36,980 bases of DNA from a virus. Where the stretch lies: IMG/VR virus record IMGVR_UViG_3300021083_000174, positions 1 through 36,980 of that record, one strand, 5' to 3'. The position numbers and the translations under genes are program-made. Every line of letters starts with the position of its first letter. The first letter of the stretch is position 1. Shown here one piece after another: positions 1 through 36,980 of this stretch. A model generated the notes under the pieces. The model saw only the letters and a program-made list of their open reading frames with translations, was not told the origin of the DNA and ran no database searches.

Positions 1-81
1 GTTGGCGGCGTGGTAGGCGGAGGAGGAGGCGGCGGAGTAGGCGGAGTTGGCGGCGGAGTAGGCGTAGTTGGCAGTGGCATC
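1..81. repeat. GC-rich imperfect short repeat coding for Ala-Tyr-Ser-Asn units
   Basis: The plus strand shows repeated ggcggagtaggcgga-type units; on the coding (minus) strand these are GCC, TAC, TCC and AAC codons. The units are imperfect and the repeat continues past the window edge. Composition is sharply more GC-rich than the rest of the window. Confidence 0.8.
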
Positions 82-342
82 GGCGTAGTAGACATGGACG
101 GCCACCTGCCACGCCTTATCAAGTTCTTCCCTTGTAGCCAAGCCATCTCGGTATAATTTTGCTACTCGAATGCATTCCTCTGCTTCTTTATGTCCTTTGG
201 CCAAATGTTCAACATCGCCAGCACATCTCCATGCCCACTTCGAACGAACTTCATCCGGATAAGTTCCACAGAGGTGCCAAGTGTTACTATACGATGTTAG
301 GATTTCGTATTTAAGTAATACGAATGTTTTGATATCATCCAT
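1..342 (-). CDS. Ala/Tyr-repeat protein, C-terminus beyond the window
   Basis: Begins at ATG 342 and runs off the left edge without a stop (114 codons visible). The first ~85 residues are ordinary sequence with a KWAWR motif near residue 34. The visible end is a run of Ala, Tyr, Ser and Asn (AYSAANSAYSAAS) that looks like a helical repeat. It resembles the next gene upstream (335-727) in layout: a conserved Tyr-Pro, a W-x-WR motif, an Asp-Val and then an Ala-rich stretch, so the two are probably paralogues. Its start overlaps the stop of that gene by 8 bases. The repeat codons nearly all end in C, unlike the AT-rich surroundings. Function unknown. Confidence 0.75.
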   Translation of the reverse strand, partial: MDDIKTFVLLKYEILTSYSNTWHLCGTYPDEVRSKWAWRCAGDVEHLAKGHKEAEECIRVAKLYRDGLATREELDKAWQVAVHVYYADATANYAYSAANSAYSAASSSAYHAAN

Positions 343-727
343 TCTTTTTCTCGTATTCACAAAGTTCTTCGATTAACCAGGAACTGTATAAATTAAAATC
401 AAAATTTTTGACATTAACAATTCGATGAAACGCATCGGCTGTATTTCCAGCAGCCAAATGATACACTGGACCATCGCCTGCTCCGATATCTGATTTTACC
501 CACACTGCATCCAATTCCATTAAACTACATTTGCCGTTCATATATTCTTTTGCTTTAGTAATGGTGTCTATTGCCAACGGATCAGTAACTTCGGATACAT
601 TATCAAATATTCTCCATAGCCACGTATTGATAACTTCCAATGGATATAACTTACAGATATCCCAAGTTAAATTATCACTATGATAATCATATTTTAATCT
701 GACAAATAATTCATCTTCCCGGGTCAC
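335..727 (-). CDS. Hypothetical protein, paralogue of the downstream Ala-repeat gene
   Basis: 130 residues. I chose GTG 727 as start because AAAGGA lies 5 bases upstream and no ATG is available in frame; it overlaps the clamp-loader stop codon. Motifs shared with the next gene: LKY near the N-terminus, a W-x-WR motif and a short Ala/His/Asn segment (YHLAAGNTADA) in the place where the neighbour has its long repeat. Its third codon is CGG followed by G and must be read as Arg without a shift, since a +1 shift there soon meets a stop. Function unknown. Confidence 0.75.
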   Translation of the reverse strand: MTREDELFVRLKYDYHSDNLTWDICKLYPLEVINTWLWRIFDNVSEVTDPLAIDTITKAKEYMNGKCSLMELDAVWVKSDIGAGDGPVYHLAAGNTADAFHRIVNVKNFDFNLYSSWLIEELCEYEKKNG

Positions 728-1655
728 AATGTTCCTTTGGCGATCATGGATAATTCAACAAGTGTTGCTGCAAGATTTAATTCTGCATCTGCTATTAGAG
801 TATGATTTGCTAATCCATCTCTAATAACTAATAAACATTTATCCTGTTGATCTTCAGTTTTAGACCAAAATTCAAGATTTTCATACATAAATCTAAAAAC
901 ATCTTCATATTCATCGATTGTTATCTGACTACAGATAAGTTGTCTCGCTTCTTTATATTTTCCATCTTTAAATAATTCAATCATCTTAAATTTGTAATCA
1001 TCTGAATTTGCATCAGAATTTAATGGATTAAGTTTTCCACCATATGAATTCATTTGTAATGAATTTATACATTTTCTTAAATCTGGATAACATTTTTCAA
1101 CATAGGTATCTAATACATCAATATCAAAAATTATATTTTCTTCAACTAAAATATTTGCGACTTTTAGTGTATATTCATCCTTATCAAGTTTATCAATATG
1201 AAATCCTTGACAACGAGAATGCAATGCTGGAATTATTTTATTGCCGATAGTTACAAGTAAGGATGAACCTAACTGTCGACGAATAATTTTCCATTGTATT
1301 TCGAAGTGTTCCTTGCGCGGCCGGCGACAACCCATCAGCCTCATCTAATAGCACATACTTGAATTCGCCATACGGCATAGTTTCGCAAAATCGAGTAACA
1401 GTGTCACGAATAAATTCTACGCCGATTATCCTTAGACGCGTTAATTTCTTTTATATCAAACTCATTAACATTTAATTCCTTAAACAATAATTTAGCTAAA
1501 CTTGTCTTACCTACACCGGCACTCCCTGAAAGTAGCATATGGGGTAATACCCCACTAGTAATCCAATTTGTTATTTGATTTTTCTGAGTTACATCTTTAA
1601 AAACGTAATCTGATAGAGATGCTGGTCGATACTTATCGGTCCATAGACTTTTCAC
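724..1655 (-). CDS. Sliding-clamp loader ATPase large subunit (T4 gp44-like), two +1 shifts
   Basis: AAA+ ATPase that opens and loads the replicative sliding clamp. The N-terminus has the W-x-x-KYRP motif, the Walker A GSAGVGKTSL and INASKDN; the middle has LLDEADG (Walker B) and GTLRNTMENYSS; the C-terminal part has CNYGNKIIPALHSRC (sensor and SRC-type arginine finger). These lie in three different frames. In-frame CGGC at 1424 (AAT CGG C) and 1246 (TAT CGG C) each need one base skipped, giving Gly78 and Gly137. The joined product is 309 residues; T4 gp44 is 319. Without the shifts the protein would stop after 83 residues, just past Walker A. The identity is certain; how the frame is kept is inferred. 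Confidence 0.93.
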
Positions 1656-1689
1656 TGTAATTCCTTTATGATATAATTTTTATGTAGAA

Positions 1690-2022
1690 TTAGGCAAACT
1701 TTGAAAATGTATTAGTGTTTGTTGGTTTATCATCAGAAACAAATATCACTGATTCTGGATATTCAACGCCCCAAACTTTAAAATCATTCCCATTGTCATC
1801 TTTGAGTTTCATTGCTCGCGTCCAACGTGAATGTTCAATTAAAATCCATTGCCCGGGCTTGATCTCAGTAACTCCTTCACCAACACAATATACCTGTGCC
1901 CAGCGTGGACGAATACCTTCGCTTTTTCCATTATCGTCTGGAATTATAATTCCATTCAAAGTCCTTAATCCGCCTTCCATATTTGTAACAAGGACCTTAC
2001 CTCTTAATGCTTTTATCTTCAT
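1690..2022 (-). CDS. GroES-family co-chaperonin (T4 gp31-like)
   Basis: 110 residues. It has the GroES order: a beta strand with KVLV near the N-terminus, a mobile-loop-like segment ending GIIIPDD, the VxxVGEGV turn, PGQWILIEH and a terminal VIFVSDD. The segment around IRPRWAQVYCVG is typical of T4-like phage co-chaperonins. It would cap the host GroEL, probably to fold capsid protein. It lies directly upstream of the clamp loader and overlaps the preceding gene by 4 bases. No unusual codons were seen. Confidence 0.85.
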   Translation of the reverse strand: MKIKALRGKVLVTNMEGGLRTLNGIIIPDDNGKSEGIRPRWAQVYCVGEGVTEIKPGQWILIEHSRWTRAMKLKDDNGNDFKVWGVEYPESVIFVSDDKPTNTNTFSKFA

Positions 2023-2201
2023 TTTTCGTCTTTCTGATATTTTTCTACAGGTGCATCTGGATATTGTAGCATCTCGGTTTCTTTATGTATTGCTGATTCT
2101 ATTTCCGCCAACGCATCAATTCCATAAATGATCTTCAAATCCTGAACTAAATCTTCATCGATAGAATATTCTATATTCCTAATCCTACCTGATAATTTCA
2201 T
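2019..2201 (-). CDS. Small hypothetical protein
   Basis: 60 residues, charged, with a probable helix (DEDLVQDLKIIYGIDALAEI) and an acidic/lysine-rich tail. It overlaps both neighbours by 4 bases, a sign of translational coupling. I do not recognise the family. Confidence 0.65.
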   Translation of the reverse strand: MKLSGRIRNIEYSIDEDLVQDLKIIYGIDALAEIESAIHKETEMLQYPDAPVEKYQKDEK

Positions 2202-2551
2202 GACTGATCTCCATCATTATTAATTATAATATCACGATTATCTGCTTCGACTTCCTTTACATTCTTAATTTTCTTTTCTGTAGTTTTTGGGTGACCTTTA
2301 ATCTTATCATCTAATGTAACACTTTCGGGCTGTGGGCCTTTCAATCCAGTCTGAGTTACGGCAGTTCTAATACGGTGTTTATCTTTTGCTACTTGATCTG
2401 CTGATTTTACAATATTTCCATTTTTATTCAATAAATCACCCCTGGCATTTGTATTCATATTGCCGACTGCTGGAGTGCTTTCATTTTCTCTTCTCATTGA
2501 AGCCATATCAATGAATTTACCTCTATAAGATACGTGATTTGTCTTTCTCAT
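2198..2551 (-). CDS. Conserved phage hypothetical protein with an NARGD motif
   Basis: 117 residues, strongly charged and probably disordered at the C-terminus (lysine- and aspartate-rich). The central GNMNTNARGD followed by a NGNIVKSADQ segment resembles a short conserved protein of marine T4-like phages whose role is not known to me. It sits in the replication and chaperone operon. ATG 2551 follows an AAGGAAT ribosome site. Confidence 0.7.
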   Translation of the reverse strand: MRKTNHVSYRGKFIDMASMRRENESTPAVGNMNTNARGDLLNKNGNIVKSADQVAKDKHRIRTAVTQTGLKGPQPESVTLDDKIKGHPKTTEKKIKNVKEVEADNRDIIINNDGDQS

Positions 2552-2564
2552 TATATTATTCCTT

Positions 2565-3062
2565 TTATTTTAAATAATCCTCAATTTGAAGATTATATTT
2601 AAGTGAATCAACACGATGAACACCAATTAAGTATAGGATATATGAAGATACACTACTTCCTCTTCCCACACCCCATACAATATTATTCTTTCTAAAATTA
2701 TCAATTAAATAAATGAAGAATTTTAAAAGTATTATTAAATTTTTCTGTTCATATAAATTATACTCGTGCTTTACTCTATTTATCTCTATATCTAAGTGGC
2801 ACTTATCTAATAACCAAGCTAACACATCAATAGTTTTATACTTATCTGGAATCAACCAATCATCTGGTGTCAAATCATTGTAATTTTCACTAAAATTGAA
2901 TTCAGTGTTGGTATCAAGTAATTCATCTTTGTATTGTTCGTATAATTTAATATCCTCATCTATAATAACTGGTAAATTATTAATATTTTGACCATACATC
3001 AATAGTTTTTTCAATTCATCACTATTAAGTCGAGATATGCTTATACTTTTTTCGGTTTCCAT
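2565..3062 (-). CDS. DNA polymerase III alpha-like fragment, non-catalytic
   Basis: 165 residues. The C-terminal segment WGVGRGSSVSSYILYLIG followed by HRVDSLKYNL matches the glycine/serine nucleotide-binding motif of bacterial PolIII alpha (there RGSGAGSLVAY...G...DPL). The rest of the polymerase, including the palm aspartates, is missing, so this is not a polymerase. Free-standing fragments of this type occur in some T4-like phages. Function is unknown; a role in replication is a guess from its neighbours. Confidence 0.7.
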   Translation of the reverse strand: METEKSISISRLNSDELKKLLMYGQNINNLPVIIDEDIKLYEQYKDELLDTNTEFNFSENYNDLTPDDWLIPDKYKTIDVLAWLLDKCHLDIEINRVKHEYNLYEQKNLIILLKFFIYLIDNFRKNNIVWGVGRGSSVSSYILYLIGVHRVDSLKYNLQIEDYLK

Positions 3063-3748
3063 TTTTCTACTTGAATTATTTCGGCTGGTGCTTTTTCTTG
3101 TTGAGTATTTTCTTCTAAGTTTTCATTCATCATTTTTTCAAATTCAGCTAACGGATCGACTATATCTTTGAAGAATTCTTCTTTAGAGATTTCATTAAAA
3201 TCTTCTGGCTTACCAAATTCAAAACAAAATCCATCTTTTCTTAGCCACCATGGAATATCATGCATGGTAATGCCTTCAATATATTCCGAAACTAATTTTG
3301 GCAAATCATATTCGTCTATATAATTAAATGTATATTTAATAGGTGTATCTGTCGATTTTAATGTAATTTCCCCAATTATTAAATCCTTGTCAGCCAAAAC
3401 TGACAATTTTGAATGGATACATTGAATCAATACCTCATCTGAACAATCAGATGGACAATACATCATAATATTGTCAGCAGCATTAGCAATGTTCATTCCA
3501 ACTTCATTGGTTGTATCAACAATAATAATATTTGGTAAATTTATATCTAACCAAAAATACATTCTTTGATACGCACTGCGAGATATGTTTTCAACTTCGG
3601 CCTTACTTTTCTTATTTGAAGTCGCAACAAAATCAATATTTAATTTCCAATCGACAGGAACTAATACATCGTCGACAATTCTAATTCCGGACCATTCATA
3701 TTCTAATGTCATATGATTTTTAATTTGTATCTTATTGATATTCATCAT
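3041..3748 (-). CDS. Conserved phage hypothetical protein
   Basis: 235 residues, acidic, without obvious membrane segments. There is an alpha/beta-type core (LNIDFVATSNKK; NIIIVDTTNEVG) and a low-complexity Glu/Gln-rich C-terminus. It starts at adjacent ATGs at 3748/3745 and its end overlaps the PolIII-like gene by 22 bases. I do not recognise the family. Confidence 0.7.
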   Translation of the reverse strand: MMNINKIQIKNHMTLEYEWSGIRIVDDVLVPVDWKLNIDFVATSNKKSKAEVENISRSAYQRMYFWLDINLPNIIIVDTTNEVGMNIANAADNIMMYCPSDCSDEVLIQCIHSKLSVLADKDLIIGEITLKSTDTPIKYTFNYIDEYDLPKLVSEYIEGITMHDIPWWLRKDGFCFEFGKPEDFNEISKEEFFKDIVDPLAEFEKMMNENLEENTQQEKAPAEIIQVEKWKPKKV

Positions 3749-3756
3749 AATGTAAT

Positions 3757-4077
3757 TTATAACCTTCTATTTCGTCCTCGTTTTGCTCTTTTTCTCTCAT
3801 CTTCATCAATAAAGATTGGTATCGGTGTTAAGTCAAGATCTCCTAATGTAATTGGTTCTAAATCTTTTGGATTTTTACTTTTATGTTCTTCAGTAGCTAA
3901 TTTTTCAATTCTATCATTTTTTTCATCTTGTAATGTTTGTAATACCGATTTAATACTGTCAATAGTTTGAGTATGGCCTAATTTATGCTGTTCATAAAAA
4001 TAAGAATTTGCCTTACCAATTTTTTCTAATATCTGCTCATCAGTTAAATTTTTTGAATCTAAAAATGGGTTTGCCAT
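3757..4077 (-). CDS. Small hypothetical protein with basic C-terminus
   Basis: 106 residues beginning MANPFLD. The first part is helical, with LGHTQTIDSI; the middle is a probable coiled coil; the end is a short Arg/Lys-rich tail (KRAKRGRNRR) that could bind nucleic acid. A GGAG ribosome site precedes ATG 4077. Function not recognised. Confidence 0.65.
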   Translation of the reverse strand: MANPFLDSKNLTDEQILEKIGKANSYFYEQHKLGHTQTIDSIKSVLQTLQDEKNDRIEKLATEEHKSKNPKDLEPITLGDLDLTPIPIFIDEDERKRAKRGRNRRL

Positions 4078-4093
4078 ATTATTCTCCAGTAGT

Positions 4094-4411
4094 TTAATTA
4101 TTTATCATACCAGGATATACAAGAAATTTCAATTTACTAGGCCATATTGTGGTATGTGTTATTTTAAATGGCAATCTTAATTTAAAGACTAGTAAATCAG
4201 AATCATTTTCAAAGAAAAAATATACGCGACCGAAATCAGCCTTATACTGAACTGGACAATCGGAATATCCCCAAACACCAACAGAGAATTTTTTTGTTTC
4301 TTTGATTACTTTATAGAATCCAGAAAGTTTATAATTAATTGCAGGAAATTCTACAATAACCATTTCATTGACAGGATAATCAGCAATACAATTTATAACA
4401 GTATATTTCAT
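4094..4411 (-). CDS. Small phage protein of the 'xDAxxFKLRF' group
   Basis: 105 residues, beta-rich, few charges. Near the C-terminus it has FFENDSDLLVFKLRLPF, a variant of the (E/D)DAxxFKL(R/K)F ending seen in several small genes of this window (4414, 7768, 24353, 31423, 32753). Such proteins are frequent in T4-like phages and have no assigned role that I know of. Confidence 0.65.
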   Translation of the reverse strand: MKYTVINCIADYPVNEMVIVEFPAINYKLSGFYKVIKETKKFSVGVWGYSDCPVQYKADFGRVYFFFENDSDLLVFKLRLPFKITHTTIWPSKLKFLVYPGMINN

Positions 4412-4413
4412 TG

Positions 4414-4704
4414 TTAAAAATAATCATTATAATCATTATGAAAGTTTATAGCGTCATCATTATCGGAAAATCTAATTATTATATTATTTCCAGAATCAAT
4501 CTCCGCATACAACCCATTTCCATCTTCTAATGTAGTAATAAACTTATCATAATTTCGATAAAATATTGCTGGATGTAACGATATTTCGCTCCATTCCTTT
4601 GTGAAATTATTAACCTGAACTAAATTTCCGATTATGCTCGACCCAACTTGTTTCATTGTCAATCCCTCATAGTATTCAGCCACAAGTGGCAAGCCACGAT
4701 TCAA
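4414..4704 (-). CDS. Small phage protein of the 'xDAxxFKLRF' group
   Basis: 96 residues. It ends in IIRFSDNDDAINFHNDY, a divergent copy of the EDAxxF motif, after a beta-rich body. ATG 4704 lies inside the end of the upstream gene (29-base overlap). It leads directly into 4094-4411, so two members of the same small family are in tandem. No function is assigned. Confidence 0.6.
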   Translation of the reverse strand: MNRGLPLVAEYYEGLTMKQVGSSIIGNLVQVNNFTKEWSEISLHPAIFYRNYDKFITTLEDGNGLYAEIDSGNNIIIRFSDNDDAINFHNDYNDYF

Positions 4705-4951
4705 TTACCACATCTCGAAAAAATGATTCTGCATTACCTTTGTATTCGCTACCTAGGGTTTTAATTATTTGATTCATCGAACAAATATATTCCCTGTTTG
4801 ATAGTGTTCTTATTCTAATTATGTAATCGCCTTTTAATTTATCAACCACCCGATCTTCAATAGATTGAATACTTTGGCTTGAATTTATTGATTCTACATT
4901 TGATAAAGGTATAAATTCATTATCGATCGAATAAAGAAACCTTAATTTCAT
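4676..4951 (-). CDS. Hypothetical protein, carries an unshifted CGGG codon
   Basis: 91 residues. The C-terminus FFRDVVIESWLATCG looks conserved. Codon 34 is CGG followed by G at 4852 (IEDRVV); shifting there gives a stop five codons on, so this CGG must be read as Arg. It is a useful control for the CGGC/CGGT sites elsewhere. It overlaps the preceding gene by 4 bases. Function unknown. Confidence 0.7.
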   Translation of the reverse strand: MKLRFLYSIDNEFIPLSNVESINSSQSIQSIEDRVVDKLKGDYIIRIRTLSNREYICSMNQIIKTLGSEYKGNAESFFRDVVIESWLATCG

Positions 4952-5205
4952 ATCAAATTTAAATAAAGAGGTGTAGTTTCATCGAAACTATCTACATACA
5001 CGAAAACTCTTGCATTGACAATTTTACCCTTATGTAAAAGTTTCAAAACCCCCTTATCCATTCTCCAAAAAGATCTGCCCTTACCTACATTATCATTCAT
5101 CCATTGAACAATATTTTCAAAATGATCTTTATCTCGAACGGCTATTTTAAAATGATGTTTTGCTCCAGCATATTTTATGCCGAGATTGACGTTTTCAATA
5201 GCCAT
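4948..5205 (-). CDS. Small hypothetical protein
   Basis: 85 residues from ATG 5205, preceded by AAAGGA and by a good promoter at 5229-5257. Mixed alpha/beta sequence with HHFKIAVRDKDHFENIVQWM and a later FWRMDKGVLKLL. I do not recognise it. It may be the first gene of a unit reading leftwards through 4951-3041. Confidence 0.6.
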   Translation of the reverse strand: MAIENVNLGIKYAGAKHHFKIAVRDKDHFENIVQWMNDNVGKGRSFWRMDKGVLKLLHKGKIVNARVFVYVDSFDETTPLYLNLI

Positions 5206-5228
5206 TCTATGATCCTTTACAAAATACA

Positions 5229-5257
5229 ATTATACATTATACGTTGGCATTTTGCAA
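5229..5257 (-). promoter_or_regulatory. Sigma70-type promoter
   Basis: On the minus strand: TTGCAA (5252-5257), 17-base spacer, TATAAT (5229-5234). A second TATAAT overlaps the spacer. It lies about 24 bases upstream of ATG 5205. Confidence 0.7.
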
Positions 5258-5295
5258 CCAACTTCCGATAATGGATGTGAATAGCAATTTTTCAT

Positions 5296-5649
5296 TTATT
5301 CACCTTTCAGACATTCTACTGTTATAATTTGAGACAACTCAGTAGAAAAATTTTCAGAATCTGGAATAATATATAGGCCACTCGAATATGAGTCAATCTT
5401 AGGATCGTATTTTCTGAATTCTACAATTTTTCCGCCACTTGCGCCATAAATCACAAATGTTATTCCTCGAGCATCAAATGATGGACTTTTGGTAGCCATC
5501 ATTGGAACTTCATAATTTCTACTGCGAGAATTATCTCTAAATAAGTTTTTTATCCAATTGACAACTCCAATAGAGTGCGTGGATTCCGAATAAGACTTAT
5601 CAGAATATCCTACGCGGTAATAAGTGTCTTTATCACAAGATTTATTCAT
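5296..5649 (-). CDS. Hypothetical protein
   Basis: 117 residues from ATG 5649, one base after the MazG stop. Probably a compact beta-rich protein (ITFVIYGASGGKIVEF; SGLYIIPDSENF). No motif that I can name. An upstream in-frame start would lie within mazG and is less likely. Confidence 0.6.
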   Translation of the reverse strand: MNKSCDKDTYYRVGYSDKSYSESTHSIGVVNWIKNLFRDNSRSRNYEVPMMATKSPSFDARGITFVIYGASGGKIVEFRKYDPKIDSYSSGLYIIPDSENFSTELSQIITVECLKGE

Positions 5650-5650
5650 T

Positions 5651-6058
5651 TTATAGATCCCCCGCTTTTCTATTTTCGCTATAATGTGGATCAAATTTTC
5701 CGCCTGGATAACGAGATTCGAGTTTTTTGATATTTTCTAGAATTACATCATCTAAATTTACACCAATAGCAATACAGGCACATTGTAAATAAAAGCATAT
5801 GTCTGATAATTCTCTAACCATATGGTGAATATTATCATCAGTGTATGGTTTTCCCTGAAGTAACAGTTTCTTAACTATTTCCATAAATTCGCCGGACTCT
5901 GAACTTAATCCACAGGCACCTGTTAGCAATTGTGGCACTTTACATCCACTACTATCCAATTCCCTCATTCTTGTGATAAGATCTTCAATGTTACTGCTTG
6001 GCTTGCTTAGTAAATTCTCTACAAATGTAGAATAATTCTTAAATAAATCATTTGTCAT
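5651..6058 (-). CDS. MazG-like nucleotide pyrophosphohydrolase
   Basis: 135 residues. It has the all-alpha NTP pyrophosphatase pattern: GLSSESGEFMEIVKKLL (E-x-G-E helix), then MVRELSDICFYLQ (ExxD helix that completes the metal site). It would hydrolyse (d)NTPs or ppGpp-like nucleotides to monophosphates. MazG is common in large phages, where it is proposed to modulate host nucleotide or alarmone pools. Start ATG 6058 follows GGAG. Confidence 0.85.
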   Translation of the reverse strand: MTNDLFKNYSTFVENLLSKPSSNIEDLITRMRELDSSGCKVPQLLTGACGLSSESGEFMEIVKKLLLQGKPYTDDNIHHMVRELSDICFYLQCACIAIGVNLDDVILENIKKLESRYPGGKFDPHYSENRKAGDL

Positions 6059-6070
6059 ATTTTCTCCTGG

Positions 6071-7252
6071 TTAAATATATTTTTCATTACTTATGTGTTT
6101 GGTAATTTGATAAAACTTACTATATGATGATAATCCAATACCTGATTTTACTGCTGGTGAATAATAATAGGAATTGCCTCTGTAATTTGTCGGTATTATC
6201 ACATTCATACAAGATGTAGTTGGATTAATCTGAACTTTTATTATATCGAACAAAGTTACTAATGGCTTAACATTCATTTTAGTATATAAGGTTCTTGGAT
6301 GATTAATCAAATAAGTGTGCTTATTATTATCCTCTAATAGCAACATCGTGGAATCAAATTCATCATATCCCTTATGAAATAATTCAGTTGCCTTTGTAAG
6401 ATCTATTTCCTCAAATGAATATGTTATCTCGGCATCCTTTACTAGCTTATTTGTGATATAACGAATATTAGTATAGGCTAAATAAGTTGACGCTGGTGCG
6501 TTTATCGCATAGTCAGCAGATGTAAAATGGTAATTTAATTCTTTACCCTTCCTTACTACATCAAGTGCTTCTTGTTTAGTTAATGGCGTTTCAATTGGAT
6601 CAATTACCTTTAATATTTTAAGATCTGAACGATAAAAGAATTGATTATTGACTTGTAATATTTGTCTTTTACCAATTACTTCGGTTGTCACAGAAAGTTT
6701 TGTCGAAATGCTTTTATTTGTGCCATATAGCACCATTGATCCAAGATATACACCTTCTAATCCATTTTCCAATAAGACCATATCGCCTAAATTGACATTA
6801 GCTTTTTCAACTTTATTTAACAAAAGTTCTGTATTATTTTTTGCTTCACGATATTCATCAGAATTCACAGGAACCAAAATCATTGTAGTTTGTGTATTTT
6901 CACGAGCCCATACACATTTTTCCTGAATTAATCCTTCAGTTATGCCCGTATAATGAAGAATATGTTCTAAATTTGAAGATGAAATTGATGAAGTAAAACC
7001 TCTTGGATCAATAATTCCCCAATACGTGTTTGTTGAATTCCACGATGGTTTTTCAGAGGTGGTTAATGTAAACCCAGGCAATGGCACATTATCAAGCTCA
7101 ATGGAGTTTTTATATCTATGATTTATCTTATCAATTTTTCTCTTTTCGTTTGAACTATTCCCAATTGGGGTTATTTCTGATGATGGTAAGTCTTGTCTTG
7201 AAGCTGTGCCACCACTCAGCCCTACTAATAATTTGTCAGCTATATTAATCAT
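6071..7252 (-). CDS. Large conserved hypothetical protein
   Basis: 393 residues, no transmembrane segment. Notable segments are WGIIDPRGFTSS, LEHILHYTGITEG, CVWARENTQ and MVLLENGLEGVYLG. The pattern of alternating strands suggests a structural or nucleic-acid-handling phage protein, but I do not recognise a family. There is no in-frame CGG in this long gene. It sits between mazG and a run of small genes on the same strand. Confidence 0.65.
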   Translation of the reverse strand: MINIADKLLVGLSGGTASRQDLPSSEITPIGNSSNEKRKIDKINHRYKNSIELDNVPLPGFTLTTSEKPSWNSTNTYWGIIDPRGFTSSISSSNLEHILHYTGITEGLIQEKCVWARENTQTTMILVPVNSDEYREAKNNTELLLNKVEKANVNLGDMVLLENGLEGVYLGSMVLYGTNKSISTKLSVTTEVIGKRQILQVNNQFFYRSDLKILKVIDPIETPLTKQEALDVVRKGKELNYHFTSADYAINAPASTYLAYTNIRYITNKLVKDAEITYSFEEIDLTKATELFHKGYDEFDSTMLLLEDNNKHTYLINHPRTLYTKMNVKPLVTLFDIIKVQINPTTSCMNVIIPTNYRGNSYYYSPAVKSGIGLSSYSKFYQITKHISNEKYI

Positions 7253-7255
7253 AAT

Positions 7256-7577
7256 TCACTCATCGTATAATTTTAATAAAACTCTATATTCATCATATGC
7301 AATCTTTAATGTTGGATATAATTTATGAAGATTTTCTATTCTTTTATTTTCTTCAAATGCTTCGTCAATTTTACAAAATTCCTTGGCAAATTTCTGAAAA
7401 TAATCACTTGACATAAATGCTATATGTATATCTACTTCATCATTCAGCAAATACTGAAAATTCTTATTACCGATGGAAAATTGTATCGGCCTGTTGTTGA
7501 ACATCTATCTTTTGCAGATGACCGCCGAACTTATTTAAAAAATTATTAAATCCATCCCAAATTGATAATTGTCCCAT
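7256..7577 (-). CDS. Hypothetical protein with one CGGT +1 shift
   Basis: 106 residues after joining. It starts at ATG 7577, sharing TAATG with the upstream stop: MGQLSIWDGFNNFLNKFGG. The frame runs into CGG-TAA-TAA; skipping the C at 7472 (CAT CGG T) gives Gly36 and the protein continues NKNFQYLLNDEVDI to a normal end. Total 322 bases minus one is exactly 107 codons. The N-terminal part alone has no other way to reach the long downstream frame. Function not recognised. Confidence 0.8.
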
Positions 7578-7756
7578 TAGTGAACTATCTCCTTAATTCT
7601 TTTTTGAGTTATAGTTTGCAGAATAATATATTCTTGTTTTTCGGTATCGTCGAACGTGGATATAATCAATTTTGAATAAGTATCATCTAAAATTTCTGCA
7701 TCTTCTAAAGTAGCGTGTTCGATAATTTTTATCTTGTCATTTAAAATGGTATTCAT
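7577..7756 (-). CDS. Small hypothetical protein
   Basis: 59 residues: ATG 7756, stop 7577-7579. Acidic, probably alpha/beta, with EHATLEDAEILDD and a C-terminal TQKRIKEIVH. An AAGGGAAT ribosome site precedes the start. It is translationally coupled to 7256-7577 through TAATG. Function unknown. Confidence 0.65.
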   Translation of the reverse strand: MNTILNDKIKIIEHATLEDAEILDDTYSKLIISTFDDTEKQEYIILQTITQKRIKEIVH

Positions 7757-7767
7757 TTTATATTCCC

Positions 7768-8002
7768 TTAAAGTCCAAATTTCAATTTAAAATTTAATGC
7801 ATCTTCAGAATTTTCAAATCCAAATTTACTTCCGCCGGAGCATTGTCCAACGTGCCATCATATTATCAACACACCAGATGACAATTTGTTCTTTTGCTAT
7901 CATTTCATATGGCATATGAATTTCTGTAAAAGTCCAGCCAGATTCTTTATCCTTAAATAACACATTCATTGGCACATAAAAATCAGTTTTATCGTTTGTC
8001 AT
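7768..8002 (-). CDS. Small 'EDAxxFKLKF' protein with one CGGC +1 shift
   Basis: 77 residues after joining, from ATG 8002 (MTNDKTDFYV). Read without a shift it ends LRRK-stop; skipping the C at 7837 (CTC CGG C) gives LGGSKFGFENSEDALNFKL, the conserved ending of a common T4-like small-protein family. That family ending is lost in the unshifted frame, which is good evidence for the join. It is first in its unit, behind the promoter at 8030-8058. Confidence 0.85.
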
Positions 8003-8031
8003 TTGACTCCTCTTTGTTTTTATTGTAATAT
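8003..8031 (+). promoter_or_regulatory. Sigma70-type promoter for the plus-strand gene 8061-8366
   Basis: TTGACT (8003-8008), 17-base spacer, TAATAT (8026-8031). Its -10 box overlaps that of the opposing minus-strand promoter. Confidence 0.65.
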
Positions 8032-8058
8032 AGTAACATATTAATACAAAGTTGTCAA
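8030..8058 (-). promoter_or_regulatory. Sigma70-type promoter for 8002 and genes to its left
   Basis: On the minus strand TTGACA (8053-8058), 17-base spacer, TACTAT (8030-8035). The -35 box lies immediately before the start codon of the divergent gene. Confidence 0.7.
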
Positions 8059-8060
8059 AT

Positions 8061-8366
8061 ATGGCTAGAATAAAATTAAGAATTTCTTTATACGGTGAAG
8101 ATGAATTAATAAAACGATTCGGAACTACTGATGTCGACATTGTTGTATTTGGTGAATATATGTCAAAACTTTTTGATTCGTGGAATTATGAATTAAAAGT
8201 TAAATACACGAGTGACAATTTATCATTAGTGTATTCTGAAATGAAACAATTAGGAAGGTTTAATGTAATTTATCAAATTCAAACATTAAACCATGAATCA
8301 TACATAGTCATAAAAGCAAAAAGGTCAGAAGACCTGACCTTTTTGAGATTGAAATACGGATGGTAA
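8061..8366 (+). CDS. Small plus-strand hypothetical protein
   Basis: 101 residues from ATG 8061. Begins MARIKLRISLYGEDELI, ends KRSEDLTFLRLKYGW, again a variant of the small-protein C-terminal motif found in several neighbours. It is one of only two genes on this strand. It has its own promoter and its last codons form half of a bidirectional terminator. An alternative TTG start 9 bases upstream is less likely. Function unknown. Confidence 0.75.
   Translation: MARIKLRISLYGEDELIKRFGTTDVDIVVFGEYMSKLFDSWNYELKVKYTSDNLSLVYSEMKQLGRFNVIYQIQTLNHESYIVIKAKRSEDLTFLRLKYGW
8318..8344. terminator. Bidirectional terminator inside the end of a coding sequence
   Basis: Perfect 11-bp stem AAAAAGGTCAG / CTGACCTTTTT with a 5-base loop (8329-8333). 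T-runs follow on either strand. It ends transcription of the plus-strand gene and of the converging clpP, while also encoding residues near the C-terminus of the plus-strand protein. Confidence 0.85.
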
Positions 8367-8367
8367 A

Positions 8368-8955
8368 CTATCTTTTTTCGATAATTTTATCCGCTAGTCC
8401 ATTTTTGACTGCTTCGGTAGCACTCATATATGAATCTCTATCCATGATCTTCTGAAAATCATCTTCTGTCAACCCGGCGCTATTATGTTTAACATATAAT
8501 TCTGTTAAAATTTTGTTAGCGGTATCGGCTTCATCAAATTGACGCTTCATATCAGCAACGGTGCCACTTGCCCCACTACTAACTTGATGGACCATATGTC
8601 GAGCGTGTGGTAAAATAAATCTTTTACCCGGAGCGCCGGCATTTGCCAAAAATGACCCCATTGAGCAGGCCTGACCCTGAACAATGGTCACGATATCTGG
8701 CTTGACATATTCCATTACATCATACATTGCTAATCCGGCCGAAACACTTCCACCTGGAGAATTGATATAAATGCTTATATCAGCTTCAGAATTTTCAGCT
8801 TCTAAAAATAATAATTGAGCAACAATAATTTCAGACATTTGTTCTGTTACTGCGCCATTAAGAAAAACAATTCTCTCCTTTAATAGGCGACTTGCTAAAT
8901 CATATGCTCTTTCACCTTTGCTGGTGGATTCTAATACTGTAGGCCAAAAATGCAT
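8368..8955 (-). CDS. clpP: ClpP serine protease subunit
   Basis: 195 residues, the normal size of ClpP. The catalytic triad can be read: Ser98 in QACSMGSF, His123 in HMVHQ and Asp174 in MDRDSYMSA. The INSPGGSV segment of the oxyanion region is intact. It forms the tetradecameric chamber that degrades proteins fed by ClpX or ClpA. This window also has clpX and clpS, so the phage may assemble its own protease. A strong AAGGAG ribosome site precedes ATG 8955. There is little or no propeptide before the ClpP core. Confidence 0.97.
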
Positions 8956-8971
8956 GTTACTTCTCCTTTGT

Positions 8972-8979
8972 GATAAATA
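8972..8979 (+). promoter_or_regulatory. GATAAATA late-promoter-like motif
   Basis: GATAAATA followed by TACAT-ATG at 8985. It resembles the T4 late box TATAAATA but lies only 5 bases before the start codon. A nearly identical arrangement is found at 23265-23272 on the other strand. Confidence 0.4.
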
Positions 8980-8984
8980 TACAT

Positions 8985-9344
8985 ATGAAAATCAAAGACA
9001 TATTAAACGAAAGTTGCACCGATCTTGTCGCAAAATACTACGTTGAGGCCAGTGAAGAATTCGAAGAACATTATAATGGTGAGGCACATTTCTTTGCTGA
9101 TAAAAATAAAGAATACTACGACAAATATTTCAAAGAATGGTTTGAAGATGGAAAAGTTCCAGTATTTGATAAACCCATAACACCTGCTCAACCACCATAC
9201 CGCCATAATCCTAAAAAGGGCGATCCACAATCACCAGGATATAGAGGAAAACAGTATGCACTAGCCAGAGCAGGATTGCCTTATGACCACAATGTTCATG
9301 GATTCAATTCCAAAATGAAACCATATGGCATTGGCGGACCCTAA
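8985..9344 (+). CDS. Plus-strand hypothetical protein
   Basis: 119 residues from ATG 8985 ([10 protein letters not shown]). Acidic N-terminal half rich in Glu, Tyr and Phe; basic, proline-rich second half ([19 protein letters not shown]). The MKIKDIL/MRLYEL type of start recurs in several unknown, possibly virion-related, genes of this window. No Shine-Dalgarno sequence is visible. It diverges from clpP with only 29 bases between start codons. Confidence 0.7.
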
Positions 9345-9345
9345 A

Positions 9346-9603
9346 TTAAATTGACTCAATGGTATTCAATGCATGGCGCAATTTATCAACTGTTTCAATA
9401 ATATGCGTAGGAATTTCTTTTCTTTCCTGGACAGTTGGTAGTCGAATAGTCAAATTATCGTTAAATAGCAACAATGTTGCGCAATTGTAACAAACCGTAA
9501 TGTCATCTTTTGCTGGTGCCGAATCACCATCGACACCCGAGCAGGCATCCATTTCATAAGAACACACCGGGCATTTACAAGTTGGAGTCTTAAACGTATT
9601 CAA
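9346..9603 (-). CDS. Small zinc-ribbon-like protein
   Basis: 85 residues. CKCPVCSYEMDAC and, about 25 residues later, VCYNC supply four or more cysteines for a zinc site. The rest is helical. Similar small zinc proteins are common in large phages; no role can be assigned. It overlaps the upstream exonuclease stop by 4 bases and converges with the plus-strand gene ending at 9344. Confidence 0.7.
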   Translation of the reverse strand: MNTFKTPTCKCPVCSYEMDACSGVDGDSAPAKDDITVCYNCATLLLFNDNLTIRLPTVQERKEIPTHIIETVDKLRHALNTIESI

Positions 9604-10379
9604 ATCACACCTCTTCTCTCTAAAGATAAAACAATTGATTGAGCAAAATCTGGATCATAATTATCGGCGTCTTCATTTAAACTATCCATATTAGATAATG
9701 CCCAGTTGATATAATTTAAAGGCACATTATCTAACAATTCATTTTTATGTTTTCCCACTGGCATCTTTGTATATATGATTGGTTCTAAAGCCCAATCATA
9801 TATTTGCGGACCATATGGACGAGATTGATCTATGATACCTCGATCCTCCATTACACCAACAAGGTATTCTAACAATTCACCTGTAATTAATGAATCCTGG
9901 CCAGCACGGTGGCAAGGAAGTTCAATTGGAATATCTAATTCAAAATAAAATCTAAGATATGGTAATTTTAAATTAATCATATCCTTATCATCATTATACA
10001 ATTTTTTTACTAATCGTAATGTGTCAATCCATTTGAATTTTTCTAAATCAACATTATGATTTTGTAGAACTCGCATATCATAAAATGAGTTATGTGCTAT
10101 ATAATATCGATTGTCGGTATTTTTTAATAATACCTGAGAATAGTCTTCATGGTTGAATTTCGATTTATCATTTACCATTTCATTCGTGATATAGCAAATT
10201 GATTGAACTATTGGTGGAATTGGATTAGATGGCTTATGTAGAAATTGTGAAAATCCCCAGCCATAGTCACTATACTCTGCCCATCCAATTTCGATTATTT
10301 CAGCAGTTTTATAATCGTCGCTTGTAGTTTCGGTATCTAAAACAAAGCATTGTTTTAAGAATTCAGTTTTATTGTTCAT
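9600..10379 (-). CDS. ExoX/RNase T-like DEDD exonuclease
   Basis: 259 residues. The three exonuclease motifs are visible: VLDTETTSD (Exo I), HNSFYDMRVL (Exo II) and CHRAGQDSLIT (Exo III with His and Asp). The C-terminus MPVGKHKNELLDNVPLNYINWAL matches the small domain found at the end of ExoX-like enzymes. It should be a 3'-5' exonuclease on DNA or RNA with two-metal catalysis. It has its own promoter just upstream, in the end of the SpoVR gene. Confidence 0.85.
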   Translation of the reverse strand: MNNKTEFLKQCFVLDTETTSDDYKTAEIIEIGWAEYSDYGWGFSQFLHKPSNPIPPIVQSICYITNEMVNDKSKFNHEDYSQVLLKNTDNRYYIAHNSFYDMRVLQNHNVDLEKFKWIDTLRLVKKLYNDDKDMINLKLPYLRFYFELDIPIELPCHRAGQDSLITGELLEYLVGVMEDRGIIDQSRPYGPQIYDWALEPIIYTKMPVGKHKNELLDNVPLNYINWALSNMDSLNEDADNYDPDFAQSIVLSLERRGVI

Positions 10380-10400
10380 AACACCTCATATAGTTTAACT

Positions 10401-10428
10401 ATAATACAGTATATAAAATATATGTCAA
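10401..10428 (-). promoter_or_regulatory. Sigma70-type promoter overlapping the spoVR stop codon
   Basis: TTGACA (10423-10428) with a 16-base spacer to TATTAT (10401-10406). The TGA of TTGACA is the stop codon of the upstream SpoVR gene (10425-10427). Confidence 0.65.
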
Positions 10429-11925
10429 GTTGTCAATGTTTCCAAGGTTTCGCCGTTGTCATTAACACTCGTAAAAAGAATATCATATCCCCACAAGTTT
10501 TTAAGATGTGACAATACTCTCATAGCATCTTCATTTATTAGTGTCTGATTATCAACTGTATGATGTATTAATTCCAAATTCCTATTTGAATCTAAATTTG
10601 AATTTACAATTTGAATATTTGGATCAATTCTACTTAATTCATATTGTTTTGATAAAGTTCTACGAATTTCTTTATAGCCTTGATCATTATGTATATTCTT
10701 CACTACATAATAATCTTTATCTTCGTCACCAATTTTGAACATCTTAAAATCTCTCATTAGTTTAGGCGATACGAATTGCTTTATGAAGCTTTCGTCCCTA
10801 TAATTAGCCACTGTATTTTTTATCACACTAATGTAATCCTGATTATTGGCAAATTCTGGAAACCACTCTTTGTCTTCATCAGAAGGATTCTTACAAATTC
10901 GTTCAATATCTCGATAAATCGATAAACCTAATGCATATGGATTGAAATAGGCACCGGCTTTCTCCCAATCTGGCTGATAAACAACATTTGAATGCACTGA
11001 CATAAATTCTAACATCGAACCTTCAGTTAAATATCCTTTGTCATATAATCTATTCATTATATACATATGTGTCCAGCAGGCAAAACCTTCATTCATTACC
11101 TGTGTCTGACGCTGTGGATAGTAGTATTGAGATGTCATTCGAACTATACGAATAACTTCACGCTGCCAAGTCTTTAATTTTGGAGAATATTTTTCCACAA
11201 ATTTTAAAATATTTTCTTCAGGTGCAACTGGAAATCTTGCTTCAGATTCCTGTGAAGATTTATTATTTTTTGGAATTGTTTTATCTAATACTGAATTAAA
11301 TTGTTTTTGTAGATAATTATCCTTATCATTTCGTCTTTTCAATTCGTCAGCAGCATTTAATTTTGGCGGTCTTTTATATCGATCAACACCCTGATGTCTT
11401 AAAGAATGGGCACTGTCTAATATCTTTTCGACTTCTTCATATCCATATTTTTCTTCACATTCACTAATGTATTTTTTAGAAAATGAAAGGTAATCAAGCA
11501 TCCCATCGGCCTGTGTCCATTCCCTAAATAAATAATTATTTTTGAAGAAATGATTATGGCCGAAATCCTGCGTGAGCGATAACAAGTGTTTGAACAGTTG
11601 CTGAATTTTCTTCCATTAAATAATTTATTGTAGGTGATAAATTCAGCACTATCTCATATGCTAATCCACCTTTACCACTTCGATACTTTTGTTCTTCTTC
11701 GACATAACTTTTTCCATAACTCCAATGCTGGTAAGAAATAGGCATTCCAATACTTGCGTATGCATCCAGCATTTGACTTGAATTGATAATTTCTATTTGG
11801 TTTGGGTAGGTATCCAATTTAAGTTCATCAACCGCAATTTCAGCACAAGCATCGTATATATTTTCAATAGTCTTAAAATTCCAATCATTTCCAGTAAATA
11901 ACGGCTTATGTTTTTTCTTAGTCAT
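10425..11925 (-). CDS. ycgB: SpoVR/YcgB family protein with one CGGC +1 shift
   Basis: 499 residues after joining, against about 510 for E. coli YcgB. The N-terminal part (YPNQIEIINSSQMLDAYASI, GMPISYQHWSYGK, LAYEIVLN) runs to IAHAGF then CGG-CCA-TAA. Skipping the C at 11562 (TTT CGG C) gives Gly122 and the family's IAHAGFGHNHFFKNNYLF; the downstream frame continues with QTQVMNEGFA and LSKQYELSRIDPNIQI. The start ATG 11925 overlaps the yeaH stop. SpoVR proteins work with PrkA and YeaH in stress and starvation signalling; biochemical function is not known. Confidence 0.93.
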
Positions 11926-13202
11926 TTGTTTCACTTTTAAAAAATTCTCTAAATACACCCAATACCTTACTACCTTCGGCGACTTTCTTCATATCCATTT
12001 GTTTAAAATTTTGACTTAACTTTTCATAATGCGGCCATAGTCCTCTTGTGTTTGGTTTTTCATCATTGCCAACTTCGAGATACGTAAAATATTGAACTAC
12101 TGGTAATATCTTCGTTGTTAATATATCTATTAGATCTTCGTTATCGATATCAAAATTATCACCATCAGATGCCTGAGATGCAAAGATATTCCAGTCTTCG
12201 ATAGAATATCTTTCATTCAAGATTTTTTCCATTAATTGAAAACCTGTTGATACAACAGTTCCGCCAGATTCCTTTGAATAAAAGAATTCTTCCTCTGTGC
12301 ATTCAGTTGCAGAACTATGGTGTCTGATAAATACAACATCAACTTTTTGATATTTATAACTCAAAAATAAATACAATAAAAGATAAAATCTCTTTGCTAA
12401 ATCTTTTTCATGAGATCCCATTGACCCACTTACATCCATAATGCAGAACATCACAGCTTGATGCTTAGGTATTATTTTCTTATCATAATTTTTATATCGT
12501 AAATCTACAGGATCTAAATAAGTAACTGCTGCGGCTTTCTTTCTCAGAATTGAAATTTCGGATTCAATTTCAAGAATTCGAATTTTATTTAATTCAGTAA
12601 TTGGGTTTTCCTGAATTAATAATTCTAGCTCTTCTGTTAATTCTTTAATTTTTCTTAGTTTTGGATTTTTTAATGCTAGTCGACGACCCAAACTATTAAC
12701 CAAACTTTGTTCAAGGTCTAATGATGAAGGTGTGCCTGAATTAGTAAATCCAGCTCTTACTCTTGTGAATGATTCACTTTTCTTATCACTCTTCTTAACT
12801 AAGTCCGGTAATTCTAATCCATCAAATAATAATTCATTAAATTCATCTTTTGATATTTCAAATTCGAAGTTATCAAGTCCTTCGCCGTCTTGTGAGCCTT
12901 TACCTCCCTTTCCTGCGCCACCCTTGGGCTTTTCAATAAGATCACCAGATAAAAATTCCTTATTGCCGTGGTAATATATATTCTCTATTGCCAGTGCTAC
13001 TATTATTTCTAAATGTAGGCTCTCTTATCCCATCAGTCGAAATATCAACAGCCTGATCATTGTCAGATGTAATAGATCGTTTGGCTAAGGAGTCACTCAC
13101 ACTTTTCTTTAATGATTCCTTAGCCTTTTTCAAAAAACGCTGACGGTTTCCTAAATTCTTACCATTTGGATTTAATCTACGGTCAATTATAGTAAAACTC
13201 AT
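11918..13202 (-). CDS. yeaH: YeaH family (DUF444) VWA-domain protein with one CGGC +1 shift
   Basis: Exactly 427 residues after joining, the length of E. coli YeaH. The N-terminus FTIIDRRLNPNGKN and NRQRFLKK is followed by EYILP then CGG-CAA-TAA. Skipping the C at 12968 (CCA CGG C) gives Gly79 and reads on through a Gly/Lys-rich linker into RVRAGFTNSGTPSSLDLEQS, VMFCIMDVSGSMG (MIDAS DxSxS of the VWA domain) and SDGDNF. Partner of the PrkA kinase in enterobacteria. It lies between prkA and spoVR, the same gene company as in cells. Confidence 0.94.
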
Positions 13203-13217
13203 AGCAGTCCTTTAAAA

Positions 13218-15158
13218 TTAATTCGATCGTTGTATTCTGAGATACCATTCAATGAGTCTTCTGCATTGACGTTCACTATATCCTTTTTTCTTCATTCGAT
13301 TTAAAAATTCATTATGCTTTTCTTGATCTTTCTTACTTGCCTTGGCATTGAATGAAATTACAGGTAAGATTTCTTCAGTTTGGCTGAATATTTTCTTTTC
13401 AACTATTTCCCTTAATTTTTCATAGCTTGTCCACGCAGGATTCTTGCCATTATTGTTTGCCTTAGCACGTAGAATAAAATTAACAACTTCGGCTCTGAAA
13501 TCTTTCGGATTAGCAATACCCGCTGGTTTTTCAATCTTTTCTAATTCGGAATTCAAAATACTACGATCAAACATCTGTCCTGTATCAGGATCCTTATAAT
13601 CAATATCTTGAATCCAATGGTCTGCATAATCTAAGTAACGATCGAAAATTGATTGTCCAAAATCCGAATATGATTCAATGTAACATTTTTGAATTTCATG
13701 ACCAATAAAATCTTTATATGTATCAGTCATATATGTTTTGATTATTTCAAGATATTTATTTTCAATTTCTTCTGGAAATTGCTCATTCCTGATTGCTGTT
13801 TCCAATACATACATCAGATGCACTGGATCCGCACTAACTTCTTCTGAATCAAAATTGAAAGTTTGAGATAATATCTTAAAGGCAAATCTAGTGCTGATTC
13901 CGTCCATTCCTTCATCGACACCAGCAACTTCTTTATATTCGTGCATTGTCTTGGCTTTTGGATCTTTATCTTTTAAATTTTCACCATTATAAACACACAT
14001 CTTTGATACTTGATTTGAATTTTTATGTTCCTTTAATCTTGTAAGGACACTAAAATCAGCCAGCAATTCTAATGTTTTTGGAGCGCATGGTGAATTACCT
14101 AAACTTGATTCACGGATCATCTTTTGATATATTTTTACTTCTTCATCCTTTCTAAGGCAGTATGGAACTTTGACAATATAAATTCTATCTAAAAATGCTT
14201 GATTATTCTTATTATTTCTAAATGTTACCCATTCAGATTCATTGCTATGTGCTAATACAATTCCATGGAATGGAACAGGCCCTAATCCTTCTTCGGTGCC
14301 ATTATAATTACATTCCTGTGTAGCAGTTAGTAATGGATGAAGAACTTTAATAGGAGCTTTAAACATCTCAATAAATTCTAATATGCCTTGGTTTGATAAA
14401 CACAGGCCACCAGTAAAACTATAAGCATCAGGATCGTTTTGTGAATGATATTCTAATTGTCTTATATCAACTTTACCTACTAAACTCGAAATATCCTGAT
14501 TATTATCATCGCCTGGTTCAGTTTTTGAAATACATACCTGATTCAATTTACTTGGCCACAATTTAACTACGGTAAATTTTGAAACATCACCATTAAATTC
14601 TTTTAATCTCTTTAATGCCCACGGACTTGGAATTATATTCAAATATCTGAGAGGAATATTAAATTCCTGCTGAACATGATTCTTGAATTTTTCTTGTGCG
14701 AACAATCCCAATGGTGACTCGTGGATTGGCGATATTTCATCACCGGCCTTGAGTGCATAAATTGGTTGTTTCTCCATTAATTCTTTAAGTTTTTCAGCGA
14801 GGCTTGATTTGGCAGACCCGACTGGACCTAACAAATAAAGTATTTGTTTCTTTTCTTCCAGGCCTTGTGCTGCGTGTTTAAAAAATCCAACTACTCTTTC
14901 AATTGTATCTTCCATTCCATAGAAATCTTCAAACACCTTATATCGATTGATGGTTCTATTCTGAAATATTCTTGATAATTTTGTATCAGTTGAGGTGTCA
15001 ATTCTTTCTGGCGTTCCAATTGCGGAAACCATTCGTTCTGCCGGAGTAGCATATACGAGTGGATCATTCTTACAAAGATTAAGATATTCCTCTAATGAAA
15101 TCTCCTGATCTTTTTTATTATTAATTTCATTAGCAAAAATCTCAAATAATTTTGTCAT
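13218..15158 (-). CDS. prkA: PrkA-family serine protein kinase / AAA+ protein (YeaG)
   Basis: 646 residues, full length for the family. The N-terminal AAA domain has Walker A LLGPVGSAKSSLAEKL near residues 108-122. GLCLSNQGILEFIEMFKAPIKVLHPLL, HGIVLAHSNESEW and NNKNNQAFLDRI are typical PrkA segments; the C-terminal half is the kinase-like region. There is no CGG codon in frame and no break. It is first in the operon prkA-yeaH-spoVR and lies behind a consensus promoter. In E. coli this protein (YeaG) acts in nitrogen-starvation and stationary-phase responses. Confidence 0.96.
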   Translation of the reverse strand: MTKLFEIFANEINNKKDQEISLEEYLNLCKNDPLVYATPAERMVSAIGTPERIDTSTDTKLSRIFQNRTINRYKVFEDFYGMEDTIERVVGFFKHAAQGLEEKKQILYLLGPVGSAKSSLAEKLKELMEKQPIYALKAGDEISPIHESPLGLFAQEKFKNHVQQEFNIPLRYLNIIPSPWALKRLKEFNGDVSKFTVVKLWPSKLNQVCISKTEPGDDNNQDISSLVGKVDIRQLEYHSQNDPDAYSFTGGLCLSNQGILEFIEMFKAPIKVLHPLLTATQECNYNGTEEGLGPVPFHGIVLAHSNESEWVTFRNNKNNQAFLDRIYIVKVPYCLRKDEEVKIYQKMIRESSLGNSPCAPKTLELLADFSVLTRLKEHKNSNQVSKMCVYNGENLKDKDPKAKTMHEYKEVAGVDEGMDGISTRFAFKILSQTFNFDSEEVSADPVHLMYVLETAIRNEQFPEEIENKYLEIIKTYMTDTYKDFIGHEIQKCYIESYSDFGQSIFDRYLDYADHWIQDIDYKDPDTGQMFDRSILNSELEKIEKPAGIANPKDFRAEVVNFILRAKANNNGKNPAWTSYEKLREIVEKKIFSQTEEILPVISFNAKASKKDQEKHNEFLNRMKKKGYSERQCRRLIEWYLRIQRSN

Positions 15159-15188
15159 TTATGATGTCCTTTTTAAATATATCCCTAT

Positions 15189-15217
15189 ATTATATATTTA
15201 TCTTTGTTGAATGTCAA
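15189..15217 (-). promoter_or_regulatory. Perfect sigma70 consensus promoter for prkA-yeaH-spoVR
   Basis: TTGACA (15212-15217), 17-base spacer, TATAAT (15189-15194) on the minus strand; about 31 bases upstream of the prkA ATG at 15158. GATAAATA, the late-type motif, lies at the end of the spacer. Confidence 0.85.
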
Positions 15218-15234
15218 TTGGAATACTACAAATA

Positions 15235-15260
15235 AATAAAGGGCATAAAAGCCCTTTATT
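15235..15260 (-). terminator. Rho-independent terminator
   Basis: Perfect 10-bp stem AATAAAGGGC / GCCCTTTATT around the loop TTTTAT, followed on the minus strand by TTATTT. It ends the 16.6-15.2 kb unit just before the prkA promoter. Confidence 0.85.
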
Positions 15261-15262
15261 AA

Positions 15263-15439
15263 TCAAGTATGTTTCTTTAGTAGATTTTTCTTAGAATTTG
15301 TATATCTGTCTTGTTCTTTCTTTACATCAGTGCCATCCATTGAATCATCCATTTCAGGAGAGCCAGTGCTTGGAAATCCGGCTCTTATCTTCCCCATCGT
15401 TCTAAGAGGTGGTGGCACCATTACCTCTTTTATTTTCAT
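15263..15439 (-). CDS. Small hypothetical protein
   Basis: 58 residues from ATG 15439, overlapping the preceding stop as ATGA. Basic overall; begins MKIKEVMVPPPLRTMGKIRAG and ends with a Lys-rich stretch. It is the last gene before the terminator. Function unknown; a virion or internal protein is possible from context. Confidence 0.6.
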   Translation of the reverse strand: MKIKEVMVPPPLRTMGKIRAGFPSTGSPEMDDSMDGTDVKKEQDRYTNSKKNLLKKHT

Positions 15440-16664
15440 CTGGCTACTTTTTTAAATCTATTCATCCATTCAACAACATCTGGATCGGCGCCTTCCATTG
15501 CGCAGGCCTTCCTTGCTGGTAATGGATTCTTTTGATTACATACATCAGTGTATGCTTCATCTGTTTCTTCCTTGTCGCCAATGTCGCCTAATTTATCACC
15601 GGATTGCTGCACCGGCTGCACCACCAACTGCTGCTCCAACTGGTCCACCAACAAATTCGCCGGCTATATCACCTAATGCGCCACCAATTGCTGCACCCTT
15701 GGCGCCTTCTCTAACATTACCCATAACTTTATCATAAATTCTTTGTAATATTTCATCATCGTCAATATTCATAAGCTTTTCAGGATCATAATGTTTATCA
15801 CTAGCACTAAGCCCCATATTCTGCATATATTCAATCTTTCCGATTAATTCAGAAACATCCATTGGTGCATCCGCTTCTGTTCCATAAGTGCTCACTGACT
15901 GAGCCACTTTGTTTTCGTCACTGTCGTCATAATCATCTAAATCGTCCTGATCAGTGACGTAACTATCTTCAGCTTCTAATTTTTCCATATCCAATTCATA
16001 TAATCTCATATTTTCCTTCAATGAACTACCAAAATTTTGTTTTTGTTTTGTGGTGCTGCCATTCTTTTCGTAGAATATCCCACTAGTTATATTATCATCT
16101 CCATAACTTAATGGCGACTCTTGACCTCTTTCGTCTTTTGTCCATTCTGGACTATCATCAGAAAATTGATCTTCACCGATATCAGAATAATGATTATTTT
16201 TCCCTTTAATATTTACTTGATGCTTTAAAAGCCAAGATAAAGAATGTTCATCTCTATCGTCTCTTTCCTTACCGCAATCTTGCCTGATGTTTTAAAAATA
16301 TAGGCAATTCATTTGGCAAATTTTCATCATCACTATTAAATAACAACTCTTCTTCCTCATCAGGTCCGATAGTAAACATATCTAAATCACAGCTATGATC
16401 TTTATTAATATCAGGACTCATCTTTAATGGTTGACCACAGGATGGACAATTTGCGTGTTCACCATTGGTAACTACTGCTGATCTTGCCTGATCGTTATAT
16501 TTTACAGAATCTTGTTCAGGAAAGCAAACTGAACAATCCCAATTACCACAATCACAGGTATTTGAGCAAATATCTAAACCAGCTGGTATTTTTATAATTT
16601 GCTCTCCCGATATGGCCGATTCAACTGCCTCTATCCATTTTGAAAATTCTTGTTTTGGATTCAT
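15436..16664 (-). CDS. Acidic zinc-ribbon/glycine-zipper protein with two +1 shifts
   Basis: 408 residues after joining. The N-terminal region has a cysteine cluster (CSNTCDCGNWDCSVC) and a second CPSCGQPL. CGGT at 16274 (TTG CGG T, Gly131) joins it to an acidic middle part containing MRLYELDMEKLEAED; a Gly/Ala zipper (GGALGDIAGEFVGGPVG) then runs into CGGT at 15601 (ATC CGG T, Gly355) and on to ADPDVVEWMNRFKKVAR. The total length minus two bases is an exact number of codons. The MRLYEL segment could also be a separate start (16009). The glycine zipper might insert in membranes. Probably virion-related; not recognised. Confidence 0.8.
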
Positions 16665-16683
16665 ACTATTCCTCTTAACTTAT

Positions 16684-16941
16684 TTATTTTGAAAATGGAT
16701 TCATATTTCCAAGTTTTGAAAAACGAGCCATCCATTCTAGCACATCTTTATCAGCTGATTCATTAATATCAGTATCTTCGTCTTCGGCCTTGTCTTCGTT
16801 TTCTTCGGCTTTCTTCTCAGAATCTTCTAACCATTCGGGTTTCTTTTCATTTAATGTAGAAAAATGAAATGATTCATTTAACTTATCATATTTTTTTAAT
16901 GAATTTAACATTGCCTGCACATCTTTATCTATTGATTCCAT
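16684..16941 (-). CDS. Small acidic protein sharing a C-terminal motif with its neighbour
   Basis: 85 residues, very acidic centre (Glu/Asp/Lys-rich). The ending DKDVLEWMARFSKLG is the same motif as DPDVVEWMNRFKKV at the end of 15436-16664. The shared tail suggests a common partner, or a common processing or packaging signal. ATG 16941 follows AAGGAT. Confidence 0.65.
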   Translation of the reverse strand: MESIDKDVQAMLNSLKKYDKLNESFHFSTLNEKKPEWLEDSEKKAEENEDKAEDEDTDINESADKDVLEWMARFSKLGNMNPFSK

Positions 16942-16952
16942 AATTTATCCTT

Positions 16953-19053
16953 TTAATTTGTAAGCTGAGCAAGTTCATTTCTTAAGGAATCTAAGATTGG
17001 CTTGAGTGCTACTGTATTACCTTTTGCTGCATCATTTAACCATTTTTTATAAGATTCGGGGTCATCATTAACACCGGATGCGTTTCTTAATGCGCTATGA
17101 ATTGCTTTTCTGAATATAAAATTTGGATCAGCGTTGTCAGTTGATGTATCATTGATGTCAATTGTATTCATTGAATCGATCGACTGCATAAATTTCTTTA
17201 AATTTGCGCCATTAACTGAAATTTTCTGCGCATTGTCAAAATCGCCATCATTAATATAATCTTGTGCTAATTTATTAATTTTCATTAATGATTGATTTGC
17301 TAAAGTCTTTATTACTGGCTGAACTCGAGCAAATATTTGATTTATTGCGGTGTCAGTATCCAAATCAGGGTTAACTTGAGTTCGTTGTCCCATTTTTTCT
17401 CTTTCGACGGCACTAGTTGCGATATAGACATTTTGGAGTGTCCCAATTTGATCCGATAATAAATTAAATATATTATCAGGATTCTGCATATCCTTACCAG
17501 TTGCCTTGCCGCCGCGCGCCTTCATTACTGTTGGATCAATTTCCTGATCTTCACCAGAAGCTGGTCCCTGCAATAATCTTGGATCTACTTGACGACCATC
17601 ATCGGTGAATGCAATTACTTGATATTTAAGAGTGCTATCTCCACCCGGGTCATAAATTTTACCCTTTTTCTTAGCAGCTTCAATTCTTGCTCGAATCATT
17701 TCTTCGTATGGCTTAATTGCTGCAACACCATTGCTCGCAGTAATCACAACAAAATTATCAGGATTTCGTTTGAATTCTTTCCACATAATTCTATATGTGC
17801 TTTGATTAATTGGTTGCGGCTCTAAATCAGCAAAATTGCTCAATTTATGCTTTTTATGCAACCATCTAACGAGTTTTTGACCGGCCTGCTTCTTTACCAA
17901 TTAATTTGCTTAATGAACTTTCATCGATTAATTCTTCATTAAGTTCTTCATCCCATTTTAATTGTTCAAACAGTGATGGTTTTAAAATATCACTAGATTT
18001 ATTTTCTGTTAATTTCCATCCAATTAATAATTCAGGTGCATCATAATCGTAAATCTTTGCATCATATACTTTGATTTTTGAATGAATACCTTCTAGCACA
18101 TCATTTAAAGACTTAACCAGTGATTGGCGTCCCTCATTGTTATCTAATTCATTTCTGATGTAATTACCTACCCACTGACGGTATTCAGTCCTAAATTCTT
18201 CTTCGAATTTACCATCTTTTATTCGCCATAGATCAATAATCGGAATCCATTTCTTCTTCATTAATGGAATTTTTGATATATTATTCTCATCTTCAGTAAC
18301 TGAGTCTTTTAATCTCTTTTGTTTTGATTTATTTTCTGACTGGCCGTGAATTCTTGCATCGTTATCAGGATAAGCATATATGTATTCACCCATTAGATCT
18401 CGGACTACCTGAAATCTAATACCATTCTTCTTATATTCTTTTACGTCTGGTTCATATCCAGGAATTGCCATTCCGAAATCAATAACTGTATCACCTAAGT
18501 CCTCAGCATTCTTATGTAGCCAGGATGCTACCGCTCTAACTTCAGCAGTTGTATTCGGGCCCTGACCATTTAAATTAGCAATAACTTTAATTTTCTCAAG
18601 TGGGGTCGAAGTAAACATCCCAAACATCTGGCGACCCATTCCTCGAATATTTGGATTTTGATATCCAGGAAGATTATTGACGGTATTCCATTCTGGTGAC
18701 TGAAATCCAGTGTTCTTCATCGCAGTAGACATTACTGATGGAACATCATTAGCAGTTCTTACAACTAATTCATCAGTGAGATCAGGTTCAACAAGACCAG
18801 GTTCATCAACACCAATATTTGGATTAATGCGGTTCATAAGATCGCGCATTTGATCAGTAGGTGATAGATTTTTTAATTTTGAACGAGTTGATGATGCAGA
18901 AGCAGTTGGCAGATCCATTGGATCATTTTGTGCTACAGATTTTGAATCAGGCGCTGCGAGAGGATTGCTATCTTTATTTTTGAAAATGTCAGATAATGAA
19001 TCTTTATGTTTCGTTTTTGTAAATTTTTTCGGATCGTCCGCTTCATACAACAT
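16953..19053 (-). CDS. Large probable virion protein with one CGGT +1 shift
   Basis: 699 residues after joining. The first part starts MLYEADDPKKFTKTKHKD, is Ser/Asp-rich and then more ordered (GYQNPNIRGMGRQMFGMF; VIDFGMAIPGYEPD); it ends SLSKLIGKEAG then CGG-TCA. Skipping the C at 17883 (GGC CGG T) gives Gly391 and QKLVRWLHKKHKLSNFADLE, reading on to 16953 in one frame. 2101 bases minus one is exactly 700 codons. The two halves could be separate proteins, but the second half has no good start near 17900. Function not recognised; late-type promoter upstream. Confidence 0.8.
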
Positions 19054-19081
19054 AATTATTATCCCAATTGTTGATATATTG

Positions 19082-19089
19082 TATTTATC
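19082..19089 (-). promoter_or_regulatory. GATAAATA late-promoter-like motif
   Basis: GTGATAAATAC on the minus strand, 28 bases before ATG 19053 and directly after a terminator. The spacing suits a T4-type late promoter with a short leader. Confidence 0.5.
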
Positions 19090-19114
19090 ACAATTAAATA
19101 ATTATATAGACATT

Positions 19115-19150
19115 AAAAATCACATTCTATATCACTATTGATAAATGTGA
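19115..19150 (-). terminator. Rho-independent terminator
   Basis: Minus strand: outer stem TCACATT / AATGTGA (19144-19150 with 19120-19126), inner ATCA / TGAT, followed by TTTTT (19115-19119). It lies just after the stop of 19154-19369. Confidence 0.7.
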
Positions 19151-19153
19151 GAA

Positions 19154-19369
19154 TTAATCCTCTATTGTAACCACGACGTTATCTTTTACAACCAACGTAA
19201 ATCCAACTTTCTTTATTTTACAATTTTTGGAAAATTCAATGCTTTTTATTCTTTGAGAAGATTCTTGAATTTTTTGTGCTAAGACCTTCTGTTCTAGTTT
19301 CAAATTTTCATTTTCTGCTTTTTCTTTTACAAGTTGAACTTGTAATCCCTTTAATTTGTGCGCATCCAT
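19154..19369 (-). CDS. Small coiled-coil protein
   Basis: 71 residues. Residues 5-45 form a clear coiled coil (LKGLQVQLVKEKAENENLKL), followed by a short beta segment (KKVGFTLVVKDNVVVTIED). It follows the DNA ligase gene in the same direction and is the last gene before the terminator. Function unknown. Confidence 0.65.
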   Translation of the reverse strand: MDAHKLKGLQVQLVKEKAENENLKLEQKVLAQKIQESSQRIKSIEFSKNCKIKKVGFTLVVKDNVVVTIED

Positions 19370-19392
19370 TTACCTAACCCTATCAAAGTTGA

Positions 19393-20721
19393 TTATTTAA
19401 TTTCATTAGACGCATCAGCAATTAACTTTTCAGGATGCCTAAATCTTGAAAATCTTGGTAAGAATAAAGAATCGACCCCTGCGCGGTTTGAAGATTTACT
19501 ACTAATTCTTTCATTATAAAGAACTTCTACTATAGTGCCAATTAATTGATTAATAGTTCTCGTAATTTCTAATCTTAGATCTTCGGAAAATCCACTAATA
19601 TCTACTTGAACTTTTCTATCACTGGATGCACAGATTAATGATCCTACCTGGCTCTCAAATTGACCTTTGCCTGGATTATATCCAATAATTTCTAAATCAC
19701 ACATTCTTTCTGCTTTAAATTTTATAAGATATTTTGATCTCGTATCTTCCCATAGGTGTTTCCAATCTTTTAATATAATACCTTCTTCACCTCGCTGCAA
19801 TAGCTCATTAAAATAATCGGCCGCCTGATCTAATGAAGTTACTTCTTTATGCTCGATAATCCAAGATTTATATGTTTCCCAGCTATTTTGACTCATAATA
19901 GATTTGAGTTTTTCAAATCTAACTTTGTAAATTTCTTTTGATTTTCTGGATTTAAATTCTAAGGCAGGAATTACATCCCATACCTGCACTCGAACTAATC
20001 TGGCCTCTTCCGGACTTATAGTTCCTTTTATGGCCTTATTTAAGATTCCGTTACCTATTTTTCGATCAGCGATATTACCTTCAGCATCGACTACTACCAA
20101 TTCGCCATCAAAGACACAATCTTCTCCATAGTAATTTCGTAATTGTTCAAAATGATTGTCTAGATGACCATATAATTCAATTTCCCTCCCGGATCTTCCA
20201 AATACAGATACATTATCATTTTCGACTTGTATTATTGTTCTTAGACCGTCGGCCTTCAACTGAGCAATAGCAGGATAAGAAATATTCTTTATATTTTTTT
20301 CATCATATGGCCTTGCCAGTAAACAAGGATATGTAGGAATAAATTCTGGAATTATAGCATTAACGGTTGAATCGGCGGTGCCACATCGAAGATCTTTGCC
20401 AATGATTCTTTCTATTACTATAGCATCATTTGGATGAACTGAACATAATATATGTGTAAGATGGTTAATACCAGCGTGTCCAGTAAGTTCTCTCTTAGAC
20501 AGTTTTTGTAATTCGTCTAATGCTTGATCAAGAGTATAAATTGTAGAAACATGGCTATACTCTGGAATTTTTCTTATATAATACTGAACATAAGGATTTA
20601 ATGCCGCATTTAACACCCTTTTAAACAGTTCATTATCTTTATGTTGGCGAATGACGCTTAATTTGTGAGTTCTTTTAGAATCACTACCAATTTCAGATAA
20701 TATATTTAATATATCAAGCAT
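19393..20721 (-). CDS. ATP-dependent DNA ligase (T4 gp30-like)
   Basis: 442 residues. The adenylation motif AQLKADGLRTI near residue 155 carries the nucleotide-accepting lysine; CVFDGELVVVD (motif III), GEEGIILKDW (motif IV) and RSKYLIKFK (motif V) follow in order. The N-terminal helical domain contains GHAGINHLTHIL. It seals nicks in duplex DNA during replication and repair. No unusual codons. ATG 20721 is preceded by GAAAGAC. Confidence 0.95.
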   Translation of the reverse strand: MLDILNILSEIGSDSKRTHKLSVIRQHKDNELFKRVLNAALNPYVQYYIRKIPEYSHVSTIYTLDQALDELQKLSKRELTGHAGINHLTHILCSVHPNDAIVIERIIGKDLRCGTADSTVNAIIPEFIPTYPCLLARPYDEKNIKNISYPAIAQLKADGLRTIIQVENDNVSVFGRSGREIELYGHLDNHFEQLRNYYGEDCVFDGELVVVDAEGNIADRKIGNGILNKAIKGTISPEEARLVRVQVWDVIPALEFKSRKSKEIYKVRFEKLKSIMSQNSWETYKSWIIEHKEVTSLDQAADYFNELLQRGEEGIILKDWKHLWEDTRSKYLIKFKAERMCDLEIIGYNPGKGQFESQVGSLICASSDRKVQVDISGFSEDLRLEITRTINQLIGTIVEVLYNERISSKSSNRAGVDSLFLPRFSRFRHPEKLIADASNEIK

Positions 20722-20741
20722 ATTATGTCTTTCAGTAAGAA

Positions 20742-20999
20742 TTATTGAAATTTGTCAAACCATTCTTCAAAAGTAAGAATGTCTGGAAGGTTAAATCCAT
20801 GATGATCATAAAAATCCGATGCATATAATTTTAAATTTCCTAGTGAGAATTCATTATGGATATTACTTTGAAGATTCTTTACCATGCTTTCTAAATCAAC
20901 TAAGGCAGCTTCTGGTGAAGAATAGAGTAAGGGGAGGGTGACGACACTCCAATAAGTGTCTGTACTAGTTACTTCATATGTTAAAATTAATTTCTGCAT
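20742..20999 (-). CDS. Hypothetical protein, probably from a leaderless mRNA
   Basis: 85 residues, begins MQKLILTYEVTSTDTYWSVV, ends ILTFEEWFDKFQ; acidic, alpha/beta. The -10 box TACAAT ends only 5 bases before ATG 20999 and no ribosome site is present, so the transcript should begin at or next to the start codon. Function unknown. Confidence 0.65.
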   Translation of the reverse strand: MQKLILTYEVTSTDTYWSVVTLPLLYSSPEAALVDLESMVKNLQSNIHNEFSLGNLKLYASDFYDHHGFNLPDILTFEEWFDKFQ

Positions 21000-21004
21000 T
21001 ACTT

Positions 21005-21033
21005 ATTGTAATACAAATGCGCAATTAAGTCAA
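21005..21033 (-). promoter_or_regulatory. Sigma70-type promoter, leaderless arrangement
   Basis: TTGACT (21028-21033), 17-base spacer, TACAAT (21005-21010); the start codon of the next gene begins at 20999. Confidence 0.65.
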
Positions 21034-21037
21034 TGGC

Positions 21038-21355
21038 TTAATCTGGAATCTCGATAATAACTTTTTTGTAATCATATTTAATTGCGTATTCGATAATTTC
21101 AGTTATATCATAATCAGAAGTTTTTGAAATCCAGCATAATGTGCTATATGGATTGATATTTTTATATCCCGAAAAATGCTTTCTTGATTGGTCGAGATAT
21201 TCCTGAATGCTTAGATTTGAATCTTCAAAATATCCTATGCCTGCATTAATTATTTCTTTTGCTGTTATAATTTGAATATAATCTAAAATTTTTCCTTCCA
21301 TGTCAGAAATATAATATTCTGATCCTAATGTATCCAAATTAGTAATTTTATACAT
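21038..21355 (-). CDS. Hypothetical protein
   Basis: 105 residues from ATG 21355 (MYKITNLDTLGSEYYISD), 5 bases after the stop of the upstream gene, with GGAGATGAGG as ribosome site. No membrane segment. The C-terminus (YAIKYDYKKVIIEI) is alpha/beta. Not recognised. Confidence 0.6.
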   Translation of the reverse strand: MYKITNLDTLGSEYYISDMEGKILDYIQIITAKEIINAGIGYFEDSNLSIQEYLDQSRKHFSGYKNINPYSTLCWISKTSDYDITEIIEYAIKYDYKKVIIEIPD

Positions 21356-21359
21356 CGCC

Positions 21360-21642
21360 TCATCTCCCAAGAAATAATAAATCTAAATGATGTTTTGCTT
21401 CTTCAATATTACCCTTATTGATAGCATCTTTTATTTTGATAACTAGTTTAATCAAATATACTTGATCTTGCGCGATTGAATCTAATGCGACTTTATTAAG
21501 GATTAATTCTTTGTTTTCATTATCATCAATTTGCTGATATGAATTACAATCTTCAATTTCATCAAATTTATCACTAATTAAATCGTGATAACTAAGATTG
21601 CCGTCCTAGTTTTATAAATGTTTCGTATCCTTGACTAATCAT
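21360..21642 (-). CDS. Small helical protein with one CGGC +1 shift
   Basis: 93 residues after joining, from ATG 21642, overlapping the dismutase stop as ATGA. Unshifted, it stops after 16 codons (LGRQS). Skipping the C at 21603 (GGA CGG C, Gly14) opens an 80-codon frame, NLSYHDLISDKFDEIED and then a helical C-terminus ending HHLDLLFLGR, that ends just before the next gene. The start context and the exact codon count support the join. Function unknown. Confidence 0.78.
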
Positions 21643-22193
21643 AAATTATTTAATCGGGCATTCACAATATCCCAATTAACAGTTTTCCAAACTTGTGATA
21701 AATATCTCTTTTTATTGGCGCCAAAATCTAAAAAATATGAATGCTCAAACATATCAACCAATACTGCTATATTAGGGACGATCTTGTGATTATGAATTAT
21801 CTTTATTTCACCTTTGGTGTCAAGATATATCCAGCCAGAACCTTCCAATTTTAATGCGATTTCGATAAATTTATCTTGAAATTTATCATATGTTCCAAAT
21901 TTATTTATGATTAATTCTTTTATCGGGCCTGTTGGAATATTTGATGACTTTGGTGGTTGAATTTGTTCAAATAAGAGAGTATGTAAAAAGGCTCCGCCAT
22001 ATTGGAAATCATCGGCGTCGCCGGATAGTGCCTTATCTACATAGTTTTTATACAAGATTCCATAATGGATATCAATGCTCTTTTCACTAAATACTGGCGA
22101 AAATTGATCTCTTTTTGCAGGCAGTGGAATTTGATAATATTCCTGTTCTGCTTCGACAATTTTTATAAGTTTTGAAAAAGATAGATCTGCCAT
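21639..22193 (-). CDS. sod: Iron/manganese superoxide dismutase
   Basis: 184 residues. Metal ligands in the family order: His43 in DIHYGILYKNYVD, His71 in AFLHTLLFE, then Asp and His in LVDMFEHSYFLDFG. Converts superoxide to oxygen and hydrogen peroxide. Slightly shorter than cellular enzymes. In a phage it may protect the infected cell from oxidative damage. ATG 22193 follows AATTAAT without a strong Shine-Dalgarno. Confidence 0.92.
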   Translation of the reverse strand: MADLSFSKLIKIVEAEQEYYQIPLPAKRDQFSPVFSEKSIDIHYGILYKNYVDKALSGDADDFQYGGAFLHTLLFEQIQPPKSSNIPTGPIKELIINKFGTYDKFQDKFIEIALKLEGSGWIYLDTKGEIKIIHNHKIVPNIAVLVDMFEHSYFLDFGANKKRYLSQVWKTVNWDIVNARLNNL

Positions 22194-22221
22194 ATTAATT
22201 CCATTTTAAAAATTACGCACA

Positions 22222-23259
22222 TTAAGACTTGCCAAATCGATTATGATCTACCATCAGTTTATATTCTCTCCACCAGACCTGATTTTGCTGTATATATGGT
22301 TCGGCTTCTGGCCATCGACTTTTGATTATATTTTTGGCATAGTAATATGCATACTCAGGATCTTTCATTATGTATGGTTCGGCTTCAGGCCATCGCGCTC
22401 TGATTACATATATGGTATAGTAATATGCATACTCAGGATCTTTCATTATGTATGGTTCGGCTTCTGGCCATCGACTTTTGATTACATCTCTGGCATAGTA
22501 ATATGCTTTCTCTGGTTTACTAACTATGTTCTTTTCATAATCTTTAAACAACTTCGATGTAACTGGATTTTCTAAACGGAAATAATCCAATTGTTCCTCT
22601 GACATTGGACTATCAGTTGCATCCATAAATTGCATAGTGCCGAAGTGAAACTGATATTTGTCTCCATTTGGCATTATATAGATGTATAGCGGGCTGGCGG
22701 GTGTATAATAACTATGGAACGCATTGTCTTTCTTCGCCGCAGTACACCATTTAGTGCCACGCCCGAAATAACAAGAAGCTGCTTCGGTTTTCGGCACAAC
22801 AATCATTCCATCTGGGCCTTTGTATAAGACATTGGCTTGAGAATACATTTCATCACGAAGTTTCTTTTCTTCTGCATTACCAGTCGTAACTTCTTGTTTC
22901 TGGAATGGCTTCAACGCGGCATAGAGATCAGTGAGCTTTTTATATTGATTTATATCTTTGTTAGGTAACTGAGATTTAACTCGTTCGAATTCCTGTAGTT
23001 CATCATTGATTCTTGATACATCTTCCAGTTTAAATTGACCACTAAGATAGATATTAACTATCCATTGTAGGTATTTCTGATTAGGAGTGGGGTCTGCCTC
23101 TGATAACACATTTAATATTTCAGTAGGCTGGACACCATATGCTTCATCTGGGCCGTAATCATCTTTGAGTCGTTGAATTAAGCTGTCGCCTTGTTTTTTG
23201 GCGATGAATGGAATTTTATCTTCGAAAAGATTTGATTGAAATAGTTCGTATAGGCGCAT
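22222..23259 (-). CDS. Repeat protein with GRGTKWCTA motif
   Basis: 345 residues, start MRLYELFQSN. A central domain contains CYFGRGTKWCTAAKKDN and LYIYIMPNGDKYQFHF, a motif I associate with conserved proteins of large phages but cannot assign. The C-terminus has three 26-residue repeats, each with AYYY and RWPEAEPYI. The start codon is 5 bases after GATAAATA, with no ribosome site. Possibly a virion or late protein. Confidence 0.75.
   Translation of the reverse strand: MRLYELFQSNLFEDKIPFIAKKQGDSLIQRLKDDYGPDEAYGVQPTEILNVLSEADPTPNQKYLQWIVNIYLSGQFKLEDVSRINDELQEFERVKSQLPNKDINQYKKLTDLYAALKPFQKQEVTTGNAEEKKLRDEMYSQANVLYKGPDGMIVVPKTEAASCYFGRGTKWCTAAKKDNAFHSYYTPASPLYIYIMPNGDKYQFHFGTMQFMDATDSPMSEEQLDYFRLENPVTSKLFKDYEKNIVSKPEKAYYYARDVIKSRWPEAEPYIMKDPEYAYYYTIYVIRARWPEAEPYIMKDPEYAYYYAKNIIKSRWPEAEPYIQQNQVWWREYKLMVDHNRFGKS
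22282..22515 (-). repeat. Three tandem 78-bp coding repeats
   Basis: Units 22438-22515, 22360-22437 and 22282-22359 encode PE-x-AYYY...RWPEAEPYIMKD three times. DNA identity between units is high (the tatggttcggctt segment recurs every 78 bases), so the repeats arose by recent duplication. Confidence 0.9.
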
Positions 23260-23264
23260 TTGTA

Positions 23265-23272
23265 TATTTATC
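23265..23272 (-). promoter_or_regulatory. GATAAATA late-promoter-like motif
   Basis: GATAAATATACAA-ATG: the motif ends 5 bases before ATG 23259, the same layout as at 8972. Confidence 0.4.
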
Positions 23273-23300
23273 TATTTAAAAATAAATTCAAATGCAATTC

Positions 23301-24356
23301 TTAAAAATTAAATAATTCTCTTTTTAAAAATTCAATTTTATTACGTTTAGATATTTTTCTTGATGCTAAATTCTTAATTTTATCATCAAACGATAAAGTC
23401 TCCTCAACATACAATTTATCATTAGACAACTCATTAATTACAAAATTTGAATTGTTATCACAATTAAGATTCGTAATATTAAAGTTAGATATTGTTGATT
23501 CATCGACATCAGTGATTGGGGTTACTGTTACAGTCGAATTATTTTGAATTACAATTCTAAAATCAATAGAAATATCATGTGTGATATTTGCATCGCCAAA
23601 CAGGTGAATTATAGAATGAAATTCACCATTGTCTGAATGTATCTTACCCTTCAAATTAATTTTTGAATTTTTCGAACATACTATCTTGCATTCATCCAAC
23701 ACTTTCGACGAGCCTTGGCCGAATAACACGTGGTCAAATTTACTACTATCCATGGCAATAATAGTTCTAAGACAATATGATTGTGCCGATAAATGATTTT
23801 TATAATAAGTCCTTAAGTTAACACTTGAATTATCATTCAAAATATAATTGACTACATTATTCAATGCGCAACGGCTTTCATATTCTTCTACAATATTTAA
23901 ACTGATGCCTTTATCTGCAACAAATAACAAGATTGAATTATAAAATGCCTCATATTCAGAGCGATATTTTATAGTAATAGTTTCTTTTATTGATACCCCA
24001 ATCTGGAACAATGTGTAATTTTGGCATGCAATATAGGATATTGTAGAAAATGTTTCTTTTTTGTATAATTTTCTGGAATTTTCATGAATTCCTTGCTCTA
24101 TAGAATTCAAGATTACAATTGATGGATGGTTATATAGATCTGGACTAACAGATATTTCATTACCATTTACTATAATTTGATAACCAGATAATGATTGGTC
24201 AACAATCATTTGAACCTTATTATCCTGAACGTGAAATTTTTGATCCAGTAACTCATTAAGCGATGCGTATTTATATTTTTGAGAAGTTAACATTGCATTC
24301 TTAATATCAGTATAAGAATTACCAAAAAATTCCTTAACACTCTTCATATTGCTCAT
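23301..24356 (-). CDS. Hypothetical protein, beta-rich
   Basis: 351 residues. The sequence is a long series of short strands with Asn, Ser and Ile, suggestive of a beta-solenoid or beta-sandwich (KINLKGKIHSDNGEFHSIIH). C-terminal 35 residues are basic (LASRKISKRNKIEFLKREL). It could be a virion surface protein; this is a guess. ATG 24356 overlaps the upstream stop by 4 bases. Confidence 0.65.
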   Translation of the reverse strand: MSNMKSVKEFFGNSYTDIKNAMLTSQKYKYASLNELLDQKFHVQDNKVQMIVDQSLSGYQIIVNGNEISVSPDLYNHPSIVILNSIEQGIHENSRKLYKKETFSTISYIACQNYTLFQIGVSIKETITIKYRSEYEAFYNSILLFVADKGISLNIVEEYESRCALNNVVNYILNDNSSVNLRTYYKNHLSAQSYCLRTIIAMDSSKFDHVLFGQGSSKVLDECKIVCSKNSKINLKGKIHSDNGEFHSIIHLFGDANITHDISIDFRIVIQNNSTVTVTPITDVDESTISNFNITNLNCDNNSNFVINELSNDKLYVEETLSFDDKIKNLASRKISKRNKIEFLKRELFNF

Positions 24357-24736
24357 TCATATCCTTTTAATTTAAGAATTACTTTTTCTTCTGACATTCT
24401 CATCGCAGTCTTTAAAACTCTATATTTCACTATTGGATATAGTAAAATTTTATCCAATGTAGTTATTTTATTATACCAATATCCATCGCTATTTTTAAAT
24501 CTCAAGAAAAATCTGCCATTACAGTGCCACATGATTAATTCCGAATTACGTGGATGGCGAGATACAATAGACCACCGGCCAGGATAATCATGAAAATCAT
24601 CAGAATTTCTTGATTCAATCCACAAGTTCCAGTCATTTTTTCTCCAATTAATAGAATCATCCATTAATTTATCCATCATCACTTTACCTGTAGTCGACAG
24701 CCACCTTTTTCTAAAGGAATGCGACAACAGTATCAT
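24353..24736 (-). CDS. Small phage protein; contains the only unshifted CGGT
   Basis: 127 residues: Trp-rich (WNLWIESRNS, PGRWSIVSRHPR), ending MSEEKVILKLKGYE, the small-protein ending seen elsewhere in the window. Codon 54 is CGG followed by T at 24577 (GGC CGG T); the frame runs on sensibly for over 70 codons, so here it is probably Arg. This is the one exception to the CGGY shift rule that I found. It ends in the start of 23301-24356. Function unknown. Confidence 0.7.
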   Translation of the reverse strand: MILLSHSFRKRWLSTTGKVMMDKLMDDSINWRKNDWNLWIESRNSDDFHDYPGRWSIVSRHPRNSELIMWHCNGRFFLRFKNSDGYWYNKITTLDKILLYPIVKYRVLKTAMRMSEEKVILKLKGYE

Positions 24737-25038
24737 TAGGATTCCTGATATGTAATTTTCAATGGAAATCCATTAGCGCGAGCAAACATAGTAGCTGCTT
24801 CGGTTTTCTCTTCGGCGATTTCTTTTGTATAGATTCCTGCCACACCAAATCCATTGACATGAATCTGCTTTGTTAAATCAAGAGATTCTTCGAGTGATTT
24901 GTAGAATATAGATTGCAATACTTCGATCACAAATTGGAATGTAGTAACATTATCATTGTGAAGTATAACCTGATATTTCTTCGGTTCTTCAACTTTGATT
25001 GCTTCTTCGGTCTTATCCAGTACGTCTGCATGTGCCAT
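24736..25038 (-). CDS. clpS: ClpS-like adaptor
   Basis: 100 residues. YQVILHNDNVTTFQFVIEVL matches the ClpS signature (HNDxxT...F), followed by a helix (LTKQIHVNGFGVAGIYTKEIAEEKTEAA). ClpS binds N-degron substrates and hands them to ClpA; no clpA is visible here. In a phage it could redirect host or phage-encoded Clp protease. It has its own promoter. Confidence 0.9.
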   Translation of the reverse strand: MAHADVLDKTEEAIKVEEPKKYQVILHNDNVTTFQFVIEVLQSIFYKSLEESLDLTKQIHVNGFGVAGIYTKEIAEEKTEAATMFARANGFPLKITYQES

Positions 25039-25083
25039 AATTGATCCTTTGGTTATGTAAAAATACTAATACTATAATATTAT

Positions 25084-25112
25084 ATTATACAACAACCAAA
25101 GGATATGGTCAA
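25084..25112 (-). promoter_or_regulatory. Sigma70-type promoter for clpS
   Basis: TTGACC (25107-25112), 17-base spacer, TATAAT (25084-25089). Located between hsp20 and clpS. Confidence 0.75.
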
Positions 25113-25121
25113 CTACCGGAT

Positions 25122-25532
25122 TTATTTAATCGGAATTCTTTTTGGAAGTAGCTGATCTGGTAAATTTTTGACAAATTTAACAGTAAGCATTCCGTCCTCT
25201 AATGTTGCTTCCGAAATTTCATAATATTCAGCAATATAGAATCTCTTTATGAATTGTCGAGACGCGATTCCTTGATGCTTATAATTAGGCTCTGCTGTGA
25301 TCTTTGTTTTTTCACCCTGAATAGTAATTTCGCCTTGGTGCGACGTTATATTCACTTCTTCTTTTTTAAAGCCGGCCACTGCTAATTCTAATATTATCGA
25401 ATCATCTGTCTGAAAAATATTATGTGGTGGATAACCAGTTGATGATGGGGTTTGTAAGTTTTTAAAAACTTCATTAAACCCAATTGATAGACTATTAAAG
25501 CGGTCAAACATACGCTCAATTTCATTTTTCAT
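25122..25532 (-). CDS. Small heat-shock protein (HSP20/IbpA type)
   Basis: 136 residues from ATG 25532, with AGGAG upstream. It has the alpha-crystallin core (YPPHNIFQTDDSIILELAV; GFKKEEVNITSHQGEITIQG; HQGIASRQFIKRFYI) and the terminal I-x-I (RIPIK). It holds unfolding proteins for refolding. The leader has the features of a ROSE RNA thermometer. It sits among clpX, clpS and S21 genes. An earlier in-frame TTG is not needed. Confidence 0.95.
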   Translation of the reverse strand: MKNEIERMFDRFNSLSIGFNEVFKNLQTPSSTGYPPHNIFQTDDSIILELAVAGFKKEEVNITSHQGEITIQGEKTKITAEPNYKHQGIASRQFIKRFYIAEYYEISEATLEDGMLTVKFVKNLPDQLLPKRIPIK

Positions 25533-25538
25533 GATATT

Positions 25539-25602
25539 ACTCCTTTTTATAAGCAAGTTAAAATTCGCAGTATATTTAAGTAGCGACCATCTGCGAATGG
25601 TC
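25539..25602 (-). promoter_or_regulatory. ROSE-type RNA thermometer in the hsp20 leader
   Basis: The last hairpin (25539-25558) pairs ACUUGCUU with AAGGAGU and so hides the Shine-Dalgarno; one U is bulged and one G-G pair is present, the hallmark UUGCU/AGGA of ROSE elements. Upstream are two alternative stems, GACCAT/ATGGTC (25585-25602) and ATTCGCAG/CTGCGAAT (25563-25598), which cannot form together. Confidence 0.7.
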
Positions 25603-25649
25603 TCCCGAAATCATATCCTCAAAAGAATATGCATCTACTTTATTTAAAC

Positions 25650-25679
25650 AATTAGAACCCCATATTGGGCGTTCTAATT
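25650..25679. terminator. Hairpin after the S21 gene, possible terminator
   Basis: 9-bp stem AATTAGAAC / GTTCTAATT, extended by CCC/GGG with one bulged base, loop of five. The U-tract is good on the plus strand (TTTTATTT) but weak on the minus strand, where it is needed. It might instead protect the S21 mRNA 3' end. Confidence 0.5.
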
Positions 25680-25711
25680 TTATTTATCATCGAAATCAAT
25701 AATTCGACGAT

Positions 25712-25972
25712 TTAATACGGTTGATCTCGATGCCATTCGCCGGCATCAATCATTGATTCTACTTTCTTTTCCCAACGCTTACGAGCCATTTTCCTCTTTC
25801 TTTGTTTTTCAACACTTTTTGGTTCATAAAACATCTTATCCTTTAAGTCTTTTAATAGACCAGAATCCTGTGTCATTTTTGTAAACTGTCGCATTGCAGA
25901 ATTAAAATTCTCCTTGACTTCTACACATAATCCATTAACTTTAAAATCTTTTCTTTTGTTCATTATAGCCAT
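25712..25972 (-). CDS. Ribosomal protein bS21 homologue
   Basis: 86 residues. FNSAMRQFTKMTQDSGLLKDLKDKMFYEPKSVEKQRKRK is the S21 pattern: the AxRxFKK helix, the GxLxxLKxRxxYEKPSxKRKRK stretch, a basic tail. S21 sits on the 30S near the anti-Shine-Dalgarno sequence; phage copies probably replace host S21 and favour phage mRNAs. With the frame breaks in this window, a phage-encoded ribosomal protein is of special interest. Confidence 0.9.
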   Translation of the reverse strand: MAIMNKRKDFKVNGLCVEVKENFNSAMRQFTKMTQDSGLLKDLKDKMFYEPKSVEKQRKRKMARKRWEKKVESMIDAGEWHRDQPY

Positions 25973-25984
25973 TTAGTCCTTTTA

Positions 25985-27223
25985 TTAATTATTTTCATTG
26001 TTTACAAGCTTCTTCTTTTCAGTCTTGTAAACATATCTAGCCAGCCCTTGTCCATCAATTGCTACTTTAGTCACACCTTCTTTTGCTAATCTTGGTAATA
26101 GAAATTGAGTTTGTTGTAATACTTTTTCAATAATACCTCTCAATCCACGAGCACCAATTTTTTGTTTTATACATTCACTGGCAATCGAATTGAGATATTT
26201 ATCATCGAATTCTAAATCTACATTTTCAATTTTAAATAATGCCTTAAATTGACTTACTATACTATTCTTCGGTTCTTTTAATATTCTCACCAATGATTCA
26301 GTATCTAAATCATCAAATACAACCACGATTGGACACCTGCCAACAAATTCAGGTATTAATCCATATTTGATCAAATCTTCAGATGTCACTGTTTTAATTA
26401 TGTCATCATCTTTGACTAGATTTTTAATCGTAGCACCAATACCAATAGTCGATACATCTCTTGATTTTTTAATAATATCACTTAATCCGACAAATGCGCC
26501 GCTACAAATGAATAATATATTTTTAGTATCAAAATCAGCAGTTTCCATACGATCAAAGACATTTGTTACTTTAATTATGGTTCCTTCGATTATCTTTAAT
26601 AGTGCTTGTTGAACACCTTCACCACTGACATCTCGAGTAACTGTGCTACTTTCACTTTTTCTGGATTTTTTATCAATTTCATCTAGGAAAATTATACCTC
26701 GCTGAGCTTTTTCTAAGTTGCCACCTGCATTCTGAATAAGCAAGTCAATCAAATTTTCAGCATCCTGACCGACATATCCAGCTTCTGTTAATGTTGTTGC
26801 ATCGGCAATAACATATGGTAAATCAAATAATTTAGCAATGGTTTTTACCAATAGAGTCTTACCACAGCCAGATGAGCCTATCATCAATACATTTGATTTA
26901 TCAATTTCTGTATCTTGCTGGTTATTATTGATTCTCTTGAAATGATTATACATTGCTACAGAAATAGAAATTTTAGCTGCATCTTGTCCGACAATATACT
27001 TATCGAGATATTCTTTAATTTCTTCCGGACTAAGAATTTTGTCTTTAATTTCAACTAATGGTGAATCTTTATTATCGTGTAAAATCTGATGTAGATAATC
27101 TACGCAAGTGTCACAGATATATAAATTATTATTATTATAAATAGGTCCTTCAATCATTTGGTTTACTTGTTTTCTACCTGAACTACAAAAGGAACAGGTA
27201 ATATTTTTTTCAATTTCAGACAT
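25985..27223 (-). CDS. clpX: ClpX ATPase, unfoldase for ClpP
   Basis: 412 residues. Zinc ligands Cys10, Cys13, Cys37 and Cys40; Walker A MIGSSGCGKTLLVKTI; Walker B GIIFLDEIDKKSRK; GYVGQDAENLIDLL, GEGVQQALLKIIEGT and GARGLRGIIEKVL are intact. The IGF loop that docks to ClpP reads T-IGI-G, so Phe is replaced by Ile. It unfolds tagged proteins for ClpP. The start follows AAGGAATT. Confidence 0.97.
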   Translation of the reverse strand: MSEIEKNITCSFCSSGRKQVNQMIEGPIYNNNNLYICDTCVDYLHQILHDNKDSPLVEIKDKILSPEEIKEYLDKYIVGQDAAKISISVAMYNHFKRINNNQQDTEIDKSNVLMIGSSGCGKTLLVKTIAKLFDLPYVIADATTLTEAGYVGQDAENLIDLLIQNAGGNLEKAQRGIIFLDEIDKKSRKSESSTVTRDVSGEGVQQALLKIIEGTIIKVTNVFDRMETADFDTKNILFICSGAFVGLSDIIKKSRDVSTIGIGATIKNLVKDDDIIKTVTSEDLIKYGLIPEFVGRCPIVVVFDDLDTESLVRILKEPKNSIVSQFKALFKIENVDLEFDDKYLNSIASECIKQKIGARGLRGIIEKVLQQTQFLLPRLAKEGVTKVAIDGQGLARYVYKTEKKKLVNNENN

Positions 27224-27234
27224 TATAAAATTCC

Positions 27235-27507
27235 TTATTTTCCAAATAATTCACCTTTTAATTTTAAGAATACGACTTCTTCTGACAATACTTCATAAAT
27301 ATTTATATCTGACCCAATCAGTAATGCAGTCTTTCCTTCGGGTAATATTTTCGATAAAAATTTCTTTGTTTCATTTACATATGCTTCAGACATTGCATCA
27401 GTTCTTCTTGGTAACTGAAAAACCAAAACCGCACTAGGATTTAATTCCACTTCCGATAACATCCCGGCATAACCGCTTACTGGATTCACAATTTGTATTG
27501 AGTTCAT
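27235..27507 (-). CDS. Small hypothetical protein
   Basis: 90 residues from ATG 27507, one base after the queD stop (TAAAATG). Segments VLVFQLPRRTDAMSEAY and NIYEVLSEEVVFLKLKG; the ending is another variant of the small phage protein motif. Function unknown. Confidence 0.6.
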   Translation of the reverse strand: MNSIQIVNPVSGYAGMLSEVELNPSAVLVFQLPRRTDAMSEAYVNETKKFLSKILPEGKTALLIGSDINIYEVLSEEVVFLKLKGELFGK

Positions 27508-27508
27508 T

Positions 27509-27958
27509 TTATCCTTCATACCAGGCTGAATTCGACGGTGTTTCGGCAACTTTTATTACTCTACAATGAACATTTGAATATCCATTTTCAGGTAGCCATA
27601 TTTCATTTACATAATCATATAACCATTTACTGAGTCCTTCACATCCCGTTCTCTCAACAACAACCATATTACACAATTTCTTATTATGTAACATTTCAAA
27701 TGTTTCAAATTCAGGATCATCTTCAGCGACTAACATAGTATGATCAAACCATTCATCTAATTTATCTTTTAATGTTTTTAGTGATCCAAAATCAACCACC
27801 CAATTTCTAACATCGACAGTCTCTGATTCAAATTCAAAATAAAATGATAAAGAATAACCATGAATTAATCTGCAATGACTTTCGGCTCTCCATTGTCTAT
27901 ATGCTACGGCATATCCTTTTTCGTGGCCATATGTTTTAGTGCTAACATATTTTCCCAT
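27509..27958 (-). CDS. queD: 6-carboxytetrahydropterin synthase (QueD)
   Basis: 149 residues. It has AESHCRLIHGYSLSF (zinc histidines and catalytic Cys), WVVDFGSLKTLKDKLDEWFDHT and CEGLSKWLYDYVNE, all typical of QueD. It turns dihydroneopterin triphosphate, the product of FolE, into 6-carboxy-tetrahydropterin, the second step to preQ0. FolE is 2 kb away on the same strand. The downstream enzymes QueE, QueC and DpdA were not seen. Confidence 0.88.
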   Translation of the reverse strand: MGKYVSTKTYGHEKGYAVAYRQWRAESHCRLIHGYSLSFYFEFESETVDVRNWVVDFGSLKTLKDKLDEWFDHTMLVAEDDPEFETFEMLHNKKLCNMVVVERTGCEGLSKWLYDYVNEIWLPENGYSNVHCRVIKVAETPSNSAWYEG

Positions 27959-27966
27959 ATAATTCC

Positions 27967-28497
27967 TTATAAAGTATATAATTTAATACTAGTTGGTTGT
28001 CTATATGGCAAATTAAATCCCGAACTCGACGGGTCTTTTACTGTATCAATTTCTATAGAAATCTTTGTGACTTGCTTGCCTTTATATTTAATGTTTCCAT
28101 CGAGCACCTGAAGCTTCTTTAAGATTTCAATATATTCTTCGGACCCGACTTCCAGATTACATGATATACCAGCCAACATCTGTATCTCGTCAACGGATAT
28201 CTCATCTCTGCCTAAACGGAATGCGAGTGGATCAAGCATACATTCAATTTCATCGCTTGTCATTGTCTCATAACCTTGCTCAGTTAATAGCCTATTCACA
28301 CATTTAATCTTTCTATATTGAAGAGATTCATATGCTACTGTTGGATCACTATCCAGGCTCTGGTGGTTGGTAAACCCAACAACTTCCCCGTCCCCGTCAT
28401 ACAAATATACCCTTTCGTCATCCTCTTCTCTAAAACTAACCTTTAGTATAGGTTTAAAGGTATCATCATATGTCATTCCAAAATTTATCTTTCTCAT
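27967..28497 (-). CDS. Hypothetical protein
   Basis: 176 residues, acidic. It begins MRKINFGMTYDDTFKPILKV; contains VYLYDGDGEVVGF and a C-terminal IEIDTVKDPSSSGFNLPYR. No family recognised. ATG 28497 is just downstream of the cupin-like gene's stop (28499). Confidence 0.6.
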   Translation of the reverse strand: MRKINFGMTYDDTFKPILKVSFREEDDERVYLYDGDGEVVGFTNHQSLDSDPTVAYESLQYRKIKCVNRLLTEQGYETMTSDEIECMLDPLAFRLGRDEISVDEIQMLAGISCNLEVGSEEYIEILKKLQVLDGNIKYKGKQVTKISIEIDTVKDPSSSGFNLPYRQPTSIKLYTL

Positions 28498-28498
28498 T

Positions 28499-28988
28499 TT
28501 ATAATTCTCCTTTTATTTTTGATGAAATATATTCATCGTGTTGTATCCACTTAAATGTTCCTAATTTCCAATGATCATGTGTTAAAAATCCCCAGTCTTG
28601 TTTCTGAGGACCTGGCATAAATAATGTCCAGCAATCAACAGTTGGCTCTATTTCAATTCTATGATAACTATTGGCCTTACAAATTCTAAAATGACCAGGC
28701 CCCCTCCATAATTTCTTTTCACCAATTATAGTCCTATCTTTATCAAAAACAGGAACCCATTCCCAATATCCGCCCTTTAATATAAAGGTAAAATAACCGC
28801 CAAGGATGATTATGAATAAAATCTGGATCGGATCGTAGAAATTGATGTAAAAATATGTTAAATGGAAATTTATTTCTATTTTTCAGAAAGAGATAATATC
28901 TCACTAAATATGGCTCATTACTTTCTCGATCTAAAATAATTCTTTTTCGATCCAATTTAGTGAGAATGGTTAAGAAGAGATTAGACAT
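28499..28988 (-). CDS. Cupin-like protein with one CGGT +1 shift
   Basis: 162 residues after joining. The first frame gives YLVRYYLFLKNRNKFPFNIF and DFIHNHPW then CGG-TTA. Skipping the C at 28799 (TGG CGG T) gives Gly64: HPWGYFTFILKGGYWEWVPV, then WRGPGHFRFCKAN-type residues and PGPQKQDWGFLTHDHW. The H-x-HPW...GGY pattern resembles metal-binding cupin-like phage proteins. In the unshifted frame the conserved half is lost after 81 residues. Confidence 0.87.
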
Positions 28989-29014
28989 AGTAGATATTCA
29001 TGAAATTAATTTGA

Positions 29015-29231
29015 TTATAATACACCTTGATTTTTCCAATATTCAGATAGTGACTTTGTTATATGTTGCACATCTAAATTCTGACTTTTGCAATAATCAT
29101 AAAAATTAGTTATAGCATCAAAATGATCATCATCTACTACAGGCTCGTCTTTATCCACCATAAATTTAGTGTTATAACAAGTATATACAAATGTCGAGCC
29201 GTTCCTTCATAGCCTTGGTCACCGTTTTCAT
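29015..29231 (-). CDS. Small protein, possible CGGC +1 shift
   Basis: 71 residues if it starts at ATG 29231 (MKTVTKAMKE) and skips the C at 29201 (GAA CGG C, Gly11): STFVYTCYNTKFMVDKDEPV, then FDAITNFYDYCKSQNLDVQH and a stop at 29015. The later frame looks coding. The start lacks a ribosome site and lies inside 29137-29691, so it may belong to that gene by another route. The weakest of the 18 sites. Confidence 0.5.
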
Positions 29232-29691
29232 CTAATTTAAAACAAGATTTCTGTTGTTTTTCAAAAATGTCTATATTCTGCATTGGATTTCTAACACCCC
29301 ATTTTTTTAAACACGTTTTTTCTTTTTTTGTATTAGTTGCTACTTTCCAATTATCATCTTTATATAATTTTGATTTTGTATCTGATATAGCATCACAATA
29401 TTCTTTAGCAGAACTTCGACATTTCATAGAACATCTTTTTGCGCCGGTAAACGTATTCGGAACAAGTTTTCCGCAATGACAAAATACCGGCCCTTTATCA
29501 TTTAATATTAAATGTGTAATTTCCGCAAATCCACATTCTTCCGGAAATATCTTTTCAATTTCTACATTATGTGATTTACATAGAGTTAAAAATTGAGTGT
29601 ATCCGCGTGTAATACTACCACGGCGCCTTTTTTGAATCTGATGGCCTGAGAGATTCTCTCTAATATATTCTTTAATTATTTCTGGATACAT
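29137..29691 (-). CDS. Zinc-finger protein of the homing-endonuclease-associated type
   Basis: 184 residues. VFCHCGKLVPNTFTGAKRC and CSMKCRS form a treble-clef-like cysteine pattern; TCLKKWGVRNPMQNIDIFEK is the repeat motif found in phage homing endonucleases and related proteins. The QGYEG motif is present but the C-terminal nuclease part is missing: the frame decays to ILVITLNLWWIKTSL. Probably a truncated selfish-element relative. It directly follows FolE. Confidence 0.65.
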   Translation of the reverse strand: MYPEIIKEYIRENLSGHQIQKRRRGSITRGYTQFLTLCKSHNVEIEKIFPEECGFAEITHLILNDKGPVFCHCGKLVPNTFTGAKRCSMKCRSSAKEYCDAISDTKSKLYKDDNWKVATNTKKEKTCLKKWGVRNPMQNIDIFEKQQKSCFKLDENGDQGYEGTARHLYILVITLNLWWIKTSL

Positions 29692-29692
29692 A

Positions 29693-30372
29693 TTATTTCT
29701 TAGTATTAAGACTTAGGAATTCGTATCTAACTGTCGGGTCAGTTTTGAAGACTCCGCCTAATTTAGTTGTTTGTGTCCATGAATTTGGTGACTCAATACC
29801 TCTAGCAATCATACAAAAATGCTTTGCATTAATCGAGACTGCAATATTCTCTGTATCTAACAGATAGCTCAGTGCGTGATAAATCTGTGATGTTAATCTT
29901 TCCTGAACTTGTGGGCGTCTTGAAAAATATTCAACTACGCGACCGCAATTTACTAAGCCCGACCACCTTCTGATTAGGTAAATAGGCAACTAATGCCTCC
30001 CCATGAATATTTTGACCGATGATGCTCGCAGGTGGAAGAAACTGGTATTTCACCTACAGTTACCATTTCATCCACTTGCATTTTATTCTTAATAGTAGTA
30101 TTCTTTGGAAAATTCTCAGGTAATAATCCCCAATTTGTCTCTAACACCATCATTTTAGCAATTCTCTTTGGTGTTTCCATTAAACTATCGTCAGTTAAGT
30201 CCATACCAATAATTTTATAAATTTCTGCCATATGATTTTCAATTTGTAATATCTTGTCTTTATTATCAACATAGAGTAAATCAGTTGTAGGAGTTTCAAG
30301 ACCTAATGATAATAGATGCTGATGAATTTTTTCGCCTAGGTTTCCATCTGTTTTTGTTTTATTATACGACAT
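29693..30372 (-). CDS. folE: GTP cyclohydrolase I (FolE) with two +1 shifts
   Basis: 225 residues after joining, start ATG 30372 with AAAGGA. VGEIPVSSTCEHH (Cys115, His117/118 zinc ligands) runs into CGG-TCA. Skipping C at 30018 (CAT CGG T, Gly119) gives QNIHGEALVAYLPNQKVVGLSKL; skipping C at 29945 (TTG CGG T, Gly143) gives RVVEYFSRRPQVQERLTSQ and FCMIARGIE with the third zinc Cys. It turns GTP into dihydroneopterin triphosphate, the entry to folate and preQ0. Its two breaks lie beside the active site, so no unshifted product could be active. Confidence 0.94.
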
Positions 30373-30498
30373 ACTTGTTTCCTTTAGTAAAAGAACCAAG
30401 ATAAAAAATTATCTATAATGCCGATACCTTCCTAACTTGGTATTGTTGTGGTAATTTCCATAGAACCTATCGTGTTCTATATTGTATTTATACTTCAA
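30373..30498 (-). promoter_or_regulatory. Structured folE leader
   Basis: About 120 bases between the promoter and folE with no gene. It can form ATAGAAC/GTTCTAT and AGATAA-TTTT-TTATCT, the latter within ACCAA/TTGGT, just before the ribosome site. TATAAATA (30485-30492), the exact T4 late box, is also present. I could not match it to a known riboswitch. Confidence 0.4.
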
Positions 30499-30527
30499 AT
30501 TATAGCATAATTTAACAACTATTGCAA
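30499..30527 (-). promoter_or_regulatory. Sigma70-type promoter for folE
   Basis: TTGCAA (30522-30527), 17-base spacer, TATAAT (30499-30504) with the extended -10 TGC. Lies in the 205-base gap between thyA and folE. Confidence 0.7.
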
Positions 30528-30577
30528 TCAATATCTACATAAACCACCAATATTTGCTCTGAGATTACATGCCTCAG

Positions 30578-31374
30578 TCATACTGCAATTGGTGCCTTTA
30601 TTGATGGATGTGATTCGTAATTTTTCAATTCAAAATCTGTATATTTAAATTTGAAAATATCTTTAATTTCCGGATTAAGAATTATTTGTGATAATGGCAG
30701 AGTATTCCTAGATAATTGGAGATTCACTTGATCAAAGTGATTGTTATAAATATGACAATCACCACCAGACCAAATAAACTCACCAGGTTCTAAGTTGCAT
30801 ACTTGTGACATCATTAATAACAATAATGAAAAAGACGCAATATTAAATGGCACACCTAAGAACAAGTCAGCAGATCTTTGATATAGTTGGCATGACAATT
30901 TACCATTGGCAACATAGAATTGAAAAAATGAATGACACGGTGGAAGTGCCATTTTTTCAATATCGGCAGCATTCCAGGCAGAAACTATGAGACGTCTCGA
31001 ATCAGGATTGGTCTTGATCTGATTTATTACTTGAGAAATTTGGTCAATGTGTGTTCCATCGGCACATTGCCATTCTCTCCATTGTTTGCCGGTAAACTGG
31101 ACCTAATTCGCCGTGCTCATCAGCCCATTCATCCCATATCGTGACACCATTGTCTTTAAGATACTTGACATTCGTAGAGCCAGACAAAAACCAAATTAAT
31201 TCATGGATGATTGATTTTAGATGTAGTTTTTTCGTTGTTACTAATGGAAATCCATCTTTAAGATTAAACCTCATTTGATAACCGAAATACAGATTTTGTT
31301 CCAGTTCCAGTTCTATCAGATTTATCTATTCCATTTTCCATTACGTGTGTTAATAAATTTAGATATTGTTTCAT
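30578..31374 (-). CDS. thyA: Thymidylate synthase (ThyA) with two +1 shifts
   Basis: Exactly 264 residues after joining, as in E. coli. [20 protein letters not shown] and [10 protein letters not shown] lead to CGG-TTA; skipping C at 31284 (TTT CGG T, Gly31) gives [18 protein letters not shown]. At LGPVY CGG-CAA, skipping C at 31091 (TAC CGG C, Gly95) gives [17 protein letters not shown] and then [14 protein letters not shown], placing the catalytic cysteine at residue 146, its E. coli number. It methylates dUMP to dTMP. Unshifted translation would stop after 37 residues. This gene is the clearest proof of the pattern. Confidence 0.97.
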
Positions 31375-31397
31375 ACTATTCCTTAAATATTGTTATG

Positions 31398-31426
31398 ATT
31401 ATAGCAAAATAATTAATGATTGTCAA
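31398..31426 (-). promoter_or_regulatory. Perfect sigma70 promoter for thyA
   Basis: TTGACA (31421-31426), 17-base spacer, TATAAT (31398-31403) with extended -10 TGC. The TGA stop of the upstream gene (31423-31425) is part of TTGACA. Confidence 0.85.
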
Positions 31427-31647
31427 TAGCCAATTGTGTATTCGTCTTTTAATTTCAATACCAGATAATCATCTTTGCTGTAGTATTCATACTTACAATA
31501 AATATTATCGACTGCAAGAGGAAGATTTATTATCGGTGCAGAGAATACCACTCGGCTGTAATACATCCTTAACCAAAGCCAGCGTCCAGATGTTAATTTT
31601 TGTGGCCACCAGGCAAATTTCTTTTTAACATCATAATGATACATCAT
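31423..31647 (-). CDS. Small phage protein of the 'xDYLxLKL' group
   Basis: 74 residues, rich in Tyr, Lys and Trp: FAWWPQKLTSGRWLWLRMYY, ending SKDDYLVLKLKDEYTIGY. It has the same pattern as the gene upstream (31644-31880): W..K, YY..., then SKxDYLxLxL. Tandem duplicates that have diverged. Function unknown. Confidence 0.65.
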   Translation of the reverse strand: MMYHYDVKKKFAWWPQKLTSGRWLWLRMYYSRVVFSAPIINLPLAVDNIYCKYEYYSKDDYLVLKLKDEYTIGY

Positions 31648-31880
31648 ATATCACCTGATAAAACTAAAATTAAGTAATCCTCTTTAGAAATACTATCTAC
31701 AAATTCTTTTCTTAGATATTCAGAAGTAAATTTTGGATAAAATCTATATTTTTTATAATAAGATTTCCAAAGAATTGTATTGCCATTCGACAATTTAACC
31801 GGAAATATAGCAAATTTTTTAAAATACACATCTTCATGCCTTACGAAGTTACTTTCTCTCCAATTATTTATTTTAGCCAT
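31644..31880 (-). CDS. Small phage protein, tandem paralogue of the next gene
   Basis: 78 residues: NTILWKSYYKKYRFYPKF and SISKEDYLILVLSGDI. Layout and ending match 31423-31647; the two overlap by 4 bases. No function known. Confidence 0.65.
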   Translation of the reverse strand: MAKINNWRESNFVRHEDVYFKKFAIFPVKLSNGNTILWKSYYKKYRFYPKFTSEYLRKEFVDSISKEDYLILVLSGDI

Positions 31881-31881
31881 T

Positions 31882-32760
31882 TTATTTTGTAAATTCCAAT
31901 GATTTCTTCAAATGCGAAGTTAATTTTACCTTGCCATTTAAGACCATAATCATCATTTCTTCTCTTAACCATTCTTTAAGATCATCTGGTAATTCCCAAT
32001 CTTTATAAAATTTATTATTTCTTGGATTTAATTTGAGTTCCCTAATTAAATTAACCCAGGATTTAACATCCATTTTTGATTTCTTAATGAAGTTAATTTT
32101 AACCAATAATAATAATTGTGGATAATTACGAAATATATCTCTTAAATCAGTTGGAGAGTGTATTGTATCTATATTGTCGTAAAACACTGTAGAATATTTT
32201 GAATAATCCGTTCCTAACAATTTAGACCAAAACTTATAATTCGTAGAGGTGAACGTAGATATATTCTTATCAATATAAGATAAATTTTTTCGATTAACTA
32301 TATCATCAATACTATAAGAATATATTCGTTCATTATATCCTTTATTACTAAGAAACTCTGGGTATTTATAAAACAACCCACTCCTGAGTGTGGGTGATAA
32401 TATACTGTAGACAGAATCATAAAAATATTTCTCTAAATGACCCATGTATAATAAAAATATTCCACTAGGTCTTAAATTTTTTAACTCGTCCTCTGTTATA
32501 CTAACAGACTTATAAATTCTTTTAGGATAGCTTACATTATCTAAAATTGTAATTTTTTCATATAATGATAAACCACCAAGATCTATATATTTACTGAAAA
32601 ATGACTTGTCATAATTAAGTAATCCAGCTTTTTCGGATGCCGATAATGTATTTAATCTCTTGATTGCAGAAGGTGTATTCATAATAAAAGTCTTAAATTC
32701 ACCATAATTGACAATTTTTGCTACAGTCTGCAATACAAAAATTTTTTCTGATTTATTCAT
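31882..32760 (-). CDS. Hypothetical protein
   Basis: 292 residues from ATG 32760, overlapping the upstream stop (ATGAATAA). Long helical segments with many Tyr, Lys and Leu; no cysteine clusters. The sequence shows loosely repeated blocks (FLSNKGYNERIYSYSIDD; FRNYPQLLLLVKINF). Not recognised. Confidence 0.6.
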   Translation of the reverse strand: MNKSEKIFVLQTVAKIVNYGEFKTFIMNTPSAIKRLNTLSASEKAGLLNYDKSFFSKYIDLGGLSLYEKITILDNVSYPKRIYKSVSITEDELKNLRPSGIFLLYMGHLEKYFYDSVYSILSPTLRSGLFYKYPEFLSNKGYNERIYSYSIDDIVNRKNLSYIDKNISTFTSTNYKFWSKLLGTDYSKYSTVFYDNIDTIHSPTDLRDIFRNYPQLLLLVKINFIKKSKMDVKSWVNLIRELKLNPRNNKFYKDWELPDDLKEWLREEMMIMVLNGKVKLTSHLKKSLEFTK

Positions 32761-32971
32761 AGTCAAAATTTAATGTTGTCGATGGTGGATTACTGCTATA
32801 TTCCCCACCGTATGTTAATAGGAATAAAATTGCGTCGTCTTTATTTTCAAATTCATAATATGGTCTAACAAAATGAACTAATCCGGGTTCCCATTGTCCT
32901 GGATGAAATTTTACCTTGCCGACACAATATTCACAACACCATTCTATATCATAATATATGTAAATAATCAT
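32753..32971 (-). CDS. Small phage protein of the 'xDAxxF' group
   Basis: 72 residues, starting MIIYIYYDIEWCCEYCVGKV, with four clustered Cys/Trp residues and an ending FENKDDAILFLLTYGG. Member of the small-protein group spread through the window. Function unknown. Confidence 0.6.
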   Translation of the reverse strand: MIIYIYYDIEWCCEYCVGKVKFHPGQWEPGLVHFVRPYYEFENKDDAILFLLTYGGEYSSNPPSTTLNFDYE

Positions 32972-33279
32972 ATATTATGGCTTTCGTTTGATACTATCAC
33001 ATTTTCAAAATCAATTAACTTGGCCATTTTATTGAAATATTCAATATTATCTATATTTGATAGATACCATTCTAAATATAGGAGCTTTATATCATACAAT
33101 TGTGATTGTGAAGGTTTTTCTTTTAAATATTTCCAATCTAATCCTAGATTTCGAATTTGCCACGCCCAACTATCAATAGTATCGTCAGTTGGATATTCTG
33201 ATTGTGGAATCGCCTCTTTAATTGCGCTAAGTAATGTGGATAAATCCTGTTCTAAATTCTTTATTTTCGATGATTTCAT
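32968..33279 (-). CDS. Small hypothetical protein
   Basis: 103 residues, mainly helical (IKNLEQDLSTLLSAIKEAI; LYDIKLLYLEWYLSNIDNI). 4-base overlaps on both sides place it in the phosphatase operon. Not recognised. Confidence 0.6.
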   Translation of the reverse strand: MKSSKIKNLEQDLSTLLSAIKEAIPQSEYPTDDTIDSWAWQIRNLGLDWKYLKEKPSQSQLYDIKLLYLEWYLSNIDNIEYFNKMAKLIDFENVIVSNESHNI

Positions 33280-34031
33280 TTAAATTGTATAAATTTTTCA
33301 AATTTAATACCTGTATCTAGTTGTTTTAAAATAGCGCCACTTAAGATACCACCTTTTCCACAGCTAGTATCCATAAACATTGCGCATCCACCATTGAGAT
33401 TCCTAACAACCATCGGGTATAATAATGAAACGTCAAAAATTGCCTTCCTATCGTGGCCAACAATCACTGTTTTTCCATTTGGTATTTCATCTACCCATTG
33501 ATAAATTCTTTCAGGCATACCGGTATGATCATATTTTCCAGTTACTTCGCCATATAATGCTCTTGATCGGGCGTCATTATCCAATTTATCAGGATAATTC
33601 CACAATTTATAATGTGATGCACCGTGAACAAAAATATAATTATCAATATAATGATAGAAATCAGAATATTCATTAGTAATTAAATTTTTATATAATTCAT
33701 AAAATTTTTCTAATCTAAATTCTCCAACATCCCTTAATGTCTGATGTCCATCTTTTGAGAATTTAACTTTGTTTCCAATGGCATTCCTATAATGTTTGTT
33801 ATCGTGATTACCTATAATGAATCCAGCTTTCTTATTTTTCACAAGAGAATACATTAACTCTACGGTTTCAAATGGATGAGTTCCACGATCCACTAAATCT
33901 CCAAGTGATATTAAAAATAAATTTTCATTATTGGCATATTCACTGGCACGAACTAGTGATTCATAATCACTATGAATATCGCCAATAATTAATATACCGG
34001 AAAATTCTAGTATGATATTACTCAAATTCAT
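33276..34031 (-). CDS. Calcineurin-like Ser/Thr protein phosphatase
   Basis: 251 residues from ATG 34031. The metallophosphatase motifs are present: GDIHSDYESL, GDLVDRGTHPFETV, GNHDNKHYRN, FVHGA and VGHDRKAI. This is the PPP-type order, as in phage lambda phosphatase. It may remove phosphates from proteins or nucleotides; with a PrkA kinase in the same genome, an opposing role is conceivable but only inference. Confidence 0.88.
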   Translation of the reverse strand: MNLSNIILEFSGILIIGDIHSDYESLVRASEYANNENLFLISLGDLVDRGTHPFETVELMYSLVKNKKAGFIIGNHDNKHYRNAIGNKVKFSKDGHQTLRDVGEFRLEKFYELYKNLITNEYSDFYHYIDNYIFVHGASHYKLWNYPDKLDNDARSRALYGEVTGKYDHTGMPERIYQWVDEIPNGKTVIVGHDRKAIFDVSLLYPMVVRNLNGGCAMFMDTSCGKGGILSGAILKQLDTGIKFEKFIQFK

Positions 34032-34032
34032 T

Positions 34033-34797
34033 TTATGACCAAAGGCAATCACGAATATTAACTAAGCGTATCAACATATCAGTATCTTCCTGTGCCCATT
34101 GTTCAGTTTGTTGATCCTCAAGTATCATATTGTTTTTATAATTTACATAATCTTCGGCTGTTTTATCAAAGTCATCATCTAAACATCCCATTGGAAATCC
34201 TTGGTCACTGTAACTACAATAATCAATTTGCTTTCTATTTGGCCTGTCTATCCACCAACGATATAATATCAGTATTTCTCTAGCTTTCTTAGCTTGTTCT
34301 GAGTCTCTTTGATTTACAGGCAATGTTGGATCGTCTAAAGTAGATTCCCATTCTAAGTGCTTTATGCCATAATCTGGATTTCTATAAAATAAATGCGAAT
34401 ATAATGGCAATTTTAATTTCCAGTCTTTCTTCACTTCGTCGTAATGTGAGTGATAATAATAGTAATGAAGAGATTGCTCAATTTCAACAAAGTCTTTCAA
34501 CAAATTAAAAGATGAATGTAATAATTGAGTGCTGATATCCTGATAATCAGGTTTAAGGCCAGTGTTAATTATATGATATCGATCATATGTTCGAACTCTA
34601 ATCCAGTTAGATAAATCATTAATTTTAAATTTTATAGGTCGGATATATTTCTTATGTATATCTTTATATATATAATGTCGGATTGGTGCTACTTTTTTGT
34701 ATTCTTCGTCAAAAAGTCTCCAGCCAGTGGATGTCAAAGACCCAGGTGGATTATAATGCATCCACCTGATTATTCTTTTTAAATATAATCTTATCAT
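34033..34797 (-). CDS. Conserved phage hypothetical protein
   Basis: 254 residues; N-terminus basic and aromatic (LYLKRIIRWMHYNPPGSLTS), later LLYRWW-like LILYRWWIDRPNRK and acidic C-terminus. The HYNPPGSLTSxGWRLF segment seems conserved among large phages. Function unknown. It ends at the start of the phosphatase gene. Confidence 0.65.
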   Translation of the reverse strand: MIRLYLKRIIRWMHYNPPGSLTSTGWRLFDEEYKKVAPIRHYIYKDIHKKYIRPIKFKINDLSNWIRVRTYDRYHIINTGLKPDYQDISTQLLHSSFNLLKDFVEIEQSLHYYYYHSHYDEVKKDWKLKLPLYSHLFYRNPDYGIKHLEWESTLDDPTLPVNQRDSEQAKKAREILILYRWWIDRPNRKQIDYCSYSDQGFPMGCLDDDFDKTAEDYVNYKNNMILEDQQTEQWAQEDTDMLIRLVNIRDCLWS

Positions 34798-34803
34798 TTT
34801 AAT

Positions 34804-35019
34804 TTACTGAGTTTTTGATACAAATTTATTTAATTTCTCTGCTTCTGCTATAATTTCTTCTGTAGTAGGACTATTTTTCATAAAATTTTCTAATTTACAC
34901 GATCCTGACAGTGATTCTGTTATTACTGTTTTAGCTTTTTCTTTTTGTAACAGAATATCATAGGCTAATTTTAGCAAATCAAGACGAATTTCATAAGGGG
35001 ATTTGGATGCAGTTGACAT
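34804..35019 (-). CDS. Small conserved phage protein
   Basis: 71 residues; YEIRLDLLKLAYDILLQKEK helix, then a short polar tail. Proteins beginning this way are common in T4-like phages, with no known role. ATG 35019 follows AAGGAAG. It lies behind a perfect promoter with an inverted repeat that could be an operator. Confidence 0.7.
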   Translation of the reverse strand: MSTASKSPYEIRLDLLKLAYDILLQKEKAKTVITESLSGSCKLENFMKNSPTTEEIIAEAEKLNKFVSKTQ

Positions 35020-35033
35020 TTTTCTTCCTTTTG

Positions 35034-35073
35034 ATATGTATGTAAGTAACGTAATTGCGGCCTACATACATAT
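35034..35073. promoter_or_regulatory. 11-bp perfect inverted repeat, candidate operator
   Basis: Arms ATATGTATGTA (35034-35044) and TACATACATAT (35063-35073) with an 18-base gap. One arm overlaps the -10 box of the promoter at 35072-35100 and the likely transcription start, so a protein bound here would block transcription. Confidence 0.5.
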
Positions 35074-35100
35074 TATATAGGAATTTTTATTATATGTCAA
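35072..35100 (-). promoter_or_regulatory. Perfect sigma70 promoter
   Basis: TTGACA (35095-35100), 17-base spacer, TATAAT (35072-35077). The TGA stop of the M15 gene (35097-35099) lies inside TTGACA. Confidence 0.85.
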
Positions 35101-35913
35101 TAATACCTTTTTAAACCATTGTCGTAATTGCCTCTATACATAGTACATACTTTAAATGGTGCGTTTGGTGCTCGATTGCCTGCAGAATTGAAACTTAAAT
35201 GATACCATACATTAGAACCTTTTGGACTATGTTCAAAAATAAACTGATCATATGGTAAATTATCTTTTATCCACGGGGCATTGTTCCAATAAGTGTCATA
35301 ATTCCAACCATTAAATTGAATATCAGCTGCTTGGCCTTTTACATGCTGGCTTAATCCATTTTTTACTGAATTTTCATTTCTAATACCAGAATTAATTCTG
35401 AATGGGCCGAATTGCGCAAATAATGGTTCAAGCACTTGAACTGCCAATGCCTGTAAATTAGCAAATCTAGCTTGGATAGTATATGTCGAATCAAAATTAG
35501 TCAATTCGTGGGGGAACATACATCCACGATTGGCATTCTGTGGACTATTAGTTCCATGGCCTATAGTGAAATATCTAAGAATGAAATTTGGACTTAATTG
35601 GACATCATAATTTGTGCCATCCCAAATAATTGCGGTTGTAGTTGGTGTATTTTTGCCTGGTGGTGGCACTAAATTTGTCGAAGTCGGTGCCTGTGTTATA
35701 GGGCCTGGTAGTGTAGTCTGCGTCGGTGCCGGAATTTGAATTCCTGTAGTATTAGCAGTGTTATTACCATTAACAATGTTTTCTTCTCTTTCGTCAGCAG
35801 TAGGATCTGATTGATCATCACCTACTAAATCAACTACTTGTTGAGCATTGGCGGCGGTGCTTGTCGATAATTGAACGCCGCCGCACTGTTATAATTGCTG
35901 CCGAACATCCCAT
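35097..35913 (-). CDS. M15-type D-Ala-D-Ala peptidase with a long linker and one CGGC +1 shift
   Basis: 271 residues after joining. ATG 35913 (MGCSAAIITV) comes just after the PAAR stop; skipping the C at 35883 (GTG CGG C, Gly11) enters GVQLSTSTAANAQQVVDL and a Pro/Thr-rich linker (PAPTQTTLPGPITQAPTS). The C-terminal peptidase has SGIRNENSVKNGLSQHVKG, QAADIQF (zinc His and Asp) and VWYHLSF (third zinc His). It should cut peptidoglycan cross-links during entry. Unshifted translation gives 28 residues. The domain itself is certain; the upstream join is well supported by codon count. Confidence 0.8.
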
Positions 35914-35914
35914 A

Positions 35915-36137
35915 TTACCCGCCCGCCGAAACATTTGGGCTACCAGTTGCCACAGTTGCTAATAAACTATTAGCATCACCAATTCTAACTACTGGTTTAC
36001 CACCGGCAAATACAGTAGAACTACCCTCGACCATAGTTCCTAAATCGGTGCAGCTATCACCTAATACAGAAATAATATTTCCATTAATAGTTACTGTAGG
36101 AATCCCAGGGCCGGGTTATTGTTGAACTATCACTCAT
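35915..36137 (-). CDS. PAAR-domain spike-tip protein with one CGGC +1 shift
   Basis: 73 residues after joining: ATG 36137, MSDSSTIT then CGG-CCC; skipping the C at 36113 (ACC CGG C) gives Gly9 and PGIPTVTINGNIISVLGDSC, then VEGSSTVFAGGKPVVRIGDA and ATGSPNVSAGG. These are PAAR repeats, as in T4 gp5.4, the metal-bearing point of the tail spike. It is followed at once by the M15 peptidase, so tip and lysin are made together. An in-frame TAA (35915-35917) ends it. Confidence 0.85.
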
Positions 36138-36166
36138 TACACTCCCGATATACGCAATATTTGGCA

Positions 36167-36481
36167 TCAGATAATCAATCCCTGTTTTTGTGGCACAATT
36201 ATAGAACTAAGAGATCCTTCATATGCTTTCAGAAATCCAGGTTCAGGTTCTTGATAGGCTACTATGTTCTGAATGTGGCAAGTCAATGGTTTTTCAAAAT
36301 TACCCATCATTAAATAAGGAATTAATGTTGGTCCATTCTGTGTTTGAATTAACATACACGCATTCTTTAATACCAATTCTGTATCGTTTACTGATGCAAT
36401 TTTAGCAATAATTTCTTCAGACGAAGATAACTTGAAAATTAAAATTTCGTCTTTCTTTAACTTTATATGTTCTAATAACAT
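36167..36481 (-). CDS. LSm-like small phage protein
   Basis: 104 residues. ILIFKLSSSEEIIAKIASV, NACMLIQ, YLMMGNF and SSIIVPQKQG follow a five-strand Sm-like pattern common in T4-like phages. Such proteins could bind RNA, but this is a fold inference only. It begins inside TAATG with the gene upstream. Confidence 0.65.
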   Translation of the reverse strand: MLLEHIKLKKDEILIFKLSSSEEIIAKIASVNDTELVLKNACMLIQTQNGPTLIPYLMMGNFEKPLTCHIQNIVAYQEPEPGFLKAYEGSLSSIIVPQKQGLII

Positions 36482-36630
36482 TAGATGGGTCCTTTTTCTT
36501 TGTTTAGAATTTCTTTCTTCATCTCGTCTACCAATATCTTCGATTTTTGTTCGATTTCGATCTGGCGCAACAGTGGAAGTTTAGCAATTATATCATCAAG
36601 TGTTCTTCTTACCTTAGGTGAATTTATCAT
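36481..36630 (-). CDS. Small helical protein
   Basis: 49 residues from ATG 36630: RRTLDDIIAKLPLLRQIEIE then a Lys-rich end. Coupled by TAATG to the LSm-like gene. Unknown. Confidence 0.6.
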   Translation of the reverse strand: MINSPKVRRTLDDIIAKLPLLRQIEIEQKSKILVDEMKKEILNKEKGPI

Positions 36631-36631
36631 T

Positions 36632-36688
36632 TTAATATATTCTCATATTTAAAATATTCTGCATTCCTAATCCGAGTTGAGAACTCAT
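36632..36688 (-). CDS. 18-codon mini-ORF, leader-peptide candidate
   Basis: ATG 36688, stop 36632-36634; MSSQLGLGMQNILNMRIY. GGGAG lies 7 bases upstream, and the promoter at 36721-36749 places it first in the transcript. Its stop is 1 base from the next start codon. It could be a leader peptide or a small conserved phage peptide. Confidence 0.45.
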   Translation of the reverse strand: MSSQLGLGMQNILNMRIY

Positions 36689-36720
36689 ATATATACTCCC
36701 ATGGTTATATAGAAGTGTAT

Positions 36721-36749
36721 ATTGTAGCAGATTACAATGCTGATGTCAA
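36721..36749 (-). promoter_or_regulatory. Sigma70-type promoter
   Basis: TTGACA (36744-36749), 17-base spacer, TACAAT (36721-36726) with extended -10 TGC. Drives 36688 and genes to its left, probably including the spike-tip genes. Confidence 0.8.
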
Positions 36750-36753
36750 ATTA

Positions 36754-36980
36754 TCAACCGCATTTACTACTGCCACAATTGGCACACACTTTACACCCTT
36801 CCTGATATACTACATTTTCCGAAGAGCATTCAGCACAAACTTCATTCTGCACTCTTTCGCCATCTTTAATTAATGATGCTAAATATTTACGAATATGAAA
36901 TACAAAACTACCAGCCAAACAATCGACCTTGTCTAATGTAGCAACAATATTCTTAATCAGAATACCGTGTCTCAAACATA
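36754..36980 (-). CDS. C-terminus of a probable ribonucleotide reductase, 5' end outside
   Basis: 75 codons visible; the start lies beyond the right edge. RHGILIKNIVATLDKVD and FHIRKYLASLIKDG are followed by CAECSSENVVYQEGCKVCANCGSSKCG, the zinc-ribbon ending typical of B12-dependent (class II) reductases. It would make deoxynucleotides, in line with ThyA and MazG in this genome. Other enzymes share this zinc ending, so the class is not certain. Confidence 0.6.
   Translation of the reverse strand, partial: CLRHGILIKNIVATLDKVDCLAGSFVFHIRKYLASLIKDGERVQNEVCAECSSENVVYQEGCKVCANCGSSKCG

Follow-up and report, generated by a model that had tools for sequence, protein, structure and literature searches.

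A ROSE-like leader, probably an RNA thermometer, before the small heat-shock gene of phages

ROSE RNA thermometers are recognized by a U(U/C)GCU motif that pairs imperfectly with the Shine-Dalgarno (SD) sequence, by a bulged G, and by the position of this helix as the last of two to four hairpins (PMC11182007, PMC11342760). In the ROSE-like thermometer of the Providencia stuartii oppF gene, the SD stem alone is sufficient (PMC11342760). The RNA thermometers of phages counted as of 2024 are those of lambda cIII and SPbeta blyA only, plus a sigma70 gene (PMC11182007). The small heat-shock protein (sHsp) IbpA of E. coli represses its own synthesis through its leader, an activity for which the protein requires R93, an aromatic residue at position 34, and basic residues at 97 and 98 (PMC10474464).

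Phages also carry sHsp genes. The hsp20 gene is one of 25 core genes present in all 16 cyanophages compared, where a role in capsid scaffolding has been guessed (PMC3037559), and another guessed role is host heat survival (PMC7674155); a 2013 study of marine virus sHsps leaves their leaders unmentioned (PMC3827213). No published report of a ROSE-like thermometer on a phage hsp20 gene was found in the literature searched, subscription papers and preprints aside, and a thermometer of this kind common to T4-like and jumbo phages appears to be unreported. What is new is the presence of the element across phages and its coupling to a promoter, the RNA class itself being already known. The DNA analysed here (the window) is a virus record of 36,980 bases, and the leader of its hsp20 gene is very probably a ROSE-like RNA thermometer that is transcribed from a late promoter, melts in heat and is perhaps bound by the sHsp.

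The hsp20 gene and its leader in the window

The hsp20 gene starts with the ATG at 25532 of the minus strand and its product matches the HSP20 domain PF00011 with 54.4 bits, which secures the identity given to the gene by an earlier sequence-only reading and places a small heat-shock gene downstream of the element, the classical ROSE location. The preceding ORF stops at 25712, leaving a leader of about 180 nt. The features of the window discussed below are the following, all on the minus strand.

1690 to 2022, minus strand: GroES-like ORF (ORF reading)
8368 to 8955, minus strand: ClpP ORF (ORF reading)
24736 to 25038, minus strand: clpS-like gene, downstream neighbour of hsp20 and outside the element (ORF reading)
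25122 to 25532, minus strand: hsp20, 136 aa, the gene proposed to be controlled (PF00011, alignments, ORF reading)
25539 to 25558, minus strand: ROSE-type SD hairpin, with the anti-SD ACUUGCUU at 25551-25558, bulged G25554, loop at 25546-25550 and SD arm AAGGAGU at 25539-25545 (sequence, folding, covariance model R2, family comparison)
25564 to 25597, minus strand: competing helix of UUCGCAG (25591-25597) with CUGCGAA (25564-25570), read from the sequence, which excludes the next hairpin; unconserved in relatives
25585 to 25602, minus strand: extra hairpin GACCAUU-CGCA-GAUGGUC, predicted by folding, in a window-specific insertion
25612 to 25631, minus strand: extra hairpin CAUAUUCU-UUUG-AGGAUAUG, predicted by folding, in the window-specific insertion, unconserved
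25650 to 25679, minus strand: hairpin I, AAUUAGAAC-G-CCC..GGG-GUUCUAAUU, apex YGCC..GGR with an unpaired G (alignment to the clade, R2 match, family covariation)
25681 to 25688, minus strand: putative promoter, T4-type late box GATAAATA (same place in the clade of contigs L103-L126)
25985 to 27223, minus strand: ClpX ORF (ORF reading)

The leader ends at 25558-25539 with 5'-ACUUGCUU AUAAA AAGGAGU, which forms the outer pairs A25558-U25539, C25557-G25540, U25556-A25541 and U25555.G25542 and, beyond the bulged G25554, the inner pairs C25553-G25543, U25552-A25544 and U25551-A25545, closed by the loop AUAAA. The imperfect pairing of UUGCU (25552-25556) with the AGGA of the SD (25541-25544), already proposed in the sequence-only reading, is confirmed; the bulged base is a G and not the U named there, and the G-G pair it described is a contact known only from solved ROSE structures that cannot be read from sequence. 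Energy folding of the window alone (ViennaRNA) prefers a slipped, unbulged register, and the SD is hidden in both registers. A scan of both strands finds a single place in the window where a start codon follows the motif, and none at the GroES-like, ClpP, ClpS and ClpX genes. A fourU thermometer was also considered and set aside, its four consecutive U against the SD being missing from the anti-SD ACUUGCUU.

The leader follows the plan of two to four hairpins of which the last holds the SD, and both hairpin I and the SD hairpin align to the clade. Between them the window has an insertion of about 85 nt that relatives lack. The two mutually exclusive stems pointed out earlier are indeed present (25596-25602 with 25585-25591 excludes 25591-25597 with 25564-25570), but they lie in this insertion and are absent from relatives, which takes away the importance given to them; the competing helix is used in the best match of model R2 and in the match to Rfam ROSE_3. 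The extent first assigned to the element, 25539-25602, includes the SD hairpin but misses hairpin I, with which the element reaches 25679, and the late promoter.

The late promoter box of the window stands directly 5' of hairpin I. Since the box adjoins hairpin I on this side, the mRNA 5' end probably lies at hairpin I. In the clade, the box reads GATAAATA in nearly all contigs and GGTAAATA in L117, and over the wider collection, 36 of the 64 leaders that have hairpin I show a late, TTAAATA or TATAAT box at most 26 nt from it, compared with 2.6% of random stretches. Further GATAAATA boxes occur at or shortly before gene starts at 23272, 19089, 15202 and 4106 on the minus strand and at 8972 on the plus strand, as would be expected if GATAAATA is the late promoter of the window's phage.

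Some other features of the window deserve mention. ORF reading gives a proteostasis set of GroES-like, ClpP, ClpS, Hsp20 and ClpX proteins, the ClpX being 46-47% identical to those of phages Phosso and Atu_ph07, in which hsp20 and clpS likewise lie close together, separated by thymidine kinase. A block at 10425-15158 (minus strand) resembles, as far as its ORFs were read, the bacterial set of PrkA (YeaG), YeaH (VWA domain) and SpoVR (YcgB), and its PrkA ORF shares about 60% identity with homologues in uncultured phages of 630-640 kb and 64% with that of Enterobacter phage LAU1. The ORF at 22222-23259 (minus strand) has near-identical repeats in its C-terminal part (RWPEAEPYIMKDPEYAYYYA...).

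Conservation of the leader and covariance-model searches

Taken alone, the hairpin of the window is weak evidence for ROSE. Because it could be due to chance, such a hairpin appearing in 688 of 20,000 dinucleotide shuffles of the window's upstream part (3.4%), relatives were collected from phage records and, via protein alignments, from viral contigs. A first set of 101 phage hsp20 genes gave 66 non-redundant leaders, 65 of them with an SD. The U(U/C)GCU motif lies just 5' of the SD in 57 of these 65 leaders and in 7 of 176 other ORFs of the same loci. The complete SD hairpin with its bulged G is present in 79 of 92 non-redundant phage hsp20 leaders and in 2 of 140 controls, both of which are themselves hsp20 leaders. 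This comparison across phages is, at the level of sequence, decisive for a ROSE-like element, and it upholds the earlier claim of an SD-sequestering element before a phage sHsp gene. The carriers include the Pelagibacter phages HTVC115P and Mosig, Methylophilales phage Melnitz-3, Agrobacterium phage Atu_ph07 and Sinorhizobium phage Phosso, as well as the cyanophages S-SM2, S-PM2, P-SSM2, P-SSM4, Syn33 and P-HM1.

The bulged G is kept even in most exceptions to the hairpin motif, but two Vibrio phages and the contig L039 do without it. In the leader of S-TIM5 the sequence is CCAC-G-CUU/AAG-GUGG, where the SD itself has changed and the opposite arm compensates, and three others (L019, L048 and L050) have the variant UUAUC-G-UC/GA-GAUAA. 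The ROSE register, with at least 3 pairs outside the bulge, can be formed by 79 of 86 leaders, while the slipped register, in which the G is paired, is extendable in 22. Most leaders also have the upstream hairpin, in whose core YGCC..GGR a bulged G adjoins a Y.G or Y-R pair; as the same arrangement is found in the SD hairpin, the two hairpins share one design. The presence of this bulged-G core (Y-G-C / G-R) in hairpin I, which has no SD, suggests that the bulged G has a structural role beyond pairing with the SD.

Over the whole element, compensatory change amounts to 85 double-changed cells, where shuffles give 23.6 and slid controls no more than 10. In the covariation alignment, which was fitted to a model though its seed consists of eight cyanophage leaders only, 93% of cells are paired, and the flanks of hairpin I differ freely in sequence while staying paired; its shift control is blurred by G runs, and structure-pair counting was used instead. 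No structure came out of RNAalifold when it was run on a plain MAFFT alignment of 61 leaders, in which the variable loops misalign the SD, and anchored counts and a seed of equal-length leaders took the place of that alignment. On this comparative evidence, a weak helix with a bulge, itself conserved, holds the SD, and a conserved hairpin precedes it.

The clade of the window comprises 24 contigs (L103-L126) of up to 369 kb, with hsp20 products 45-55% identical. Wherever the leader is complete, it runs from the late box through hairpin I and up to two extra hairpins to the SD hairpin and the ATG, and the window fits this plan with GATAAATA at 25688-25681, hairpin I at 25679-25650 and the SD hairpin at 25558-25539. 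In S-SRM01 (L098), P-HM2 (L099) and P-HM1 (L214), the annotated hsp20 start lies at the thermometer or 5' of it, which places the regulatory leader inside the annotated coding sequence, and the start is likely the ATG that follows the SD hairpin.

Covariance-model searches agree with the counts. A model built from eight cyanophage leaders (R1) gave 42 matches up to E 1 over 352 kb, 41 of them hsp20 leaders. The matches of R1 were used to build a second model (R2), with the window left out of training, and R2 matches the window at 25539-25598 (26.4 bits, E 4.7e-5) and at 25634-25678 (17.9 bits), both in the hsp20 leader; elsewhere in the window it finds nothing below E 3, the next match having E 3.4. 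When R2 is run on 21 phage records, mainly complete genomes, the hsp20 leader is the best match in 20, and S-TIM5 gives no match. R2 also finds a Pseudomonas ROSE_3 copy recognized by Rfam (25.7 bits) and betaproteobacterial hsp20 leaders, those of a Burkholderiaceae bin and Methylophilaceae LSUCC0401. As a model trained on phages matches bacterial ROSE and hsp20 leaders, the phage RNA is of the same kind as proteobacterial ROSE.

The search with Rfam ROSE models, advised in the sequence-only reading, did not recover the element: ROSE_3 (RF02523) reaches 15.9 bits in the window against a cut-off of 43, with E 0.8, although this low-scoring match covers the model from end to end and stops at the start codon. 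Of the phage leaders scanned, only that of the unverified Pseudomonas record L010 reaches the cut-off of a ROSE family (RF00435, RF01832, RF02523), and proteobacterial hsp20 leaders with the same motif also fall below the Rfam ROSE cut-offs. These cut-offs miss the phage branch of leaders. Rfam matches to snoR28, SAM-V, DUF2815 and CRISPR-DR47 were set aside as far under their cut-offs.

A model for temperature control and its alternatives

Transcription would start from the T4-type late promoter at 25681-25688, so that the mRNA would begin at hairpin I and carry the element in full. At ordinary temperature, its SD AAGGAGU would be held by ACUUGCUU in a short helix broken by the bulged G and a U.G pair, a structure taken from the comparison, and in this state the helix would be expected to keep ribosomes off. 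By the example of bacterial ROSE, warming would melt the weak SD helix and leave the stable upstream hairpin folded, and the phage chaperone would consequently be made when host and phage proteins start unfolding. The sHsp may also bind the leader and repress its own translation in the manner of E. coli IbpA, as its conserved residues suggest. By analogy we infer temperature control of phage hsp20.

One alternative is that the main function of the element is to bind the sHsp or host IbpA: free sHsp would repress its own mRNA until aggregates titrate it during infection, and the leader would sense protein damage and respond to temperature only indirectly. The window protein has Y34, R92, K96 and R97 at the places required in E. 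coli IbpA, a match of residues alone, and among the phage proteins the arginine is found in 82 of 84 encoded behind a leader with the motif and in 5 of 8 behind a leader that lacks it. However, this correlation could stem from shared ancestry alone, position 97 is often not basic in phage proteins, and self-repression in bacteria adds to the thermometer and does not replace it. As the main function of the element, sHsp binding is unlikely.

Folding with ViennaRNA gives the SD of hsp20 leaders a lower accessibility than that of control genes at all temperatures (p about 1e-10), with medians of 0.24 and 0.51 at 37 °C (p 3e-11), and predicts that the SD opens only gradually on warming from 10 to 42 °C, in a nearest-neighbour scheme that cannot model non-canonical ROSE contacts. 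The gradual opening would suit a conserved weak hairpin that tunes hsp20 to a low, constant translation rate with no response to temperature. What is conserved, however, across distant phages and proteobacterial hsp20 leaders is a specific bulged-G design and not stability alone, and such static tuning seems quite improbable.

An early/late hairpin switch is known for some T4 genes, in which case the hairpin would silence early read-through while late transcripts start inside the leader and escape it. Late-promoter-like boxes do occur within the leader, but in the window's clade and in others a box lies upstream of hairpin I, so that late transcripts keep the whole element, and hairpin I covaries, which a switch does not need. 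A transcript start at hairpin I argues against a switch of this type, which was rejected on promoter position and has very little probability left. Chance resemblance in an AT-rich leader, to which the 3.4% of shuffles and the E value of 0.8 with ROSE_3 would point, is refuted by conservation in relatives, with all comparative tests against it, and its probability is negligible.

The thermometer thus stays the preferred reading. Its wider form, in which a conserved viral branch of ROSE controls hsp20 in T4-like and jumbo phages whose hosts are proteobacteria, SAR11 and cyanobacteria, with phage-type promoters set against the element and with heat- and perhaps sHsp-gated translation acting as a viral proteostasis sensor, is reasonably probable. 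If true, phage RNA thermometers, so far a handful of separate cases (PMC11182007), would become a conserved class of wide distribution, and if hsp20 is switched on by warming, the replication of marine phages would be tied to temperature via one short RNA. The Rfam ROSE cut-offs overlook these leaders, and some hsp20 genes are annotated from a start 5' of the one that is probably correct.

Origin and comparison with known thermometers

The 31 nearest cellular sHsp loci come from proteobacterial records in 30 cases and from a planctomycete contig in one, and most of them have ROSE-type leaders, which makes a proteobacterial source for gene and leader together plausible. This much agrees with the proteobacterial origin proposed in the sequence-only reading; the host is not identified by it, as cyanophages also carry the element, which therefore says nothing on the host of the window's phage. 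The nearest cellular locus, in a Methylococcaceae bin (L183, 49% identical), has a phage-like hsp20 with a phage-type leader, and so does the Planctomycetaceae contig (L207), which also has a TATAAATA box; both may be mis-binned phage.

Like the proteobacterial ROSE elements of ibpA and hsp genes (RF00435, RF01832, RF02523), the phage element pairs U(U/C)GCU with the SD and leaves a G bulged, is preceded by one or more upstream hairpins, belongs to an sHsp gene and keeps the distance to the start codon. Unlike them, it stands on a viral gene with a late-promoter box against the element, is AT-rich and falls below every Rfam cut-off, and the window has in addition an insertion between the hairpins. 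The oppF thermometer of Providencia stuartii shares with it UUGCU, the bulged G and U.G pairs with the SD, but belongs to a bacterial ABC transporter gene and its heat induction has been measured (PMC11342760). Lambda cIII and SPbeta blyA are likewise thermometers in phage mRNA, but they are not of the ROSE type as described (blyA is a fourU) and concern single genes of temperate phages rather than a family shared among phages (PMC11182007). For IbpA self-repression (PMC10474464), the required arginine and aromatic residue are conserved in the phage proteins. In Synechocystis hsp17, an sHsp gene also has its ribosome site in a hairpin, but there one hairpin, interrupted by a 1x3 internal bulge, encloses both the ribosome site and the start codon (PMC4477652), and cyanophages have the two-hairpin type with bulged G instead of this design.
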